Assembly: GCA_018902545.1 (NCBI GenBank)
Contig: JAHIQM010000016.1
Coordinates: 124,001 to 188,000 of the forward strand
Direction of reading: 5' to 3'
DNA: 64,000 nucleotides
Source of the DNA: Pseudomonadota bacterium
GTDB taxonomy: Bacteria > Desulfobacterota > Desulfovibrionia > Desulfovibrionales > Desulfomicrobiaceae
Part shown: positions 1-64,000 of the stretch, piece after piece
Numbering within the stretch: the stretch's first letter is position 1
How the letters are laid out: each line of letters opens with the position of its first letter
Position numbers and translations under genes: made by a program
Notes under the pieces: generated by a model
The model's input: only the letters and a program-made list of their open reading frames with translations
Told to the model about the DNA's origin: nothing
Databases searched by the model: none

Positions 1-555
1 GCCGCCCTTCTTGATGTAAAACTCGGAGATACCCAGGTGCAGGGCCGAGGTCACGCCGTGGGACGTTGCGCAGCCGGTGATGATATGGACTTCCGAGTCC
101 TCCTCCACGACCACGATGTTGTGCACGTTCTGACCCACGTTCTGGCCCTTGATCAAGAGGCAGGTCTGCACCGGCTCGGCCACCTTGGCGCCCTTCTCGG
201 TGCGGATGAAATAGCCGCCGTGCAGCTCTTCCCTGGACGCGGCGCGGGTGAAGTCGTCCTTTTCGGGGTCCATGGCTTTCCAGAAGTATTCAGGCAGCCC
301 GTCGTACTTCTCGAGGGCCTGGCGCATGCCAAGCACTTCCACGCCCTTGCCGGAACTCTTGCAATGCACGGTGGAGTGGTCGAACTGCAGGAACGTGCCG
401 GCACGCTCACCGACTGCGTCCACGTCCACGCCAACCATGCGCAGCTCCTGCTTGCTCTCTTCAGTCAGGGAAGAAAAATCGGGCAATTCGGCACTCTGAC
501 GGCCGGTAAAGGAGTAGGAATTCAAATCGACCTGGATTTGGCTTAGTTCAGACAT
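1..555 (-). CDS. SufD/SufB-like Fe-S cluster assembly scaffold protein (3' end beyond window)
   Basis: Only the first 185 codons are present; the gene runs off the left edge. The protein should work with the SufC ATPase encoded just upstream as part of the SUF iron-sulfur cluster assembly complex in the cytoplasm. The visible part ends in a segment typical of the SufB/SufD beta-helix: EDSEVHIITGCATSHGV, followed by LHLGISEFYIKKGG. The ATG at 553-555 overlaps the sufC stop codon (543-545) by 13 nt, which indicates translational coupling. The N-terminus is short and lacks the long leader of E. coli SufB, resembling the compact two-gene SUF systems of anaerobes. Whether it is formally SufB or SufD cannot be decided without the C-terminus. 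Confidence 0.85.
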   Translation of the reverse strand, partial: MSELSQIQVDLNSYSFTGRQSAELPDFSSLTEESKQELRMVGVDVDAVGERAGTFLQFDHSTVHCKSSGKGVEVLGMRQALEKYDGLPEYFWKAMDPEKDDFTRAASREELHGGYFIRTEKGAKVAEPVQTCLLIKGQNVGQNVHNIVVVEEDSEVHIITGCATSHGVTSALHLGISEFYIKKGG

Positions 556-1310
556 CTGATGCACTCCTTGTAGCCGTACTTGCCGATATGGTCCAAAATG
601 TCGCGGGGCCGGGTCGGACGCGTGTCGCAGCACAAAACGCCGTTGTACATGACCTGGCCGCGGTCGGCGTTGACATAGTCGAGGATGTAACCAGTGTGGG
701 TGATGATCAGCCCGGAAGTCTTGTTGCGACGGCGCAGGTCGCGCATGCAGGTGCTTGGCATCGGAGACGAAGCGCCGTCGAGCAGCGCGCGGGCCGTGTT
801 GCCGATGAGGGTCATGTTTTCCAGATCAACTCCCGATTCGGGTTCATCGAAAAGGATGAGGTCCGGATTCTGGGCCATGAGCTGCAGGAGTTCGGAACGC
901 TTGATCTCGCCCCCGGAGAAACCGGAATTGATGTCACGGTCCAGAAATTCGTCGAAATTGACCGTCCTGGCCATGCCTTCGACATCGATCTCGCGCCCGC
1001 GGGCGCACATGGAGACCAGATGGCGGGTCTTGAGCCCGTGGATGGTCGGCGGCCGCTGAAAGGACATGCCAATGCCAAGCCGGGCGCGTTCATAGGTCGG
1101 CATTTCGGTGATATCGACACCCTTGAAGACGATCTTGCCCGCGGTGACGGTGTAGCCGCCAAAACCCATGAGCGTCATGAGCAGGGTGGTTTTCCCGGAA
1201 CCGTTGGGACCGAAGAGGATGAACGTCTCTCCCTCGTCGATGTTCAGGTTGATCCCTTTGAGGACTTCCCGCTCACCGATACTGACATGCAGGTTTTCTA
1301 TCTGAAGCAT
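543..1310 (-). CDS. sufC: SufC-like Fe-S assembly ATPase
   Basis: A 255-residue ABC-type ATPase expected to energise the SUF Fe-S assembly scaffold. Walker A GPNGSGKT is at residues 34-41, a Q-loop Gln near 85, the signature SGGEIKR at 132-138 and Walker B LILFDEPESG from 151. The E-S-G-V-D-L-E stretch after Walker B is characteristic of SufC rather than of transport ATPases, and no permease is nearby. The ATG at 1308-1310 was chosen because an AAGGATG-type ribosome site lies just upstream; an in-frame upstream start at 1349 would add 13 residues with no similarity to the family. The partner scaffold gene overlaps its 3' end by 13 nt. Confidence 0.9.
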   Translation of the reverse strand: MLQIENLHVSIGEREVLKGINLNIDEGETFILFGPNGSGKTTLLMTLMGFGGYTVTAGKIVFKGVDITEMPTYERARLGIGMSFQRPPTIHGLKTRHLVSMCARGREIDVEGMARTVNFDEFLDRDINSGFSGGEIKRSELLQLMAQNPDLILFDEPESGVDLENMTLIGNTARALLDGASSPMPSTCMRDLRRRNKTSGLIITHTGYILDYVNADRGQVMYNGVLCCDTRPTRPRDILDHIGKYGYKECIRCLN

Positions 1311-1396
1311 ATGGCATCCTTGTGATATGAAGGGCTGGCAGCGCGACAAAACAAGAACCTGCGCTTAATTGAGGCGAGGTCAAATGTCCAGTCGGC

Positions 1397-2110
1397 CTAT
1401 TTCCACTCCTTGAAGGTTTCGGAACGGTAGCAGTAGTAACAACGCGAATCGTCACGGAAAAAACGAAGCAGCAGCATGCCGGCCACGAACCCGCCAATAT
1501 GCGCCCACCAGGCCACCCCGCCGCCTCCGGACGAGGCCAGCATCCCGGACAGGACCTGGGTCATGAACCATGCTCCCAGGTAAAAAACGGCTGGCAGTTC
1601 GAAAACAAAGGGGATGATCAGAATCGGCAGAAAGGTGACCACCTTGGCATGCGGATACAGGAAGAAGTAAGCGCCCATGACCCCGGCAATGGCCCCGGAA
1701 GCCCCGACCACCGGCACCATGGACCCGGGATCGGTGAGCATGTGCACCGCCAGCGCGCCCAGGCCGCAGAGCAGGTAAAAAGCCAGGAACTTGAAGGGAC
1801 CCATCACGTCTTCGACGTTGTCCCCGAAAATCCACAGGGTCCACATATTGAAGATAAGGTGCAGCCAGCCGGAATGCAGAAACATGTGCGCGCCAAGGGG
1901 CAGCAGCAGGCCTTCGGGGTATCCGTGGATCATGGCCCACTGCGGGTCGAAATAGCGGGCTGGCACCACTCCGTACAGGTGAAAGAGCGTGAACTCCTGG
2001 GCCGCGTTCAAGCCCAAAGCGGCCAGGAACACGACTATGTTCAGGGCGACCAGGGTCCACATGGCGTAGGACCGGTGCCGCGAGGGGATGTTGTCGCGTA
2101 GAGGAATCAT
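1397..2110 (-). CDS. Rhomboid family intramembrane serine protease
   Basis: A 237-residue polytopic membrane protein that should cleave transmembrane substrates within the bilayer. About six hydrophobic segments are visible. The rhomboid landmarks are present: HxxxNMWTLWIF around residues 84-94, the catalytic serine in GASGAIAG (Ser139) and the catalytic histidine in WAHIGGFVAG (His204). The C-terminus carries a short Cys/Tyr-rich tail (CYYCYR) that could bind a metal but is too short to classify. It starts 3 nt after the stop of the upstream fusion gene on the same strand, so the two are probably cotranscribed. The substrate is unknown. Confidence 0.92.
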   Translation of the reverse strand: MIPLRDNIPSRHRSYAMWTLVALNIVVFLAALGLNAAQEFTLFHLYGVVPARYFDPQWAMIHGYPEGLLLPLGAHMFLHSGWLHLIFNMWTLWIFGDNVEDVMGPFKFLAFYLLCGLGALAVHMLTDPGSMVPVVGASGAIAGVMGAYFFLYPHAKVVTFLPILIIPFVFELPAVFYLGAWFMTQVLSGMLASSGGGGVAWWAHIGGFVAGMLLLRFFRDDSRCYYCYRSETFKEWK

Positions 2111-2113
2111 GGC

Positions 2114-3694
2114 TCAGTCCGTATCTTCCATGGTGTCCGGGTTCTCGAAGAAATCGTGCAGCTCTTCCATGCGGCGCTGGGCGCGCCCGTGCAGCATCTC
2201 GCGCACCACATCGATTAAGGCCCTTGAGCGGGAATGAAGCTGGTCCAGCGACCCGGAATTATCGACCACCAGATGGGCCATGGGCACCTTCCCGGCCTGG
2301 GGCAACTGCCAGGAGTCAACCAGTGCTATGCGCTCCGGGCTCCACCCCCGCTCACGTAACCTCGCGTGGCGTGAGCGGTCCGGGCAGAAGACCACGGCCA
2401 CAAGGTCGACCTCCCCGGCAAGGCCCGCCTCGCACAAAAGGGGGATTTCAGCCAGGGCAAGGTCCTCGTCCTGCGCAGCCCTGAAGGCCTTCAGGGCGTG
2501 GCGCACCAGAGGGTGAATAAGGCGCTCCACCTCGCGGCGCAGACTTTCGGATTCTCTCATGGCGCCAAAGAGCAGGTCTTTGTCCACCCCGCCGCCCGGA
2601 AGCGTGAAGCGGGCCCCGAAATGGTGTTCCAGAATGGCGCAGCCTTCCCCGCCCCGTGCATAGCTCCCGGCGACCACCCGGTCAGCACAGAAAACCGGAA
2701 CGCCCATCTCTTCCGCCACGGCCCGCACGGTGGACTTGCCGCTGCCCGCGGCTCCGGTCAGACCGACACAGGTCCGCTCGCGACAAAGGTCACCCAGCAC
2801 TTCAAGAAAATCGCTTGGAGGCGGGACCACAAAATCCAGGGGTTCGCCGGTGCGAGGATGCTCGAAACGCAACTGCCAGGCATGCAGCATCTGTCTGGGA
2901 GCACGCGCGGCCGTCTGTCTGTCGGCGTAGACCGCGTCACCCAGAATGGGATGGCCAAGGTTCGCGAGGTGTACGCGGATCTGGTGGGTGCGACCGGTCA
3001 TGATGCGCACGCGCAGCAGGGAGGCGCTCTTGTCCGGCGCGCTCCATACCCGCTGGTAGCGGGTCTCGGCCGCACGCCCGCCTCGCGCGGCTACGGCCAT
3101 GCGCGTCTTGATGGTTGGATGCCGCCCCAGAGGAAGGTTCACGACACCGCTGGATTCCGGCACCCCGGAGACCAATGCCACGTATTCCTTGTAAACCTCC
3201 CGTGAGGCAAACGCCCGGGTCAGCTCCAGCCGCGCCGGTTCGCTCAGGGCCATGGCAATGAGCCCGGAAGTGTCCTTGTCCAGGCGATGCACCACGCCGG
3301 GTCGCTCCCCGGACTGGCCCAGCAGGACGGGAAAATGATGGGCCGCGCGATGCACCAGGGTCGGTTCATTGACCGAGGGAGCAGGATGAACGGTCAGCGC
3401 GGCGCTCTTGTTGATCACCGCAAGATGCTCGTCGGCAAAAACGACATCAAGGGGGCCGTCATGGGGGACAATGGTCGAATCAGGATAGTCGGGGAACAAG
3501 CTCAGGATCTGGCCGGGCGTGAGCTTCGTGGCCGCCTTGGTGCAGATCCGACCGTTAATCCGCGCCCGCCCGTCCTTGATCCAGGTCTGGATGCGGCTTC
3601 TGGCCACGCCCTCCTCGTCAAGGCAGAGCTGCCAGAAAACATCCAACCGCTGCCCCACGTCCGCGGCACCCACATTCTCAACATATTCCTGCAT
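2114..3694 (-). CDS. Bifunctional RluA/RluD-family pseudouridine synthase and dephospho-CoA kinase (fusion)
   Basis: A 526-residue protein that joins two complete enzymes. Residues 1-80 form an S4-like RNA-binding region. About 80-300 are an RluD-type pseudouridine synthase with the catalytic motif HRLDKDTSG at 136-144 (Asp139) and the later TGRTHQIRVHL motif. About 309-526 are dephospho-CoA kinase (CoaE): P-loop GAAGSGKST at 314-322 and the CADR substrate motif near 336-339. The first half would modify 23S rRNA; the second performs the last step of CoA synthesis. The start at 3692-3694 follows a GGGGAAG ribosome site; an in-frame upstream start at 3757 has none. No frameshift or stop separates the halves, so this is a real fusion rather than an annotation artefact. 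Confidence 0.92.
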   Translation of the reverse strand: MQEYVENVGAADVGQRLDVFWQLCLDEEGVARSRIQTWIKDGRARINGRICTKAATKLTPGQILSLFPDYPDSTIVPHDGPLDVVFADEHLAVINKSAALTVHPAPSVNEPTLVHRAAHHFPVLLGQSGERPGVVHRLDKDTSGLIAMALSEPARLELTRAFASREVYKEYVALVSGVPESSGVVNLPLGRHPTIKTRMAVAARGGRAAETRYQRVWSAPDKSASLLRVRIMTGRTHQIRVHLANLGHPILGDAVYADRQTAARAPRQMLHAWQLRFEHPRTGEPLDFVVPPPSDFLEVLGDLCRERTCVGLTGAAGSGKSTVRAVAEEMGVPVFCADRVVAGSYARGGEGCAILEHHFGARFTLPGGGVDKDLLFGAMRESESLRREVERLIHPLVRHALKAFRAAQDEDLALAEIPLLCEAGLAGEVDLVAVVFCPDRSRHARLRERGWSPERIALVDSWQLPQAGKVPMAHLVVDNSGSLDQLHSRSRALIDVVREMLHGRAQRRMEELHDFFENPDTMEDTD

Positions 3695-3810
3695 GCAGTC
3701 TTCCCCGTTTGAACCAAAATCCATAAACGCAAAATCCGAAGCCAAGCGACATCGCAATCGGATACGCAGACAACACGATAGGAGTAGTCACCTTTAGCCC
3801 TGCTGACAAA

Positions 3811-3843
3811 TGAAAAGGCGGCCCCGCGAGGGACCGCCTTTAG
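3811..3843 (-). terminator. Rho-independent terminator of the VWA/OmpA gene
   Basis: On the minus strand, AAGGCGGTCCC and GGGCCGCCTT form an 11-bp stem (one wobble) around a short GC-rich loop, followed by TTTTCA. It begins about 20 nt after the stop codon of the envelope protein gene. Confidence 0.75.
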
Positions 3844-3863
3844 TAGTCTGATGCCTGAGGAGC

Positions 3864-4991
3864 TTACTTCTTCTTGTAAACACCCTTCAGTTCGGCAAGG
3901 ATGCGGCGGTTTTCGGCGCGACCTTCGTCGGTATCGTTAGTGGAGATGGGCTTGCTCTCGCCATAACCAACAGCGGAGAACAGGTTGGTGTCCATGCCCA
4001 GTTCGTTGACCAGATAGTCGCGAACGGCCTTGGCGCGGCGCTCGGACAGCTTCTGGTTGTACTCGTCGGTACCCACGGAATCGGTGTGGCCGGCGATTTC
4101 AACAACAGTGAAGGACTGCTGCTGTCTCATGTAGGAAGCGAAGTCAGCCAGTTCCTGATGGTACTGGGGCTTGATGTCGGACTTGTCGAAGTCGAAGTTG
4201 ATCTTCAGGGTGACAATGTCGTCAATGGGGCAGCCATCAGCATCAACGGCCAGACCCGGGAGGGTGTCGGGGCACTTGTCGATGCAGTTGTTCACGCCGT
4301 CATTGTCGTCATCCAGGGAGCAGGGGTCAACCGCAGTCGCGTCATCATAGAAGACGTCCTTGACGAACTTCTGCAGAGCGGCGTCATCGGTCAGCTGGGC
4401 GGCGGAAACGCCTACGCCGCAGGGCTTCAGGGCAGTGATGGCGTCGAGCAGGGCCTGGTTGCCGTTCACGGTGTCGGCGTAGCTGATGGTGTGGAAACAC
4501 GCGCCGTATTTTTCAGCCAGGGCAGCGGCAACCTTAAGGGAGCCTTCGCCGGTGTTTTCCCGTCCGTCGGACAAGATAATGACGGCGCTACGGCCCACGG
4601 CGCCCTGCAGGGCGGGCTCAAGGCCTTTCAGACCCACACCCAGAGGGGTGGGGTTGGAGCCGATCAGTGTCGGAACCTTGGCGATGGAGGCACCGTAACC
4701 GGCCGTGGTATAGGCTTCCAGACCCTGGAGTTCACCAGACGGAGCGGCGGTGCTCAGAGCGCCCTGGTACCCGAGCTCGGGGATCATGGCGTTCATGCGT
4801 TCGAGCAGGGCCTTGGCCAGAACGATCTTCGTTTCCTTGGTGCCCACATACTTTTCGTCCATGGAGCCGGAACGGTCAACCAGGATGAAGAAGTTGTCGA
4901 CCTTGCGCACATAATTTTCTGCGGCCACCGCCACGGAGGCGGAAAACATGGCCACAAGCAGAGTTAGAAGAACCAATTTTTTAACTTTCAT
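3864..4991 (-). CDS. Secreted VWA - thrombospondin type 3 - OmpA peptidoglycan-binding protein
   Basis: A 375-residue protein with a signal peptide (about 1-24, cleaved near SVAVAA). Residues 33-215 form a von Willebrand A domain with an intact MIDAS start DRSGS (39-43). Residues 222-258 hold an Asp-rich, calcium-type thrombospondin type 3 repeat (DDDNDGVNNCIDKCPD). Residues 262-370 form an OmpA C-terminal domain with FDFDKSDI and the peptidoglycan-contact segment GHTDSVGTDEYNQKLSERRA. There is no beta-barrel, so it is probably a periplasmic or lipid-proximal protein that tethers a metal-dependent adhesion domain to the cell wall. The gene is monocistronic, with its own terminator and promoter. 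Its partner is unknown. Confidence 0.9.
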   Translation of the reverse strand: MKVKKLVLLTLLVAMFSASVAVAAENYVRKVDNFFILVDRSGSMDEKYVGTKETKIVLAKALLERMNAMIPELGYQGALSTAAPSGELQGLEAYTTAGYGASIAKVPTLIGSNPTPLGVGLKGLEPALQGAVGRSAVIILSDGRENTGEGSLKVAAALAEKYGACFHTISYADTVNGNQALLDAITALKPCGVGVSAAQLTDDAALQKFVKDVFYDDATAVDPCSLDDDNDGVNNCIDKCPDTLPGLAVDADGCPIDDIVTLKINFDFDKSDIKPQYHQELADFASYMRQQQSFTVVEIAGHTDSVGTDEYNQKLSERRAKAVRDYLVNELGMDTNLFSAVGYGESKPISTNDTDEGRAENRRILAELKGVYKKK

Positions 4992-5064
4992 ACGTCCTAC
5001 TCCTCGGGTTGATATTACATCTCAAATAAAAAAACGGACAATTTTCAAGAAACCTGTCTGAGTA

Positions 5065-5093
5065 GCTTTAGCTCTATCACAATTTATTGTCAA
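5065..5093 (-). promoter_or_regulatory. Putative sigma-70 promoter of the VWA/OmpA gene
   Basis: On the minus strand a perfect TTGACA (5093-5088) is followed after 17 nt by TAAAGC (5070-5065), a weak -10. It lies in an AT-rich region about 75 nt upstream of the ATG at 4991. Confidence 0.4.
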
Positions 5094-5193
5094 AGGCAGA
5101 AAAACAAAAGAAATATAAAATCTTCATCGGCAAATGCGGCACAGTCGCAAATATGACTTGACCCTCGGCAGGGCCGCGCCGACAATCAGCTCT

Positions 5194-6432
5194 ATGGATG
5201 AATCTTTTGAGGCTGTTCAGGATTTTATACGAGTCATTCTGCACTTGGACATGGATGCTTTTTTCACTTCCGTGGAGCAGGTCGACGATCCTTTGTTGCA
5301 AGGAAAGCCTGTAGTGATCGGGCAATCCCTGCGCGGAGTGGCCTCGGCGGCGTCATACGAAGCCAGAAAATACGGCATCAAGTCCGCCATGCCCATCGTA
5401 CAGGCCAAAAAACTCTGCCCTCACGCAGTATTCCTGCCGGGCCGCATGGCCCGCTACCGCGAAGTGTCGCGGCAGGTCATGGACATCATCCGCGACCTGT
5501 GCCCCCTGGTGGAGCAGGCCTCTGTGGACGAGGCCTATGCCGACATAAGCGGCACTCGGCGCCTTTTCGGCCCTCCCGAAAATCTGGCCCTGCGCCTGAA
5601 GGCTGAAATTCTCTCCGCGACCGGCCTGACCTGCTCAGTTGGCATTGCCCCCAACAAGTTTCTGGCCAAGATCGCCTCGGACTGGAACAAGCCAGACGGG
5701 CTGACCCGCATCCGCCCCATCGACGCTCCCGCGTTCCTGCAGGCGCTCCCGCTGGGCAAAATCCCCGGTGTCGGCACCCACTTCAAGGAGGAGTTGCGGC
5801 GCATGGGCGTGACCACCGTGCCCGACGTGCTCGCACGCCCGAAAGCCTACTGGGCCGAAGCCCTGGGCAAGCGCGGCGCCTTCCTGCATGACCGGGCCTG
5901 CGGCATCGACGACTCCTCCGTGGTTCCAGGCACCGACCCCAAATCCTGCAGCGCCGAGAACACCCTGGACAAGGACACCCTTGACCGGGCGCTGCTCGAA
6001 CGCCAGCTGCTGATTCAGGCCGAACGGATCGGACGGGAACTGCGCGGGATCGGAAAAAAGGGGCTGACCGTGACGCTCAAAATCAAGTTCCACGATTTCT
6101 CGGCCATCACACGCAGCAAAACCCTGCATCGGCCCACGGATATCACTAAAGAAATCTTCGACGCTGCGCGCAAGCTCCTGGCTGCGGAAAAACTTCCCCA
6201 ACCGGTACGGCTCATCGGCACAGGCGTGTCCAATTTTCGCCTCGTGCAGGTCGAGCTGCCGCTCATGCCCGACGCGACGCGCAAACGCAGCCGCAAACTC
6301 GACGAGACCATGGATCGCATCCTGGACAAATTCGGAAGCGGGAGCATCGCACGCGCCGAGACGGCGATCAGGGACGCGGACACTGTCGAAGACCTTTTGT
6401 CCCAGAAAAACCGCACATTGAACGGACAATAA
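5194..6432 (+). CDS. dinB: DNA polymerase IV (Y-family)
   Basis: A 412-residue translesion polymerase. The palm residues are visible: LDMDAFFTSVEQ (Asp19 and Asp21 region, with the FF steric gate) and ASVDEAYADI (Asp112/Glu113). The little-finger region ends near residue 350, followed by a basic C-terminal tail. A C-terminal beta-clamp motif is not obvious. The ATG at 5194 gives an N-terminus close to the usual DinB start; an in-frame ATG at 5134 would add 20 residues, and neither has a strong ribosome site, so the start is uncertain. No convincing LexA box was recognised upstream. The gene stands alone and is divergent from the OmpA-like gene. Confidence 0.93.
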   Translation: MDESFEAVQDFIRVILHLDMDAFFTSVEQVDDPLLQGKPVVIGQSLRGVASAASYEARKYGIKSAMPIVQAKKLCPHAVFLPGRMARYREVSRQVMDIIRDLCPLVEQASVDEAYADISGTRRLFGPPENLALRLKAEILSATGLTCSVGIAPNKFLAKIASDWNKPDGLTRIRPIDAPAFLQALPLGKIPGVGTHFKEELRRMGVTTVPDVLARPKAYWAEALGKRGAFLHDRACGIDDSSVVPGTDPKSCSAENTLDKDTLDRALLERQLLIQAERIGRELRGIGKKGLTVTLKIKFHDFSAITRSKTLHRPTDITKEIFDAARKLLAAEKLPQPVRLIGTGVSNFRLVQVELPLMPDATRKRSRKLDETMDRILDKFGSGSIARAETAIRDADTVEDLLSQKNRTLNGQ

Positions 6433-6500
6433 TACTTGCCAAAGAACATTTTTCTTGCTTGGGAAATCCGATTCGAACATCAATCAGACAAGGATATCCC

Positions 6501-7274
6501 ATGTTTTCTCACGCCATCGCCCGCATCCCCGGCCCGGACTACCCCCAGGGCCTGACCACCTCCACCCTTCCCGCTCCGGACCTTGATCTGGCCCTGGCCC
6601 AGCACGACGCCTACGTACGCTGTCTCAAATCCCTGGGCCTGACCGTCGATGTATTGCCCCCCGCGCCAGGCTTCCCCGACGCCTGCTTCGTCGAGGACAC
6701 GGCGGTGGTCGTGCGCGAGGTCGCCGTAGTCTCGCGGCCCGGAGCGCCCTCCCGCCAGGGCGAAGCGGACTCCATGGTCGAACCGTTGTCCGCGCATCGC
6801 CCCCTGGCCCGCATAACGGATCCGGGAACCCTGGACGGCGGCGACATCCTGCAGGTCGACAAACGCTTTTTCATCGGCGTGTCCGATCGCACCAACGAGG
6901 AAGGCGCGCGTCAGCTCGCGGCTATCCTGGCCGGGCACGGCTACCAGAGCGACATAATTCACGTGGCCGCCGGCCTGCATCTGAAATCGAGCCTCAACTA
7001 CGTGGGCGAAAACACCATGCTGGTCACTGCGGACTTCGCCGGGCACCCGGCCATCAAAGGTTTCAGGCAGATCGTCTGCCCCGAAGGCGAGGAGTATGCG
7101 GCCAACACGCTGCTCGTGAACGGAACCCTGATCATGCCTTCTGGCTATCCTCGCACCAGGGCGCTGCTTGAAACTCTGGGCCTGCCCATCGCCCAACTCG
7201 ACACCAGCGAATACCGCAAGATGGACGGCGGATTGACCTGCCTGTCCCTGCGCCTTGAAAGCCCTGTTTCTTGA
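6501..7274 (+). CDS. Dimethylarginine dimethylaminohydrolase (DDAH)-like amidinotransferase-fold hydrolase
   Basis: A 257-residue protein of the guanidino-group-modifying superfamily, which hydrolyses methylarginines or arginine-like substrates to citrulline through a cysteine nucleophile. Landmarks are FPDACFVEDTAVV (58-70), the LDGGDIL motif (111-117), the active-site histidine in GLHLKSS (His160) and the nucleophile in DGGLTCLSLR (Cys247). Length and order fit DDAH rather than the longer arginine deiminase. The start at 6501 follows an AAGGAT ribosome site at good spacing. The substrate is not provable from sequence; citrulline production from a methylarginine is the family expectation. 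Confidence 0.85.
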   Translation: MFSHAIARIPGPDYPQGLTTSTLPAPDLDLALAQHDAYVRCLKSLGLTVDVLPPAPGFPDACFVEDTAVVVREVAVVSRPGAPSRQGEADSMVEPLSAHRPLARITDPGTLDGGDILQVDKRFFIGVSDRTNEEGARQLAAILAGHGYQSDIIHVAAGLHLKSSLNYVGENTMLVTADFAGHPAIKGFRQIVCPEGEEYAANTLLVNGTLIMPSGYPRTRALLETLGLPIAQLDTSEYRKMDGGLTCLSLRLESPVS

Positions 7275-7322
7275 GTTTTCCAGCAGCACCGCGTAGGGGA
7301 ATCAACGCGAGGGGGACACATT

Positions 7323-7487
7323 ATGGAACTGTTCAAGAATCGATACAAGCGTGAATTCGTCGAAGTCGCCTGCCCCAAGTGCAAGCAGACCAAAATCATC
7401 TGCCTGCCCGAGGAGGATATGCCCACCTGCGAGTACTGCAAAGTGAAGATGAACATCAAAGAGGTTCTGACCGAGGGAAAATATTGA
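7323..7487 (+). CDS. Small zinc-ribbon-like protein (54 aa)
   Basis: A 54-residue ORF with a clear GAGGGGG ribosome site 6-12 nt upstream. The protein has two C-x2-C pairs, CPKCK (from residue 17) and CEYCK (from residue 36), separated by 15 residues, the spacing of a rubredoxin-like or zinc-ribbon knuckle. Charged residues dominate the remainder. It lies 48 nt after the DDAH-like gene and 35 nt before the amino-acid binding protein gene, so it is probably cotranscribed with one of them. Its function is unknown. Confidence 0.75.
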   Translation: MELFKNRYKREFVEVACPKCKQTKIICLPEEDMPTCEYCKVKMNIKEVLTEGKY

Positions 7488-7522
7488 CCACCGGCAAGCC
7501 TTGTAACCAAAGAGGAGGCTCT

Positions 7523-8344
7523 ATGCGTTTTGTGACGAAGACTGTTTTGGCTCTGCTCCTGGTCGCGTTTGCGGCCATGCCCGTCCTGGCCGCCGACATC
7601 GAACTGGCCCAGAAATCCACCCTGAACGAAATCCTGAAGCGCGGCGAACTGCGCGTCGGCCTCGATGCAGGGTACATGCCCTTCGAGATGACGGACAAGA
7701 AAGGCGAGATCGTCGGTTTTGACGTGGACATGGCCAAGGAAATGGCCAAAGCCATGGGCGTCAAGCTGACCATCGTGAACACCGACTATGACGGCATCAT
7801 CCCCGCCCTCATGGCCGACAAGTTCGATATCATCATTTCCGGCATGACCGTGAACCAGGAACGCAACCTGCAGATCAATTTCGCCGATCCGTACATCGTC
7901 GTGGGTCAGGCCATCCTGCTGAACAAGAAGCATGAAGGCGCGGTCACTTCTTACAAGGATCTTAACGACCCCAAGTACACCGTCGTCTCCCGCATCGGCA
8001 CCACCGGCGAGCAGGCCGCCAAGCGCATGATCCCCAAGGCCCAGTACAAGAGCTTTGAAAAGGAATCCGACGGCGCCATGGAAGTGGTCAACGGCCAGGC
8101 CGACGCCTTTGTCTACGATCTGCCCTTCTGCGCGGTCTTCATGGCCCAGCAGGGCGGTGCCAACCTCGTCCTCTTGGACAAGGTCTTCACCTACGAACCC
8201 CTGGGCTTCGGCGTGAAGAAGGGCGACCCTGACTTCCTGAACTGGCTGGACAACTTCCTGGCGCAGATCAAGAACGACGGGCGCTTCGACCGTATCTACG
8301 ACAAGTGGATCAAGGGCACCGAGTGGCTCAAGGACATCCAGTAA
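7523..8344 (+). CDS. Polar amino-acid ABC transporter, periplasmic substrate-binding protein
   Basis: A 273-residue family-3 solute-binding protein. The signal peptide covers about residues 1-23 (AAMPVLAA). The mature part starts with the type-specific strand GELRVGLDAGYMPFE and continues with GEIVGFDVDMAKEMAK and FDIIISGMTVNQERN, the canonical glutamine/histidine-binding fold. The start at 7523 has an AGAGGAGG ribosome site; longer in-frame starts would bury the signal peptide. Its permease and ATPase follow directly, so it captures a polar amino acid for import. Specificity cannot be fixed from sequence. Confidence 0.93.
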   Translation: MRFVTKTVLALLLVAFAAMPVLAADIELAQKSTLNEILKRGELRVGLDAGYMPFEMTDKKGEIVGFDVDMAKEMAKAMGVKLTIVNTDYDGIIPALMADKFDIIISGMTVNQERNLQINFADPYIVVGQAILLNKKHEGAVTSYKDLNDPKYTVVSRIGTTGEQAAKRMIPKAQYKSFEKESDGAMEVVNGQADAFVYDLPFCAVFMAQQGGANLVLLDKVFTYEPLGFGVKKGDPDFLNWLDNFLAQIKNDGRFDRIYDKWIKGTEWLKDIQ

Positions 8345-8356
8345 TCAAGCAACGTT

Positions 8357-8390
8357 GAGGGATCCGGCTTCACGCCGGATTCCTCGTTTT
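8357..8390 (+). terminator. Hairpin with T-run between binding protein and permease (attenuating terminator)
   Basis: GAGG-GATCCGGC pairs with GCCGGAT-TCCTC around a TTCAC loop, followed by GTTTT. Such a partial terminator after the binding-protein gene would lower permease expression relative to the binding protein, a common arrangement in ABC operons. Confidence 0.6.
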
Positions 8391-8416
8391 CATGACTTAA
8401 GTCACCAGGACGGACA

Positions 8417-9421
8417 ATGGCCACCTACACCGGACTCGATCGGCCCAAAAGCAAGTTTTACTACCAGTTCTGGGGCTTCGCCTTCGTGCTCGGACTGTGC
8501 GGGGTAATGGCCCTGCTCTACTACTCCACCAAGCAGGTGGAGTACACGTGGCGATGGAACCGCGTGCCCCAATATTTCATCTACGACGACAAGGTGAACA
8601 TCCGGGCGGAGATGGAAGGCACCATCATCTCCATCGAAGAAGCCGGAGAGGATGTGCTCGTAACGGTGCGGGGCGACGACGGCGAGGAAAGTCATACCCT
8701 GCCCCAATCCTCCCTGCTGCTGTCCCAGGGTGACTACGTCTATGCCGGTGACAGCATCGGTTTCTACACCCAGACCAAGCCCGGCATCCTGATCGAAGGC
8801 CTGCTGCTGACGCTGGAGGTCAGCGCTCTGGCTATCATCTTCGGCATCCTTCTCGGTCTGTTCACGGGGCTGGCCCGCATCTCCGACAACCCGGCCCTGC
8901 GCTGGGGAGCCATCGTTTATATCGAGCTCATTCGCGGCTCGCCCCTCCTGGTGCAGATTTTTCTCTGGTATTTCGTGGTCGGCACGGTCATCAACAGCAT
9001 GCTGTCCCAATACGGCATCGGTCAGATTTCGCCCCTGTGGTTCGGCGTCATGGCCCTCGCTATCTTCACCGGCGCATACACCGCAGAGATTGTGCGCGCG
9101 GGCATTCAGTCCGTGCACCGTGGACAGATGGAAGCCGCACGCTCCCTTGGGATGACCTACCCCCAGGCCATGCGCAGGGTCATCCTGCCCCAGGCCCTCC
9201 GCCGCATTCTGCCGCCCCTGGCTGGACAGTTCATCAGCTTGGTCAAGGACTCCTCGCTACTGGGGGTCATCTCCATTCGCGAACTGACCAAGGCCTCGCG
9301 CGAAGTGGTGTCCTCGTCCTTGCAGCCTTTTGAGATCTGGATCGTGTGCGCCATTTTGTACCTGTTTCTGACCTTTACCCTGTCCATGTTCGTGCAGTAT
9401 CTCGAACGCAAGGCCATCTGA
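8417..9421 (+). CDS. Polar amino-acid ABC transporter permease with N-terminal extra domain
   Basis: A 334-residue inner-membrane permease. The last 210 residues are a normal HisM/GlnP-type permease with the cytoplasmic EAA loop (QMEAARSLGMTYPQAMRR) that contacts the ATPase. Unusually, about 120 residues come before it: one membrane segment (about 17-37) and then a small beta-rich region (about 60-120) between that segment and the core. This region has EGTIISI and later SQGDYVYAGDSIG, resembling half-motifs of a lipoyl/barrel-sandwich fold. With one preceding membrane helix it would lie in the periplasm, next to the binding protein. The ATPase gene starts 6 nt downstream. Confidence 0.9.
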   Translation: MATYTGLDRPKSKFYYQFWGFAFVLGLCGVMALLYYSTKQVEYTWRWNRVPQYFIYDDKVNIRAEMEGTIISIEEAGEDVLVTVRGDDGEESHTLPQSSLLLSQGDYVYAGDSIGFYTQTKPGILIEGLLLTLEVSALAIIFGILLGLFTGLARISDNPALRWGAIVYIELIRGSPLLVQIFLWYFVVGTVINSMLSQYGIGQISPLWFGVMALAIFTGAYTAEIVRAGIQSVHRGQMEAARSLGMTYPQAMRRVILPQALRRILPPLAGQFISLVKDSSLLGVISIRELTKASREVVSSSLQPFEIWIVCAILYLFLTFTLSMFVQYLERKAI

Positions 9422-9427
9422 GGATTT

Positions 9428-10174
9428 ATGCACAAACCGCCCATCATCGACGTTCAAAGCATCGACAAGTTCTTCTACACCCCGGAGCGATTGCAGGCCC
9501 TGAACCGCGTCTCCTGCACCGTGGACCACGGCGAGGTGGTGGTCATCATCGGCCCGTCGGGCTCCGGCAAGTCGACATTCCTGCGCTGTCTCAACCGCCT
9601 GGAGTACGCCGACTCCGGCCACATCATCATCGATGGCGTGGACATTCTGGACCCCAAATGCGATATCAACGCAATTCGCGCCGAGGTGGGCATGGTCTTC
9701 CAGTCGTTCAACCTCTTTCCGCACAAGACGGTGCTGGATAATCTGACCATGGCCCAGATGACGGTGCGCGGCCGATCCAAAAAAGAGGCCGAGGCCAAGG
9801 GCATGGCGCTTCTGGAAAAAGTCGGCATCGCGGAGAAATTCGCGGCCAAGCCCGACCAACTCTCCGGCGGCCAGCAGCAGCGCGTGGCCATTGCCCGGTC
9901 CCTGGCCATGGATCCCAAGATCATGCTTTTCGACGAGCCCACCTCCGCCCTTGATCCGGAGATGGTCGGCGAGGTGCTCGATGTCATGAAGAATCTGGCC
10001 CGCGAAGGCATGACCATGGTCGTGGTCACCCACGAAATGGGTTTCGCACGCGAAGTCGCGGACCGAGTGCTGTTCATGGACAAAGGTGAAATACTGGAGC
10101 AGGGAGCGCCCGAACATTTCTTCACCGCGCCCACCCTGGAACGGACCAAGGAGTTTTTGGGGCAGATTCTCTAG
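9428..10174 (+). CDS. Polar amino-acid ABC transporter ATPase (GlnQ-like)
   Basis: A 248-residue ATPase that powers the preceding permease. Walker [10 protein letters not shown] is at 42-50, the Q-loop segment is [11 protein letters not shown], the signature is [17 protein letters not shown] and Walker B leads into [10 protein letters not shown]. All catalytic motifs are intact, and the length is typical of the family. It follows the permease by 6 nt and completes a binding protein-permease-ATPase operon. Confidence 0.95.
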
Positions 10175-10206
10175 ATCAGGCAACGACAACCCGAGGAAGG
10201 AGCGAG

Positions 10207-10692
10207 ATGAGCAAGGCGCTACAGCATCAATTGGCCAAGACCATCAAGGATCAGGGCGACATGGCCAGGGACATGGCCATCGCGGAACTCAAGGATCTCA
10301 AAAAAGACCTCCTGGAGCTGGAAAAGGCCCTGACCACCAAGAAAACCCCGGACCAGGGGCTGCTCATGGATATTTCTCACGGGGCTTTCGAGCTGTTCCG
10401 CACCGCCTCCATCGTGCTGGAAACGGACAACCTGCAGATTCAGCTCCAGCAAGCTGTCGAATCTGGCAAGGATTTGGAATACCTGGAAAAGAAAGGAGCC
10501 ATCCTGCTCACTAAACCCGAAGGCTGGCATTGGTTCACGCCCAAGGGCGAGATGCTCTTCCTGGCCGCACCCAGCGAGACCAGGCTGGCCGCCCAGAAAC
10601 TGCAGGAACGCCTGACCCGCAAAACACCCGCCAAACCAGCCCCAAACCCCCAACCCACACCCAAAGCCCCGCCCATTTCGTCGGAAGATTGA
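10207..10692 (+). CDS. Hypothetical protein with N-terminal helical region and Pro-rich tail
   Basis: A 161-residue soluble protein that I do not recognise. Residues 1-45 are highly charged and helical (heptad-like LKDLKKDLLELEKAL), the middle part is amphipathic with FELFRTASIVLETDNLQ, and the last 25 residues are Pro/Lys-rich and likely disordered. It has a GGAAGGAGCG ribosome site and starts 32 nt after the ABC ATPase gene, ahead of a strong terminator, so it is probably the last gene of the amino-acid transport operon. There is no signal peptide or membrane segment. Confidence 0.75.
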   Translation: MSKALQHQLAKTIKDQGDMARDMAIAELKDLKKDLLELEKALTTKKTPDQGLLMDISHGAFELFRTASIVLETDNLQIQLQQAVESGKDLEYLEKKGAILLTKPEGWHWFTPKGEMLFLAAPSETRLAAQKLQERLTRKTPAKPAPNPQPTPKAPPISSED

Positions 10693-10712
10693 TGTTGGGT
10701 TAAAAGCAAGAT

Positions 10713-10746
10713 GCCCGCCGGACCGGAAGGTTCGAGCGGGCTTTTT
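10713..10746 (+). terminator. Rho-independent terminator of the amino-acid transport operon
   Basis: GCCCGC and GCGGGC pair around an inner CCGGACCGG/AAGGTTC region and are followed by TTTTT. It lies 20 nt after the hypothetical protein gene and before the convergent Fe-S protein gene. Confidence 0.75.
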
Positions 10747-10832
10747 CATTTCTGGAGACTAGCGGCACCGCGATCATCGGCATGTCGTACCTGATCTGGG
10801 CGTTTGATAAACGGGTCAAAACCCGAAGCGGG

Positions 10833-12149
10833 CTACTCTTCCTGCTGCTCCACCCCGAGCCGTGCCCACTGCGCTTGCGCCTCGGCCTCTGCGGCGGCGA
10901 TGCGCTCGGCCTCCCACGGCTCGATGACCAGGGACTCGGCCACGAGTTGCCAGATGTATTTCACCTCGTAGGTGCAATCGGGGTAGAATTTGGGGATGCG
11001 GCGCATGATCTGGTCGCGACAGTTGGAGCAACCCACGACCACCACGTCTGCGCCCGAATCCTTGATCTGCTGATATTTGTAGCGCGCGTGCCAGGCCGAC
11101 TCCTGCTCAAAAGGCATGGGCCACATGCCACCGCCCGCGCCGCAACAGAAATTCTTCTCGCGGGTCGGGGTCAGCTCCACGAAATCCTCCACGCAGGACG
11201 CCACGATTTCGCGCGGTTCGTCGAAATAGCCCTTGCCGTAGTGCGCGGCCAACTCGCGGCCGTGTTTGCACGAATCGTGGTAGGTGAAACGCCGCCCCTG
11301 GTGCACACTCTTGTCCAGACGGATGCGCCCCTGGCGGATCAGATCCAGCAGATAATCGTAGAGATAGACTAAATCCACGGCATTGCCCGGATTATCGACC
11401 GCAAGCGCGGTCATGCCCTTGCGGCACCCGTAGGACCCGCCGCCGCAGTCGGGCATGATCATGGTCTTTATGGCGTTTGCACGCATGTATTCGACCTTAC
11501 GCCGCGCGAGTTCAAGGTTGGCGTCGTAGTTGCCGGTGAAAAGCGCCCAGTCCACGGCCTCCCAGCCGACGGACGGCACGGTCCAGTTTTCGCGGGCGGC
11601 GTAGAAAATCTTCCACCACCAGAACTGGTCCTCGAAATCTCCGTATACTTCCTTGGAATTGGGAAAAAAAAGGATGTCCGCCCCGGGTTTGTCAACGGGT
11701 ACGTAAAAACCCGGGCATTCCTCGGCCAGTTCCCGGCCCAGATCATACATCCCGCCCAGGTAATCCTCGCGGCTGATGGCCAGATTGTTGCCCGTGGCCA
11801 GATTGTTGGCCATGCCCCTGTGCAGGGATCCCGGCACATCCTCCCGGGGCCGCAGACTTTTCATGTGCGCCATGACGGAAGGGATATCGATGCCCGCCGG
11901 ACAAGCCCCGGCGCATCGGCCGCAGCCGGTGCACAACCAGGGAAAATTCGAGGACACGACCTCGTCCACCAGGCCGTTGGCCAGCAGACGCATGACCTTG
12001 CGTGTGTCCCATCCGGCCATGCCCGGCGTGCCCGTGACCGGACAACCACCTACGCATGACCCGCAGACCATGCAGGCCGAAAAATCGAAGTGCTCCAGAA
12101 AAGAGCGCAAATCAGGACTGAGAAAACATGAAGAAGTGCTCACAACCAT
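10833..12149 (-). CDS. (Fe-S)-binding oxidoreductase with two 4Fe-4S motifs and CCG domains (HdrD/GlpC-like)
   Basis: A roughly 438-residue soluble protein. Near the N-terminus are two ferredoxin-type motifs, CMVCGSCVGGCP and CTGCGRCAGACP. The C-terminal half has CCG-type cysteine signatures: DCGGGSYGC, FCCGAGGGMWP and GCSNCRDQI. This is the architecture of heterodisulfide-reductase- and glycolate-oxidase-type electron-transfer subunits. The start is the ATG at 12147-12149; a GTG at 12141-12143 is better spaced from AAGG and equally possible. There is no flavin subunit nearby, so its electron partner is unknown. It is divergent from the nitrilase gene across a 294-nt AT-rich region. Confidence 0.85.
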   Translation of the reverse strand: MVVSTSSCFLSPDLRSFLEHFDFSACMVCGSCVGGCPVTGTPGMAGWDTRKVMRLLANGLVDEVVSSNFPWLCTGCGRCAGACPAGIDIPSVMAHMKSLRPREDVPGSLHRGMANNLATGNNLAISREDYLGGMYDLGRELAEECPGFYVPVDKPGADILFFPNSKEVYGDFEDQFWWWKIFYAARENWTVPSVGWEAVDWALFTGNYDANLELARRKVEYMRANAIKTMIMPDCGGGSYGCRKGMTALAVDNPGNAVDLVYLYDYLLDLIRQGRIRLDKSVHQGRRFTYHDSCKHGRELAAHYGKGYFDEPREIVASCVEDFVELTPTREKNFCCGAGGGMWPMPFEQESAWHARYKYQQIKDSGADVVVVGCSNCRDQIMRRIPKFYPDCTYEVKYIWQLVAESLVIEPWEAERIAAAEAEAQAQWARLGVEQQEE

Positions 12150-12372
12150 CCTTGCCTGCCAATGAAGAGCCGACAGGCGAATAAAAGTATCGTGCAGGTT
12201 TGTTCGAAAGTCAACAGACTGTGTTCGTTTTCGAAAATATCTATTTCCTTCCACCGTCCATGACAAGGTCCGTAAACACGGATCCGGCGATAAATAAAAA
12301 TTCCGTAATCACTAATCATCAACTCATTCACCGTGTTAATACATACAAATCTGTAACCCCGCCCTTTGTCCC

Positions 12373-12402
12373 CTTGAATTAATAACTATTTCAAGCTATA
12401 CG
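12373..12402 (+). promoter_or_regulatory. Putative sigma-70 promoter of the nitrilase gene with overlapping inverted repeat
   Basis: TTGAAT (12374-12379), a 17-nt spacer and TATACG (12397-12402) form a fair promoter about 40 nt before the start codon. CTTGAA and TTCAAG, 11 nt apart (12373-12395), form an inverted repeat within the spacer, a position suited to a repressor site. The rest of the 12150-12443 gap is AT-rich with no gene seen. Confidence 0.45.
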
Positions 12403-12443
12403 CGCTTTTGACAATGTCCCACCTTCACCTCCGAGGATCGTTC

Positions 12444-13229
12444 ATGCGCATCGGACTTGCCACTGCCCCCGTTCCCAAGTCGCTGGAGCATTCGCTCCGC
12501 TGCATTCTTGATTTCATGGACCAGGCCGCACCCTTCCAGGTCGACCTGCTCTGCTTTCCCGAAGCCTATTTGCCAGGAATGCGCGGCCAGGGCTTTTCCA
12601 TTCCCTTGTGTGAACAGAACGAACTGCGCGAGGCTCTTTCAACCATCTGCGCAGCGGCGGCAGACCATCAGATGGGAGTCATCCTGCCCATGGAATGGCC
12701 CTCGGACAAAGGCCGCTACAATCTGGTGCAGGTCATTTCACCGGAAGGAAAGATTCTGGGGCGACAATGCAAGACCCAGCTCGATCCCGACGAGGAAGGG
12801 CTCTATATCCCCGGGAGGGGGAGACAGCTTTTCGAAATGGATGGTGTCAAATTCGGGGTAGTGATCTGCCACGAGGGATGGCGCTATCCGGAAACAGTGC
12901 GGTGGGCGGCTTGCAGAGGCGCACAGATCGTCTTTCATCCCCAGTGCACAGGCAGCAACAAGGTCGAACGCACCGCGCAGGAATGGGGAGATCCCGACGG
13001 CCCGTACTATGAAAAGGCCATGGTCTGCCGCAGCGTCGAGAACGGCATCTTCTTCGCCAGTGTCAATTACGCCCTTTCCTGCCAGGATGCTGCCACCAGC
13101 CTCATCGCGCCCGATGGCTCCTGCCTCGCCCACCAGCCCTATGGACAACCCGGACTTCTGGTGCAGCAACTGGAACTGGAACTGGCCTCGGGCCAGACGG
13201 CCAAGCGCTACGCGCCGGACCGCTATTAG
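12444..13229 (+). CDS. Nitrilase-superfamily carbon-nitrogen hydrolase
   Basis: A 261-residue amidase-type enzyme with the full catalytic triad: Glu40 (CFPEAY), Lys110 (RQCKTQLDP) and Cys142 (VICHEGWRYPE). These enzymes hydrolyse amides or carbamoyl groups. The length fits the stand-alone omega-amidase/carbamoylputrescine amidase branches, but the substrate cannot be assigned. The start at 12444 follows a GAGGATCG ribosome site. Its 3' end lies 8 nt from the convergent response-regulator gene. It is not in an operon, and no metabolic neighbour points to its role. Confidence 0.88.
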   Translation: MRIGLATAPVPKSLEHSLRCILDFMDQAAPFQVDLLCFPEAYLPGMRGQGFSIPLCEQNELREALSTICAAAADHQMGVILPMEWPSDKGRYNLVQVISPEGKILGRQCKTQLDPDEEGLYIPGRGRQLFEMDGVKFGVVICHEGWRYPETVRWAACRGAQIVFHPQCTGSNKVERTAQEWGDPDGPYYEKAMVCRSVENGIFFASVNYALSCQDAATSLIAPDGSCLAHQPYGQPGLLVQQLELELASGQTAKRYAPDRY

Positions 13230-13237
13230 GCCATTTT

Positions 13238-14569
13238 CTAGGCATCCAGCCCGAACTTCTTCATCTTGCTGCGCAGGGTGACCCTCGTCACCCCGAGAAC
13301 ACGCGCCGCCTCGCTCTTGTTGTTGCCGACCTGCTCCAGGGTACGCGCAATGGCCTCGCGCTCCGCATCTTCCAGGGATTGACCCGCCGGCTGGGCATCA
13401 ACAGTCTTTCCGCCTCCGCGCAGATTCGGGGGCAGATCGGCTTCCGTGATCAGTTCTCCGGGCGACAGGATAACGGCGCGCTCCACGACGTTCTCCAGTT
13501 CGCGCACGTTACCGGGCCAGTCGTAATGCAGCATCAGGTCCATGACCCGGGGCGCAAACCCGCGAAACGTCTTGCGGTTGCGCTCCGCGAAGCGGGTCAG
13601 GAAATGCCGGGCCAGCAGAGGAATGTCCTGCGGCCGCTCCCTGAGAGCGGGAACGCGCAGGGCGATGACATTCAAGCGGTAGTAAAGATCCTCACGGAAA
13701 CCGCCGCCGTGCACCTCAGCCTCCAGGTCACGGTTGGTGGCGGCGAGCACCCGCACATCAACACGAATGGGTCTGTCGCTGCCCAGGCGCTGCACCTCGC
13801 CCTCCTGCAAGGCGCGCAACAGCTTGGCCTGCAGCGCCGGGGCCATCTCGCCGATTTCATCCAGAAAAAGAGTGCCCCCGTCGGCCTGCACGAATCTTCC
13901 GTCCCGCTGACGCTGCGCTCCGGTGTATGCGCCCTTCTCATGGCCGAAGAGTTCACTCTCCAGAAGATTTTCGGCCAGTGCCGCGCAATTGACCGTGACC
14001 AGCGACCTCTTTTTACGCGGGCTGCCCTCGTGCAGGGCCTTGGCCACAAGCTCCTTGCCTGTGCCCGATTCGCCCAGGATCAGCACCGAGGCCTCGGACG
14101 GGGCCACGGCCCGGATCATGGCCGCAAGTTCACGCATGGGCCCCGAATCGCCGATCATGTCCTGAAAAATGTCGCCCGACGCGTCCTGTGACCGCGTGAG
14201 GCCCTGCCCCTGTTCCAGGGCGCGCTCTATTGCCAGGCGCAGTTCCTTGAAATCAAGAGGCTTGTGCAGGTAGTCGAGGGCTCCGGCCTTGAGAGCCTGC
14301 ACCGCGACGTCAACAGAGGAATAGGCGGTCATGATCAGCACGGGCAGGTAGGGATTGTAGCTCTTGATCCTGCGCAGGGCCTCGATCCCGTCCACCTCGG
14401 CCATGCGCACGTCGGTCAGGACCGCATCGTAGGCGCGCTCACGCACCCTGTCCACGGCCACGGCCCCGTCGTCGGCCGTATCGACCTCAAATCCCCAACT
14501 GCCGAGCATGGCCACGAGCATGGTCATGTGGGCCCGGTCATCGTCGACCACCAGAATGCGCCGCGTCAT
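13238..14569 (-). CDS. zraR: Sigma-54-dependent response regulator, ZraR/NtrC family
   Basis: A 443-residue enhancer-binding protein. The receiver domain (1-120) has the phospho-acceptor Asp53 (LTDVRM). The AAA+ domain has Walker A GESGTGKE (166-173) and an intact GAYTGA loop (213-218) that contacts sigma-54. The C-terminus is a Fis-type helix-turn-helix (NNKSEAARVLGVTRVTLRSKMKKF). Its ATG overlaps the kinase stop codon by 4 nt. With the kinase and a ZraP-like protein nearby, the set matches the ZraPSR zinc/envelope-stress system. The symbol is by context and family; a general NtrC-class assignment is certain. Confidence 0.85.
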   Translation of the reverse strand: MTRRILVVDDDRAHMTMLVAMLGSWGFEVDTADDGAVAVDRVRERAYDAVLTDVRMAEVDGIEALRRIKSYNPYLPVLIMTAYSSVDVAVQALKAGALDYLHKPLDFKELRLAIERALEQGQGLTRSQDASGDIFQDMIGDSGPMRELAAMIRAVAPSEASVLILGESGTGKELVAKALHEGSPRKKRSLVTVNCAALAENLLESELFGHEKGAYTGAQRQRDGRFVQADGGTLFLDEIGEMAPALQAKLLRALQEGEVQRLGSDRPIRVDVRVLAATNRDLEAEVHGGGFREDLYYRLNVIALRVPALRERPQDIPLLARHFLTRFAERNRKTFRGFAPRVMDLMLHYDWPGNVRELENVVERAVILSPGELITEADLPPNLRGGGKTVDAQPAGQSLEDAEREAIARTLEQVGNNKSEAARVLGVTRVTLRSKMKKFGLDA

Positions 14570-15915
14570 GTACTTTCTCCCTTATATGGCAGGTCGAGGA
14601 TCACCTGCGTGCCCCGACCGGGTTCCGACGAAACCCGCACCAGCCCGCCATGGGCCTCGACCATGGTACGCACCGTGGCCAGCCCCAGGCCTGTGCCCTG
14701 ATTTTTGGTGGTGAAGTACGGATCGAATATCCTGTCCAGATCCTGCGGCGCAATACCAAGTCCGCTATCTGCCACGCACAGTTCCAGCCGATCCCTCGCC
14801 CGCTGGGCGGATACGGTCAGCGTGCCGCCCTTGGGCATGGCCTGGATGGCATTCAGGAAAAGATTGAGGAGAATCTGCAGCATGCGGTCGGAATCAAGGC
14901 GCGTCGGTTCAAGCTGTGCGATGCGTGTCCGCACGGCGATCCCTTTGCTGCGGCAATCGTTCTCCACGAGCTTCAAGGCATGCTGGACAAGCTCCTCCAC
15001 AGAAGCCGGAGCCAGACGCAGTTCCAAAGGATGCGTCAGTTCCAGAAGCTCGGTCACCACCCGGTTCAGGCGGTCGGCCTCACCGATCATGACTTCGGCC
15101 AACGCATGATCCTGCGTTCCGGGCTCGAATTTGGCCCCGAAGTAGGTGGCAAAACCCTTGATGGAACTCAAGGGATTACGGATCTCGTGGGCCACTCCGG
15201 CGGCCAGGGTGCCGAGCGCCGCCAGACGCTCCTGTCTGGCGACCTCGCTTTCGAGCCCGGCCACCTTGCGCCGCCAGTAAAGAGTCACCGCGCCGGCAAA
15301 GACCAGGGCCAGACCCAGGCCTCCGGCCATGGCCAGGGTCAGTACGTCCTTGCGCACGGCGCGCAGGTAGAGCGAGGCATCAAGCCCCACGGCGATGAGC
15401 GTGCGCTCCTCTCCGGAATCGGCAAGGTCGCCGCGCTCCATGGAATTGTGCATGAAGCGCCTGGGTGGCCGCGAATGGCGATAGACCACAAAAACCTGTT
15501 CCCCCCCGACCTGAAGAATCTCCCAGGCGGGCTCCGAGGACGCGGGCAGCGCAACCAGCGCCCCTGCCGTGATCCCAAGGCCTGGCTCAACCTCGCTCAA
15601 AGCCTCGAAGCGCCCCTGGGCGTCAACCAGGCCCAGAAAACGCAGATCGCCCTGCCGGACCATCTCGTCCATGAGGAAACGCAGACGGAACTGACGCCCC
15701 TCCTGGCCGCGCATACCCATTCGGCGGCCGGCCTCCACGGCGCGGATCAGGGTTTCGCCCTGGGTGGTCAGAATGCGGGCGATGGTGCGCTGTTCCCGCT
15801 CCCGGCCCTGCACGGCGAGCCAGATGAGGACCACCGCGACCAGCAGCGCGGGCACGAGCAGGATCATACCGCCGCGCCGCCGGAAAGTGGATGCTTGAGA
15901 TGTCTGGGTGGTCAT
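14566..15915 (-). CDS. zraS: Membrane sensor histidine kinase, ZraS-like
   Basis: A 449-residue kinase with two membrane segments (about 17-35 and 191-213) that flank a periplasmic sensor of about 155 residues. A HisKA domain follows, with the phospho-acceptor His243 in AAGVAHEIRNPLSSIKG, then a HATPase domain with N-box LNLFLNAIQAM, DSGLGI and GTGLGLATVR. It should phosphorylate the regulator encoded immediately downstream. A candidate sigma-54 promoter lies about 70 nt upstream of the start, consistent with autoregulation. The periplasmic domain has Met/His/Arg-rich patches (RRFMHNSMERGD) but no clear metal site. Confidence 0.85.
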   Translation of the reverse strand: MTTQTSQASTFRRRGGMILLVPALLVAVVLIWLAVQGREREQRTIARILTTQGETLIRAVEAGRRMGMRGQEGRQFRLRFLMDEMVRQGDLRFLGLVDAQGRFEALSEVEPGLGITAGALVALPASSEPAWEILQVGGEQVFVVYRHSRPPRRFMHNSMERGDLADSGEERTLIAVGLDASLYLRAVRKDVLTLAMAGGLGLALVFAGAVTLYWRRKVAGLESEVARQERLAALGTLAAGVAHEIRNPLSSIKGFATYFGAKFEPGTQDHALAEVMIGEADRLNRVVTELLELTHPLELRLAPASVEELVQHALKLVENDCRSKGIAVRTRIAQLEPTRLDSDRMLQILLNLFLNAIQAMPKGGTLTVSAQRARDRLELCVADSGLGIAPQDLDRIFDPYFTTKNQGTGLGLATVRTMVEAHGGLVRVSSEPGRGTQVILDLPYKGEST

Positions 15916-15998
15916 TACTCCTGCCGTCCTTGAAGCAAGTATTCCTTGCGGCCAAATTGTGGTTCACGAGCAAAAAACTATCAACATCGCTCTGTTCT

Positions 15999-16014
15999 AG
16001 CAAATACCCTGCCT
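15999..16014 (-). promoter_or_regulatory. Candidate sigma-54 promoter for zraSR
   Basis: The minus strand reads AGGCAGGGTATTTGCT. GG and GC are 12 nt apart, as required, and the -12 box TTGCT is perfect; the -24 box has two mismatches to TGGCACG. The predicted transcript would begin about 70 nt before the kinase ATG. Confidence 0.5.
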
Positions 16015-16040
16015 GGCCGAGGATGGAGGCAAATTCACCC

Positions 16041-16062
16041 CGCGTGGCCGCATTGCCACGCG
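16041..16062. repeat. Perfect inverted repeat upstream of mazG
   Basis: CGCGTGGC and GCCACGCG are separated by CGCATT. It lies between the zraS promoter element and the mazG start, so it may be a protein-binding dyad or a leader hairpin. It does not resemble the TGGTCAG repeats near zraP. Confidence 0.5.
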
Positions 16063-16100
16063 AAACAGGATTTCGTAGGCAAGCCGAAAAGGAGTCATCC

Positions 16101-16430
16101 ATGAGCCTCAATCAATTGCAAGAAGACGTCGATGCCTGGGTGCAAAGCATCGGGGTGCGCTATTTTTCGGAACTGACCAACCTGGGAATTCTGGTGGAGG
16201 AAGTCGGCGAAGTGGCGCGCATCATGACCAGACGCTATGGGGACCAGAGCTTCAAGGACGCGGAGAAGAACGATCTGGGCGATGAACTGGCCGATGTGCT
16301 CTTTGTGCTGACCTGCATCGCCAACCAGACCGGGGTCGACCTGACCGACGCCATGCGCCGCAACCTCGAAAAGAAAACCCTGCGCGACAAGGATCGCCAC
16401 AAGAACAATCCCAAGCTGCATCCGGCCTGA
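16101..16430 (+). CDS. MazG-type nucleotide pyrophosphohydrolase
   Basis: A 109-residue single-domain MazG protein that should hydrolyse non-canonical or excess NTPs to NMP and pyrophosphate. The Mg-binding helices are visible: LVEEVGEVARI and DELADVLFVLTCIA, with the E-x2-E plus E-x2-D layout. The ATG at 16101 follows AAGGAG. It lies inside a Zra-like locus, between the kinase gene (opposite strand) and zraP (same strand), with zraP regulatory repeats directly after its stop codon. A role in stress-dependent nucleotide clearance is plausible but unproven. Confidence 0.88.
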   Translation: MSLNQLQEDVDAWVQSIGVRYFSELTNLGILVEEVGEVARIMTRRYGDQSFKDAEKNDLGDELADVLFVLTCIANQTGVDLTDAMRRNLEKKTLRDKDRHKNNPKLHPA

Positions 16431-16432
16431 GT

Positions 16433-16473
16433 CTGGTCAGATTCTGACCAGCCCGGACCGCTTAGGTGGTCAG
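16433..16473 (+). promoter_or_regulatory. Candidate enhancer (upstream activating) sites for the ZraR-like regulator
   Basis: CTGGTCAG-ATT-CTGACCAG (16433-16451) is a perfect 8-bp inverted repeat, and a third TGGTCAG lies at 16467-16473. They are about 95-135 nt upstream of the zraP sigma-54 box, the usual distance for NtrC-class enhancers. There is no T-run, so this is unlikely to be the mazG terminator. Confidence 0.6.
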
Positions 16474-16567
16474 TTTCTATCCGCTGTGCCCCCGCCACAC
16501 GCATGCTAAATAGTTATCCAAGCATTTATCGCTATTAAAAACAATTAGTTGGAATATAAAATCAACC

Positions 16568-16584
16568 TTGGCACGGCCCTTGAT
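16568..16584 (+). promoter_or_regulatory. Sigma-54 promoter of zraP
   Basis: TTGGCACG-GCCC-TTGAT. The -24 box is a perfect consensus; the -12 box has A instead of C after TTG. It lies about 45 nt upstream of the zraP start codon and downstream of the TGGTCAG repeats. Confidence 0.65.
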
Positions 16585-16629
16585 ATCCTCCCTGTACATT
16601 CGCACACAACTAACCACTCGGAGGATCTC

Positions 16630-17175
16630 ATGAAAAAGGCATCAAGCATCGCAATACTGGCCATCTTCGGCATCGTCGCGCTGAGCACTCTGTCCTTTGC
16701 CGGACCCATGCGCGGCATGGGCGGGAAAGGCGATTGCCAGGGCTTCAGTCAAAGCCAGGCCATGGAGCAACTGCCCCAGGAAAAGCAGGACCTGCTCAAG
16801 AGCATCCTGGACGAGCATCGCAAGGACGCGGAGCCTCTGCGCAACGCCATGTGGGAGAAGCGTACCCTCCTTAAGGCCCTGTCTTCCAATCCAAACACCA
16901 AGCCCGAAGCCCTCACCGCCCTGGTCGGCGAGATAAGCGAGCTGCGTACCCAGATGCACGCCAAGCGTGACGCATTGCAGGACCGGGTCAGCAAGGAAGT
17001 AGGCATCGATCTGCCCATGGGAATGGGCAAGCATGACCGTCAGGGCAAGGGCGGCCACGGTAAGGGCGGGCAGCGCGGCATGGGCCAGGGCATGGACCAG
17101 AGCATGGGCCAGAGCATGGGCCAGGGCATGGGCCAGGGCTTGGCCCCCGCCCCGCAACAGACTCCCGGCGCATAG
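16630..17175 (+). CDS. zraP: ZraP/Spy-family periplasmic heavy-metal-resistance protein
   Basis: A 181-residue protein with a signal peptide (about 1-24, ending LSFAGP). The central region holds the CpxP/Spy/ZraP helical core (LPQEKQDLLKSILDEHRKDAEPLR, quoted in part for its LPxEKQ start), with one Cys near the mature N-terminus (KGDCQGF). The C-terminus is Gly/His/Met/Gln-rich with five M-G-Q-like tetrapeptides that could bind metal. ZraP is a zinc-binding periplasmic chaperone in enterobacteria. The start at 16630 has a GGAGGAT ribosome site, a sigma-54 promoter and enhancer-like repeats upstream, and zraSR nearby, all of which support the assignment. Confidence 0.85.
   Translation: MKKASSIAILAIFGIVALSTLSFAGPMRGMGGKGDCQGFSQSQAMEQLPQEKQDLLKSILDEHRKDAEPLRNAMWEKRTLLKALSSNPNTKPEALTALVGEISELRTQMHAKRDALQDRVSKEVGIDLPMGMGKHDRQGKGGHGKGGQRGMGQGMDQSMGQSMGQGMGQGLAPAPQQTPGA
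17080..17139 (+). repeat. Five tandem 12-bp repeats encoding M-G/D-Q-G/S
   Basis: Units begin at 17080, 17092, 17104, 17116 and 17128, each close to ATGGGCCAGGGC. They code the Met/Gln-rich tail of the ZraP-like protein. Unit number could vary between strains by slippage. Confidence 0.9.
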
Positions 17176-17198
17176 GAATCCCATCTTCACCACCTCTC

Positions 17199-17222
17199 AG
17201 GCGGCCTTCGGGCCGCCTTTTT
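17199..17222 (+). terminator. Rho-independent terminator of zraP
   Basis: GGCGGCC-TTCG-GGCCGCC followed by TTTTT, about 25 nt after the stop codon; a textbook UUCG-loop terminator. Confidence 0.9.
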
Positions 17223-17264
17223 GTTCTTGCCCCTTGGGCCCGGTAGCGCCTATAGCCCCGAACC

Positions 17265-19085
17265 ATGAGCCTTTTTTCCCGCACACCCCTCCCGCAGCCT
17301 CCTTTTTTACCCATGACCCGCTCCGAAATGGAGCGCCTTGGTTGGAATGAACTCGACGTACTCCTGGTCAGCGGCGACGCCTACGTGGACCATCCGTCCT
17401 TTGCCACGGCCCTGCTGGGGCGCACTTTGGTAGCGCACGGGTTTCGCACCGGCGTTGTCACCCAGCCGAGATGGGACGGTCCGGAGGATTTACTCGTCAT
17501 GGGCCGACCGCGCCTTTTCGCCGGGGTCTCCGCCGGAGCTATCGACTCCATGCTGGCCCACTACACCGCCTTCCGCAAAAAACGCTCCGAAGACGCCTAC
17601 ACCCCGGGCGGCAGGGCCGGAGCGAGGCCCAACCGGGCGTGCATCGTCTACACCAACCTGCTGCGCCGCGCCTTTCCCGGCCTGACCGTGATCCTGGGCG
17701 GCATCGAGGCTTCGCTGCGCCGCATCACGCACTACGATTTCTGGACCGACGCCCTGCGCAAGCCCATCCTCCTCGACGCCAAGGCCGATGCCGTGGTCTA
17801 CGGCATGGGCGAACGCGCCGTCATCGACATCGCCGCGCGGCTTTCCGCCGAGCAGGGGCTCCTGGACATTCCCGGCACCGTCACCGTGGACGCTGCGCGG
17901 GACAATGACGCAGCCCTGATCGAGCTTCCCAGCCACGAAGCCATGCTCGCCGACCCCAAAGAGCTGATGCGGGCCACCCTGCTGCTCGAAAAGCAGGTCC
18001 ACGACGGCACTGAGTGGGCCCGGCAGCGTGTCGGCGACCGCGCCGTCGTGATCGCGCCTCCGGCAACGCCCCTGACCACAGCAGAAATGGACAGAGTCTA
18101 CGCCCTGCCGTTTGCCCGCAAGGCTCATCCGTCGTACCAGCTGCCGATTCCCGCCGAGGAGATGATCCGCGACTCCGTGACCAGCCACCGGGGGTGCGGG
18201 GGGGGCTGCTCGTTCTGCACCCTGGCCCTGCACCAGGGACGACGCATCGCCTCGCGCAGCCGCAGTTCCATCCTGGATGAGGTCCGGCGCATGGCGGCAA
18301 GCCCGGACTTCAAGGGCCAAATTTCCGATGTCGGCGGCCCCAGCGCCAACATGTGGGGGGCGAGCTGCGCCAAGGAGGGACAGCCCTGCAAGCGCCCCAG
18401 CTGCATGACCCCGTCCGTCTGCCAGCACTTTCGCATGGACCAGAAAGCCCACCTCGACCTGCTGCGCACCCTGCGCCGCACTCCAGGAGTGCGCGGGGTG
18501 CGAGTGGCCAGCGGGGTACGTTTCGATCTGGCCCTCACCGACATGACCGCCCTGGGCGGATATCTGCGCGAATTCGTTGGCGGACAGCTAAAAATCGCCC
18601 CCGAGCATGTCTGCGACCATGTCCTGCGCCTGATGCGCAAGCCCGGCAACCGCGTTTTCGAAGAATTCTTGACCATCTTTTCCCGCGAATCCAAGCAGGC
18701 GGGCAAGGAGCAGTATGTCATCCCGTACCTGATGAGCGCATTCCCCGGCACCACCGACGAGGACATGCACACCCTCGCCCGCTGGCTTGGCAACCGGGGC
18801 TGGAAGCCCAGGCAGGTGCAGTGCTTCATCCCCATCCCCGGCGCGGTGGCCACGGCCATGTATCATGCCGGTATCACCCCTGACGGAAAACCCGTCCATG
18901 TGCCGCGCAGCGACGAAGAGCGCCTGCGGCAGCACCGCATCATCCTTCCACCTGAAGACAAGGGCGCGGCAAGGACCGTGGACGCCACGCGCCGCCCCCG
19001 CGCCAACAGTTGTCCAGGCCGCTGTCCGGCCCCTGCACGCGATCCCCGACCAACAAAAAAGAAACCGGCCCGCAAGAAGAAATAA
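17265..19085 (+). CDS. YgiQ-family radical SAM protein
   Basis: A 606-residue protein with an N-terminal YgiQ-specific domain (FLPMTRSEMERLGW, then DVLLVSGDAYVDHPSF) and a radical SAM core. The cluster ligands are Cys311, Cys315 and Cys318 in HRGCGGGCSFCTL, with the family spacing C-x3-C-x2-C. The reaction of this family is not established. The C-terminal 40 residues are Arg/Pro/Lys-rich and end in KKKPARKKK, which could contact RNA or DNA. The start at 17265 lacks a strong ribosome site; the ATG at 17313 is an alternative closer to other family N-termini. Confidence 0.9.
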   Translation: MSLFSRTPLPQPPFLPMTRSEMERLGWNELDVLLVSGDAYVDHPSFATALLGRTLVAHGFRTGVVTQPRWDGPEDLLVMGRPRLFAGVSAGAIDSMLAHYTAFRKKRSEDAYTPGGRAGARPNRACIVYTNLLRRAFPGLTVILGGIEASLRRITHYDFWTDALRKPILLDAKADAVVYGMGERAVIDIAARLSAEQGLLDIPGTVTVDAARDNDAALIELPSHEAMLADPKELMRATLLLEKQVHDGTEWARQRVGDRAVVIAPPATPLTTAEMDRVYALPFARKAHPSYQLPIPAEEMIRDSVTSHRGCGGGCSFCTLALHQGRRIASRSRSSILDEVRRMAASPDFKGQISDVGGPSANMWGASCAKEGQPCKRPSCMTPSVCQHFRMDQKAHLDLLRTLRRTPGVRGVRVASGVRFDLALTDMTALGGYLREFVGGQLKIAPEHVCDHVLRLMRKPGNRVFEEFLTIFSRESKQAGKEQYVIPYLMSAFPGTTDEDMHTLARWLGNRGWKPRQVQCFIPIPGAVATAMYHAGITPDGKPVHVPRSDEERLRQHRIILPPEDKGAARTVDATRRPRANSCPGRCPAPARDPRPTKKKPARKKK

Positions 19086-19521
19086 CATCCTCTCGGCCGA
19101 GAGTTCGGCCCGGCATGTTTGTATTTCAGAGCCCGGCGGCAACGCAAAACGAAGTTTTTTTTGTCCCGTTTTTTTTTATACAAAGATTTCAATAAGGGAA
19201 TTGTCTTTTTGTGGATTAGGCTGTAATATCAGCTAGAAGAGGAAAATTCAAAACTCATGCGCGCCTTTCTTCTCCTGCGATGCGCATCCTTTCACGGCAA
19301 AAATCAGATTGCCCGGGTTTTTTTTTGGAGAACGTTACGAGAATAACTTCCCATAGTCCTTGATTTTTATTATGAAGTTTCAGAATTTTCATGATAGGCC
19401 GCGCGGATTGGCTCAAAACCACCGTCTTCGGCGTGAGCGGCAAGCAGTGACCACGGTACCACGGCGTCCATAACCCCCTAACAGATCATGAGTTTTCACG
19501 AATCGCAATCTGGAGCGAACA
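19086..19521. other. 436-nt intergenic region between ygiQ and the HU/IHF gene
   Basis: No convincing gene. It has an imperfect hairpin near 19095-19113 (GGCCG/CGGCC), two long T-runs (19155-19178 and 19319-19327), a good sigma-70 promoter at 19201-19229 and AT-rich sequence that contrasts with the flanking genes. A long 5' leader for the HU/IHF mRNA or an unrecognised small RNA are both possible. Confidence 0.5.
19201..19229 (+). promoter_or_regulatory. Sigma-70 promoter upstream of the HU/IHF gene
   Basis: TTGTCT (19201-19206), a 17-nt spacer and TAATAT (19224-19229). Transcription from here would give a leader of about 285 nt before the ATG at 19522. Confidence 0.55.
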
Positions 19522-19797
19522 ATGAACAAAAGCGAACTTATTCAGTCTCTTGCAGAAAGGATCAAGATTTCCAACGATGAAGCTGCCACCATTGTGGACA
19601 GTTTCTTCGATTCCATGCGCGACGCCTTGCTGCGTGGAGACCGGATCGAGATCAGGGGATTCGGCAGTTTCAAGATCAAGCAGTACGACGGGTACGTGGG
19701 CCGCAACCCCAAGACCGGGGAGTCGGTGCAGGTCAAACCCAAAAAAATGCCCTTTTTCAAGGCCGGAAAAGGACTGCTGGATTATCTCAACGGCTAA
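19522..19797 (+). CDS. HU/IHF-family DNA-bending protein
   Basis: A 91-residue nucleoid protein. It starts with MNKSELIQSLAERI and has the conserved core DRIEIRGFGSFKIK, the DNA-arm segment YVGRNPKTGE with the intercalating-type Asn-Pro, and a C-terminal helix ending FKAGKGLLDYLNG. The GRNPKTGE arm is shared by HU and IHF; the sequence alone resembles IHF-beta at least as much as HU. A GGAG ribosome site precedes it. It appears monocistronic, with a hairpin before the next gene. Confidence 0.92.
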   Translation: MNKSELIQSLAERIKISNDEAATIVDSFFDSMRDALLRGDRIEIRGFGSFKIKQYDGYVGRNPKTGESVQVKPKKMPFFKAGKGLLDYLNG

Positions 19798-19859
19798 GGC
19801 CGTTGACACAAGGGGCCGTTTTGACGCAATTGCTCGCGGCACACCTTAAATAAAGGCAT

Positions 19860-19895
19860 CGATCAGTCCGTCCTGGACTGATCATAAGCCTTTTT
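19860..19895 (+). terminator. Hairpin with T-run after the HU/IHF gene
   Basis: GATCAGTCC-GTCCT-GGACTGATC is a perfect 9-bp stem; a TTTTT run follows after 8 nt. The gap weakens it as a terminator, so an operator for the downstream kinase operon is the alternative. Confidence 0.5.
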
Positions 19896-19909
19896 ATGGA
19901 GCTTCGGCA

Positions 19910-20782
19910 TTGCATTCCGTGATTCAACGCGTAGCTGCGATTCATGATCTTTCTGGGTTTGGAGGGGGGTCGCTCTCAGCAGTGATCCCCATTCTTTCGA
20001 CCATGGGCATACAGGTCTGCAGCCTGCCCACCGCTATCCTCTCCACGCACACGGGCGGCTTCGCCGATTTCCACTTCCGCGATCTGACCTCGGACATGCG
20101 CTCCATCATCACGCACTGGAGGCAACTCTCTTTGTCCTTTGCGGGCATCTATTCCGGATTTCTGGGTTCATCCGAGCAGATCGACATCGTCGATGATTTC
20201 ATCCGCACCTTTCGCACGGACTCTACATTGGTCGTTGTCGACCCAGTACTTGGTGACGACGGCAAGCTCTACGATACCATGGACAAATGCATGGTCGACG
20301 GCATGCGCAGCCTGGTGGCCTCCGCCGACGTGATCACCCCGAATATCACCGAGGCGTCGCTGCTGCTGGGCATGTCCGGCTCCACGTCAGTCTCCGGCAC
20401 GGCCGAGGTGAAGGATTGGGCGCGCCGCCTGGGCGAGCTTGGTCCTGACTGCGTCATTATCACCAGCGTGCCCGAGGGACATGGCCGAGGAACCTCGGTG
20501 GTCGCCTTCGACAAGAAAGTAAACCGCTTCTGGAAGGTGGCATGCCCTTATATTCCTGCGTGTTACCCCGGCACTGGCGATATTTTCGCCAGCGTGATAA
20601 CAGGGTGTTTGCTTCAGGGTGACTCCCTGCCCCTTTCGCTGGACCGGGCCGTGCAGTTCGTGTCCATGGCCATCCGGGCGACATTCGGCCACAATTTTCC
20701 GGAACGCGAAGGGGTTTTTCTGGAACGAGTGCTTCCGAGTCTGAATGCGCCCGTGTCCATGAGCAGCTTTGAACTGATATGA
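19910..20782 (+). CDS. Pyridoxal/pyridoxamine kinase (PdxY/PdxK-like)
   Basis: A 290-residue ribokinase-fold enzyme expected to phosphorylate B6 vitamers. It has the N-terminal DLSGFGGGSLSAVIPIL segment, DPVLGDDGKLY, TPNITEASLLLG and the ATP/catalytic motif YPGTGDIFASV. A TTG at 19910 is used as start because a GGAG site lies 8 nt before it and no in-frame ATG is near. It is the first gene of an overlapping operon that leads into a HAD phosphatase and the Mla genes; its stop overlaps the next ATG by 4 nt. Confidence 0.85.
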   Translation: MHSVIQRVAAIHDLSGFGGGSLSAVIPILSTMGIQVCSLPTAILSTHTGGFADFHFRDLTSDMRSIITHWRQLSLSFAGIYSGFLGSSEQIDIVDDFIRTFRTDSTLVVVDPVLGDDGKLYDTMDKCMVDGMRSLVASADVITPNITEASLLLGMSGSTSVSGTAEVKDWARRLGELGPDCVIITSVPEGHGRGTSVVAFDKKVNRFWKVACPYIPACYPGTGDIFASVITGCLLQGDSLPLSLDRAVQFVSMAIRATFGHNFPEREGVFLERVLPSLNAPVSMSSFELI

Positions 20783-21627
20783 ACGCCGCATATCGTGGAA
20801 TTTTTGTCAGCGATCTGGATGGCACCCTGCTCCGAAACGGCAGGATTTCCGAAGCAGACATCCGGGCCCTGCACGGACTTAAAGACCAGGGGATTTTGCG
20901 GGTCATCGCCACCGGCCGGTCGCTTTTTTCGGCGCGCTCTTGTCTTGCACAAGACTTCCCGGCCGATTACCTGATCCTTTCGACCGGCAGTCAGATCGTC
21001 ACCTGGCCTGCGCAAGAGGTGATACGCTCCGCTGGCATGTCAGGTCTTGAAGTGCGAGACATTTGCCTTTTTTTGCGAACCTTGGGCGTAAGCTTCATGG
21101 TGCATGAAAATTTTCCGCACAACCATCGCTTCGCCTACCACCGGGGGCGCATCAGTGTGGAGGATTTTGACCGACGAGTGGCCCTGTACGAAAGCCACAG
21201 CCTGGAAAAGTGGGATTGCACGAATGCCTCCGCGGCTTCCCAGATTGTGGTCATTGTTGACGGAAACGACGCGGCAATGCATGACCACATCGTCGGGACA
21301 CTTAAAGAGAACAGCGTAATCAGGGCCACGTCCCCTCTGGACGGACAGTCCGTGTGGATTGAAATTTTTGCGACGGATGTTTCCAAGGCATCGGGCATCA
21401 AGCATCTCGTCGACCATCACGGGCTGCACAAAGTTCTCAGCGCGGCCATTGGCAACGATCACAACGATCGGGACATGCTTGACCTTGTGCACATGCCTTT
21501 CAAGGTCGCTGACGCATTCCTGGACGGTGGAGACAGGTACATTACAACCCCGGAAAACTGCGACGCGGTGGCTTTTGCCATTGCGCAATACATGGAAACC
21601 ATCCAGTCCGGCATGAACAACGCATGA
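20779..21627 (+). CDS. HAD-superfamily Cof-type phosphatase
   Basis: A 282-residue HAD hydrolase with motif I SDLDGTLL (Asp12/Asp14), motif II ATGRS and motif IV GNDHNDRDML, and a large C2-type cap between them. Cof-type enzymes dephosphorylate sugar phosphates, flavin phosphates or pyridoxal phosphate. Directly coupled to a pyridoxal kinase gene (4-nt overlap), it could be a PLP phosphatase, but this is inference. Its 3' end overlaps mlaE by 4 nt. Confidence 0.85.
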   Translation: MNAAYRGIFVSDLDGTLLRNGRISEADIRALHGLKDQGILRVIATGRSLFSARSCLAQDFPADYLILSTGSQIVTWPAQEVIRSAGMSGLEVRDICLFLRTLGVSFMVHENFPHNHRFAYHRGRISVEDFDRRVALYESHSLEKWDCTNASAASQIVVIVDGNDAAMHDHIVGTLKENSVIRATSPLDGQSVWIEIFATDVSKASGIKHLVDHHGLHKVLSAAIGNDHNDRDMLDLVHMPFKVADAFLDGGDRYITTPENCDAVAFAIAQYMETIQSGMNNA

Positions 21628-22415
21628 AAAACATCTTGGCCTTCCCCGCAATGCTCGGGGCCTCATCGCTTGGGATCATCAGAAACGTGGGACAGTGGGG
21701 AGTCTTCTCCCTGACCGCGCTCCTCGGCATGGTCCACATCCGCAGGCTGATACCGAAAATCCTCTACAATATATACTTCATTGGCTTCAAATCCTTGAAC
21801 ATCATCGTGCTGGTGGCGTTCTTCACGGGTATGGTTCTGGGTCTGCAGGGGTACTACACGTTGATCAAGTTCAGTGCGGAGGGAATGCTCGGCGTGGCCG
21901 TGGCCTTGTCCCTGGTGCGCGAGCTCGGGCCCGTGCTTACCGCCATCATGCTCATCGGCCGGGCCGGGTCGAGCATCAGCGCGGAGATCGGCATCATGCG
22001 CATCTCGGAGCAGATCGACGCCCTCTCGACCATGGACGTGGACCCGGTGCGCTACCTGGTCACGCCCAAGGTCATCGCGGCGCTGATCTGCTTTCCGCTG
22101 CTGACCGCGATCTTCAATTGCGTCGGCATCCTGGGCGGATATTTTTCCTCTGTGCTCCTAAGTTCGCGTTCGGGCATATATTTCAGCAAGATCCAGTCGA
22201 GCCTCTTATTATCCGACGTGACCGGCGGCTTCGTCAAATCCTATGTCTTCGCCTTCATCGTGATCACCATTTCCTGCTACTGCGGGTATTATACGCACCA
22301 GAACCAGTCCAGCGCAGGCGCCGAAGGCGTCAGCAACTCTACGACATCCGCCGTTGTCCAGTCGTGCGTCTACGTACTGATTTCGGACTACGTCATAACG
22401 TCCTTCTTGATGTAG
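21624..22415 (+). CDS. mlaE: MlaE-family lipid ABC transporter permease
   Basis: A 263-residue inner-membrane permease of the Mla/MCE retrograde phospholipid transport system. It has the family pattern FFTGMVLGLQGY, then LVRELGPVLTAIMLIGRAGSSISAEIG and EQIDALSTMDVDPVRYLV, with about five membrane segments. It forms the membrane core for the ATPase, MCE and MlaC proteins encoded next. All five Mla components follow in one operon. Confidence 0.92.
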   Translation: MKNILAFPAMLGASSLGIIRNVGQWGVFSLTALLGMVHIRRLIPKILYNIYFIGFKSLNIIVLVAFFTGMVLGLQGYYTLIKFSAEGMLGVAVALSLVRELGPVLTAIMLIGRAGSSISAEIGIMRISEQIDALSTMDVDPVRYLVTPKVIAALICFPLLTAIFNCVGILGGYFSSVLLSSRSGIYFSKIQSSLLLSDVTGGFVKSYVFAFIVITISCYCGYYTHQNQSSAGAEGVSNSTTSAVVQSCVYVLISDYVITSFLM

Positions 22416-22419
22416 GCAC

Positions 22420-23607
22420 ATGAGCAGCGCAACACCACTCATCCAGCTTCGTAATATTTCCAAGGCCTTCAGCGGAAGGGAAATTCTGCGTGGCGCGACT
22501 CTCGACATCAACCGCAACGAGATCACCGCCATCATCGGGAAAAGCGGCGGCGGCAAAAGCGTGCTGGTCAAGCACATCATCGGGTTGATCACGGCGGACA
22601 GCGGGGAGATCATCTTCGACGGCATCCCCTACTCGACCATGACGCGAAAGGATTTTTCAGCCATCAAGAGTCGCTGCAGCTACATGTTCCAGAACAACGC
22701 CCTGTTCGATTCCATGACCGTGTTCGAGAACATCGCCCTGCCCCTGCGGGAGAAGTTCCAGCTTTCGGACAAGGAAATAGAGGAAAAAGTCCGCGCCCGC
22801 ATCGAACAGCTCGAACTGGGCGAGGTGGCCGGGATGTACCCGAAGCAGATTTCCGGCGGCATGCAGAAGCGGGTGGCCCTTGCGCGAGCCCTGGTCACGG
22901 AACCGGAAATCATCTTCTTCGACGAACCGACCACGGGGCTTGACCCCATTCGCAAGAAGACGGTCTTCTCCATGATCCACCGCTACCACGAAGCGCTCAA
23001 CTTCACCGCGGTGATCATTACCCATGATATACCGGACATCTTCTACATCGCCCACACCGTGAACATCCTGGACGAGGGGCGGATCATTTACTCCGGCTCG
23101 CCCGTATCCCTGGAGCAATCTTCGGATCCAGGCCTGTACAGCTACACCCACGGCCACGAAATGCTCCTCGACGAACTGACCGGCCTACACAACCGGCTCG
23201 CGCTTATGCGCAAGATCGAAGCCTTCGGTGCGCAGGACAGCGACCAACTCGTCCTGGCCACGGTCAGGCTCGTGGGAATGAGAACTATCATGGACTACAA
23301 AGGCGAACTCCTGGCCCACGCCTTCATCAGCAAACTGGCCAAGTTCGTGCGCTCGTTCCTGCCGCAGGGAGCGTGCGCGGGCATGTTTTCCAAGGAAATC
23401 CTGGTTCTGGCGGCAGGGTCCGGAGACGACTCAACCCTGGAGATGTTTCTAAGACAGCTCGCCGGATATTTTCAGAACCTGGCCATCGAAACGTATTGCC
23501 ATAAACAAAGACTTCAGGTCGAAATCGGCGGCGCGCTGATCACCAAGGGCGCGAGCGCCTATTCGGCCATTCAGGAAGCACTTGCAACATCCAAGAAGTA
23601 CGTATGA
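22420..23607 (+). CDS. mlaF: MlaF-type ATPase with C-terminal degenerate GGDEF-like extension
   Basis: A 395-residue protein, about 130 longer than a typical MlaF. Residues 1-245 are a complete ATPase: Walker A IGKSGGGKSV (39-48), signature ISGGMQKRVALARAL and FFDEPTTGLDP. From residue 250, DELTGLHNRLALMRKIE matches the opening of GGDEF domains; FSKEILVLAAG lies where the GGDEF loop and next strand should be, and VEIGGALI and a final AIQEALATSKKYV fit the last strand and helix. The catalytic GGDEF loop is lost (GMFSKEI), so cyclase activity is not expected, but nucleotide or c-di-GMP sensing is possible. The ATPase part would drive phospholipid transport. Confidence 0.88.
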   Translation: MSSATPLIQLRNISKAFSGREILRGATLDINRNEITAIIGKSGGGKSVLVKHIIGLITADSGEIIFDGIPYSTMTRKDFSAIKSRCSYMFQNNALFDSMTVFENIALPLREKFQLSDKEIEEKVRARIEQLELGEVAGMYPKQISGGMQKRVALARALVTEPEIIFFDEPTTGLDPIRKKTVFSMIHRYHEALNFTAVIITHDIPDIFYIAHTVNILDEGRIIYSGSPVSLEQSSDPGLYSYTHGHEMLLDELTGLHNRLALMRKIEAFGAQDSDQLVLATVRLVGMRTIMDYKGELLAHAFISKLAKFVRSFLPQGACAGMFSKEILVLAAGSGDDSTLEMFLRQLAGYFQNLAIETYCHKQRLQVEIGGALITKGASAYSAIQEALATSKKYV

Positions 23608-24062
23608 AGACCAACAATTCCTCCATGCATCTCTCCATCGGCCTCTTTATCATCGTCGGTTTGGCCTGCACCGCCTATCTGGCCATGACTCTGGCCAACA
23701 CGACCTTTTTTTCAGGCGATTCCTACATGGTCACCGCCAAGTTCACGGCCGTGAACGGACTCAGGACAGGCAGCAGCGTCGAGATCTCGGGCGTCACGGT
23801 GGGCAAGGTTTCAAACATCATCCTGGACCAGACCCTTTACCAGGCCGTGATCACCATGGACATTCAGAATTCCGTCGGCATCCCCGTGGATTCCACGGCG
23901 GCAATCAAGACCAGCGGGCTCATTGGTGACAAGTACATAAGTATCATACCCGGAGCCGACGATGTGCTCCTCAAAGACAAAGAAGTCCTGATGGATACGC
24001 AGGCGGCCCTCGATATCGAGGAAATGATTTCAAAGTATGTCTTCGGAAGTGTGGAGAAATGA
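23604..24062 (+). CDS. mlaD: MlaD-family MCE-domain protein
   Basis: A 152-residue protein with one N-terminal membrane anchor (about 10-32) and one MCE domain (about 40-117) containing FTAVNGLRTGSSVEISGVTVGKV and TSGLIGDKYISIIPG. MlaD hexamers form the periplasmic ring that receives lipid. The 4-nt overlaps with mlaF and mlaC point to tight coupling. Confidence 0.93.
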   Translation: MKTNNSSMHLSIGLFIIVGLACTAYLAMTLANTTFFSGDSYMVTAKFTAVNGLRTGSSVEISGVTVGKVSNIILDQTLYQAVITMDIQNSVGIPVDSTAAIKTSGLIGDKYISIIPGADDVLLKDKEVLMDTQAALDIEEMISKYVFGSVEK

Positions 24063-24640
24063 AAATTCTGCTTTTTATTCTTGTTTTGCTCCTGCCGGCG
24101 CCAGCCTTGTCGCAAGGCAACCCCACCAGCTACATCCGCGCCAATGTGGATGCCGTGGTGGCCATTCTGACCGATCCGGAATTAGCCGGGGAAGAAAACA
24201 GGGGCGAGCAATTGCGCCGCATCGAGGCCATGGTCGACAATTTCTTCGACGCCGAGGAACTTTCCAAGCGCGCCCTGGGGCAGTACTGGAAAATCTTCAC
24301 CGAAGAGCAGAAGCAGGAATTCCAGCCCCTGTTTTTGAAGCTCATCAAGCAGGTCTACCTCAAGAAATCCATCAACTACAACGACGAAGTGGTGCATTAC
24401 AACCAGGAGATCATAAAATCCGATACCCTGGCCGAAGTGTATACGACAGTGACTTCGCCCACCCTGAACGTTCCGATCATCTACTCCATGATCAGAAAGG
24501 ACGTCTCGTGGAAGGTTTACGACGTGTCCGTGGAAAACGTGAGCCTGGTCAAAAACTACCGCTCCCAGTTCCGCAGCATCCTGCAAAACAATTCACCCGA
24601 TCATCTCATCGCGACCCTGAGGGATAAAACCAATGAGTAA
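24059..24640 (+). CDS. mlaC: MlaC-family periplasmic phospholipid-binding protein
   Basis: A 193-residue secreted protein with a signal peptide (about 1-19, ending PAPALS). The sequence has the MlaC/Ttg2D layout: VDNFFDAEELSKRALGQYW, then FQPLFLKLIKQVYLKKSINY and a late strand VYDVSVENVSLVKNYRSQFR. It would shuttle phospholipid between the MlaD ring and the outer-membrane MlaA lipoprotein encoded next. Confidence 0.9.
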   Translation: MKILLFILVLLLPAPALSQGNPTSYIRANVDAVVAILTDPELAGEENRGEQLRRIEAMVDNFFDAEELSKRALGQYWKIFTEEQKQEFQPLFLKLIKQVYLKKSINYNDEVVHYNQEIIKSDTLAEVYTTVTSPTLNVPIIYSMIRKDVSWKVYDVSVENVSLVKNYRSQFRSILQNNSPDHLIATLRDKTNE

Positions 24641-25376
24641 GCGTCTTCTTCTGCTCTGCCTGGCCCTGGGCGTAATTCTGCTGCAGGGCTGCGCCACCGG
24701 CAAATCCGCTTCGGCCCCCACGGACATGGCGGCGGATCAGGAATATGAAGAATCCTACGACGATCAAAACGGGGCCTACCCCGACTCCATCGAGGGCTTC
24801 AACCGGGGCGTGTTTTCGTTCAACGACGGTTTCATCACCTACGTTTTTTCGCCCATCGATACGGTCTACACCGGATTTTTTCCTCCGGACGTCCGCGCCG
24901 GGTTTGGTAATTTCTACCGCAACCTTGGCTATCCGGTGCGTCTCATAAACGCCTTGCTGCAGTTCAAGTTCGACAAAGTGGGCAAGGAAACCGCTTCCTT
25001 TGCCCTGAACACGGTCTTTGGCGTGGGCGGCCTCTTCAACATCACGCACAACATGCCAAGCCTGCACTCCTCGCCTGAAGACTTCAGCCAGACCCTGGCC
25101 TTCTATGGCCTCGGATCAGGCACCTATCTGGTGTTGCCCATCATCGGCCCCAGCACCCTGCGCGACGCCGTGGCCTCCGTGGCAGACTCCATGGTCCACC
25201 CCCTCTCCTTCGTGACCCCGGACAGCGCCAAATACGCCCTGATCGGACACGACAGGGGCAACACGGCCTCGGCAAACCTGCCAGCCTACAAGAGCATCAA
25301 GGAAGAATCCTTCGATCACTATACGAGCATGAAGGACATCTACTTCCAGTACAGAATCGGGCTGGAGCAGGAATAG
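24633..25376 (+). CDS. mlaA: MlaA (VacJ)-family outer-membrane lipoprotein
   Basis: A 247-residue lipoprotein with a lipobox LLQGC (cleavage before Cys21). The MlaA core is present: IEGFNRGVFSFNDGF, then FYRNLGYPVRLINALLQ, FGVGGLFNI and GLGSGTYLVLPIIGPSTLRD. It would remove mislocalised phospholipid from the outer leaflet. It overlaps mlaC by 8 nt and ends the operon. Confidence 0.93.
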   Translation: MSKRLLLLCLALGVILLQGCATGKSASAPTDMAADQEYEESYDDQNGAYPDSIEGFNRGVFSFNDGFITYVFSPIDTVYTGFFPPDVRAGFGNFYRNLGYPVRLINALLQFKFDKVGKETASFALNTVFGVGGLFNITHNMPSLHSSPEDFSQTLAFYGLGSGTYLVLPIIGPSTLRDAVASVADSMVHPLSFVTPDSAKYALIGHDRGNTASANLPAYKSIKEESFDHYTSMKDIYFQYRIGLEQE

Positions 25377-25487
25377 GCGTGTGACACTGCGGTCACAGGC
25401 TGCGCCCGGCCTTGACTTTCCCGATTGCGGAATATCTTGTTGGCAAAGAAGAACCAAACATACCCCCTACAAGAACCCGGAGGAAAC

Positions 25488-25727
25488 ATGTCCGACAAGA
25501 AAAAGCTCATAGAAGTTGAAGAAACACGCCTGGCCTACATGGCCGGAATGCTGCTCAAAGAAGTCGCGGCAGGATTGTCCAAACGCGAATTCGAATTCAA
25601 GACCGAGGACGGACCCGTCACGGTGACCGTGCCCAAGGATGTGGATCTCGAATACAGCGTGGAGATCAAGGAAAAGGACGACGGAACCAAGACCAAGCTT
25701 GAGATCGAGATTTCCTGGAAATCCTGA
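25488..25727 (+). CDS. Amphi-Trp domain protein
   Basis: A 79-residue acidic protein with the pattern of the amphi-Trp family: an N-terminal helix with LLKEVAAGLSKREFEF and a C-terminal amphipathic strand that ends EIEISWKS with its single Trp. The ATG at 25488 has a CGGAGGAAAC ribosome site. It follows mlaA by 111 nt and precedes a strong terminator. The family function is unknown. Confidence 0.75.
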   Translation: MSDKKKLIEVEETRLAYMAGMLLKEVAAGLSKREFEFKTEDGPVTVTVPKDVDLEYSVEIKEKDDGTKTKLEIEISWKS

Positions 25728-25766
25728 CACTGCAGTAGCCATGGCCCAGGCCATGGTCTTGAACTT

Positions 25767-25800
25767 AAAAACCCCCGTCGCGCATCGCGGCGGGGGTTTT
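25767..25800. terminator. Bidirectional terminator between amphi-Trp and Fic genes
   Basis: AAAACCCCCGTCGCG-CAT-CGCGGCGGGGGTTTT forms a near-perfect 15-bp stem with A and T tracts on both sides, serving the two convergent genes. Confidence 0.92.
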
Positions 25801-25830
25801 CGCGTTATGGAGCCAGCTGCACCGCTCCGG

Positions 25831-27033
25831 TCAGACCTGAAATGCCCCGGGGTCGCACAACTCGGGAAAGTAATACTGAACAGCGTGGGCAGGCAGGCCG
25901 ATGGTCAGGGGGCTTTTCTGGTTCTCTGTTTCAAGAAGCCCTTCATTGAGGAGCAGCTTCACGATGTTCCGGGCCTTGCGGTCCGAGCAGTTTATGAGCT
26001 CATGCACCTCGCCCTTGCCGATTTTGCCGTGCACGAAAACATGATTCAGAATTTTCGCCGACTCCCTGGGCAAAAGATTCTTTCCGGGCATGCGGCCATC
26101 GATACGCAGGGAGCAATACAGACCGATGTTACTCGCTGTAGCGTCCAGATTCAGCAGTTCGTCCATGAAGCGGGCCTGATCGAGGGCCATGTGCAGAAAG
26201 AAAAGGCAGAACCTGCGCAGTCCTTCCTCGGACAGGTTGCCCCTGCCGTCATAATCGTTCCGGCGTTTTGCGTCGGCGACGGACAGCCAGGATTTGTACT
26301 CCCCTTCGGCCCGAGCCAATCCGCGACTCAAGGTCCAAAGCCCATACCCTTCCAGGCCGCAGCACCTGAGATACATGTCGGAAAAGAGCCTCGCCACCCG
26401 CCCATTGCCCTCAAGAAACGGATGAATCCAGAGCAGGCGATGATGGCTGGCGGCGGCGTGAACCAGCCCTGCAGCCCCTTTCACGGCTTCAAGGGCATAG
26501 GCTTCCCGGAATCTTTCAAGCAGATCTGGAAGATCGCTCCAGTCAGGCGACACGTGAGCGCCGACGAGGACATTCTGATCCCTCAGCCGACCCGGAATGG
26601 TGACGCTCTTCCGCGTGCCCTGCAGGTTCACTTGAATGAGAAATTCCTGGGGAACGCCTTCAAACAGGAGTGAGTGCAGGCGGCACAGGAACCCGACCGA
26701 GGTGATTCCCTGCCCGGTTCGGTCGCGCTCCTTCTCGACAACGGCTTGAGCGACGACATTTTGCTTGTGGAGCTGTTGCAGCCTCCTGGTCCTGTCATCC
26801 TCGGACAGCTCCGCAAGGCCGGTCTCAATCTCCAGGAGAGTAGTGCGGATACCTTCGATCAGGTTTGAATGGTAGCTGTTGACGTTGCGCAGCAGTCGGA
26901 CGAGGCGAGCGGCCGTGAGAGGATGCACGCGACCGGCGATTTTGGCCGAAGCCTTGAAGACGTCAAGAGCAAGATCCTCAAGATCACCGCGCAGAGTCGG
27001 AATCATCGGTTCCATCTGAGATATTGCGTACAT
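25831..27033 (-). CDS. Fic-domain AMP-transferase-like protein with N-terminal inhibitory motif
   Basis: A 400-residue protein. The Fic core is intact, HPFLEGNGRVAR from His204, so it should transfer AMP (or a related group) to a target hydroxyl. Upstream, SNLIEG (56-61) matches the inhibitory alpha-helix motif [S/T]-x3-E-[G/N], placing it in the class with an N-terminal autoinhibitory helix. The last 90 residues are a winged-helix-like domain (GEVHELINCSDRKARNIVKLLL), suggesting DNA contact or self-regulation. The ATG at 27033 is preceded by GGAAAA. It is not paired with an antitoxin gene. The target is unknown. Confidence 0.9.
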   Translation of the reverse strand: MYAISQMEPMIPTLRGDLEDLALDVFKASAKIAGRVHPLTAARLVRLLRNVNSYHSNLIEGIRTTLLEIETGLAELSEDDRTRRLQQLHKQNVVAQAVVEKERDRTGQGITSVGFLCRLHSLLFEGVPQEFLIQVNLQGTRKSVTIPGRLRDQNVLVGAHVSPDWSDLPDLLERFREAYALEAVKGAAGLVHAAASHHRLLWIHPFLEGNGRVARLFSDMYLRCCGLEGYGLWTLSRGLARAEGEYKSWLSVADAKRRNDYDGRGNLSEEGLRRFCLFFLHMALDQARFMDELLNLDATASNIGLYCSLRIDGRMPGKNLLPRESAKILNHVFVHGKIGKGEVHELINCSDRKARNIVKLLLNEGLLETENQKSPLTIGLPAHAVQYYFPELCDPGAFQV

Positions 27034-27037
27034 TTTT

Positions 27038-27172
27038 TTCCGAAATATTTGCTGAAATATTCCCCACCGATCTTGCAAAACAACCAACTGTTAAAAAAGA
27101 ATTTATCAGAATAATCACAAACGATGCAAGAGCAAAAAATACACATTTTATTCCGAAATAATTTCCGAAACA
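27038..27172. repeat. Three TTCCGAAA repeats upstream of the Fic gene
   Basis: TTCCGAAATA at 27038-27047 and again at 27151-27160, with TTCCGAAACA at 27163-27172. The last two are spaced 12 bp start to start, and the region is AT-rich. Possibly binding sites for the winged-helix part of the Fic protein or for another regulator. Confidence 0.5.
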
Positions 27173-27259
27173 TGAAGCGTTGAATTTGGCGATCCCGGTT
27201 CAGATTTTCTGCGAAGGACTCCATCTGTATCCAAGATCAGCTTGAGCAGATGTAGCTGC

Positions 27260-27301
27260 AAAAAAAAACGCGACGGCGATATTTCAGGCGCAGCCATCGC
27301 C
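27260..27301 (-). terminator. Terminator of the first TRAP operon
   Basis: On the minus strand, GGCGAT and ATCGCC pair around a longer loop with internal pairing, followed by GTCGCG and a run of nine T. Confidence 0.6.
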
Positions 27302-27312
27302 AAAGATTGCCC

Positions 27313-28623
27313 CTACATAAGCGACGGCAGAAAAGTCACGATCTGGGGAATAAGAAAAAGGAGCGCAATACCTATCATGGTAGCTATCAAAAAGGGATAG
27401 ATGCCGCGAAAGATGGATTCCAGGCTGATGTTCTGCTTCATGGCCGTGGTCACCCCATAGACCACGTACACGTTTATGCCCACCGGTGGTGTGATGACCC
27501 CCATTTCCGTGACCAGCACGATGATGACCCCGAACCAGATGGGGTCGTAGCCAAGGTTCATGACCACTGGGTAGAAGACGGGCACGGTCAGCATAATCAT
27601 GGCCAGGGAGTCCATGAAGCAGCCGCCCAGAAAATAGATGAGCACGATGAGCGCCATGACCACCAGGGCCGGAACTTCCAGGCCGCCGATATAGCTGGCC
27701 GTGGTGAAGGGGATGCGGGTCACGGCCAGGAATTTGCCGAAAACCACGGCCCCGGCCACCAGGAAAAGGATCATGCACGATGTGCGCAGGGTCTCTTCCA
27801 GGGACTTCATGATCAGCCGCCAGTTCAGTTGCCGCCTGACGAGCCCCAGCACGAGCACGCTGAAGGCACCTACGGACGCGGCTTCCGTAGGCGTGAACCA
27901 GCCCTTGAAAAGTCCGGTCAGGACCACGATAAAGATGATGATGGTGTCGATAAGCCCGGTCAGGGATTTGAGGCGCTCTGTCCACGAAAAATGTCCCGCT
28001 TTGGGCCCGTATTCAGGATGACGGCGACAGGTGATGGCGATGGCGCACAGAAACAGTGCTGTCAGCAAAAAGGCGGGCAGAATCCCGGCGACAAAGAGTC
28101 GCCCGATGGACTGCTCCGTCAGCACCCCGTAGATGATGAGCACCACGCTCGGAGGCATGATCATGCCAAGCCCGCCTCCGGCGGCCACCGAACCCGCCGC
28201 AAGCCGATCGCGATATCCGAAGCGCTTCATCTCCGGAATGGCCACCGTGGCCATGGTCGCGGCCGTGGCCGGGCTCGATCCGCACACCGCGCCGAAGGCG
28301 GTGCAGGCCGAGACCGTGGCCATGGCCAGACCGCCGCGGATGTGCCCGAAGAAATGATAGGCCGTGGAAAAAAGACGCTTGCTGATGCCCGCGTTGAAGG
28401 CCAGCTGCCCCATGAGGATAAAAAGCGGGATGGTGGTCAAATCGTAGGAGACGAAGACCTCGTACATGCTGCGGCTGACCATGTTCAATCCGCCCTGGAC
28501 CGAGGTCAGCACGGAGAATCCCACGAACCCTACCACACCCATGACAAAGGCAACGGGCATGCGCGTGGCGAAAAGCACGAGCATGATCGCTATCCCTAAA
28601 AATCCGATGGCGGCGGGGCTCAT
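27313..28623 (-). CDS. dctM: TRAP transporter large membrane subunit (DctM)
   Basis: A 436-residue inner-membrane protein of the ion-gradient-driven TRAP carboxylate importers. About twelve hydrophobic segments are present, with family motifs such as FGAVCGSSPATAATMATVAIPEM, LGMIMPPSVVLIIYG and TEMGVITPPVGINVYVV. The start at 28623 follows GGAGGAAATC and overlaps the small-subunit stop codon by 4 nt. With the small subunit and the binding protein it imports an unidentified organic acid. Confidence 0.93.
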   Translation of the reverse strand: MSPAAIGFLGIAIMLVLFATRMPVAFVMGVVGFVGFSVLTSVQGGLNMVSRSMYEVFVSYDLTTIPLFILMGQLAFNAGISKRLFSTAYHFFGHIRGGLAMATVSACTAFGAVCGSSPATAATMATVAIPEMKRFGYRDRLAAGSVAAGGGLGMIMPPSVVLIIYGVLTEQSIGRLFVAGILPAFLLTALFLCAIAITCRRHPEYGPKAGHFSWTERLKSLTGLIDTIIIFIVVLTGLFKGWFTPTEAASVGAFSVLVLGLVRRQLNWRLIMKSLEETLRTSCMILFLVAGAVVFGKFLAVTRIPFTTASYIGGLEVPALVVMALIVLIYFLGGCFMDSLAMIMLTVPVFYPVVMNLGYDPIWFGVIIVLVTEMGVITPPVGINVYVVYGVTTAMKQNISLESIFRGIYPFLIATMIGIALLFLIPQIVTFLPSLM

Positions 28624-29111
28624 GATTTCCTCCATTGCCGCAGAAAGAGCAGAAAATCGAACAGCATGGTCACGGTGGCCACGGCAAAGCAAGCGCTCAG
28701 CGCGTACAGGAACAGGTATTCAGGCAGCCCCAGATTCATGGACACCTCGCTGGAGAGCTGCTTGTCCCGGGCGTACGCGCCCATCATGACCGTGACCATG
28801 GCGAAAAAGAGAATGGACAGTACTTCGCGAAAGACCTTAAGCCTGCGGCGCACCCGCGTGGACAGGAGTTGTACGAAGACCTCCACCCCGATGTGCGAAC
28901 GGTGGGAATGGGCATATGGCAAGGACAGCCCCAAGGCCAGCACGGCCAGGAAGGTGACTATTTCCTCGGACCCGAAAATGGGGCTGCGGTTCAACCGGCC
29001 CGTGATGTCGGCCACGGTCAGAAACGACATGCCCAGCAGACACATGCATCCGCCGATGCGCATCACGCTGCCGATGCGGGCCAGAATCTTTTCAACGATA
29101 TCCACAAACAT
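28620..29111 (-). CDS. dctQ: TRAP transporter small membrane subunit (DctQ)
   Basis: A 163-residue membrane protein with four hydrophobic segments and the typical VADITGRLNRSPIFGSEEI stretch after the first. It forms the transporter with DctM. The ATG at 29111 gives the usual length, though its ribosome site is poor (GGGAG too close); longer in-frame starts back to a TTG at 29165 would add a non-conserved leader. Confidence 0.88.
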   Translation of the reverse strand: MFVDIVEKILARIGSVMRIGGCMCLLGMSFLTVADITGRLNRSPIFGSEEIVTFLAVLALGLSLPYAHSHRSHIGVEVFVQLLSTRVRRRLKVFREVLSILFFAMVTVMMGAYARDKQLSSEVSMNLGLPEYLFLYALSACFAVATVTMLFDFLLFLRQWRKS

Positions 29112-29182
29112 GCTCCCGACTACGTGGCGCAGGGGCAGGAGCCTTGCGGCGCCATGCCCCTGCAATACTATGATTTCAAAGA

Positions 29183-30184
29183 CTAGTTCAGATTGGCGCG
29201 CATGAATTCAAGCACGGCCTTGCCGTCAGCCCCGGCCTTGGCGCACTCGGCTTCGTACTCGCCAAAGATGGGCTCCATGGCTTTGGTCCAGCGCTCGGCC
29301 TCGGCCGGGTCCAGGGTGACCACGGCATTGCCCTTCTGGGCCAGGAAAAATTCCAGACCTTCCGCGTCGCTGTCATCCCAGGCCTGGCCGTGTTTGGTGA
29401 TCCATTCCAGGCTGACATCGGTCATGGCCTGCTGCGCCTCGGGCGACAAGGACGCCCAGACTTTCTTGTTGATGACTACGAAAAAGGTGGTCGTATAGGC
29501 TACGGCAGTGGTGTCCGTCAAATAATCCACAACCTCGCCCATCTTCCAGCCCTTGTTGGTCTCCACGGGATAGATCCCGCCGTTGACCACGCCCTTCTGA
29601 ATGGACTGGTAGGAATCGGGCATGGACATGGCCACCGGATTGCCGCCCATGGCGGAAATAACGGCGGCGCTGTTGCCCGTGGCGCGAATCTTCATGCCCT
29701 TCAGGTCTTCCATGGTCTTCACCGGCTTGCCAGCGGTGTGCAGTTTGCCCGGACCATGGGCATGAAAATAGAGCACGTGCACATCGTCGAATTCCTTGGG
29801 CTTGAACTGCTCGTACACGGCGTTGGCGAGCCTCGTGGCCTGCACGCCGCTGGTGTAGCCCATGGGCAGGTCAACGCCGGACAATACCGGGAAGCGCCCC
29901 TTGGTGTAGCCAAGGGCGGAGAGGCCGATATCGGAGATGCGCTGCACCACGCCGTCGTAGGTGTCCTTGGGCTTGGTCAGGGTGCCTGCGGGATAGTAGT
30001 CGATGACGACCTGCCCGCCGGTGCGGGCCTCGACTTCGCGGCACCACTCTTCGGCAAGAATGGACTGGATGTGGGTCGGCGGAAAGAAATTGCTGTAGGA
30101 TAGCTTGACCGGGCTGGCGGCCATGGCCGGAGCGAAAAATCCCAGAAAAAGTGTCAGGGTCGCGACCCGAAATAACAGCCTCAT
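29183..30184 (-). CDS. dctP: TRAP transporter substrate-binding protein (DctP)
   Basis: A 333-residue periplasmic protein with a signal peptide (about 1-22, ending PAMAAS). DctP landmarks are KLSYSNFFPPTHIQS, GMKIRATGNSAAVISAMG with the substrate-carboxylate Arg, and YQSIQKGVVNGGIYPVETNKGWK. The operon order tetR-dctP-dctQ-dctM suggests ligand-responsive regulation. The substrate is not deducible. Confidence 0.93.
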   Translation of the reverse strand: MRLLFRVATLTLFLGFFAPAMAASPVKLSYSNFFPPTHIQSILAEEWCREVEARTGGQVVIDYYPAGTLTKPKDTYDGVVQRISDIGLSALGYTKGRFPVLSGVDLPMGYTSGVQATRLANAVYEQFKPKEFDDVHVLYFHAHGPGKLHTAGKPVKTMEDLKGMKIRATGNSAAVISAMGGNPVAMSMPDSYQSIQKGVVNGGIYPVETNKGWKMGEVVDYLTDTTAVAYTTTFFVVINKKVWASLSPEAQQAMTDVSLEWITKHGQAWDDSDAEGLEFFLAQKGNAVVTLDPAEAERWTKAMEPIFGEYEAECAKAGADGKAVLEFMRANLN

Positions 30185-30236
30185 GACGACAATCCTCCGT
30201 GTGAAAAGTGAGGCCGCGCCCCATGCGCGGACCCGT

Positions 30237-30833
30237 TTATTCCTGGGTATCCAGGGCGTTGGCCAGGGCCAGCTTCATGGCTGCCCGGCGAAAATCCTTG
30301 CGGTCTATGGTTCCCGTCCCAAGCAGGGAATGGATCAGAAATCCCTCGAAGAGAGCCGTGTTCAGTGCCCCTATCTTGCGCGCGGGATATCCGCTCGTCA
30401 CATAGGGAGCGACGATATCCTCAAAAATCTCGTTGGAAAGCCGGTATAGAGACTGGTTGAGCTGGGCGCGCAAGTCCTCGTTGCGGGAGGCGTGAATGGT
30501 GAACTCAAGAAAGACCGAACTCCAGTTGCGGTCGTCGATCATGGTCTCCAGAAAGTCGAGGATGCGGTCAATGACCTCTTTGAGGCTGCGGGCGTCCTGC
30601 AGGGCCGCGTCGCGCATGGCACGGTAGGACTGCATCTTGATGGCGATGATGGCCAGCATGATCTCGTCTTTACTCTGCCAGTGCCGGTAGAAATTGCCCT
30701 TGGCGTACCCCGCTTCGGAAGTGATCTCGGCCACGGTGGTGGACACAAAACCCTTGGTGGCGAAGAGTTTCTCCGCCGAATCAAGCAGTTCCCGCTGCGT
30801 CTGGAGTGATTTTTCCTGCTGTTTCCTGGCCAC
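30237..30833 (-). CDS. TetR-family transcriptional regulator of the TRAP operon
   Basis: A 198-residue regulator. The N-terminal helix-turn-helix spans about residues 10-55 (LLDSAEKLFATKGF, then VAEITSEAGYAKGNFYRHW); the rest is a helical ligand/dimer domain. It lies 52 nt upstream of dctP on the same strand. A perfect 33-bp palindrome sits just upstream of its own start, so it most likely represses its own operon until a ligand, perhaps the transported acid, binds. Confidence 0.92.
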   Translation of the reverse strand: MARKQQEKSLQTQRELLDSAEKLFATKGFVSTTVAEITSEAGYAKGNFYRHWQSKDEIMLAIIAIKMQSYRAMRDAALQDARSLKEVIDRILDFLETMIDDRNWSSVFLEFTIHASRNEDLRAQLNQSLYRLSNEIFEDIVAPYVTSGYPARKIGALNTALFEGFLIHSLLGTGTIDRKDFRRAAMKLALANALDTQE

Positions 30834-30855
30834 GAGACTCCCTTTTTTGGACGAT

Positions 30856-30888
30856 GGTCACAAAATGACCGAAAGTCATTTTGTGACC
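30856..30888. promoter_or_regulatory. 33-bp perfect palindrome, likely TetR-family operator
   Basis: GGTCACAAAATGAC-CGAAA-GTCATTTTGTGACC: two perfect 14-bp arms with a 5-nt spacer, 23 nt upstream of the regulator's start codon. Length and symmetry fit a TetR-family operator occupied by one or two dimers. Confidence 0.75.
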
Positions 30889-30948
30889 AAGTATTCTGGA
30901 CCCATCTTTCTGTCAAGCGGGAACTTCGCGGCGCATCCTTGCGCATCC

Positions 30949-30978
30949 TTGACAGTCCAAGCGGTGCGAGACTAGCGT
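30949..30978 (+). promoter_or_regulatory. Promoter of the cobalamin operon
   Basis: A perfect -35 TTGACA (30949-30954), an 18-nt spacer and TAGCGT (30973-30978). The predicted start is at about 30985, where the riboswitch begins. A 10-bp direct repeat GCGCATCCTT (30931-30950) runs into the -35 box. Confidence 0.5.
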
Positions 30979-30984
30979 CCAGTC

Positions 30985-31160
30985 CACTTCGGATACCTTA
31001 GAGTGTAAAAGGGAATCCCGTGCAAATCGGGAGCGGACCCGCCGCCGTAAGTTTCATAAAAGCCATGCTCCACGCTGTCCACTGGGACTGTTCCCGGGAA
31101 GGATGAGGATGGTGAAACGAGCCGGAAAACCTGTCCGAGGTCCAGTCATAAGTCTGTGTT
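30985..31160 (+). ncRNA. Cobalamin (B12) riboswitch
   Basis: The leader contains the core GGGAATCCCGTGCAAATCGG followed by GAGCGGACCCGCCGCCGTAA (31011-31050), and the B12 box ACGAGCCGGAAAACCTGTCC (near 31117-31136). Order and spacing match the cobalamin riboswitch aptamer. It precedes cbiK by about 85 nt, where the expression platform would lie. Binding of adenosyl- or other cobalamins should switch off the uptake and synthesis operon. Exact ends are approximate. Confidence 0.92.
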
Positions 31161-31243
31161 GCCTGCAACGGGGGTTTTGCGGGCCGCGCCATTGGACAGC
31201 CGTCCTCTTTTCACTCACCGCCCCCGCCAAACCTGGAGGTCTC

Positions 31244-32125
31244 ATGTCCAAAGCCTCGCATGTTTGCGGACTCTTTCTTGTCGTTTTCCTGCTCGCCCTG
31301 TGCGGCCCGGCCCTGGCCGGGCACAAGGAGCGGCCGCCCAAAAAGGGCATTCTGCTGGTCGCTTTCGGCACCACCGTGCCCGAAGCCCGCACCGCCCTGG
31401 ACCATATTGGGCAACAGGCGCTCAAACGCTTTGCGGGCCTTGAGATCCGCTGGGCGTATTCCTCGCGCATCGTGCGTGAAAAGCTGGCCGCCCAGGGCCT
31501 GCATTTCGATTCCCCGGCCATGGCTCTGGCGCGGATGATGGATGACGGCTTCACGCACGTGGCCGTACAATCCCTGCACACCATTCCCGGAGAGGAGTTC
31601 CACAGTCTGCACCAAACGGTTCAGGCCTTCTCCGGGCTGCCCAAGGGCATGGACAGCGTGGTTCTGGGCTGGCCGCTCCTGGCCGATCCGGATGACGTCG
31701 AGGCCTGCGCCGCGGCCATCATGGCCAGCCTGCCCCCCGAGCGCAAAGCCGGTGAGGCCGTGATCTTTCTGGGACACGGCACCCACCACCCCGCCAACAT
31801 CTATTACCCCGGGCTACAGTATTCCCTGAACCGCCTCGACCCGCTGGTGCTCATCGGCAACCTCGATGGCACGCCGTCTCTGGACGACGTGCGCGGGGTG
31901 CTGAGGGACCGCAAGGTTTCCAAGGTCTACCTGCAGCCCTTCATGGCCGTAGCCGGCGACCATGCCGTCAACGACATGGCTGGCGATGAGGAGGATTCCT
32001 GGAAATCCGTGCTCGAAGCCGACGGCCTGAACTGCGTTCCCGTGCTGCGCGGCACCGCCGAGTTCCCGGCCTTCGTCGATATCTGGCTTGATCATCTGCA
32101 GGCGGCCCTGGAGCGCCTGCCCTAG
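31244..32125 (+). CDS. cbiK: Sirohydrochlorin cobaltochelatase CbiK, exported (CbiKP type)
   Basis: A 293-residue chelatase that would insert Co(II) into sirohydrochlorin. Unlike cytoplasmic CbiK, it starts with a signal peptide (about 1-25, ALCGPALAG). Metal-site residues are recognisable: His178 in FLGHGTHHPAN and His240 in AVAGDHAVND. Periplasmic CbiK proteins are known from Desulfovibrio, where a cytoplasmic form also exists, and a role in metal or tetrapyrrole transport has been proposed. Here the gene is the first after a B12 riboswitch and precedes an ABC transporter, supporting a cobalt/corrinoid role. The start follows CTGGAGG. Confidence 0.9.
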   Translation: MSKASHVCGLFLVVFLLALCGPALAGHKERPPKKGILLVAFGTTVPEARTALDHIGQQALKRFAGLEIRWAYSSRIVREKLAAQGLHFDSPAMALARMMDDGFTHVAVQSLHTIPGEEFHSLHQTVQAFSGLPKGMDSVVLGWPLLADPDDVEACAAAIMASLPPERKAGEAVIFLGHGTHHPANIYYPGLQYSLNRLDPLVLIGNLDGTPSLDDVRGVLRDRKVSKVYLQPFMAVAGDHAVNDMAGDEEDSWKSVLEADGLNCVPVLRGTAEFPAFVDIWLDHLQAALERLP

Positions 32126-32128
32126 CCC

Positions 32129-33136
32129 ATGGAACACAGGCGTCACACCCAGGCATGGCTTGTCATGGCGGCAGCCGTGCCCCTTTCCATCTATGCGGCC
32201 CTGTTTTTTGGGTCCTATCCTCTGCCGGCCGAGGCCATTCATCAGGCCATCGCGTCCATGCTCAAGGGCCAGGCTGAAAGCCAGGAACTGGTCATCGTGC
32301 GCGACATCCGCCTGGGCCGCATCCTGCTCTCCTTTCTGACCGGAGCGGCCCTGGCCGTTTCCGGCGGAGTGTTTCAGGGCCTGCTGCGCAACCCCCTGGC
32401 CGATCCCTTTACCTTGGGCATATCCAGCGGCGCGGCCTGTGGCGCAGCCCTGTCCCTGGGTCTGGGCTGGACACTGGCGGGGTTCTCGACCCTCCCCCTG
32501 GCCGCCCTGGGCGGGGCCTTCGCGGCCATGGCCCTGGTTTTGACCATGAGCAGGCTCGCCGGAGATTTTTCCCGCGAAAGCCTGGTCCTTGGAGGCATCG
32601 TCGTCTCCACTTTTCTCGGCGCGGCCATTGCGCTTATCAAATCACTGAACGAGGAGTCGGTGGCGGCCATCGTGTTCTGGATCATGGGCAGTTTTCAGGG
32701 CCGGGGCTTCGAGCATGTAGGATTGATGCTGCCATACATGCTGGTCGGTGGCACCGTGGTCCTCCTTTTGGCCCGCGAACTGGACATCCTCGGCCTGGGG
32801 GCCGAACAGGCCGCCCAGGTCGGCGTGGCCGTGGGCCGGGCGCGCATCGGCCTGCTCGTCGGAGCCGGTATGCTCACCGCCGCCGCAGTCAGCGTCTCCG
32901 GGATCATCGGCTTTGTGGGTCTGGTGGTGCCCCATCTGGTGCGCATGCTCATCGGGCCGGACTCCCGTCCGTTGCTTCTTTTTTCAGCCCTGGGCGGGGG
33001 CATTCTCCTGCTGTGGTCCGACGTCCTGGCCCGCACCATCCTCTCTCACGGGGCGGAGTTGCCCGTGGGCGTGGTCACGGCCCTGTTCGGCGGCCCTTTT
33101 TTCTGCCTGATCATGGCCAGGGGGCGCAGAGGATGA
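32129..33136 (+). CDS. BtuC/FecCD-type ABC transporter permease (corrinoid or metal-chelate uptake)
   Basis: A 335-residue inner-membrane permease with about ten membrane segments. FecCD-family motifs include RLGRILLSFLTGAALAVSGGVFQGLLRNPLADPF near the start (given in part by its RNPLADP signature), GGIVVSTFLGA and GIIGFVGLVVPHLVR near the end. B12-riboswitch control and the CbiK neighbour suggest transport of cobalamin, another corrinoid or a cobalt chelate. It begins 3 nt after cbiK. Confidence 0.88.
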   Translation: MEHRRHTQAWLVMAAAVPLSIYAALFFGSYPLPAEAIHQAIASMLKGQAESQELVIVRDIRLGRILLSFLTGAALAVSGGVFQGLLRNPLADPFTLGISSGAACGAALSLGLGWTLAGFSTLPLAALGGAFAAMALVLTMSRLAGDFSRESLVLGGIVVSTFLGAAIALIKSLNEESVAAIVFWIMGSFQGRGFEHVGLMLPYMLVGGTVVLLLARELDILGLGAEQAAQVGVAVGRARIGLLVGAGMLTAAAVSVSGIIGFVGLVVPHLVRMLIGPDSRPLLLFSALGGGILLLWSDVLARTILSHGAELPVGVVTALFGGPFFCLIMARGRRG

Positions 33137-33918
33137 CCGCGCCCATTATTGAAATCCAAGGCTTGAACGCCGGCTACAAGGACAGCCCCGTCCTGCGGGA
33201 CATCAGCCTCACGGTCAGCGCAGGTGAATTCACGGGCATCCTTGGCCCCAACGGCAGCGGCAAGACGACCCTCATCCGCGCCCTGTCCGGAGTGCTGCCC
33301 CTCACCTCGGGCCTTGTCCGCATCGCGGGCCATGACATCCGGGAGCTTTCGCCCAAGGCCCGGGCCAAGCATTGTGCCACCGTGGCCCAAAAGAACCCGG
33401 GACTCTCCGGTGTACGGGCCCTGTCCCTGGTGCTCATGGGCCGCTACCCGCACGTGTCCTTTCTGGGCGGCTACTCCGATCAGGACCACCGGCGCGCCCA
33501 GGAAGCCATGGCGGAAACGAGCAGCCTGCACCTGCAAGACCGCGGCTCAGACACCCTGTCCGGCGGCGAGTTGCAACGCGTCATCACGGCCAAGGCCCTG
33601 GCCCAGGACACCAGACTCCTGCTGCTGGACGAAGCGGCATCGAACCTCGACGTGGCGAGGACCCTGGATCTCTATGAACTGCTGCGGATCAGAAACGCGT
33701 CCGGCCTCACAATCCTGACCGTGGCCCATGACCTGAATCTGGCGGCCCTTTATTGCCATCGCCTCGTCTTTCTGAAAAACGGATCCGTCGCGGCCGATGG
33801 GCCCACTGATGAAATTTTCACGTCCCAAACCCTGAGCGAAATCTATGAAACACCCCTCGCCGTGGCGGCCCACCCCATCACCGGGGCTCCCCAGGCTTAT
33901 CTGGTGCCTCGTGCTTAA
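33133..33918 (+). CDS. BtuD/FecE-type ABC transporter ATPase
   Basis: A 261-residue ATPase: Walker A GPNGSGKTT, signature LSGGELQRVITAKALAQ and Walker B LLLLDEAASNLDV. It overlaps the permease stop by 4 nt. Its last 74 nt also encode the start of the binding-protein gene in another frame. Confidence 0.92.
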   Translation: MTAPIIEIQGLNAGYKDSPVLRDISLTVSAGEFTGILGPNGSGKTTLIRALSGVLPLTSGLVRIAGHDIRELSPKARAKHCATVAQKNPGLSGVRALSLVLMGRYPHVSFLGGYSDQDHRRAQEAMAETSSLHLQDRGSDTLSGGELQRVITAKALAQDTRLLLLDEAASNLDVARTLDLYELLRIRNASGLTILTVAHDLNLAALYCHRLVFLKNGSVAADGPTDEIFTSQTLSEIYETPLAVAAHPITGAPQAYLVPRA

Positions 33919-34777
33919 CCTGCTGCTGGCCTGGCCGTTGACCGCCCTGGCCGAAGTATCCATCACCGATGACCAGGGCCGCGAGATCCGCCTGGACGCT
34001 CCCGCGACCCGGATCATCGCTCTTTACGGCGCGTTCAACGAAATACTGGCCGACCTCGGATGCGTCGATCTGCTCATCGCCCGCACCGCCGCCGACGACC
34101 ATCCGTCGACCATTGTCACCAAGCCGACCATCGGCACCCACCTGCGCCCCAACGCGGAACTGATCCTGGCCCTTCGGCCCGACCTGGTCATCCAGCTCGG
34201 AGGGCGGGGCGAGGCCATGGAACCGGTGCGTTTTCTGGAAAAGCGCGGTTTGCCCGTCGCGGTCTTCGACCTTGAGAATTTCGAGCAGCTGTTTTCGGTC
34301 ATGGAGCGCCTGGGAACTCTGACCGGCACGGCCGACCAGGCACGAAGGCGCGTCATTTCCATGCGCTCGGAGCTGGCAGACATCGAAGCCCAAAACACGA
34401 CTCCGCGCCCCAGAGTCTTTTTCGAAGCCCGCTATCCCACGCTCCTGGCCGCCGGTCAGGGGTCCATGGTTTCGGAGATCATCTCCCGGGCGGGCGGAGA
34501 AAACTGCGTCGCCGCACCAGACAAGCTCGTACGGCTGGGGGAGGAGGAGCTCCTGCGCCTGGCCCCGGACATCTACCTCATTCAACACGGCCCCATGAAC
34601 CCGCAGCCCGTGCCCATGAATGAGCGCCCGCTTTTTCGCACCCTCGCCTGCGCGGCCTCGGACCAGGTCCATACCGTGGACCAGAAAATCTTTTCGCGGC
34701 CTGGACCGCGCAGCCTGGAAGCCGTGCGCCAACTGGCGACCATAATTTCACACTGGAAAAAGGAGGCCCGACCATGA
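33845..34777 (+). CDS. BtuF-like periplasmic substrate-binding protein
   Basis: A 310-residue protein with a signal peptide whose hydrophobic part is LIWCLVLNLLLAWPLTALA (about 18-36). The mature part starts EVSITDDQGREIRLDAPATRII, typical of class III (BtuF/FhuD) binding proteins, and has the long helix-linked two-lobe length. The ATG at 33845 lies inside the ATPase gene; because the signal peptide is encoded partly in the overlap, a much later start is unlikely. It ends with a 4-nt overlap into cbiL. The ligand is probably a corrinoid or cobalt complex. Confidence 0.88.
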   Translation: MKHPSPWRPTPSPGLPRLIWCLVLNLLLAWPLTALAEVSITDDQGREIRLDAPATRIIALYGAFNEILADLGCVDLLIARTAADDHPSTIVTKPTIGTHLRPNAELILALRPDLVIQLGGRGEAMEPVRFLEKRGLPVAVFDLENFEQLFSVMERLGTLTGTADQARRRVISMRSELADIEAQNTTPRPRVFFEARYPTLLAAGQGSMVSEIISRAGGENCVAAPDKLVRLGEEELLRLAPDIYLIQHGPMNPQPVPMNERPLFRTLACAASDQVHTVDQKIFSRPGPRSLEAVRQLATIISHWKKEARP

Positions 34778-35484
34778 GCGGCCATCTCTACGGCATCGGT
34801 GTCGGCCCCGGAGACCCGGAGCTTTTGACCATCAAGGCGGCGAAAATTCTTGGCCGGGTGGACGTCATCCTGGCGGCAAGCTCGACCAAGAACGACGACT
34901 CCATGGCCCTTGACATCGCGCGGCCCCACCTTAAAACCAACGCGCGCGTCATCCGCCTGGGTTTTCCCATGAGCCGCGACGAGGCCACCCTGCAATCCGC
35001 CTGGGAAGAGAATGCGCGCCTGGTCCTGGGCGAACTCGGGCAGGGCCACGACGCGGCCTTTCTGACCCTGGGCGATCCCTTGCTCTACTCGACTTTCGCC
35101 TATCTGCTGCGCACCCTGCGCACCCTGGCTCCGGAGCAGGCGGTGACAGTGGTTCCCGGCATAACATCCTTTCAGGCCGTGGCGGCGGCCACGCAGACGG
35201 TGCTGGCCGAGAGCGCCCAGAACCTGCTCATCCTGCCCGGCATCCGCGATGCCGGGGAGCTGCGCAAAAGCCTGGAGGGCGCGGACAATGCCGTCATCCT
35301 CAAGGCCTACACCAATTTTTCCGCCATCCGCGAGGAACTGCGCACTTTTCCCACCCCCACCCATTGCGTTTTCGCTTCGAAGATGGGCATGAAGGACCAG
35401 TTCATCACGCGCAGCCTGGACGAAGCCCCGGACAACCCGACTTACCTCTCGCTCATGCTGCTGACCAAAAACGAATCACTTTGA
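34774..35484 (+). CDS. cbiL: Cobalt-precorrin-2 C20-methyltransferase
   Basis: A 236-residue SAM-dependent methyltransferase of the corrin/precorrin fold. It has the P1 motif YGIGVGPGDPELLTIKA, FLTLGDPLLYSTF and VVPGITSFQAVAA. Pathway order and length place it as CbiL, which methylates C20 after cobalt insertion by CbiK. It overlaps the preceding gene by 4 nt. Confidence 0.92.
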   Translation: MSGHLYGIGVGPGDPELLTIKAAKILGRVDVILAASSTKNDDSMALDIARPHLKTNARVIRLGFPMSRDEATLQSAWEENARLVLGELGQGHDAAFLTLGDPLLYSTFAYLLRTLRTLAPEQAVTVVPGITSFQAVAAATQTVLAESAQNLLILPGIRDAGELRKSLEGADNAVILKAYTNFSAIREELRTFPTPTHCVFASKMGMKDQFITRSLDEAPDNPTYLSLMLLTKNESL

Positions 35485-35499
35485 ACCAAGGATACGCCT

Positions 35500-36849
35500 A
35501 TGCCCAAAGCCATCGTCATTGCCGGAACCTCCAGCGGATGCGGTAAAACATCCGTCGCCCTCGGGCTGATGAAAGCCTTCGCTCGTAAGGGCCTGGTGGT
35601 GCAGGGCTTCAAATCCGGCCCGGACTTCATCGACCCCGGTCTGCACCGCTTGGCCACCGGCCTGCCCAGCCACAACCTGGACGGCTGGATGCTTACAGCC
35701 GACGAGATCCACCGCGTCTTCCGCCGCAACCACGAGGGCTGCGACCTGTCCATCATCGAGGGGGCCATGGGGCTCTTCGACGGCATCGGGGCCGTCAGCG
35801 AAGAGGGCTCGTCCGCGCAGCTGGCCAAGATCCTGGGCGTGCCTGTCATGCTGGTCGTCAACGCCCGTGGCATGGCCCGCTCGGCCGCGGCGCTGGTCAA
35901 GGGCTATGCGGAGTTCGACCCTGAACTGCGCCTGGACTCCGTGCTCTTCAACATGACCGGCAGTCCCGCCCACGGGCAGATTCTGGCTCAGGCCATGAAT
36001 GGCCGGGGCGTCAAGGTTTTGGGCAGCCTGCAACGACAGGCCGACCTGCCCCTGCCCTCACGCCACCTTGGCCTAGTCACGGCGGATGACCTGGATCGCC
36101 GCGAGGAGCGTCTGAACGCACTGGCCGACTGGGTCGAGCGTTGCATCGATCTGGACGCCTTCCTTGAAGCCCTGCCCGAGTGCAGCCTGCCTTCGCTCAG
36201 CGATGGCGGAGTCAGGATGCCGGAAATCCGCATCGGCTACGCCCGCGACCGGGCTTTTTGCTTCTACTACGAAGAAAATTTGCGCATGCTGCGGCAGGCC
36301 GGAGCGGAGCTTGTGCCCTTCTCCCCCCTGCATGACACCAATCTTCCCCCGGCCCTCAAGGGGCTTTATCTGGGCGGAGGCTACCCGGAACTGCACGCGG
36401 CGGAACTGGCCGCCAACAAGGCCATGCTCGGCAAGATCCGCGATTTCAGTCTGAGCGGCAAGCCCGTGTACGCCGAATGCGGGGGGTTCATGTACCTGAT
36501 GAAGAGCCTGCGCACCCGCGACGGACGGGAGCATCCCATGGCCGGGGTCTTCGATTTCTCCTGCCACATGGAAGGTCGTCATCAGGCCCTGGGATACCGT
36601 GAAATCTCCCTGACCGCGCCCTCTGCTCTTGGACCGATTGGCGAAAAGGCGCGGGGGCACGAGTTCCACTATTCGCAGATGACAGGCAGCGACCCGGCGG
36701 CAGCCCAAGTTTACGAGGCCCGTGATCGCAACGGCAAATCAAGCGCAGGCGGCTATCTGAAGGGCAATTGTCTTGGCTCCTACGTGCACCTGCATTTTGG
36801 CTCCAATCCGCACATGGCCGAGCGTTTCGCCGGAGCCTGCGGGGCATGA
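35500..36849 (+). CDS. cbiA: Cobyrinate a,c-diamide synthase
   Basis: A 449-residue glutamine- and ATP-dependent amidotransferase. The N-terminal P-loop-like motif is AGTSSGCGKTSVALG and is followed by KSGPDFIDPGLHR. The C-terminal glutaminase half has the nucleophile region GKPVYAECGGFMYLM (Cys near 327). It amidates the a and c side chains of cobyrinic acid. It starts 15 nt after cbiL and overlaps cbiD by 4 nt. Confidence 0.95.
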   Translation: MPKAIVIAGTSSGCGKTSVALGLMKAFARKGLVVQGFKSGPDFIDPGLHRLATGLPSHNLDGWMLTADEIHRVFRRNHEGCDLSIIEGAMGLFDGIGAVSEEGSSAQLAKILGVPVMLVVNARGMARSAAALVKGYAEFDPELRLDSVLFNMTGSPAHGQILAQAMNGRGVKVLGSLQRQADLPLPSRHLGLVTADDLDRREERLNALADWVERCIDLDAFLEALPECSLPSLSDGGVRMPEIRIGYARDRAFCFYYEENLRMLRQAGAELVPFSPLHDTNLPPALKGLYLGGGYPELHAAELAANKAMLGKIRDFSLSGKPVYAECGGFMYLMKSLRTRDGREHPMAGVFDFSCHMEGRHQALGYREISLTAPSALGPIGEKARGHEFHYSQMTGSDPAAAQVYEARDRNGKSSAGGYLKGNCLGSYVHLHFGSNPHMAERFAGACGA

Positions 36850-37916
36850 CCCTGCGCCACGGCTTCACCACGGGCACGGCCGCGGCGGCGGCAGCCAAGG
36901 CCGCAACCCTGCACCTGCTCACCGGGTCCGCCCAAGCCAGCGTGGAGGTGCCGTTGCCTGTGGGCGAGCGCATGACCATCCAGATTCTGGAGAGCCGCCT
37001 TGAGGGGGACGGGGTCATGGCCGCCGTAGTCAAGGATGGCGGCGATGACCCGGACGTGACCCACCGGGCGGTGATCAGGGCCCTGGTGCGGCGAGACGCA
37101 GGCGCGGACATCATCCTGCGCGGCGGCCCCGGCGTGGGCACCGTGACCCGGCCCGGCCTACCCGTGGCCGTGGGCATGCCTGCCATCAACCCTGCGCCCC
37201 GCGAGCAGATCACCCAGGCAGTGACCGAGGCCATGGGCGAAAGGGAAGGTCTGGACGTGGAAATCCGCGTCGACTGCGGGGAAGAATTGGCGAAAAAAAC
37301 ATTCAACCCGCGTCTGGGTATTGTCGGCGGCATCTCCATCCTCGGCACCAGGGGCACGGTCAAGCCCTTCAGCAACGCCGCCTATCAGGCCACCATCCGC
37401 CAGTGCCTGGACGTCATGCAGGCCTGCGGAGTGACGCGGCCCTGCCTGACCACGGGCGGACGCAGTGAACGCTTCCTGCGCCAGGCCCGACCGCAGACTC
37501 CGGAGACGGCCTGCGTGCAGGTGGCCGATTTTTTTTCCTACAGCATGAAAGAAGTCGGTCGGCGCGGGTTCGATTCCGTGCTGTGGGGCATCTTTTTCGG
37601 CAAACTGGTCAAGCAGGCTCAGGGGCATCGCTACACCCACGCCCGCAGCGCGGAACTGGACCTGACCATCCTGGCCGACTGGTGCGCGCAATGCGGATTC
37701 ACCTCTCGCGTCTGTCAGGAAGTGGCCGGAGCCAACACCGCCATGCAGGCCCTTGAGCTTCTGGCCCCACTGCCACAAAGCAAAGCGCTCTTCTCCCTGC
37801 TGACAGGTAAGGCCACCGCCTTTGCCCGCCTCTTTTGCGGCCGGGAGGTTCGTATCGGCTATCTGCTTTTTGATTTCTCCGGCCAGGTCCTGCACCAGAG
37901 CTCGGAGGCCGCATGA
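36846..37916 (+). CDS. cbiD: Cobalt-precorrin-5B C1-methyltransferase
   Basis: A 356-residue protein with the CbiD opening TLRHGFTTGTAAAAAAKAA and GIVGGISILGTRGTVKPFSNAAY in the middle. CbiD is specific to the anaerobic (cobalt-early) pathway. The start is the ATG overlapping the cbiA stop codon (4 nt); a longer in-frame start has no ribosome site. Confidence 0.95.
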   Translation: MTLRHGFTTGTAAAAAAKAATLHLLTGSAQASVEVPLPVGERMTIQILESRLEGDGVMAAVVKDGGDDPDVTHRAVIRALVRRDAGADIILRGGPGVGTVTRPGLPVAVGMPAINPAPREQITQAVTEAMGEREGLDVEIRVDCGEELAKKTFNPRLGIVGGISILGTRGTVKPFSNAAYQATIRQCLDVMQACGVTRPCLTTGGRSERFLRQARPQTPETACVQVADFFSYSMKEVGRRGFDSVLWGIFFGKLVKQAQGHRYTHARSAELDLTILADWCAQCGFTSRVCQEVAGANTAMQALELLAPLPQSKALFSLLTGKATAFARLFCGREVRIGYLLFDFSGQVLHQSSEAA

Positions 37917-39121
37917 TTCATGTTCTTGGCCTTGGGCTTTGCCCCGTCCATCGTTCCCCTGAAGCGTTGAACCTGATCCGCTCCGCGGACCTGGTGGCCG
38001 GTGGAAGACGACTGCTGGACGAACTGGGTATCACGGAGGACCGGCGCCTGGCCCTTGGCTCCATGGACGAATTCGCGGCCCGCATCCGCGACCGCGCCCA
38101 GGACGGCAACGTCTGCGTGCTGGCCGACGGTGATCCGCTGCTCTACGGCATCGGCGCGAGCCTGCAGCGTTTCTTCGCCCCGCATGAACTGACCTTTCAT
38201 CCCAATGTCTCGGCCATGCAGACCGCCTGCGCCCGCTTCGGGCTACCCTGGCACGACTGCCAAACCCTCTCGCTGCATGGCCGTAGCGATCTCGCCCCGC
38301 TTTACGCGGCCCTGAGCCATGGCTCCCTTGTAGCCATGTACACGGATCAGCAGCACAGCCCGGACGCCATCGCCGAACTGTTACTTGAGCGCGGGGTAAA
38401 GGGCTGGCGCATGCATGTAGCCGAAAACCTCTGCTCCCCTGAAGAAAAGCTGACCACGCTGACTCTGGCTGAAGCCGCGCAACGCCACTGGCACGCGCTC
38501 AACCTGGTTCTGCTGGAACGCACCGAAGCCCCGCCCCTGACTCTGGAGCTGGGGCTGGACGATGGCGCCCTGGCCCACGACCAAGGCCTGATGACCAAGC
38601 AGCCCGTAAGAGCCTTCGCCCTTTCCCTGCTGCGCCTGACACCGGACGCAACCCTGTGGGATCTGGGCGCTGGCAGCGGAGCCGTCAGCCTGGAGGCCGC
38701 GCGCCTCTTGGGCAAGGGACAGGTGGTGGCGGTGGAGCGCCAGCCAGAGCGCGTGGCGCATATCAGACAAAATGTAGCGCGCACGGGGGCATGGTTGGTG
38801 GAGGCGGTGCATGCTTCGGTGGAGGAGTTTTTGGATTCCCATCCTTCCCCCCCCACCCATATCTTCCTCGGCGGCGGGGCCTCGGCCCCGGTTCTTGCAC
38901 AGTGTGCCGCCCTGCTTTCTCCCGGCGGGCGCATGGTGGTGGCCGCCGTGCTTTTGTCCACCCTGGAAGCCGCCCGCGCCGCCTTCACCCAAAGGGGCTG
39001 GCCGCTGACCGTGCATCAGCTCATGCATCACGCAAGCTCCCCCTTGGGGGGTGACCTGCGGCTCGTGCCTTCCAATCCGGTGTTTCTTCTGGAAACCCAA
39101 AAAACTTCAAGCGACACATGA
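37913..39121 (+). CDS. cbiET: Bifunctional cobalt-precorrin-7 methyltransferase / decarboxylase (CbiE-CbiT fusion)
   Basis: A 402-residue protein. Residues 1 to about 200 are the CbiE tetrapyrrole methylase (VLGLGLCPVHRSPEALN, VLADGDPLLYGIGASL). About 205-402 are the CbiT part with a Rossmann SAM site LWDLGAGSGAVSLEAARLL and the late loop IFLGGGASAPVL. Together they methylate C5 and C15 and decarboxylate the C12 side chain. The fusion is the CobL arrangement. It overlaps its neighbours by 4 nt on both sides. Confidence 0.93.
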   Translation: MIHVLGLGLCPVHRSPEALNLIRSADLVAGGRRLLDELGITEDRRLALGSMDEFAARIRDRAQDGNVCVLADGDPLLYGIGASLQRFFAPHELTFHPNVSAMQTACARFGLPWHDCQTLSLHGRSDLAPLYAALSHGSLVAMYTDQQHSPDAIAELLLERGVKGWRMHVAENLCSPEEKLTTLTLAEAAQRHWHALNLVLLERTEAPPLTLELGLDDGALAHDQGLMTKQPVRAFALSLLRLTPDATLWDLGAGSGAVSLEAARLLGKGQVVAVERQPERVAHIRQNVARTGAWLVEAVHASVEEFLDSHPSPPTHIFLGGGASAPVLAQCAALLSPGGRMVVAAVLLSTLEAARAAFTQRGWPLTVHQLMHHASSPLGGDLRLVPSNPVFLLETQKTSSDT

Positions 39122-40914
39122 ATAATTTTCCACAGGTTTATTTTATCGGCGCAGGCCCCGGCGACCCGGACCTGATCACGGTGCGCGGCCGGGACCTTGT
39201 GGCCCGGGCGGATCTGGTGCTGTATGCCGGGTCTCTGGTGCCCGCCAAAGTGGTGGCCTGCGCCAAGGCAGGGGCCGTGGTCGCCGATTCGGCGGGCATG
39301 AGCCTGGATGAGACCCACGCCCTGATGCTTGAGACCACGCGCAAGGGCGGGCTGGTGGCGCGGGTACACACCGGCGATCCGTCCCTTTTTGGCTCTCTGC
39401 GCGAGCAGATTGCCCTGCTGGACCGCGACGGCGTGACCTGGGCCATCATCCCCGGCGTGACCGCCGCCTTTGCCGCAGCGGCCAGGGCAGGCGTGTCCTT
39501 CACCGTGCCCGAAACCACCCAGAGCCTCATCATCACCCGCCTGCACGGTCGCACTCCGGTCCCGGAGTCCGAGCGCCTGAGCAAGCTGGCGCGGCACGGT
39601 TCGTCCGTGGCCGTGTATCTGTCGGCGGACAAGGCCGGGGAGCTCGCCGCCGAACTGCGCCTGGCGGGCCTTGCCGAGAGCACGGTCATCGTCATCGGTC
39701 ACAAGGTCGGACATCCCGGCGAAGCGATCATCCGCACCACACTGGGCGGACTTGAGCACAGCGTACGGGAGGGCAGCATCACCCGTCAGGCCGTTTTCCT
39801 GATCCTGCCTGGCGAGACCGCGCCGCAGGTCCAGTCCCGGCTTTATGCCGCCTCCTTCGGACACGGCTTTCGTCAGGCCGAGCGTCCGCAGACCTGGCCG
39901 CGCATGGCCGTCTACGCCATGACGAGCCAGGGCCTTTCGCTGGCTAGGCGCATCGCGGGCATGGCCCCGGCCGATCTTTTTGCCGTCAGCCGTCTGGCCG
40001 GGGATGGGGTGCGGGGTTTTGAACGCATTGCCGATCAGGTCCGCGCCAATTTTCCTCTTTACCACGCCCATGTCTTCGTGGCCGCCACGGGTATCGTGGT
40101 GCGCAGCATCGCCCCCCTGCTGCAGTCCAAGACCACGGACCCGGCCGTGGTTGTCTGCGATCAGAATGGCGAACATGTCGTCAGCCTGCTCTGCGGCCAT
40201 CTCGGCGGAGCCAATGACCTGGCCCGGCGCATCGCCGCCCACCTGGGCGGCCGCCCTGTCATCACCACGGCCACGGACACGGCCCGCAAACCCGCCATCG
40301 ATATCCTGGCACAGGACAGGGACTGCGTCATCGCCGACCCGGCGCGCATCGTGAACGTCAACACGGTTCTGGCCGAGGGCGGGCGAGTCACGGTGCATGA
40401 CCCGGACAATCTGCTCGGTTTGCGCGGCGACGAAGGCTTGGAAGACTCTTTTGAAGTGGTAGACGATCCGCAGGCGCAGGTAATGGTCAGCTGGAAAACC
40501 GAAGAAGCTCCGGGCCTGATCCTGTACCCGCGACGCCTTTGCGTCGGCATCGGCTGCCGCAGGGGCTCGTCCGGGGATGAAATTCTGCAGGCTCTGGCCA
40601 GCGTCATGGCGGATAACGAGTTGGCGCCCGCCAGCCTTGCGATGCTGGCCAGCGTGGATTTGAAGGCTGATGAAGTGGGGCTTTTGAAAGCGGGCCGCGA
40701 ACTTGGCCTGCCCTTGGAATTTTTTGCAGGATCCGTCCTGGACGAAACACAGGTCCCGAACCCCTCGGAGCGGGTGCGGGAAAAGATAGGAGTAGGGAGC
40801 GTATGCGAAGCTGCGAGCGTGCAGGCCGCCTTGAAAATGAGTCCCAAGACGCGGCTGATCGTGCCCAAAACCATCATCGGCAATGTGACGGTGGCCGTAT
40901 GCCTGGCCGTCTGA
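39118..40914 (+). CDS. cbiFG: CbiF-CbiG fusion: cobalt-precorrin-4 C11-methyltransferase and cobalt-precorrin-5A hydrolase
   Basis: A 598-residue fusion. The N-terminal ~250 residues are CbiF: FIGAGPGDPDLITVRG, YAGSLVP and VHTGDPSLFGSLREQ. From about 260 the sequence is CbiG: MAVYAMTSQGLSLARRIA, HVFVAATGIVVRSIAPLL, VSLLCGHLGGANDLARRIAAHLG and a C-terminal CbiG domain VGIGCRRGSSGDEIL. CbiG opens the ring lactone and releases acetaldehyde, a step unique to the anaerobic route. The two halves act in sequence. Confidence 0.93.
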   Translation: MNNFPQVYFIGAGPGDPDLITVRGRDLVARADLVLYAGSLVPAKVVACAKAGAVVADSAGMSLDETHALMLETTRKGGLVARVHTGDPSLFGSLREQIALLDRDGVTWAIIPGVTAAFAAAARAGVSFTVPETTQSLIITRLHGRTPVPESERLSKLARHGSSVAVYLSADKAGELAAELRLAGLAESTVIVIGHKVGHPGEAIIRTTLGGLEHSVREGSITRQAVFLILPGETAPQVQSRLYAASFGHGFRQAERPQTWPRMAVYAMTSQGLSLARRIAGMAPADLFAVSRLAGDGVRGFERIADQVRANFPLYHAHVFVAATGIVVRSIAPLLQSKTTDPAVVVCDQNGEHVVSLLCGHLGGANDLARRIAAHLGGRPVITTATDTARKPAIDILAQDRDCVIADPARIVNVNTVLAEGGRVTVHDPDNLLGLRGDEGLEDSFEVVDDPQAQVMVSWKTEEAPGLILYPRRLCVGIGCRRGSSGDEILQALASVMADNELAPASLAMLASVDLKADEVGLLKAGRELGLPLEFFAGSVLDETQVPNPSERVREKIGVGSVCEAASVQAALKMSPKTRLIVPKTIIGNVTVAVCLAV

Positions 40915-41651
40915 CCGTGATCGGCCTGGGTCCGGGCTGTGCGGACCTGCTGGCCCCCATGGCCCTGGCCAGCCTGGTCCGCGCCGGAGCCGTCGTCGGA
41001 TACGACCGTTACATGACGCTGGTCGATCCGGCCCTGCTGCACGGCAAGACTCTTTTTTCGAGCCCCATGAAAAAGGAAATGGAACGGACGGCCAAAGCCG
41101 TGGAATTCGCCCTGGCAGGACTCGACACGGTGGTCGTCTCATCAGGGGACAGCGGCGTCTACGGCATGGCGGGTCTGGTCCTTGAGTATCTGGAGCGCGA
41201 AGGGCTCCTGGACAAAATTGAACTTGAGATCGTGCCGGGCATCCCCGCCCTGTGCGCGGCCGCAGCCCTGCTCGGAGCGCCGCTCATGCACGATTTCGCC
41301 TCCATCTCCCTGTCCGATCTGCTCACTCCGCTGCCGACCATCATGAAACGGGTGCGCTGCGCGGTGGAGGGTGATTTTGTCATCGCCCTCTACAACCCCA
41401 AATCCCGCAAGCGCGACTCGTACCTGGGGCAGGCCCTGGCCATCGCAGCCGAGCATCGCGGTGCGGACACGCCTCTCGGCTTTGTACGCAACGCCTACCG
41501 CCCGGACCAGGAGGTGCGGGTCGCGACTCTGGGCGCTTGCAATCCCGAGTGGGCCGACATGCTGACCATCGTCATCATCGGCAACAGCGCAAGCCGCCTG
41601 GCGGGAGATAAAATTCTCACCCCGCGCGGTTACTACGAAAAGTACGGATAG
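40899..41651 (+). CDS. cbiH: Cobalt-precorrin-3 C17-methyltransferase
   Basis: A 250-residue tetrapyrrole methylase. It has the opening RLTVIGLGPGCADLL, GYDRYMTLVDP, VSSGDSGVYGMAGLVLEY and the C-terminal part DFVIALYNPKSRKRDSYL, which is typical of CbiH/CobJ. It starts inside the last 16 nt of cbiFG and ends the operon. CbiC and CbiJ, needed for the full anaerobic pathway, are not in this window. Confidence 0.93.
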   Translation: MPGRLTVIGLGPGCADLLAPMALASLVRAGAVVGYDRYMTLVDPALLHGKTLFSSPMKKEMERTAKAVEFALAGLDTVVVSSGDSGVYGMAGLVLEYLEREGLLDKIELEIVPGIPALCAAAALLGAPLMHDFASISLSDLLTPLPTIMKRVRCAVEGDFVIALYNPKSRKRDSYLGQALAIAAEHRGADTPLGFVRNAYRPDQEVRVATLGACNPEWADMLTIVIIGNSASRLAGDKILTPRGYYEKYG

Positions 41652-41658
41652 CGCTGAC

Positions 41659-43350
41659 CTACTCGTCCGGCATTGCCGCTGTGCGCAGCAGATCCCCTTT
41701 GAGCATCCACATGACCGTGGCAGCCAGGCGGCCATCACCCTCAGCCTTTTCACGCAACACGGCCCATGACAGCGGTCGCCTGGTCCAGACCAGCACCTTG
41801 CGCATGAGTTCAAGATCGATGCGCTCCTCCATGCCCGCATAGACCACGGGAAAATCCTTCCCTCTGTACACGGCATGGCCAAGGGGCGTGCTCTCCAGCA
41901 CATCCGCCTCGGCAAGCCTTCGCGACGGATACCCGGCAAAAACGCGGCCATGGCGCATGGCCAGCGGATGCCTGCTCCCGCCCAAGCCCGGCTCCGGGGC
42001 GGGCTCGACCCCAAGACGATCCCACAATTTACGATATTGGCCGATGATTCCGGGCCAGTCAAAGCCCTGGGCAAGCTCGCGGGCCGCCAGGCCCATGCTC
42101 TCGCGCACGCTTTTTTGCAGCATGACGCGCAGATGCCCGGCCAGTTCCCCCACATCCACGGCCACGTCCTGGGCCAGCCACAGATGATAGGCGCTGTCGT
42201 ACAAGAGCGGCGCGAGAAGCGAAACGTCATCCACCTCCCCGCTGTCGAGGGTGGACACCAGCAACCCGGTGCGCCCATGGCGGACCAGATCGCGATAGCC
42301 GTCATAATCCGAGGCGATGACGGGCTTTCCGGCCGCCGCCGCTTCCAGGACCGTCAGTCCAAAGGTTTCCTGCGGGTTGTCGGCCAGGGACACGACCACG
42401 TCGGCGCGGTGCAGCAGGGCCTTCTTGGCCTGATCGTCGGGACAGCGCACGACGATGAGTTCAAGGCCGATATTGGCCGCCAGGTTGGTCAGGGTTCCGG
42501 GCAGGGACGCGCCCTCGTCGGGATTCCCGGCCAGGACCAGACAGACATCGCCAAGATTCACCCCGCTCTGCCGCAGGCGCTGGAAGGCGCGCAGCAGCGG
42601 CAGAAGATCCATTTTGGAATACGGACTGATGCGCCCCGGCACCAGAAAGACGATCTTTGAGTCCGGCACCATTGGCGGCGGCCCGCCTTGCGGAGCCGCA
42701 AACTCCCGGCACCACACGCCCAGGGGCACCACGGCGACCTGAGGCAGGGGGGCGTGCAGCACTTCGCCCAGGGCCGCCAATTCCTCCCGCACCACATCGG
42801 CCCCGGCCGTCGAGGTGGCCACGATACAGTCCCGCCTCGTGGTCCCGGCCCAGACATGCTGGGCGAAGTACTGCCCGTAACGCGCATAGGACAGGGAGTG
42901 GGTCACGCCGGTGATGGGAAAGACATTTGAAGCGGCACGGTTCCTGAGCGCGGCCAGGAAGCCCTGGGAAGTCAGGCAGTCGGAGAGGTGAAATGCATGA
43001 TACTGAGTGTTGGCCAGGCATCCGGGCAAGGCGGTGCGGGGCAGGATGCGGACTTTTGCGGCGACGGACGGAGCAACAGACCGCACAAAGGCCTCAAGCC
43101 CCTGGCCGCTTTGCCTGTCGGGCAGAAAGAAATGGTACTGCGCAAAGGGATCGGCCTCGAAAAGCGCCTGCAGAAAGCCCGCATTGGCTACTTTGCGCCC
43201 GAGAACGGGACCACCTTCCACAAAGGGGTCAAGAGTGCCCCAGACAGGACCGGGATATTTTGCCATGCCCGCGTCAAGCAATATCCGGGCCTGACTCCTG
43301 CGGAAAACCGCCGGATCTTTTATAAAACGCGTCAGGCAGGCCGGGATCAA
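41659..43350 (-). CDS. GT4-type glycosyltransferase with unusual extra regions
   Basis: A roughly 563-residue cytoplasmic protein. The central ~250 residues are a GT-B glycosyltransferase: FLVPGRISPYSKMDLL, VVVSLADNPQETFGLTVLEAAAAGKPVIAS with the E-x7-E motif. About 150 extra residues precede it, and a ~110-residue C-terminal region follows (RHGRVFAGYPSRRLAEADV) that I do not recognise. A TTG at 43350 has a GGAAGG ribosome site; an ATG at 43266 is the alternative start. No glycan-synthesis neighbours exist, so acceptor and sugar are unknown. It converges on cbiH with a 7-nt gap. Confidence 0.8.
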   Translation of the reverse strand: MIPACLTRFIKDPAVFRRSQARILLDAGMAKYPGPVWGTLDPFVEGGPVLGRKVANAGFLQALFEADPFAQYHFFLPDRQSGQGLEAFVRSVAPSVAAKVRILPRTALPGCLANTQYHAFHLSDCLTSQGFLAALRNRAASNVFPITGVTHSLSYARYGQYFAQHVWAGTTRRDCIVATSTAGADVVREELAALGEVLHAPLPQVAVVPLGVWCREFAAPQGGPPPMVPDSKIVFLVPGRISPYSKMDLLPLLRAFQRLRQSGVNLGDVCLVLAGNPDEGASLPGTLTNLAANIGLELIVVRCPDDQAKKALLHRADVVVSLADNPQETFGLTVLEAAAAGKPVIASDYDGYRDLVRHGRTGLLVSTLDSGEVDDVSLLAPLLYDSAYHLWLAQDVAVDVGELAGHLRVMLQKSVRESMGLAARELAQGFDWPGIIGQYRKLWDRLGVEPAPEPGLGGSRHPLAMRHGRVFAGYPSRRLAEADVLESTPLGHAVYRGKDFPVVYAGMEERIDLELMRKVLVWTRRPLSWAVLREKAEGDGRLAATVMWMLKGDLLRTAAMPDE

Positions 43351-43384
43351 GCCGCACCTTCCATCTTCGCGGGCAGCAACGAGA

Positions 43385-43401
43385 TTGGCAACAAACTTGC
43401 T
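43385..43401 (+). promoter_or_regulatory. Candidate sigma-54 promoter of the diguanylate cyclase gene
   Basis: TTGGCAAC-AAAC-TTGCT. GG and GC are 12 nt apart; both boxes fit, with one difference at the end of the -24 box. The start codon lies about 45 nt downstream. Confidence 0.6.
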
Positions 43402-43445
43402 TTACAGGAGCAGATCGTCAATTTCACGTTGCCCTGGAGGATTTC

Positions 43446-44894
43446 ATGGACACCCCGACCCGCCCCTGCCTGGGTCTAGCACTGAGCGCCGAACTCGCCG
43501 CCCAGCTTGAGGTTCATCTGCCCCGAGGAAGGATTTTCGAGAACCGTTCCTTCGCGTCGGCACGGGAATTCATGCGTGAACAAACGCAAGGTGGGCTTGT
43601 ATTCGTAGCCACTTCCTCATGGGAGAAGCTTACCCCGGATGACCGGGAGAGCTTGACCGCACATCGATCCTGGCAGTTCCTGCTCATCGCCGACCAACAT
43701 GACGCACGAGCCATGGAATATGTAGCTTCGGGCGTGTTTCTCACCCTCGCGACCTGTCCGCTGGACGGGGCAAAAATTGCCCGCGCGTTGGGACAGGCGG
43801 AAGAAGTGTCCAGCATGTATGACGACATCTTCCTCATGGCACGCGAAATCAGCCTCGAACGGGAGCTTCTGGCCCGCAAGAACGAACAACTCGCCTTTCT
43901 CAACCAGCTCCTGACCAGGGCCAGTCAAACCCTTGACCCGGCGGTCATCCTTGCCAATTGCGCCGAAGACTTCGCCATGCTGCTTGAGGTCGGGACCGTG
44001 CTCGGCGTCTTCTGGGCCGAAAATGAAGGTCAGACCGAGGCGGAGCTGTTCTTGCCCGGCGCCTTGCCGCATGCCCATCAGGCGGAATGGATCAATCACC
44101 TCCTGAGTGTCGCGGCCCGTCTGGGCAAACATGAGGTGCTCGGGTATCAGGTGTCGGTGCTGGAACTTAAAGACTGCAAACCGGGCACTCCGGAACTTGA
44201 ACAACTCATCACCCTGCCCCTGACCCTTGGCCCCGAGCCCTTCGGCGCTTTGGTCATCTGCTCACAGGACGCCTCAAAACTCGGGCAGGACCGCTTGCGC
44301 ATCCTCAGTTCCGCGGCCAACCACCTGGCCCTGGCCATGCGCAACGGCCTGGAATTCCGCAAGACCAAGGCCAGGGCGGACCATGATGGCCTGACGCGCA
44401 TCTCCAATCGTCACCATTTTGACGTACGTTTGCGTGAAGAGATGAAGCGCCACCAGCGCCACCAGGACGAAGTGAGCCTGATGATGCTCGATCTGGACTA
44501 TTTCAAGTCCATCAACGACACCTACGGCCACCAGGCCGGGGACATGGTGCTGCGCGAAGTGGGCAAGATTCTGAATAATACGCTGCGGGAATCGGACTTC
44601 CCCGCTCGCTACGGCGGAGAGGAGTTCGTCGTCATCCTGCCGCAGACCAGGGAGGATCAAGCCTGGATTCTGGCTGAACGCCTGCGTTCCCTGATCGGCC
44701 AGACCGTGTTCCGGTTCCAGAAGAAACGCTTCCGGGTCACGGCTTCCATCGGCATCGCCGGCATCAAGCCCTGCGCGCTGACCCCGCCGGAGACCCTGCT
44801 TCGCAATGCGGACCTGGCCCTCTATCAGGCCAAAACCAACGGGCGCAACATGGTCTGCTGCTCGGCCATCGAGGATACCCAGGCGGCCCATTGA
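43446..44894 (+). CDS. Diguanylate cyclase with N-terminal receiver-like and GAF-like regions
   Basis: A 482-residue soluble protein. The C-terminal GGDEF domain is intact: DHDGLTRISNRHHFD, MMLDLDYFKSINDTYGHQAGD and the active site YGGEEFVVILP. The upstream RESD fits the I-site R-x2-D, so c-di-GMP feedback inhibition is likely. Residues 1-125 look like a degenerate receiver (LTAHRSWQFLLIADQHD), followed by a coiled coil and a GAF-like region (about 155-300). The gene stands alone behind a possible sigma-54 promoter, with a terminator after it. Confidence 0.9.
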   Translation: MDTPTRPCLGLALSAELAAQLEVHLPRGRIFENRSFASAREFMREQTQGGLVFVATSSWEKLTPDDRESLTAHRSWQFLLIADQHDARAMEYVASGVFLTLATCPLDGAKIARALGQAEEVSSMYDDIFLMAREISLERELLARKNEQLAFLNQLLTRASQTLDPAVILANCAEDFAMLLEVGTVLGVFWAENEGQTEAELFLPGALPHAHQAEWINHLLSVAARLGKHEVLGYQVSVLELKDCKPGTPELEQLITLPLTLGPEPFGALVICSQDASKLGQDRLRILSSAANHLALAMRNGLEFRKTKARADHDGLTRISNRHHFDVRLREEMKRHQRHQDEVSLMMLDLDYFKSINDTYGHQAGDMVLREVGKILNNTLRESDFPARYGGEEFVVILPQTREDQAWILAERLRSLIGQTVFRFQKKRFRVTASIGIAGIKPCALTPPETLLRNADLALYQAKTNGRNMVCCSAIEDTQAAH

Positions 44895-44935
44895 AACTGC
44901 CACGGCAATAAATTCGGATTGATATTTCCAGCATA

Positions 44936-44970
44936 AAAAAACCGCATGTGGAACGCCCCATGCGGTTTTA
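44936..44970. terminator. Bidirectional terminator between the cyclase and second TRAP operon
   Basis: AAAACCGCATG and CATGCGGTTTT pair around GTGGAACGCCC-type loop sequence, with A and T tracts on both sides of the stem. Confidence 0.85.
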
Positions 44971-44987
44971 TTGCGCCCGAAAACCCC

Positions 44988-46262
44988 CTACCGAAGCATC
45001 GTCGGCAGCCAGGTCGAGATGATCGGGAGGTAGGTGACCATCAGCAGGCAAAGGAAGAGCAGCAGCAGAAACGGCATCACGGCCCGGGCGATGTAGGTCA
45101 GGGGCCTTTTGGTGATGCCCATGGCCACGAACAGGTTCAAACCGAAGGGAAAAGTCAGAAAGCCGATCTCCACGTTGACGATCATCATGATGCCCCAGGC
45201 CACTGGGTCAATGCCGAAATGGTCCAGCATGGGCAAAAAGATGGGCGTGAGCACCAGGATGGAGGTCACGATGTCCATGACGCAGCCGACGACAAGCAGG
45301 AGGATGTTGACCAGAAAAAGGAAAACGTACTTGTTGCTGATGTGCGCGGCGATGAACTCGGCGGCCTGCACCGGGAGCTGCTCGCGGGTCAGCAGCCAGA
45401 TGAACGGCATGGCGCAGGCGATGATGAAGAGCAGGGCTGAGGACAATATGGCGCTCTTGGTCAGGATGACGCGCAGCTTCTCCCAGGTCATGGAGCGGTA
45501 GATGAAGGTCTCCACCAGCAGGGCGTAGACCACGGACACCCCCGCCGCCTCCGTGGGCGTGAAGATGCCGGAGTAGATGCCGCCAAGCACGATGAGCGGC
45601 ATGGCCAGGCCCCAGGACGCGCGGCCGAGGATGCGCAGGGTCTCACCCAGGGAGTGGGACGAGGTCGCGCCCCAGTTGAAGCGCCGGGCCATGTAGACGG
45701 CAAAAGCCCCGAAAATGACCACCCGCACCACCCCCGGCATGATGCCGGCCATGAACATGTCGCTGACCGAGGTGTTACCAACCAGGGAGTAAAGGACCAT
45801 GGGGATGGACGGAGGGATGAGAATGCCCAAGGTTCCTGCGCTGGTGATGAGGCCGATGCTGAACTTCTCGCTGTAGCCCGCGCGGATGAGCGCCGGGATC
45901 ATGATGCTGCCCACGGCGATGACCGTGGCCGGGCTGGACCCGGAAATGGCCGCAAAAAACATGCAGGTCAGGATTCCGGCCAGGGCCAGGCCGCCACGGA
46001 AACGGCCGACGCAGGCGTCCATGAAGCGGACCAGATAATGGGCGATGCGCCCCTCGGCCATGATGTTTCCGGCCAGGATGAAAAACGGGATCGACAGCAG
46101 CAGAAAATTGTCCAGACCGCGAAAAAGTTGCTGCACCAGCGCGGTCAGAGGGACATCCATGAAGAAGACCACGGCCCCGGCCGTGGTGGCCAGGACCACG
46201 ATGGAAATGGGCGTGGAGAGCAGGAGCAGCCCAAGAAAGGTGCAGACGATGAACCAGACCAT
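44988..46262 (-). CDS. dctM: TRAP transporter large membrane subunit, second set (DctM)
   Basis: A 424-residue inner-membrane protein, with motifs MFFAAISGSSPATVIAVGSIMIPAL, LGILIPPSIPMVLYSLVG and EIGFLTFPFGLNLFVA. The ATG at 46262 overlaps the small-subunit stop codon by 1 nt. It is only distantly similar to the DctM at 27.3 kb, so this is not a recent duplication. The operon is divergent from the D-lactate dehydrogenase gene, so a 2-hydroxy acid such as lactate is a reasonable guess for the substrate. Confidence 0.93.
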   Translation of the reverse strand: MVWFIVCTFLGLLLLSTPISIVVLATTAGAVVFFMDVPLTALVQQLFRGLDNFLLLSIPFFILAGNIMAEGRIAHYLVRFMDACVGRFRGGLALAGILTCMFFAAISGSSPATVIAVGSIMIPALIRAGYSEKFSIGLITSAGTLGILIPPSIPMVLYSLVGNTSVSDMFMAGIMPGVVRVVIFGAFAVYMARRFNWGATSSHSLGETLRILGRASWGLAMPLIVLGGIYSGIFTPTEAAGVSVVYALLVETFIYRSMTWEKLRVILTKSAILSSALLFIIACAMPFIWLLTREQLPVQAAEFIAAHISNKYVFLFLVNILLLVVGCVMDIVTSILVLTPIFLPMLDHFGIDPVAWGIMMIVNVEIGFLTFPFGLNLFVAMGITKRPLTYIARAVMPFLLLLFLCLLMVTYLPIISTWLPTMLR

Positions 46263-46756
46263 CAGTCTAGCTCCTGTGCACGCGCGACCATGATGCACGC
46301 CTGGTCCCAGGCCCGGAGCATAAAGCGCAGGGCAATGGTCGCTCCGAAGACGGGAATGGGCAGGTAAGCCACCCACATGGGCATGCCCAGGGAAGCGGTG
46401 GTCATCCCGTAGCGGGCCAGCAGCGAGGTCTGTTCCCAGCCGTACCAAGCGATGATTACCATCACCGTCGCGCTGAGCAGGTTGGCCAGGAGGCGAAGGC
46501 CTGCGGCTATGCGCGGCGGAGCGTACTGGGTCACAGCCTCCATGGAGAAATGGGCGCCGTGCTTGACCGCCAAGCCTGCCCCGGCAAAGGTCACGAAGAC
46601 CAGCAGGTAACGGCTGCCCTCGTCAAACCAGTCAAAGGTCATGCCCAGAAAATAGCGGGTGCAGACCTGGATGGTGGTGCCCACGGCCAGAAGCAGGAGC
46701 AGTCCGCCCACGGCCATTTCCTCGATATTGCCGAGGATGCGCAGAAAATTTTTCAT
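46262..46756 (-). CDS. dctQ: TRAP transporter small membrane subunit, second set (DctQ)
   Basis: A 164-residue membrane protein with four hydrophobic segments and the family motif TTIQVCTRYFLGMTFDWFDEGSRYLL (quoted to its RYFLG core). The ATG at 46756 follows GAGAG; in-frame starts upstream would lie in the intergenic spacer. It pairs with the adjacent DctM. Confidence 0.9.
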   Translation of the reverse strand: MKNFLRILGNIEEMAVGGLLLLLAVGTTIQVCTRYFLGMTFDWFDEGSRYLLVFVTFAGAGLAVKHGAHFSMEAVTQYAPPRIAAGLRLLANLLSATVMVIIAWYGWEQTSLLARYGMTTASLGMPMWVAYLPIPVFGATIALRFMLRAWDQACIMVARAQELD

Positions 46757-46822
46757 CGTGCTCTCAAAAAAGGCAGGGCTATTGCCCTGCCGTCGTCGTA
46801 TCAGTTTCAAGCCTGCACCGAG

Positions 46823-46846
46823 GCCGCGACCCTTTCGTGTCGCGGC
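46823..46846 (-). other. Intercistronic hairpin between dctP and dctQ
   Basis: GCCGCGAC and GTCGCGGC form a perfect 8-bp stem with an 8-nt loop and no T-run. It lies just after the dctP stop and may stabilise the dctP message relative to dctQM. Confidence 0.5.
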
Positions 46847-46861
46847 TCCCGGCGTCGGTGG

Positions 46862-47917
46862 CTAGTTGCTGTACTGGTTCACCTTTTCGACGATCATGTC
46901 GTAGTAGCGCTTGCCTGCGTACTTACCGAACTTGGGATCGTTTGGGATATTGCCGACCTGGTTGGCGAATTTCTCGTGCACGGGCAGCACTGCGTCATGA
47001 AAGGCCTGACGCTCTTCGGGAGTCAGTTCCGCGATGGTCGCCCCGAATTTATCCATGGCCAGCTTTTCGAGTTCGTTGCGCATATTCGTGTTTTCGGTGC
47101 GGTTGATGTCCTCGGCGATCTTGGCGGCGTCCAGAAAGATCTGCTGCTGCTCCGGGGTAAGACTTTCCCAGACCGGACGGCTGACCATCTTGTAGAGGCT
47201 GGTCAGGGAATGGGAGGAGCGGGTCAGATGCTTGGCCACTTCCGTGAACTTCATCATGACCGAGGTCGGGATGGGGTTCTCCTGCATGTCCACCGCGCCC
47301 TGCTGCAGGGCCGTGTACAGTTCCGGAAAGGGGATGCCTACGGGGTTGGCCCCGAGGGCGCGGAAGCTCTCCAGGAACACGGGGGAGTCCATGACCCTAA
47401 CGCGCACGCCCTTCATCTGCTCCGGCGAGGTGATGGTCTTGTCGCGCACGCCAAAATCACGCATCTCGTTCTCGGCGTATCCGATGGGAATAAGCCCCAT
47501 CCCGGGCATGAGCGCGTCCATGACGGTCTTGAACTCCTCGTCGGCCAGCACCTTGTAGGCCACTTCCTTGCTGGGGAAGAGAAAGAAGAGGTCCAGTAAG
47601 CCCACCTGCGGGATGAGGTTGGACATGACCGCCGTGGTGCAGTCCATCATGTCCAGCGTTCCGAACTGGACCTGTTCCAGCATGGAGCGTTCATTGCCGA
47701 GCTGGCCCAGGGGAAAGACCTCGATTTTGATCTCGCCCCCGGTCTCCTTCTCCACATGCGCGGCAAAGGCCAGGGCCGCCTTGTGCATGGGGAAATCCTT
47801 GTTCTCGATCTGGATGGGCGCGATATGTCCGAACTTGAGGACCCGCGCCGCCTGAGCCGATGCGGCGCTGAAAACGGTCAGGGCCAGGATGATCGCCAGT
47901 AAAATTTTCACCTTCAT
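46862..47917 (-). CDS. dctP: TRAP transporter substrate-binding protein, second set (DctP)
   Basis: A 351-residue periplasmic protein with a signal peptide (about 1-22, SAASAQAA). DctP landmarks are VLKFGHIAPIQIENKDFPMHKAA at the mature start, MKGVRVRVMDSPVFLESFRALG with the ligand Arg, and FPELYTALQQGAVDMQENP. The start at 47917 has a perfect GGAGG ribosome site. It leads the dctPQM operon. Confidence 0.93.
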   Translation of the reverse strand: MKVKILLAIILALTVFSAASAQAARVLKFGHIAPIQIENKDFPMHKAALAFAAHVEKETGGEIKIEVFPLGQLGNERSMLEQVQFGTLDMMDCTTAVMSNLIPQVGLLDLFFLFPSKEVAYKVLADEEFKTVMDALMPGMGLIPIGYAENEMRDFGVRDKTITSPEQMKGVRVRVMDSPVFLESFRALGANPVGIPFPELYTALQQGAVDMQENPIPTSVMMKFTEVAKHLTRSSHSLTSLYKMVSRPVWESLTPEQQQIFLDAAKIAEDINRTENTNMRNELEKLAMDKFGATIAELTPEERQAFHDAVLPVHEKFANQVGNIPNDPKFGKYAGKRYYDMIVEKVNQYSN

Positions 47918-48199
47918 CGATTCCTCCGGAGGCATTTCACGTCGCACAGAATGTCCGACACAAGCCTCTGTTTTCATTAAAATTCCAAAGTAACAGGGTA
48001 TAAGACATAAACAATTATCGATCAGCAACGCGCTTTGCAACCCTTTTCTACGTACGGACTATGATCCGCCGGAGAGCCGAGGCCTAACCATAAAGCCTCG
48101 CATTGACTTCGCACCGCTGCCCCCATACTGATTTTGTCCTTCCAGTGCACGCTCCCATCCGTCCGCCACGGCTTGGGGCATCGACCTTACGGAGCGCCC

Positions 48200-51013
48200 A
48201 TGTCCCTGTCATCGTCCCTGACCGCCGCCCTGTCCCAAGTTATGCCGGATCATCGCCTGCATCTGGATCCCGTGCGGGTGCGCGTATTCTCCCTTGACGC
48301 CAGCATCTACCAGCCCCGCGCCAAGGCCGTGATCGACCTTGAGAGCGAAAGCGAACTCCGGGACGTACTGGCGGTGCTGCGTAAGCATGGCGGCGGCGTG
48401 ACATTTCGCGGGGCGGGCACGAGCCTCAACGGCCAGGCCGCCGGCGAGGACATCGTGGCCCGCATCCGGGGACCTCTCTGGCGCTCGCACGCGGTGCTTG
48501 AAGACGGCGGCTCCATCCGCTTGGGCTGCGGGCTGACGGGCTCAGAGGCCGACGCGGCGCTGGCCCCGTACAGACGGCGCATCGGCCCGGACCCGGCCTC
48601 GGCGGCGACCGCGACCATCGGCGGCATGGTCGCCAACAACGCCGCCGGCATGTGCTGCACCGTGGACCAGAACACCTTCGCCACCATGCGCCACATGCGC
48701 CTCATCCTGGCCGACGGGACACTCCTTGACACCGAAGACCCGGACAGCGTGACCGCCTTTCGCGCCAGTCACGCCCATGTCCTTAAACGCCTCTCGGAAC
48801 TGCGCCGCGCCGTCATGGCCGACCCGGCCCTGGTGGAACGCATCCGGCGCAAATATTCCATCAAGAACACCACGGGCTACAGCGTGAACGCGCTGACCGA
48901 ATTTGGCGATCCAGTGGACATCCTGACCCACCTCATGATCGGTTCCGAGGGAACCCTGGGTTTCGTCAGTTCCGTGACCCTGGGCACGGTGCCGGTGTAT
49001 CCCCTGCGGGCCACGGCGCTCATGATCTTCCCGGACCTCGACGCGGCGGCGCGGGCGGTCATGGCCCTGCGCGAGGGATGCCCGGTGCAGGCAGCCGAGC
49101 TTCTGGACCGCACCTCCATCCGCGCCGTGGAGAACCTGCCCCTGGCTCCGCCCGTGCTGCGCGAACTGGGCGGGGAGGCCTGCGCCGTGCTGATGGAGAC
49201 CAGGGCGGCAGACAGCGCGACTCTTTCCCGCAACACCGAGGCGATCCTCGCCGCGCTTAGCGGCATCAAACAGGTCATCCCACCCCGCTTCACCACCGAC
49301 GCACTCGAATGCGAACGGCTATGGAGCGTGCGGCGCGGGCTCTTCTCGGCCGTGACCAGTTTCCGCGCTGCCGACGAATTCGTCATCACCGAAGACATCA
49401 ACATCCCCGTGGAACGCCTGACCGAGGGCTGCATCGCCTTTCAGCGCCTGTTCGCGCGCCACGGCTACGAAGCCGGGATCATGGGGCACGCCTTTCACGG
49501 CAATTTTCACTTCACCCTGCCGACGCGCATCAGCGACCCCAAAGAACTCAAACGCCTGCACGGATTTCTGGACGACCTGGCCACGCTCATCACCCGCGAC
49601 TTTGACGGGTCGCTAAAAGCCGAACACGGCACAGGCCGCTCCATCGCGCCCTACGTGCGCCAGGAATGGGGCGATACCGTCTATGCGATCATGCGCGAGA
49701 TCAAAACCCTGCTCGACCCGCACGGAATTTTGAACCCCGGCGTGATGTTCAACGAAGACCCAAACGAGCATCTGCGGGGCCTCAAACTCCCCCTGACCAG
49801 CCACCCAAAAATCGACATGTGCGTAGACTGCGGATTTTGCGAACCGGTCTGCCCGTCGCGGCACATCGCCTTCACCCCGCGCCAACGCATCGCTGCCTGG
49901 CGGGAAATCACCCGCCTGGAACAGACCGGGGCGCGCGAAGAAGCCGGAAGATGGCGCGACGCCTTTACCGAGCTTGGCGAATCAACCTGCGCCACTGACG
50001 GACTGTGCACCACCCGCTGCCCCCTGGCCATCGATGTGGCGTCCTTTATCCGCGATCTGCGGCATGACCGGGCCACCCCAGGCCTGCGCATGGCGGCTGG
50101 AGCTGCGGCCAAGAATTTTTCAGCGGCAACGACCCTGGTTCGCGGCGTACTGGGCGCGGCCGAGCTGGGGCATCTGGCCCTTGGCCCGGAAAAGATGGAA
50201 GCGGCAAGCCGTATCCTGACACGCATGAGCGGCGACAGACTGCCACTTTGGACCAGGAGCCTGCCCCGCGCGGCGGGATCTCTTCCCAAGGGCAAGCAGG
50301 CCGTGGCGGAGGGGGATGTAGTCGTCTACCTGCCCTCCTGCGCCGTACGGACCTTGGGCGATACCCGGGGCGACCGCCTTGAACCCCTGCCCGAAGTCAC
50401 GGTGCGACTGCTGGAACGGGCCGGTTTCACGGTGCGCATCCCGGAGAAGGTGAACGAGCTGTGCTGCGGCAAGGCTTTTGAGACCAAGGGATTCTACGAT
50501 CAGGCCAGGGCGAAAATCAGGGAACTTCAGCTCGCCTTGCGCGAGGCGTCGGACAACGGCCGCCACCCTATCCTCTGCGACACCAGCCCCTGTCTGGCGC
50601 GCATGAAAAAAGAAATCCCCGGCCTTGCCCTGTACGAACCCATCGAATTTGCCCACGCCTTTTTGCTGCCCCGCCTGGACTTGAAACCTGTCCAGCGGCG
50701 CATCGCCCTGCACACGACCTGCTCCACCCGCCTCTTGGGCCTGACCGACGCCTTCGAGGACTTGGCCCGCCATCTGGCCTACGAGGTCATCCTGCCCGAG
50801 GGCGTGCTCTGCTGTGGTTTTTCCGGAGACAAGGGCTTCCACCGCCCGGACCTCAACGCCTCCGCGCTGGCCAGCCTGGCCGGGCAGGTCGCAGGCTGCG
50901 ACGAAGGCTACTCCACCTCGCGCACCTGCGAAATCGGCTTGAGCATGCACGGCGGCATCCCCTACCGGAGCATCCTGTATCTGCTGGAAGAGTGCTCCAG
51001 ACCCGTGAAGTAA
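48200..51013 (+). CDS. dld: FAD/Fe-S D-lactate dehydrogenase, Dld-II type (GlcD-GlcF-like fusion)
   Basis: A 937-residue protein. The N-terminal FAD_binding_4 domain has the segment GPDPASAATATIGGMVANNAAG, and MIGSEGTLGFVSSVTLG follows. An FAD-oxidase C domain with GHAFHGNFHFTLP comes next. Then two ferredoxin motifs (CVDCGFCEPVCP and CATDGLCTTRCP) and two CCG pairs (ELCCGKAFETKG and LCCGFSGDKGF with SCAVR and TCSTR). This is the architecture of quinone-linked D-lactate dehydrogenases of Shewanella and sulfate reducers; glycolate oxidase is the alternative. The ATG at 48200 follows ACGGAGCG. It is divergent from the TRAP operon and upstream of the LUD genes. Confidence 0.88.
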   Translation: MSLSSSLTAALSQVMPDHRLHLDPVRVRVFSLDASIYQPRAKAVIDLESESELRDVLAVLRKHGGGVTFRGAGTSLNGQAAGEDIVARIRGPLWRSHAVLEDGGSIRLGCGLTGSEADAALAPYRRRIGPDPASAATATIGGMVANNAAGMCCTVDQNTFATMRHMRLILADGTLLDTEDPDSVTAFRASHAHVLKRLSELRRAVMADPALVERIRRKYSIKNTTGYSVNALTEFGDPVDILTHLMIGSEGTLGFVSSVTLGTVPVYPLRATALMIFPDLDAAARAVMALREGCPVQAAELLDRTSIRAVENLPLAPPVLRELGGEACAVLMETRAADSATLSRNTEAILAALSGIKQVIPPRFTTDALECERLWSVRRGLFSAVTSFRAADEFVITEDINIPVERLTEGCIAFQRLFARHGYEAGIMGHAFHGNFHFTLPTRISDPKELKRLHGFLDDLATLITRDFDGSLKAEHGTGRSIAPYVRQEWGDTVYAIMREIKTLLDPHGILNPGVMFNEDPNEHLRGLKLPLTSHPKIDMCVDCGFCEPVCPSRHIAFTPRQRIAAWREITRLEQTGAREEAGRWRDAFTELGESTCATDGLCTTRCPLAIDVASFIRDLRHDRATPGLRMAAGAAAKNFSAATTLVRGVLGAAELGHLALGPEKMEAASRILTRMSGDRLPLWTRSLPRAAGSLPKGKQAVAEGDVVVYLPSCAVRTLGDTRGDRLEPLPEVTVRLLERAGFTVRIPEKVNELCCGKAFETKGFYDQARAKIRELQLALREASDNGRHPILCDTSPCLARMKKEIPGLALYEPIEFAHAFLLPRLDLKPVQRRIALHTTCSTRLLGLTDAFEDLARHLAYEVILPEGVLCCGFSGDKGFHRPDLNASALASLAGQVAGCDEGYSTSRTCEIGLSMHGGIPYRSILYLLEECSRPVK

Positions 51014-51202
51014 TCAGCATGAACGAATCCGGCCGTTATGCGCGGCAGGCTTCCAGAGGGTGTCACGCTGTCAGGCTTCGGCCGGGCGTGTTCACGCGTC
51101 CGCAACTACCGGCCCTTTCCCGGCACTAAAATGTGTGGTATGGTGAGTTCCTGATCAGGTTTCGAGCACCAAGCGAGAAACCGAACAATATAAGGAGTCA
51201 CC

Positions 51203-52354
51203 ATGCGTCAACTTACACCCAATCATCTCGAAGAACTACTGACCACATCAACATTTCCGTGCATCTCCCTCTACCAGCCGACACACCGCCACTTCCCCGA
51301 CACCCAGCAGGACCCCATTCGCTTCCGCAATCTGCTGCGAGAAATGGAAGATTCGCTGCGACAAAAACTTTCGGCCGACGAGACCAAAAAACTCATGCAA
51401 CGGTTCAAGGAACTCTCCGACGACCGAAAATTCTGGAATCATCGCACCGACGCCCTGGCCATTCTCGCTTCGGCGGACATGTTCCATATTTTCGAGCTGC
51501 AGCGCCCCGTGCAGGAACTCCTCGTGGTCGCCGACAGCTTCCACATCAAGCCCTTGCTCCGTATCCTCCAATCGGCGGACCGCTACCAGATCCTGTGCCT
51601 GGACCGTCAGGAAATCGCCCTGTATGAAGGCAACCGCGACGCCATGGATCAGGTGCAGCTCGATAATGTGCCCGCAACCATCACCGAGGCCCTGGGGAAC
51701 GAACTGACCGAGCCGCATCAAACCGTGGCCTCGTACGGCTCCGGCGCGGGCAAGGGCGGCAAGGAGATGCGCCACGGCCACGGGGGCAAGAAAGACGAGC
51801 TCGACATCGACATAGAGCGCTTCTTCCGCGCCATCGACCGGGCCATCCTGGAGAACCACAGTCGCCCGTCTGGATTGCCGCTCATGCTCGCGGCCCTTCC
51901 GGAATATCACGCACACTTCCACAGAATCAGCCACAACCCGCAACTCCTGACCGCCGGCCTGGAAACAAACCCCTTTACCCTGAGTGCAGAGTCCTTGCGC
52001 GAACAGGCCTGGCAAAAAATGGAGCCAGTGTTCCTTGAGCGCCTGGCCGGGCTCATCGACGCGTTTCACACGGCCTGCTCCAACGGCCTGGGCTCCGACG
52101 ACCCGACGCAGGTTGCCGCAGCCGTCAGTGAAGGCCGAGTGCAGACCCTGCTTCTGGAAGCCGACCGTTCAATTCCGGGGCACTTCGATGCCGCAAGCGC
52201 TACACTGGAAACAGGGGCTCCGACGGAGGCTGAAACCGACGATATCCTCGATGACCTGGCCGAAGCGGTACTGCTTAAAAAAGGGGAAGTCGTCATCGTT
52301 CCCAAGGAACGCATGCCCACTGCCACCGGCCTGGCCGCGACCTACCGCTTCTGA
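51203..52354 (+). CDS. Bacterial archaeo-eukaryotic release-factor-like protein (baeRF3 family)
   Basis: A 383-residue cytoplasmic protein. The opening (FPCISLYQPTHRHFPDTQQD and PIRFRNLLREMEDSLRQ), HIKPLLRILQSADRYQIL in the middle and the His/Gly-rich loop GAGKGGKEMRHGHGGKKDE match the baeRF3 family, distant relatives of eRF1/aRF1. The second domain ends with KKGEVVIVPKERMP. These proteins are predicted, without direct proof, to act on stalled or hibernating ribosomes. It has a TAAGGAG ribosome site and its own terminator and lies between the two lactate-oxidation loci. Confidence 0.75.
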   Translation: MRQLTPNHLEELLTTSTFPCISLYQPTHRHFPDTQQDPIRFRNLLREMEDSLRQKLSADETKKLMQRFKELSDDRKFWNHRTDALAILASADMFHIFELQRPVQELLVVADSFHIKPLLRILQSADRYQILCLDRQEIALYEGNRDAMDQVQLDNVPATITEALGNELTEPHQTVASYGSGAGKGGKEMRHGHGGKKDELDIDIERFFRAIDRAILENHSRPSGLPLMLAALPEYHAHFHRISHNPQLLTAGLETNPFTLSAESLREQAWQKMEPVFLERLAGLIDAFHTACSNGLGSDDPTQVAAAVSEGRVQTLLLEADRSIPGHFDAASATLETGAPTEAETDDILDDLAEAVLLKKGEVVIVPKERMPTATGLAATYRF

Positions 52355-52364
52355 CCCGCAGTCT

Positions 52365-52406
52365 GCAAGAGAGTGGACGCTTAAGGTGCCCACTCTCTTG
52401 CCTTTT
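52365..52406 (+). terminator. Rho-independent terminator of the baeRF3-like gene
   Basis: GCAAGAGAGTGG and CCACTCTCTTGC form a perfect 12-bp stem with a 13-nt loop, followed by CTTTTC, starting 11 nt after the stop codon. Confidence 0.85.
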
Positions 52407-52568
52407 CGACGCTGCGTGCACTCGAATTTTCTGCGGGACTTTTTCTCGGATCGTGCTTAACAAAAGAAATTGATCTCCCCAAGAGGCTGCAAGCGGAGCC
52501 GATTGGGTCAATCCCCCCAACGTTGTTGGGTGAAATCACGCAATCAGAGCGCGCCCCCCTTCACCGAG

Positions 52569-52593
52569 AGCGTGTCGATTATTCCAACACGCT
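52569..52593 (+). promoter_or_regulatory. Inverted repeat, candidate activator site for the lactate operon
   Basis: AGCGTGT and ACACGCT, 11 nt apart, centred about 70 nt upstream of the predicted transcription start. A second dyad, CCCAAC-GTT-GTTGGG, lies at about 52515-52529. Both could bind a sigma-54 activator; the remaining 52407-52676 gap has no gene. Confidence 0.5.
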
Positions 52594-52625
52594 TAAATTG
52601 TTGAATGAAAATCCAAGGACGGCGG

Positions 52626-52640
52626 TGGCACGCATCCTGC
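52626..52640 (+). promoter_or_regulatory. Sigma-54 promoter of the lactate-utilization operon
   Basis: TGGCACG-CATC-CTGC. The -24 box is a perfect consensus; the -12 box has C for the first T; GG and GC are 12 nt apart. It lies about 35 nt before the lutC start codon. In Desulfovibrio vulgaris the lactate operon is known to be under a sigma-54 activator. Confidence 0.7.
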
Positions 52641-52676
52641 CTACGTAACGCCAAATGAATTCACCCAGGAGGACGT

Positions 52677-53309
52677 ATGGGAGCAACCCCAGAAGTTTTG
52701 GAAAAATTCCGGAAGAAAGCGGAAATAGTTTCGGCCATTGTCTCGGAAGTGGACTCCATGTCCCAGGCCATCGCCTACACGGTTGACCTTTGCGCCCAGA
52801 AAGAGGCCTGTCAGCTACTCATGAGCGGCTGCGAGGAATCCCTGTCTGAAAAAGGCAAAGACCTGTGCGAACTTAAAGAGTGGGGCAAGATCATCGCCGC
52901 ACCGGCCTTAAACGACACAGACATGGCCGAACTGGTCAAGGAGGCGGGGAGCCGCCAGATCTCCGTCATCAAGGACGGAATGCGCGGCCACCTGGCCGGC
53001 ATCGATATCGGCTTCACCGTGGCGGACTACGGCATCGGCGAGACCGGCACCCTGGTCGTGAACTCGTCCAGCGAGGAACTGCGTCTGGCGACCATGGTCA
53101 GCGAGATCCACGTCGCGGTCATCCCCAAGTCACGCATCCGGGCCACGGCCGAGGACATGTACGCCGAACTCAAGGGTTTCATGAGCCAGAAGCCTAATTA
53201 TTTGGCCTTTATCACCGGCGCCAGCCGCACTGCTGACATCGAACGCGTTCTGGCCCTGGGCGTGCACGGCCCGCTGGAACTGCACATCCTGATTCTGGAG
53301 GACAAATAA
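52677..53309 (+). CDS. lutC: LUD-domain lactate utilization protein (LutC-like)
   Basis: A 210-residue soluble protein of the LUD (LutC/LldG) domain, a subunit of the flavin-independent L-lactate dehydrogenase complex. Typical segments are FTVADYGIGETGTLVVNSSSEE and VISEIHVAVIPKSRI-like MVSEIHVAVIPKSRI, with ITGASRTADIERVLALGVHGP at the end, a clear LUD signature. The start follows CAGGAGGACGT. It overlaps the next gene by 1 nt (TAATG). Confidence 0.92.
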   Translation: MGATPEVLEKFRKKAEIVSAIVSEVDSMSQAIAYTVDLCAQKEACQLLMSGCEESLSEKGKDLCELKEWGKIIAAPALNDTDMAELVKEAGSRQISVIKDGMRGHLAGIDIGFTVADYGIGETGTLVVNSSSEELRLATMVSEIHVAVIPKSRIRATAEDMYAELKGFMSQKPNYLAFITGASRTADIERVLALGVHGPLELHILILEDK

Positions 53310-55447
53310 TGCAGAAGGCCAAAAATCTTTCCGAATACAACGACGAACTGCGCGAAGCTCTGGACAACACCTTCCTGCGCGGAGCCATGGAAAAATTCGC
53401 CACGGCCTACCCTGTGGGACGCGCCAACGCTTTCCGCGACTATGACGTGGCCGAACTGATCGAGGCCGTGGTCAAGGCCAAGGACGCAGGCATCTTTAGG
53501 ATGGATGAACTTTTCGCCGAATTCAAGGCCAAGGCCGAGGCAAACGGCGTGAAGGTCCACCTGGCCAAAGACGGCGACGAGGCCAATGAGATCATCGCCC
53601 GCATCGCCCGCGAAACCGGCTGTCAGAAGATCGTCAAGTCCAAGTCCATGACCGCCGAGGAAACCCTGTTGAACCACCGGCTGGAAAAGGACGGTCTGGA
53701 GGTCACCGAAACCGATCTCGGCGAGTGGATCATCCAGCTGCGCAAGGAAGGCCCGAGCCACATGGTCATGCCGGCCATCCACCTGTCCCGCTACCAGGTC
53801 GCGGAACTCTTTACCGAGGTCACCAAGCAGGACCAGTCCTCCGACATCCAGCGTCTGGTCAAGGTTGCCCGCCGGGAGCTGCGCCAGAAGTACGCCGAGG
53901 CCGACATGGGCATCAGCGGCGCCAACTTCGCCATCGCCGAGACCGGTACCATCGGCATGGTCACCAACGAGGGCAACGGCCGCCTGGTGACCACCCTGCC
54001 CCGCGTCCATGTCGCCCTGGCCGGCCTCGAAAAGCTCTGCGGAACGCTGGACGACGCCTTAAAGACCCTGCGCGTGCTGACCAAGAACGCCACGGGCCAG
54101 GCCATCACTTCCTACGTGACCTGGATCAGCGGAGCCAACGAGTGTCAGTCCGCCCCCGGGGGCAAAAAAGAGATGCACATCGTCTTTCTGGACAACGGCC
54201 GCAGCGAGATGGCCAAGGATCCGCTCTTCTCCCAGGTGCTTCGCTGCGTGCGCTGCGGTGCCTGCGCCAACGTCTGTCCGGTCTACCGCATGGTCGGCGG
54301 CCACCAGATGGGGCACATCTACATCGGCGCCATCGGCCTCATCCTGACCTACTTCTTCCACGGCAAGGACAAGGCCAAGAATCTGGTGCAGAACTGCATC
54401 AATTGCCAGGCATGCAAGCACATCTGCGCGGCGGGCATCGACCTGCCCTTGCTGATCAAGGAAATCCACGCGCGCATCCTGGACGAAGACGGCCATCCGT
54501 TGCCCTCGATGCTGCTGGGCAAGCTGCTCAAAAATCGCAAGCTCTTCCACGCCTTCCTGCGCACAGCCAAGATGGCCCAGCGTCCGTTGACCGGAGGCAC
54601 GCAGTACATCCGCCATTTGCCCCATATCTTCTCCAAGGATCACGGGTTCAAGGCGCTGCCGGCCATTGCCGCCAAGCCCTTCCGGGACCGTTTCGCGGCG
54701 CTGAAGCCAACGGTTTCCGAGCCCAAGTACCGCGTCGCCCTGTTCTCGGGTTGCGTGCAGGACTTCGTCTACCCTGAGCAGATGGAAGCCGCAGTCAAGG
54801 TCCTGGCCGCGCACAACGTGGCCGTCGAGTTCCCCATGGAGCAGTCCTGCTGCGGTCTGCCGCTGCAGATGATGGGCGAGAAGAAGGCGGGCATCGACGT
54901 GGCGCGGCAAAACATCGCGGCCATGAGCGGCGACTACGATTACGTCATTACCCTGTGCGCCTCCTGCGCCTCGCATCTCAAGCACAACTATCCGTTCCTG
55001 CTCGGCGAGAACGATGCCGATGCCAAGAAGTTTGCAGACAAGGTAATCCCTTTCTCAGCGTTCATGACCGACGTGCTCGGCGCGACCGAGGACAAGTTCA
55101 AGCAGACCCACGAACGCGCCACCCTGCATGCCCCCTGCCATCTCTGCCGGGGTTTGGGCGTAGTCGAACAGCCCAGACAGCTTCTGGCCCTGGGCGGCTA
55201 TGAATATGCCCAGGCGGAGCAGGAGCAGGTCTGCTGCGGATTCGGCGGCACCTACTCGGCCAAGTTCCCCGGGATTTCCGAACAGATCCTCAAGAACAAG
55301 CTGACCGACGCTGGCCGCACCGGAGCGGAAGTGCTGGTCACCGAATGCCCGGGCTGCATCATGCAGCTGCGCGGCGGTGCGGAAACGAACAAATGCGGCT
55401 TCGCCGTGCGGCATATCGCCGAAGTGCTGGCCGACCACCTCAAATAG
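53309..55447 (+). CDS. Fused LutB-LutA lactate dehydrogenase subunit (LUD + 2x4Fe-4S + CCG domains)
   Basis: A 712-residue protein. Residues 1-300 are a LutB-type LUD domain (GANFAIAETGTIGMVTNEGN at 204-223, SGANECQSAPGG). Ferredoxin motifs with ligands Cys313/316/319/323 and Cys363/366/369/373 follow. The C-terminal ~240 residues are a LutA-like pair of CCG domains: SGCVQDFVYP, SCCGLPLQMMG, APCHLCRGLG, VCCGFGGTYSAKFPG and CPGCIMQL. LutA, normally separate in Bacillus, is thus fused to LutB. With LutC it oxidises L-lactate to pyruvate and sends electrons to the membrane quinone pool. Confidence 0.92.
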   Translation: MQKAKNLSEYNDELREALDNTFLRGAMEKFATAYPVGRANAFRDYDVAELIEAVVKAKDAGIFRMDELFAEFKAKAEANGVKVHLAKDGDEANEIIARIARETGCQKIVKSKSMTAEETLLNHRLEKDGLEVTETDLGEWIIQLRKEGPSHMVMPAIHLSRYQVAELFTEVTKQDQSSDIQRLVKVARRELRQKYAEADMGISGANFAIAETGTIGMVTNEGNGRLVTTLPRVHVALAGLEKLCGTLDDALKTLRVLTKNATGQAITSYVTWISGANECQSAPGGKKEMHIVFLDNGRSEMAKDPLFSQVLRCVRCGACANVCPVYRMVGGHQMGHIYIGAIGLILTYFFHGKDKAKNLVQNCINCQACKHICAAGIDLPLLIKEIHARILDEDGHPLPSMLLGKLLKNRKLFHAFLRTAKMAQRPLTGGTQYIRHLPHIFSKDHGFKALPAIAAKPFRDRFAALKPTVSEPKYRVALFSGCVQDFVYPEQMEAAVKVLAAHNVAVEFPMEQSCCGLPLQMMGEKKAGIDVARQNIAAMSGDYDYVITLCASCASHLKHNYPFLLGENDADAKKFADKVIPFSAFMTDVLGATEDKFKQTHERATLHAPCHLCRGLGVVEQPRQLLALGGYEYAQAEQEQVCCGFGGTYSAKFPGISEQILKNKLTDAGRTGAEVLVTECPGCIMQLRGGAETNKCGFAVRHIAEVLADHLK

Positions 55448-55451
55448 CAAA

Positions 55452-55481
55452 CGGGCCGGGAGATTCCGGCCCGGATCTTTC
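55452..55481 (+). terminator. First terminator after the lactate operon
   Basis: CGGGCCGG and CCGGCCCG pair around GAGATT, followed by GATCTTTCTCT, a T-rich but interrupted tract, just after the stop codon. Confidence 0.6.
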
Positions 55482-55494
55482 TCTCCTTGCGCGC

Positions 55495-55532
55495 GCCGGG
55501 GACATTTCACCTGAAATGTCCCCGGCTTTTTT
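55495..55532 (+). terminator. Second, strong terminator after the lactate operon
   Basis: GCCGGGGACATTTCA and TGAAATGTCCCCGGC form a perfect 15-bp stem with a 2-nt centre, followed by TTTTTT. Confidence 0.9.
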
Positions 55533-55821
55533 ACATGCGCAGTTTGACCGTGTCGGAACGGCCACCATTCGTCCGGCATCCTTCTTCCGACGCTTCGCCC
55601 ATCGCGGCCACATCCGTAGGGAAAATTGCTCCTTGCATACAGCTTCTGCGGATTGCGAAACACCCGGCTCTGCGCTACGGGAACTCGGAATTTGCATATG
55701 CCGGTGCGGGGAGTATCCAGAGAATCCGCGCCGCACCGGAAACGTTTCGCACGTCCGTGCCGGAACACAGTCCGGACTACTTCTCCGTGCATCAGTTTAG
55801 CGTCCAGGAACGCCAAGAAAC
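55533..55821. other. Non-coding stretch upstream of the KilA-N gene
   Basis: No gene of supportable quality; short overlapping ORFs here look like chance open frames. There is no clear promoter, inverted repeat or attachment site. Confidence 0.5.
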
Positions 55822-56639
55822 ATGAAGAAAACAAGCATGATTGACGTCAAGGGTACCGCCATAACGGTCCTCTCCGACCGTGAAGGGGAATTCCTCTCGC
55901 TGACCGACATGTTAAAGGCCAAGGACGGGGATTTCTTCATCTCCGACTGGCTGCGCAACCGCAACACAGTTGAATTCCTCGGCATCTGGGAGCGGGTGCA
56001 CAACCCCGATTTTAATTATGGCGGATTCGCCGCAATTAGAAGCCAGGCAGGCCTGAACAGCTACAAGCTCAGCGTCAAGGAATGTGGCTGGCCCAGACCA
56101 ATGCCATCGGGCTACGGGCCACAGCAGGCCGATATGGAGGGACTTACGCGCACAGGGATATCGCTTTCGAGTTCGGAATGTGGATCAGCCCGGAATTCAA
56201 AATCTACCTTATCAAAGAATTTCAGCGACTCAAGGATGCCGAAAATGACCGCTTGCGGCTGGAGTGGAATCTCCAGCGCACACTCGCCAAAATTAACTAC
56301 CGCATCCACACCGACGCCATTAAAGAAACACTGCTTCCGGCTGCGGTTACCCGGCCACAAGCCGCAGCTGTTTATGCCAACGAGGCAGACCTGCTCAATG
56401 TCGCGTTGTTCGGCAAGACTGCCAAGGAATGGCGCGAGGCCAACCCCGATGCCGAGGGCAATATCCGTGACCATGCCACCATTGAACAACTCGTAGTCCT
56501 GAGCAACATGGAGAGTCTTAACGCGGTTCTGGTGCGGCAGGCGCTGCCGCAGGCCGAACGCCTGCTCCGACTGAATCAGATCGCCATCTCGCAAATGCGC
56601 TCGCTGCTCGTCAGCAGCACCATGAAAAATCTCAAGTAA
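55822..56639 (+). pseudogene. KilA-N domain protein disrupted by a 2-bp frameshift
   Basis: Two overlapping frames encode one KilA-N-type protein. Frame 1 gives the N-terminus to about residue 87 (DFFISDWLRNRNTVEFLGIW, then SQAGLNSYKLSVKE). After 56082 the similarity continues in the next frame (WLAQTNAIGLRATAGRYGG, then FEFGMWISPEFKIYLIKEFQRL), to the stop codon at 56637-56639. The junction reads GAATGTGGCTGG, where GAATGGCTGG would restore the frame, so a TG duplication at 56083-56086 is the likely lesion. KilA-N proteins are phage-type DNA-binding or anti-repressor proteins. The C-terminal half has no further lesions, so the event is recent or a sequencing error. Confidence 0.8.
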
Positions 56640-56731
56640 TGCTCGACGACGACACTTTTGCAGCGGAGCTTAAAAGCGCGCCCGCCGATCTGTCACGGAT
56701 ACATGATTATGCCCACGATTCAGTACATGCA

Positions 56732-56765
56732 GGGAGTCTCCCTTTGGGATTCTCCCGGATTTTTT
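56732..56765 (+). terminator. Probable terminator after the KilA-N gene
   Basis: GGGAGTCTCCC and GGGATTCTCCC pair with two mismatches around a TTT loop, followed by GGATTTTTT. Confidence 0.55.
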
Positions 56766-56868
56766 ACGGGCAGGTCCGTGCTTGGGCCCAACCCGAACTT
56801 GCCTCGGGCCCATGAAGGCTCTAAGAGAATTCGTCATGTCGTCCCCCGCACCACAACCCCGAGAGACA

Positions 56869-58665
56869 ATGAAATTGCTGCCCCGCATTCTGCTGAATTT
56901 CTTCCTGCTCCTTTGCCTGGCCGCTCCGGTCCAGGCTGGTGAATCGTTCGAGCTCACGGTGCAGGCCTTCCGCACGGGCCAGCCTCATGCTCCGGTCCTC
57001 GCAGTGCTGACCCTGACCCCCGGACCCGGGTGGTATGCCTACGGCAATGTGCAGGGACCGTCGGGATTTCCCACCGTGATCACGGCGACAAGCAACGGCA
57101 ACATCGTGTCGCCGCTCTATCCGCCTCCCATTCCGGGGCAGGACCCTCTCGACCCGAGCCTGACCGTGGACCTCTACGACGGCCCGACGCCTTTTTTCAT
57201 TCCCCTTGGGAACGAGCCATCTACGGTCATCGCCGGAATCAAGGCCCTGCTGTGCTCGTCGACCACCTGCCTGCCCATCAAGGAGCAGCTCGAACTCGCC
57301 ATCGCTGATGCCGGTGCATTGCCCCTGGCCGAGGACCAGCCCTGGTGGCCGCGCTTCCTGCTGGCCACCCCGGGCGTGGGCGAAGACCTTGCCCCCGAAC
57401 CGATGAACACCAACGACGCGGTGGAAACGCCCGCCTTCGGGACCTTCGCGCCGCGCTATTTCGCGCCCGGCCTTGAGGTCCAGACCCTGTCGAAAGCCGC
57501 CGCCCTGGCCTTTCTGGCCGGGCTGATCCTCAATTTCATGCCCTGTGTGCTGCCCGTCATCACCCTCAAGCTGCGCTCTTTCATCCCTGCGGTGGACAGC
57601 GTGCCGCAAAGCCAGCGCCGGGCCTTCCGTTCCCACAACCTGTTTTTTGCGCTGGGCATGATGGTTTATTTTCTGATCCTGGCCGGAATCATCGCCACCA
57701 CCGGCATGGCCTGGGGGCAGATTTTCCAGGAACCGGCCGCCATCATCACCCTGACGGCCATTGTCTTTGCCCTGTCCTTAAGCCTCTTCGGAGTCTACGA
57801 CCTCCCGCTCATCGACCTCAAGGGCAAGATCAAGGGCAAAACCCACCACCCGCGCCTGGAATCCTTTACCACCGGGGTCCTGGCCACCATCCTGGCCACC
57901 CCGTGCAGTGGCCCCTTTCTGGGCGGAGTACTGGCCTGGGCCCTGATTCAGCCGCCGGACATCATCGCGCTGGTCTTGAGCTGCATTGGCCTTGGCATGG
58001 CATCCCCCTATCTGGCCATGTCCATTTTCCCCGGCCTGTATCGCTTTCTGCCCAAGCCTGGAGCCTGGACCATGCACCTGGAGCGCATTCTCGGCTTTCT
58101 CCTGGCCGCGACCTGCGTGTATCTCTTTGGATTGCTCCCGACCTCGGAATACCTGAGCGTGCTCATCCTGCTCTGGGTCATCGCCCTGGCAGCCTGGATC
58201 TGGGGAAAATGGACAGCCCTCAACCAGACCAGAATACGCAGATGGTCGCTACGGACCATTGCGGTGGGCATGATCGTTTTGGCCGCCGCGTTTCTCTTCC
58301 GCCCCGCGGAACACCCGGATCCGTGGCAGAACTTCGAAATGCAGCAATTCGAGGCCCTCTACGGCCAGGAAAACCTGATCCTCGACTTCACGGCGGACTG
58401 GTGCCCCAACTGCAAATTCCTGGAAAAAACCGTGCTGACGCCGGAAAAAAGCGCCAAGTTCGCCAAAGAGCATAACGCCGTACTTATGCGCGTAGACCTG
58501 ACCCGCCATGACCCGGAACTCATGGCCCTGCTTGAAAGCCTTGGCTCAAAATCCATCCCCATCCTGGCCATCTTCCCCAAAGACAACCCCGGCAGCCCGC
58601 TCGTGCTCCGGGACATGTTCACCAGCGGCCAGCTCAAAAATGCCCTGAACCAGGAATTGCCCTGA
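56869..58665 (+). CDS. dsbD: Thiol:disulfide interchange protein DsbD
   Basis: A 598-residue membrane protein that carries reducing power from cytoplasmic thioredoxin to the periplasm. After a signal peptide (about 1-22, APVQA) comes an N-terminal alpha domain with Cys129 and Cys134 (CSSTTC). The membrane part has the paired Cys225 (NFMPCVLP) and Cys345 (ATPCSGPF). A C-terminal thioredoxin domain has Cys512 and Cys515 (ADWCPNCKF). All six redox cysteines are present. The ATG at 56869 places the signal peptide correctly; in-frame starts to 56782 would hide it. It is monocistronic. Confidence 0.93.
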   Translation: MKLLPRILLNFFLLLCLAAPVQAGESFELTVQAFRTGQPHAPVLAVLTLTPGPGWYAYGNVQGPSGFPTVITATSNGNIVSPLYPPPIPGQDPLDPSLTVDLYDGPTPFFIPLGNEPSTVIAGIKALLCSSTTCLPIKEQLELAIADAGALPLAEDQPWWPRFLLATPGVGEDLAPEPMNTNDAVETPAFGTFAPRYFAPGLEVQTLSKAAALAFLAGLILNFMPCVLPVITLKLRSFIPAVDSVPQSQRRAFRSHNLFFALGMMVYFLILAGIIATTGMAWGQIFQEPAAIITLTAIVFALSLSLFGVYDLPLIDLKGKIKGKTHHPRLESFTTGVLATILATPCSGPFLGGVLAWALIQPPDIIALVLSCIGLGMASPYLAMSIFPGLYRFLPKPGAWTMHLERILGFLLAATCVYLFGLLPTSEYLSVLILLWVIALAAWIWGKWTALNQTRIRRWSLRTIAVGMIVLAAAFLFRPAEHPDPWQNFEMQQFEALYGQENLILDFTADWCPNCKFLEKTVLTPEKSAKFAKEHNAVLMRVDLTRHDPELMALLESLGSKSIPILAIFPKDNPGSPLVLRDMFTSGQLKNALNQELP

Positions 58666-58672
58666 ACGCGAC

Positions 58673-58700
58673 AAAGGCGCGGGAACATTCCCGCGCCTTT
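58673..58700. terminator. Bidirectional terminator after dsbD
   Basis: AAAGGCGCGGGAA-CA-TTCCCGCGCCTTT, a perfect 13-bp stem between dsbD and the convergent GIY-YIG gene. A/T tracts are only three bases long. Confidence 0.7.
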
Positions 58701-58761
58701 GCTCACAATCTCCACTCCCCAATCAGCCCCGCATCCAGATACGCACCCCCGAGGAATTTCC

Positions 58762-59037
58762 TCACTTGGGACCAGGCCAGGGTATCCGACCAGTGATCAG
58801 CTCTTCCTTGCGGCTTTTATGCCGGGCTTTGAACCATCTTTCAGCCGACAGAGCGGCGGATTTTCCTCCCACGCGCACCGAAAAAGCCATACTCAGCGGG
58901 CCCCGGCCGCGCAGGTACTTGGCGGCCTTGGGCCCGCCCGAGGCGTGTTCGGCCAGACGGCGGGCCACGTCGGTGGTGATGCCGGTGTAGAGGCTCCCGT
59001 CGCCGCAGCGCAGCACGTACACGAACCAGTCGGACAC
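58762..59037 (-). CDS. GIY-YIG domain protein, UPF0213 type
   Basis: A 91-residue single-domain protein. The GIY-YIG strands are replaced by VYVLRCGDGSLYTGITTDVARRLAEH, where the second Tyr-x-Gly is YTGI; a C-terminal KEELI segment follows. Such small stand-alone members are assumed to be nucleases, but their role is unknown. It uses a GTG start 3 nt after the hemolysin-III gene, so the two are coupled. Confidence 0.88.
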   Translation of the reverse strand: MSDWFVYVLRCGDGSLYTGITTDVARRLAEHASGGPKAAKYLRGRGPLSMAFSVRVGGKSAALSAERWFKARHKSRKEELITGRIPWPGPK

Positions 59038-59040
59038 GTG

Positions 59041-59691
59041 CTAGGACGGGAGGGTGTGCAGCACGGAGAAGAAATGCATGGTGCTGCCCGTAATGACAAA
59101 AAGGTGCCAGATGGCGTGATTGTAGGGCAGACGATCCCAGACGTAGAAAATGACACCCAGGGTGTAGGCCAGACCGCCCAGGGCCAGAAAGAGCAGGCTC
59201 GCCCCGGACAGGGTCGCGTACATGTCACGCCCAATGAGCACGCACAGCCAGCCCATGCCAAGATAAATGGTCAGAGACAGGCGCTTGAAACGGTACACGA
59301 AGCAGCACTTGAGTACGACGCCGGCCACGGCCAGCAGCCAGACCACTCCGAACACGGTCCAACCCACGGTATCACGCAGGCTGACCAGCATGAAAGGCGT
59401 GTAGGTGCCGGCGATGAGCAGGAAAATGGCGCTGTGGTCCAGGGTTTTCAGAATGCGTTTGGCCCGTGGCAGGGGGATGGCATGATAAAGGGTGGACGAC
59501 ATATAAAGCAGAATGAGCGTTGCGCCGAAAATGGAAAAACTGACCACGTGCCAGGCGTCGCCATGGGACACGGCCTGGGCGATGAGCACCACCAGGGCGG
59601 CGATGGACATTCCTGCGGCAATGGCGTGGGTGATGCTGTTGGCGATCTCCTCGCCGAAGGAATACTCGGAATCGAGTTTGTTCGTATTCAT
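59041..59691 (-). CDS. Hemolysin III family (PAQR) membrane protein
   Basis: A 216-residue protein with seven membrane segments. PAQR landmarks are EEIANSITHAIAAG near the start, SSTLYHAI, LDHSAIFLLIAGTYTPF and the final IWHLFVITGSTMHFF, giving the conserved His/Asp metal site. Bacterial members are of uncertain function, despite the hemolysin name. Confidence 0.92.
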   Translation of the reverse strand: MNTNKLDSEYSFGEEIANSITHAIAAGMSIAALVVLIAQAVSHGDAWHVVSFSIFGATLILLYMSSTLYHAIPLPRAKRILKTLDHSAIFLLIAGTYTPFMLVSLRDTVGWTVFGVVWLLAVAGVVLKCCFVYRFKRLSLTIYLGMGWLCVLIGRDMYATLSGASLLFLALGGLAYTLGVIFYVWDRLPYNHAIWHLFVITGSTMHFFSVLHTLPS

Positions 59692-59720
59692 ATATTTACT
59701 CCATCCTTGGCCTTTGGCCT

Positions 59721-60350
59721 TCAGGGGTTGTCGCCTTCTCCCGCCGAATCACGGAAGGAGTTGTCTACTTCGGATGCGAAATCGTTGATCCAGTATATGC
59801 GATCAGCCCGGCACTGCAACTCCGAAGATACGCCGTCCCGAAAAACCACGAGTTCGATGCTCTTGCCCTGCTCCGAAAGATGCTCCACGGCGTCGAGCAG
59901 GTCCGAGTCGCCGGAGGACAGCATCAGCGTGTCGTAGTTGCGCTGATGAATGAGCGACAAGGTGGCGATGGCCACGTCCACGCCCTTCTGTATTTCGTTG
60001 AAGACCCGGTGGGTGGAATCCGAGCCCTGATTCTGGCACTTGAGCGACACCTTCTGCCCGCATTCCTCGCAATAGGCCTTGTCTGCGCGCTGCTGCTTCA
60101 AAGAATAGAACTTGGTGATGATCTTGGGGCCAAAGGGCGGCCCGCTGCGCAGCCAGCGGTGAAAATTGTCCTGCCCGTCCGAAGGGGGATTGGGCGTGGA
60201 GTTGAGGTAATAGGCCCGCCAGATGAGTCCGTCCTGTTCCAGATAGTTCCTGAGGCGCAGATAGCTGAATTCATAGCCGCTGCGCACGCTGTGCCTGGCA
60301 TTGAAAAGATACCCGGCGTCGATGAGCCAGAGCTTGCGTTTTTCGGTCAT
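59721..60350 (-). CDS. NYN-domain (LabA-like) predicted RNase
   Basis: A 209-residue protein with PIN-like acidic motifs: LWLIDAGYLFNAR near the N-terminus, KGVDVAIATLSL in the middle and LMLSSGDSDLLDAVEHL near the end. Between them is a zinc-like insert CEECGQKVSLKCQNQGSD (two or three Cys). NYN proteins are predicted metal-dependent RNases. The ATG at 60350 follows CGAGGATTC. Its target is unknown. Confidence 0.85.
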   Translation of the reverse strand: MTEKRKLWLIDAGYLFNARHSVRSGYEFSYLRLRNYLEQDGLIWRAYYLNSTPNPPSDGQDNFHRWLRSGPPFGPKIITKFYSLKQQRADKAYCEECGQKVSLKCQNQGSDSTHRVFNEIQKGVDVAIATLSLIHQRNYDTLMLSSGDSDLLDAVEHLSEQGKSIELVVFRDGVSSELQCRADRIYWINDFASEVDNSFRDSAGEGDNP

Positions 60351-60423
60351 GAATCCTCGTAATGGTTGCCGGAAAAGCCGTACCAAATAAATTAACACAT
60401 CTTGAAAACATCCGCCACAGACG

Positions 60424-61647
60424 CTACGCGGGAAAAGTCGGGCCAAACCGCTCGCCGGTCAGGCACCTGCCCCCCTCGGGCGTGACCACGAAAGTATTCT
60501 CCACGCCGACCATGCCCAGACCCGCGATGCCGATCTTGGGCTCCAGAGCCAGAGTCATGTGCTCCTGCAGAGGGCGGTCGAAGGTGGGGGCGATGACCGG
60601 CCATTCGTCGATGGCCAGGCCAATGCCATGACCCAGGAACCCGACCTTGTTGCGGCCCAGGCCCATGAAACCCTCGCCCATGTCGTTGGCGAGCACGATG
60701 CGAATGCAGTCGCGGTACAGCTCCGACGGAACAGCACCGGGCACCAGACGGGAAGCCAGGTGTTCCTGAATCTGCAGGCAGAAGTCCTGGGCGCGGTCCG
60801 CCTCTTCGGGTATCACGGTCTCGTCGGCCCAATAGATTTGAGTCTTGTCCGTATGGTAACCCTCCAGGCAGAATCCGCAATCAAGGGCCAGGGGCTCACC
60901 GCGCTGCCAGACCTTGCCGGAATAGCCCATAAACGGCAGCACGGGATGGGCCCCGCGCAGGCCTAGCGGACCGTTGAACACGCTGGGATAGTTGGCCGAA
61001 TCCCCGGCCGCGACATGCCCCAGAAAAATCTCCTCCCCCGCGTTCTGCATGCGCATCATGCCCTGGTGCCCGTGCCTGTAGAAGGCGTCCCACACGGCCA
61101 GGGCGATCTCGCGCTCGGTCATGCCGGGGCGGATCAGTCCGGGCAGAGTGTCGTTCAGGGCCTGATCATGACGACTCCCGGCCAGGCTCAGCTTGGCCAG
61201 CTCCCACTGGGTCTTCACGGCGCGGGCCCAGGACAACGGAGTGTCGCCCGGCACCAGGCTGACGCCGGGCAGTTTGGAGCGCAGCAGCTCGCCCATGGAC
61301 CAGGACAGACCCGTCATCTCCACGGCCACGGTGTCGCCCAGGGGAACCCCGGCCTCATGCAGCAGGGAAGGCAGCTGCGAATACGACTTGAATTCCAGGA
61401 TGCGCTCAAGGGGCGAATCGAGAAGCGCGCGCTCGACCCCTTTGCGGCACAGCAGGACGGGCTCACCGTCAACGGGCACCCACAGGGCCCCGCTGGCCCA
61501 GGACCCGCTCAAATAATAGATGGCCAGCCGTGAAAAAACCAGAATACCCGATGCCTCGGGGCAGAGCTCGCCCATATGCGTGCGCAGGCGGGAGACGCGT
61601 TCGCGGATTTCAGCCAGAGGCATCTGTTCGAGGGAAACAAAACTCAT
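60424..61647 (-). CDS. M24-family metallopeptidase (Xaa-Pro aminopeptidase-like)
   Basis: A 407-residue two-domain peptidase. The N-terminal creatinase-type domain is followed by the pita-bread fold. Metal ligands are seen in LALDCGFCLEGYHTDKTQIYW, GLGRNKVGFLGHGIGLAIDEWP and LALEPKIG, in the order Asp-Asp-His-Glu. It should remove N-terminal residues before proline. The ATG at 61647 overlaps the mqnC stop by 4 nt and follows GAGGAGG, so it is coupled to menaquinone synthesis for unknown reasons. Confidence 0.88.
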   Translation of the reverse strand: MSFVSLEQMPLAEIRERVSRLRTHMGELCPEASGILVFSRLAIYYLSGSWASGALWVPVDGEPVLLCRKGVERALLDSPLERILEFKSYSQLPSLLHEAGVPLGDTVAVEMTGLSWSMGELLRSKLPGVSLVPGDTPLSWARAVKTQWELAKLSLAGSRHDQALNDTLPGLIRPGMTEREIALAVWDAFYRHGHQGMMRMQNAGEEIFLGHVAAGDSANYPSVFNGPLGLRGAHPVLPFMGYSGKVWQRGEPLALDCGFCLEGYHTDKTQIYWADETVIPEEADRAQDFCLQIQEHLASRLVPGAVPSELYRDCIRIVLANDMGEGFMGLGRNKVGFLGHGIGLAIDEWPVIAPTFDRPLQEHMTLALEPKIGIAGLGMVGVENTFVVTPEGGRCLTGERFGPTFPA

Positions 61648-62681
61648 GCGACCTCCTCGCACAACGTATAGTCCATGGTTCGCCGCCAGGGCGTGAACCC
61701 GGCGCGCTCCACCAGAGAGCGCAGCTGGGATTCGGGCAGAAGAAAATGCACGCCCGTGGCCGCCACGACGTTTTCCTCCAGCATGGTGGAGCCGAAATCG
61801 TTGGCCCCCCACAGTAGGGCCAGTTGCCCGACCATGGGTCCCTGGGTGACCCAGGAGGCCTGGATGTTGTCGATATTGTCCAGATACAGGCGGCACAAGG
61901 CCAGAAATTTGAGATACTCGTGGGACGAGGTCTCGCGCATCTCCATGCGCGTATTGCGCGGCTGGAAGGTCCAGGGGATGAAGGCCGTGAATCCCCCCGT
62001 GCGGTCCTGCAGATCACGCAGGCGCTCCAGGTGCTCCATGCGCTGCGCAAAGGTCTCGCCCTGGCCGAACATCATGGTCGCCGTGGTGCGCATCCCAAGG
62101 CCATGCGCGGTTTCCATGACCGATATCCACTGGTCCGCGGTACACTTGCGCGGAGACACGCGGCTTCTTACCTCGTCGTTGAGGATCTCGGCCCCGCCGC
62201 CGGGCATGGAATCAAGGCCCGCCAGGCGCAACTCGGTCAGAATATCGGCCACTGGCCGGGCTTCTTTTTCACACAGATACCATATCTCCGAAGGCGAAAA
62301 GCCGTGCACGGCCACGCCCGGAAAATGACTTTTGAGCTCACGCAGCAGGCCCGTGTAGTATCCCAGAGGCAGGTCCGGATTCATCCCGCCCTGCAGCAGG
62401 ATCTGGTACCCGCCCAGGTCCACGGTCTCCTGAACCTTGGCCAGGATCTCTTCGGTGGGCAGGACGTAACCGCCCTCCTCGCCCGGCCCCTTGAAAAACG
62501 CGCAAAATTTACAGGCCGACATGCAGATGTTGGTGTAATTGATGTTGCGGTCCACTATATAGGTAACGATTCCTTCGGGATGCATGTCCAGCCGACGCCG
62601 GTGGGCAAGCTCACCCAGGTTGAAAACGTCGTTCATATCCCAGACGTAGCGGGCTTCGTTCCTGTTCAGGCGGGTATTCAT
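61644..62681 (-). CDS. mqnC: Cyclic dehypoxanthinyl futalosine synthase (radical SAM)
   Basis: A 345-residue radical SAM enzyme of the futalosine route to menaquinone. The cluster motif is NICMSACKFCAFFKG (C-x3-C-x2-C). GGMNPDLPLGYYTGLLRELKSHFPGVAVHGFSPSEI (quoted to its HGFSP core) and the C-terminal QASWVTQGPMVGQLAL are MqnC-like; MqnE is its paralog and a less likely reading. The other mqn genes are not in this window. Confidence 0.88.
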   Translation of the reverse strand: MNTRLNRNEARYVWDMNDVFNLGELAHRRRLDMHPEGIVTYIVDRNINYTNICMSACKFCAFFKGPGEEGGYVLPTEEILAKVQETVDLGGYQILLQGGMNPDLPLGYYTGLLRELKSHFPGVAVHGFSPSEIWYLCEKEARPVADILTELRLAGLDSMPGGGAEILNDEVRSRVSPRKCTADQWISVMETAHGLGMRTTATMMFGQGETFAQRMEHLERLRDLQDRTGGFTAFIPWTFQPRNTRMEMRETSSHEYLKFLALCRLYLDNIDNIQASWVTQGPMVGQLALLWGANDFGSTMLEENVVAATGVHFLLPESQLRSLVERAGFTPWRRTMDYTLCEEVA

Positions 62682-62832
62682 AACTCTTCCTCGGATGATG
62701 TGATGGCGAAGTGCTAGCTGTTGGCCGGGCGGAAGGTCAAGCTCCGGAAAGGCTGTGATACCCCGGCGCGCCCCGGTGACTTGCCAAACTCCGAAGCTTG
62801 TGGTTCAAGTCGGGCCACGAAAAGAGGTGAGC

Positions 62833-63291
62833 ATGACCGAATCCGTTTTTGACTGTCGCATGTGCGGCCACTGCTGCCAGGGCCAGGGAGGCATCGTGGC
62901 TTCGGCCCCGGAGCGCGAGCGACTGGCCACGTTTCTGGACCTCAGCGTGCAGGAATTCTGCGCCCGCTATACTGAGGCCCAGGGCAAAAAGCTTGTCCTG
63001 CGCTGCGGCGAAGACGGCTATTGCGTCTTTTTCGATGCCAAGACAGCCTGCACCGTGCACCCGGCCAAGCCCGACGTGTGCCGCGCCTGGCCCTTTTTCC
63101 GTGGCAATCTGGCCGATCCTGTGAGCTGGGAACTGGCCCAGGAATATTGCCCCGGCATCCGCCCCGAATGTGGGCATCCCGAGTTCGCTCGCCTGGGGCT
63201 CGCTTATCTGGTGGACAACAACCTGACCAAGACGGGCCGCGAAGACGAGGCCAACGCCCTGCGCGTCGCGGACCTCATGGATGAACGCTGA
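62833..63291 (+). CDS. YkgJ-family cysteine-cluster protein
   Basis: A 152-residue protein with the YkgJ pattern: FDCRMCGHCCQGQGGI, CVFFDAKTACTVHPAKPDVCRAWPFF and a later C-x3-C pair (CPGIRPEC). The cysteines probably bind a zinc or Fe-S cluster. The family function is unknown. The ATG at 62833 follows AGAGGTG and its stop overlaps the next start by 1 nt. Confidence 0.9.
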   Translation: MTESVFDCRMCGHCCQGQGGIVASAPERERLATFLDLSVQEFCARYTEAQGKKLVLRCGEDGYCVFFDAKTACTVHPAKPDVCRAWPFFRGNLADPVSWELAQEYCPGIRPECGHPEFARLGLAYLVDNNLTKTGREDEANALRVADLMDER

Positions 63292-64000
63292 TGCGCTTGT
63301 CCGAATGTTATGCACTGCTTGAGGTTTTGCCGGGAGCGCCCCTCGATGAAATAAAGGCCAGCTATCGCAAACTGGCCTTCAAATTCCATCCGGATTTAAA
63401 TCCCGGAGATGCCCGCGCGGCCCAGCGTTTCAGCCGTCTGAACGAAGCCTACGTGCTGCTGAAAAAGAACCTGGAGGTCGACACCACAGACAAGCGGCAC
63501 TTCAACGCCGAGACCATCCGCCAGGAAGAAGAGGCACGGGCCAGGCCGGGCGGCAAACCCTCGGGAGGCTTTTCCGCCAAGCAGGAAGAGGTGCTGCGGG
63601 ACATCCTGAACGACCCCTTCGCCAAGCAGGTTTTCGAAGACATCTTCAGTAAGCTCAAGCGCGGAGTCGAGCCCGAAGGCGCATCCACTGGACCGGTGAC
63701 GACGAAAAAGCTGAACCTCAAATGGGGAGAACGCGCCGTCAGCCTGGACCTCGGCAAAGGCCTGGTCCAGAGTGTGAAGGACTGGGCCTCAAGCCAGCTT
63801 GACGACCGCCAGACCGTGCGCATGCCCGCACGCGAACTCGTCCCCGGCACCACCCTGCGGGTCATGATCCGGCACCGCTTCAGCGCTGAACCCCGCACCA
63901 TCGACGTGACCCTGCCCCCGGACTTCGTGGTAGGGCGGCCCATCCGCCTCAAGGGCATGGGCAGACGGCTCGGGCCATGGAAAGGCGATCTTTACCTGAG
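63291..64000 (+). CDS. DnaJ-domain co-chaperone (CbpA-like), 3' end beyond window
   Basis: The first 236 codons are visible, with no stop before the window edge. Residues 1-60 are a J domain with the catalytic FHPDLNPGD (HPD) motif and the helix SYRKLAFKFHPD. A Gly-poor linker follows, then the start of a C-terminal DnaJ substrate domain (TTLRVMIRHRF, then DVTLPPDFVVGRPIRLKGMG). There is no Gly/Phe-rich region or zinc domain so far, as in CbpA or a type III protein. It starts by a 1-nt TGATG overlap with the YkgJ gene, so the two are coupled. Confidence 0.88.
   Translation, partial: MRLSECYALLEVLPGAPLDEIKASYRKLAFKFHPDLNPGDARAAQRFSRLNEAYVLLKKNLEVDTTDKRHFNAETIRQEEEARARPGGKPSGGFSAKQEEVLRDILNDPFAKQVFEDIFSKLKRGVEPEGASTGPVTTKKLNLKWGERAVSLDLGKGLVQSVKDWASSQLDDRQTVRMPARELVPGTTLRVMIRHRFSAEPRTIDVTLPPDFVVGRPIRLKGMGRRLGPWKGDLYL

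Follow-up and report, generated by a model that had tools for sequence, protein, structure and literature searches.

The Mla system keeps the outer membrane asymmetric. In E. coli, the ATPase of this system, MlaF, carries a 25-residue C-terminal extension that wraps around the other MlaF subunit and docks at the MlaF-MlaB interface (PMC7367683). Removal of this extension abolishes function, artificial dimerisation of the truncated MlaF largely rescues it, and MlaF stays on the MlaE complex only when MlaB is present (PMC7367683). MlaB is sparsely distributed (PMC10665443); nearly all of the 'true Mla' systems surveyed possess it (PMC7790496), and Veillonella functions without it (PMC10665443). 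Among sulfate reducers, mutants of mla in Desulfovibrio alaskensis G20 are impaired in the presence of SDS and under phosphate limitation (PMC5193443). Even for E. coli it is not settled how the Mla ATPase is regulated, nor what controls MlaB (PMC7367683). A second set of described systems involves degenerate GGDEF domains, of which those of BcsE and PelD serve as c-di-GMP receptors; the RxxD motif is exactly the site that they retain (PMC7439463).

The window analyzed here, a 64-kb stretch of DNA, comes from a Desulfomicrobium-like genome, the nearest named relatives in the search being Desulfomicrobium. It contains a tightly packed operon, mlaE-mlaF-mlaD-mlaC-mlaA (21624-25376; Table 1), with each gene assigned by its Pfam family, and MlaF is thereby encoded in the company of MlaE, MlaD, MlaC and MlaA by which a Mla ATPase is recognized. 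Genes for a pyridoxal-kinase-like protein and a HAD-type hydrolase (19910-21627) may be co-transcribed with the operon, since they show four-base overlaps with each other and with mlaE.

Table 1. Features of the mla operon and of the MlaF fusion protein (positions in the 64-kb window)
Feature	Position	Strand	Evidence
mlaE permease, without STAS extension	21624..22415	+	PF02405 E=1.5e-76
mlaF, ABC ATPase plus C-terminal GGDEF-derived domain, 395 aa	22420..23607	+	ORF, Pfam, solved-structure matches
MlaF nucleotide-binding domain (NBD), residues 1-245	22420..23154	+	PF00005 E=7e-32, alignment, solved MlaF chains
Predicted helix joining NBD to GGDEF-derived domain, residues 237-254	23128..23181	+	model and conservation
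Degenerate GGDEF domain, residues 251-395 (~145 residues)	23170..23604	+	Pfam, profile searches, predicted fold
DELTGLHNR, retained GGDEF-domain opening, residues 251-259	23170..23196	+	translation, alignment
Position of RxxD inhibitory (c-di-GMP) site, P-Q-G-A here, site absent	23362..23373	+	alignment
Position of GGDEF signature, S-K-E-I-L here, catalytic motif absent	23389..23403	+	alignment
mlaD, short E. coli-type, 152 aa, overlapping the mlaF stop	23604..24062	+	PF02470
mlaC	24059..24640	+	PF05494
mlaA	24633..25376	+	PF04333

The N-terminal part of MlaF (residues 1-244/245) is, judged by its motifs, an intact Mla-type ABC ATPase domain. Walker A (GKSGGGKS), the signature (SGGMQKR), Walker B (IIFFDEP) and H202 are all in place and are invariant or nearly so in an alignment of relatives; the methionine in SGGM is a Mla-type feature (PMC7367683). 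Among the solved structures that best match this domain are the MlaF proteins of A. baumannii and of E. coli, the latter at E=2e-49 (6xbd). Alignments to the solved MlaF chains end at residues 243-246, and no PDB match at the cut-off of that search extends beyond residue 246. Among NCBIfam models MlaF scores best, yet its 189 bits compare with an E. coli-level equivalog cut-off of 441 bits.

The remainder of the protein had been described in an earlier note, made from the sequence alone, as a degenerate GGDEF-like domain fused to MlaF, and several lines of evidence now agree on this description. Taken alone, the tail scores 24.8 bits (E=2e-5) against PF00990 (GGDEF), for which the curated cut-off is 23.8 bits, with nearly the whole profile covered. 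This score is marginal, and the homology of the tail was therefore tested by four further routes. PF00990 was matched by all 15 diverse family tails scanned (best E 1e-21). A family profile built from the 15 tails gave 53 matches among all PDB sequences (best E 5e-23), consisting of GGDEF proteins or of transporters bearing a GGDEF-like domain, such as an ammonium transporter. The profile-profile search that the note had called for (hhalign, against GGDEF domains from the same genome) returned a probability of 99.6% when the whole family was compared and of 97.6% with the window's own clade alone. The structure prediction that it had also proposed, an AlphaFold model of the tail (pLDDT 83.9, pTM 0.78), found only GGDEF domains among its best 50 Foldseek matches and among the best 50 re-scored entries, with Z scores of 14-16 over about 140-155 residues. 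By descent and predicted fold, then, the tail is a GGDEF domain.

The start of the domain differs slightly from that first proposed. DELTGLHNR is indeed a GGDEF-domain opening, but it starts at residue 251 and not at residue 250; the final coding base, 23604, is where it had been placed. In the model, the helix that links the two domains lies where the stalk helix of diguanylate cyclases does, with low pLDDT at residues 246-248. One residue of this helix, E247, is conserved in 78% of the family and is not conserved in active GGDEF domains. The full-length MlaF model has a pTM of 0.63 and a weak linker, so that the placement of the domains relative to each other is not fixed.

The residues needed for catalysis were compared in an alignment of 60 family tails with the active GGDEF domains of the window's own genome. 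The R-x-GGDEF position reads M322-F-S-K-E-I-L, bearing out the earlier reading that GMFSKEI stands in place of the GGDEF loop. In addition, the metal-binding Asp is replaced by R, the guanine-binding Asn by M and the guanine-binding Asp by H. The GG[DE]EF motif, the metal Asp and the guanine Asp are each found in none of the 60 family members, and the guanine-binding Asn position is N in only nine. What the family does conserve is a skeleton common to active domains, namely the LTGL hairpin, the G of the GH position, the R before the signature position and the G of the last strand. As far as its residues can tell, the tail is catalytically dead, and an active diguanylate cyclase can be ruled out because the catalytic signature and the metal and guanine residues are missing from the window's tail. 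Conserved cysteines occur at two sites in about half of the tails, ahead of the last strand in 31/60 and close to the C-terminus in 34/60, often together (as in L186, L191 and L196); the window's tail has neither.

The earlier note had suggested that nucleotide signalling could control lipid asymmetry directly through the transporter ATPase. In such a scheme the tail would bind c-di-GMP (or GTP or ppGpp) and thereby gate phospholipid transport. The predicted GGDEF fold fits this idea, as does the genome, in which about 30 GGDEF matches besides the MlaF tail make a rich c-di-GMP signalling network likely. One of these, a canonical GGDEF domain (174 bits), lies within the window itself (44376-44849, in a 522-residue open frame). 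BcsE and PelD, whose degenerate GGDEF domains are c-di-GMP receptors, provide a precedent (PMC7439463), and c-di-GMP can regulate export ATPases (PMC4591828). Six family members from other lineages also keep RxxD in the right place (L183, L185, L188, L189, L140 and L154); those of them that the NBD tree includes fall outside the window's sub-clade, and no member of the window's clade keeps the motif. Control by c-di-GMP or GTP is nevertheless not supported for the window's protein, where the GGDEF signature, the metal Asp, the guanine Asn and Asp and RxxD are all missing. RxxD is likewise missing from 54 of the 60 relatives, and direct c-di-GMP control is disfavoured because the very site retained in BcsE and PelD has been lost here. 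We therefore regard a nucleotide receptor as unlikely. A version in which the tail is a ligand- or second-messenger-gated switch that uses a non-canonical site here and RxxD in some other lineages to couple nucleotide signalling to outer-membrane lipid asymmetry is unlikely as well.

The fusion is widespread. Counting only matches that run into the tail, it occurs in 50 of the 395 Desulfobacterota genomes sampled, from about 19 families, and in all 15 of the same-genus genomes searched. Within the Desulfovibrionales, where conservation had been named as a check, it was found in 36 of 150 sampled genomes. A sequencing or frame artefact is ruled out by the dozens of species in which the fusion reads through as one open frame. 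Among the best 80 loci listed, no tail was found in matches beyond the Desulfobacterota/Deltaproteobacteria. The tails of 40 fetched fusions are 149-175 residues long, tail-less MlaFs stop 6-27 residues past the NBD, and no intermediates are seen. One genome (G281, contig C15, 507-1685 and 4902-5972; L182) has two tailed MlaF genes about 4 kb apart.

In a tree built from the NBD only, all 45 tailed proteins fall inside one clade of 55 (support 100/99), and the ten tail-less members of that clade comprise two single rows and one sub-clade. The simplest history that explains this distribution is one fusion followed by about three losses. According to sequence, predicted fold and phylogeny, a GGDEF domain was joined to MlaF a single time, at an early stage of the Desulfobacterota lineage with mlaE-F-D-C-A operons, and kept its fold while catalysis and the c-di-GMP site were lost. 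The losses, together with the disappearance of catalytic and ligand residues and a tail sequence that diverges faster than the ATPase, could also mean that the tail is a passive relic of little function, tolerated since it is well folded. Yet the tail has persisted over a long span of evolution, with its frame open in about 20 families, and purifying selection acts on it where examined, among the window's congeners (dN/dS 0.17-0.33, as against 0.06-0.20 for the ABC part). A mere relic is thus improbable.

The gene neighborhoods place the tailed proteins among Mla systems. Of the 40 fetched fusions, 38 adjoin mlaE and a short mlaD, and most adjoin mlaC and mlaA as well; a short MlaD is nearby in 39 and a long MlaD in none. 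Forty tail-less MlaFs, by comparison, are split among loci with a short MlaD, with a long MlaD (350-590 aa) or with none found. This assigns the tailed clade to Mla systems of the E. coli-like mlaE-F-D-C-A type. An exception to the usual context is a solitary tailed MlaF (L200:3704-4945, minus strand) whose neighbors encode PilN-like and secretin proteins; the stretch examined around it yielded no other mla gene.

No E. coli-type MlaB gene was found among the neighbors of the window's operon, nor was a STAS (MlaB-like) gene found among the small neighbors of the other mlaF loci examined, tailed or tail-less; the MlaE proteins at tailed loci are too short to carry a STAS extension. The same genome encodes a second MCE transporter (L256:1372-4918, minus strand; G000 contig C18), with a STAS-MlaE fusion of 380 aa, a tail-less MlaF-like ATPase of 253 aa, an ABC_trans_aux lipoprotein and a MlaD of 337 aa. 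Both transporters of this genome thus have a single accessory domain, and neither combines the two kinds. Replacement of MlaB by the tail was rejected as a strict rule: tail-less Desulfobacterota MlaF operons likewise lack MlaB nearby, and these operons, together with the Veillonella system, argue that no stand-in for MlaB is strictly needed.

One family of Desulfovibrionales has an mlaE-D-C-A operon from which mlaF is missing (L277-L283; genomes G073, G060, G094, G079, G137, G050, G135 and G123), and the closest MlaF in that family is solitary, encoded elsewhere and tail-less (L207-L214). Loss of the tail and departure of mlaF from the operon seem to go together. A split-off tail was not found in the mla operons of these eight genomes of one family, a search in which seven loci showed mlaE-D-C-A and L284 showed only mlaE; the sole GGDEF match (L283) belongs to a 597-residue frame on the opposite strand.

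What, then, might a dead GGDEF domain do on MlaF? The tail probably serves as a handle, structural or regulatory, with no enzymatic role. It starts directly after the last NBD helix, at the same point in the chain as the handshake extension of E. coli MlaF, and may be its equivalent. This shared starting point is the reason for considering the tail a likely dimerisation and regulatory module. Our preferred reading, to which we give about an even chance, is that it is a non-enzymatic module of this kind, lying beneath the NBDs on the cytoplasmic face of the paired MlaF subunits. Two tails might pair with each other, or each might clasp the opposite subunit, and either arrangement could keep the dimeric ATPase attached to MlaE or tune how active it is. 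In this way the tail may do the work that the handshake and MlaB do together in E. coli. The roughly three tail losses and the unfixed domain placement in the full-length model count against this proposal.

The main rival is an adaptor, with no role in MlaF dimerisation, that recruits a GGDEF, PilZ or cell-envelope protein to position or regulate Mla. The degenerate GGDEF domain of BcsE contacts BcsQ with a distinct surface (PMC7439463), the GGDEF fold offers no explanation for the conserved, family-specific E247, and in one lineage the fusion stands alone beside pilus and secretin genes; all three observations would suit an adaptor. Set against them, no partner gene besides the mla genes recurs in the neighborhoods examined, and we consider docking possible but rather less than likely.

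The earlier note knew of no described case of such a protein, and a search of the open-licence full-text literature likewise found no description of a MlaF-GGDEF fusion, which is weak evidence of novelty. Both domains are well known, while their combination, its spread and its link to Mla operons without MlaB appear to be undescribed. An MlaF that, throughout a lineage, carries its own GGDEF-derived domain and has no MlaB gene near it amounts to a natural experiment on ATPase regulation. If the preferred reading of the tail as a dimerisation and regulatory module is true, a lipid transporter has taken over a domain from a signalling enzyme for a role that involves no catalysis.

The closest known systems share parts of this arrangement. 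MlaF of E. coli and A. baumannii (6xbd, 6xgy, 7d06, 6z5u) has the same Mla NBD, the same signature Met and an operon with MlaE, MlaD and MlaC, but ends about 25 residues past the NBD in a handshake that contacts MlaB, whereas the window's MlaF has a GGDEF-derived domain of 145 residues and no MlaB gene near it. The STAS-MlaE fusion of the genome's second MCE system also adds an accessory cytoplasmic domain, but that domain is STAS on the permease and not GGDEF on the ATPase. Among ATPases of other envelope machines, FliI, HrcN and MshE have been proposed to be under second-messenger control. These belong to other ATPase families and are not known to carry a GGDEF domain. Diguanylate cyclases (WspR, PleD and SadC) have GGDEF domains (PF00990) that share the fold, the DxLTGL opening and detectable homology with the window's tail, which differs in lacking GG[DE]EF, the metal Asp, the guanine Asn/Asp and RxxD and in being joined to an ABC ATPase. 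An ammonium transporter (PDB 8qj3, 8qpf) likewise carries a GGDEF-like domain on a transporter polypeptide, in that case an Amt channel and not an ABC ATPase. BcsE and PelD are, like the tail, dead GGDEF modules of envelope export machines; both bind c-di-GMP and have RxxD preserved (PMC7439463), whereas the tail has no RxxD and lies inside the ATPase chain itself.
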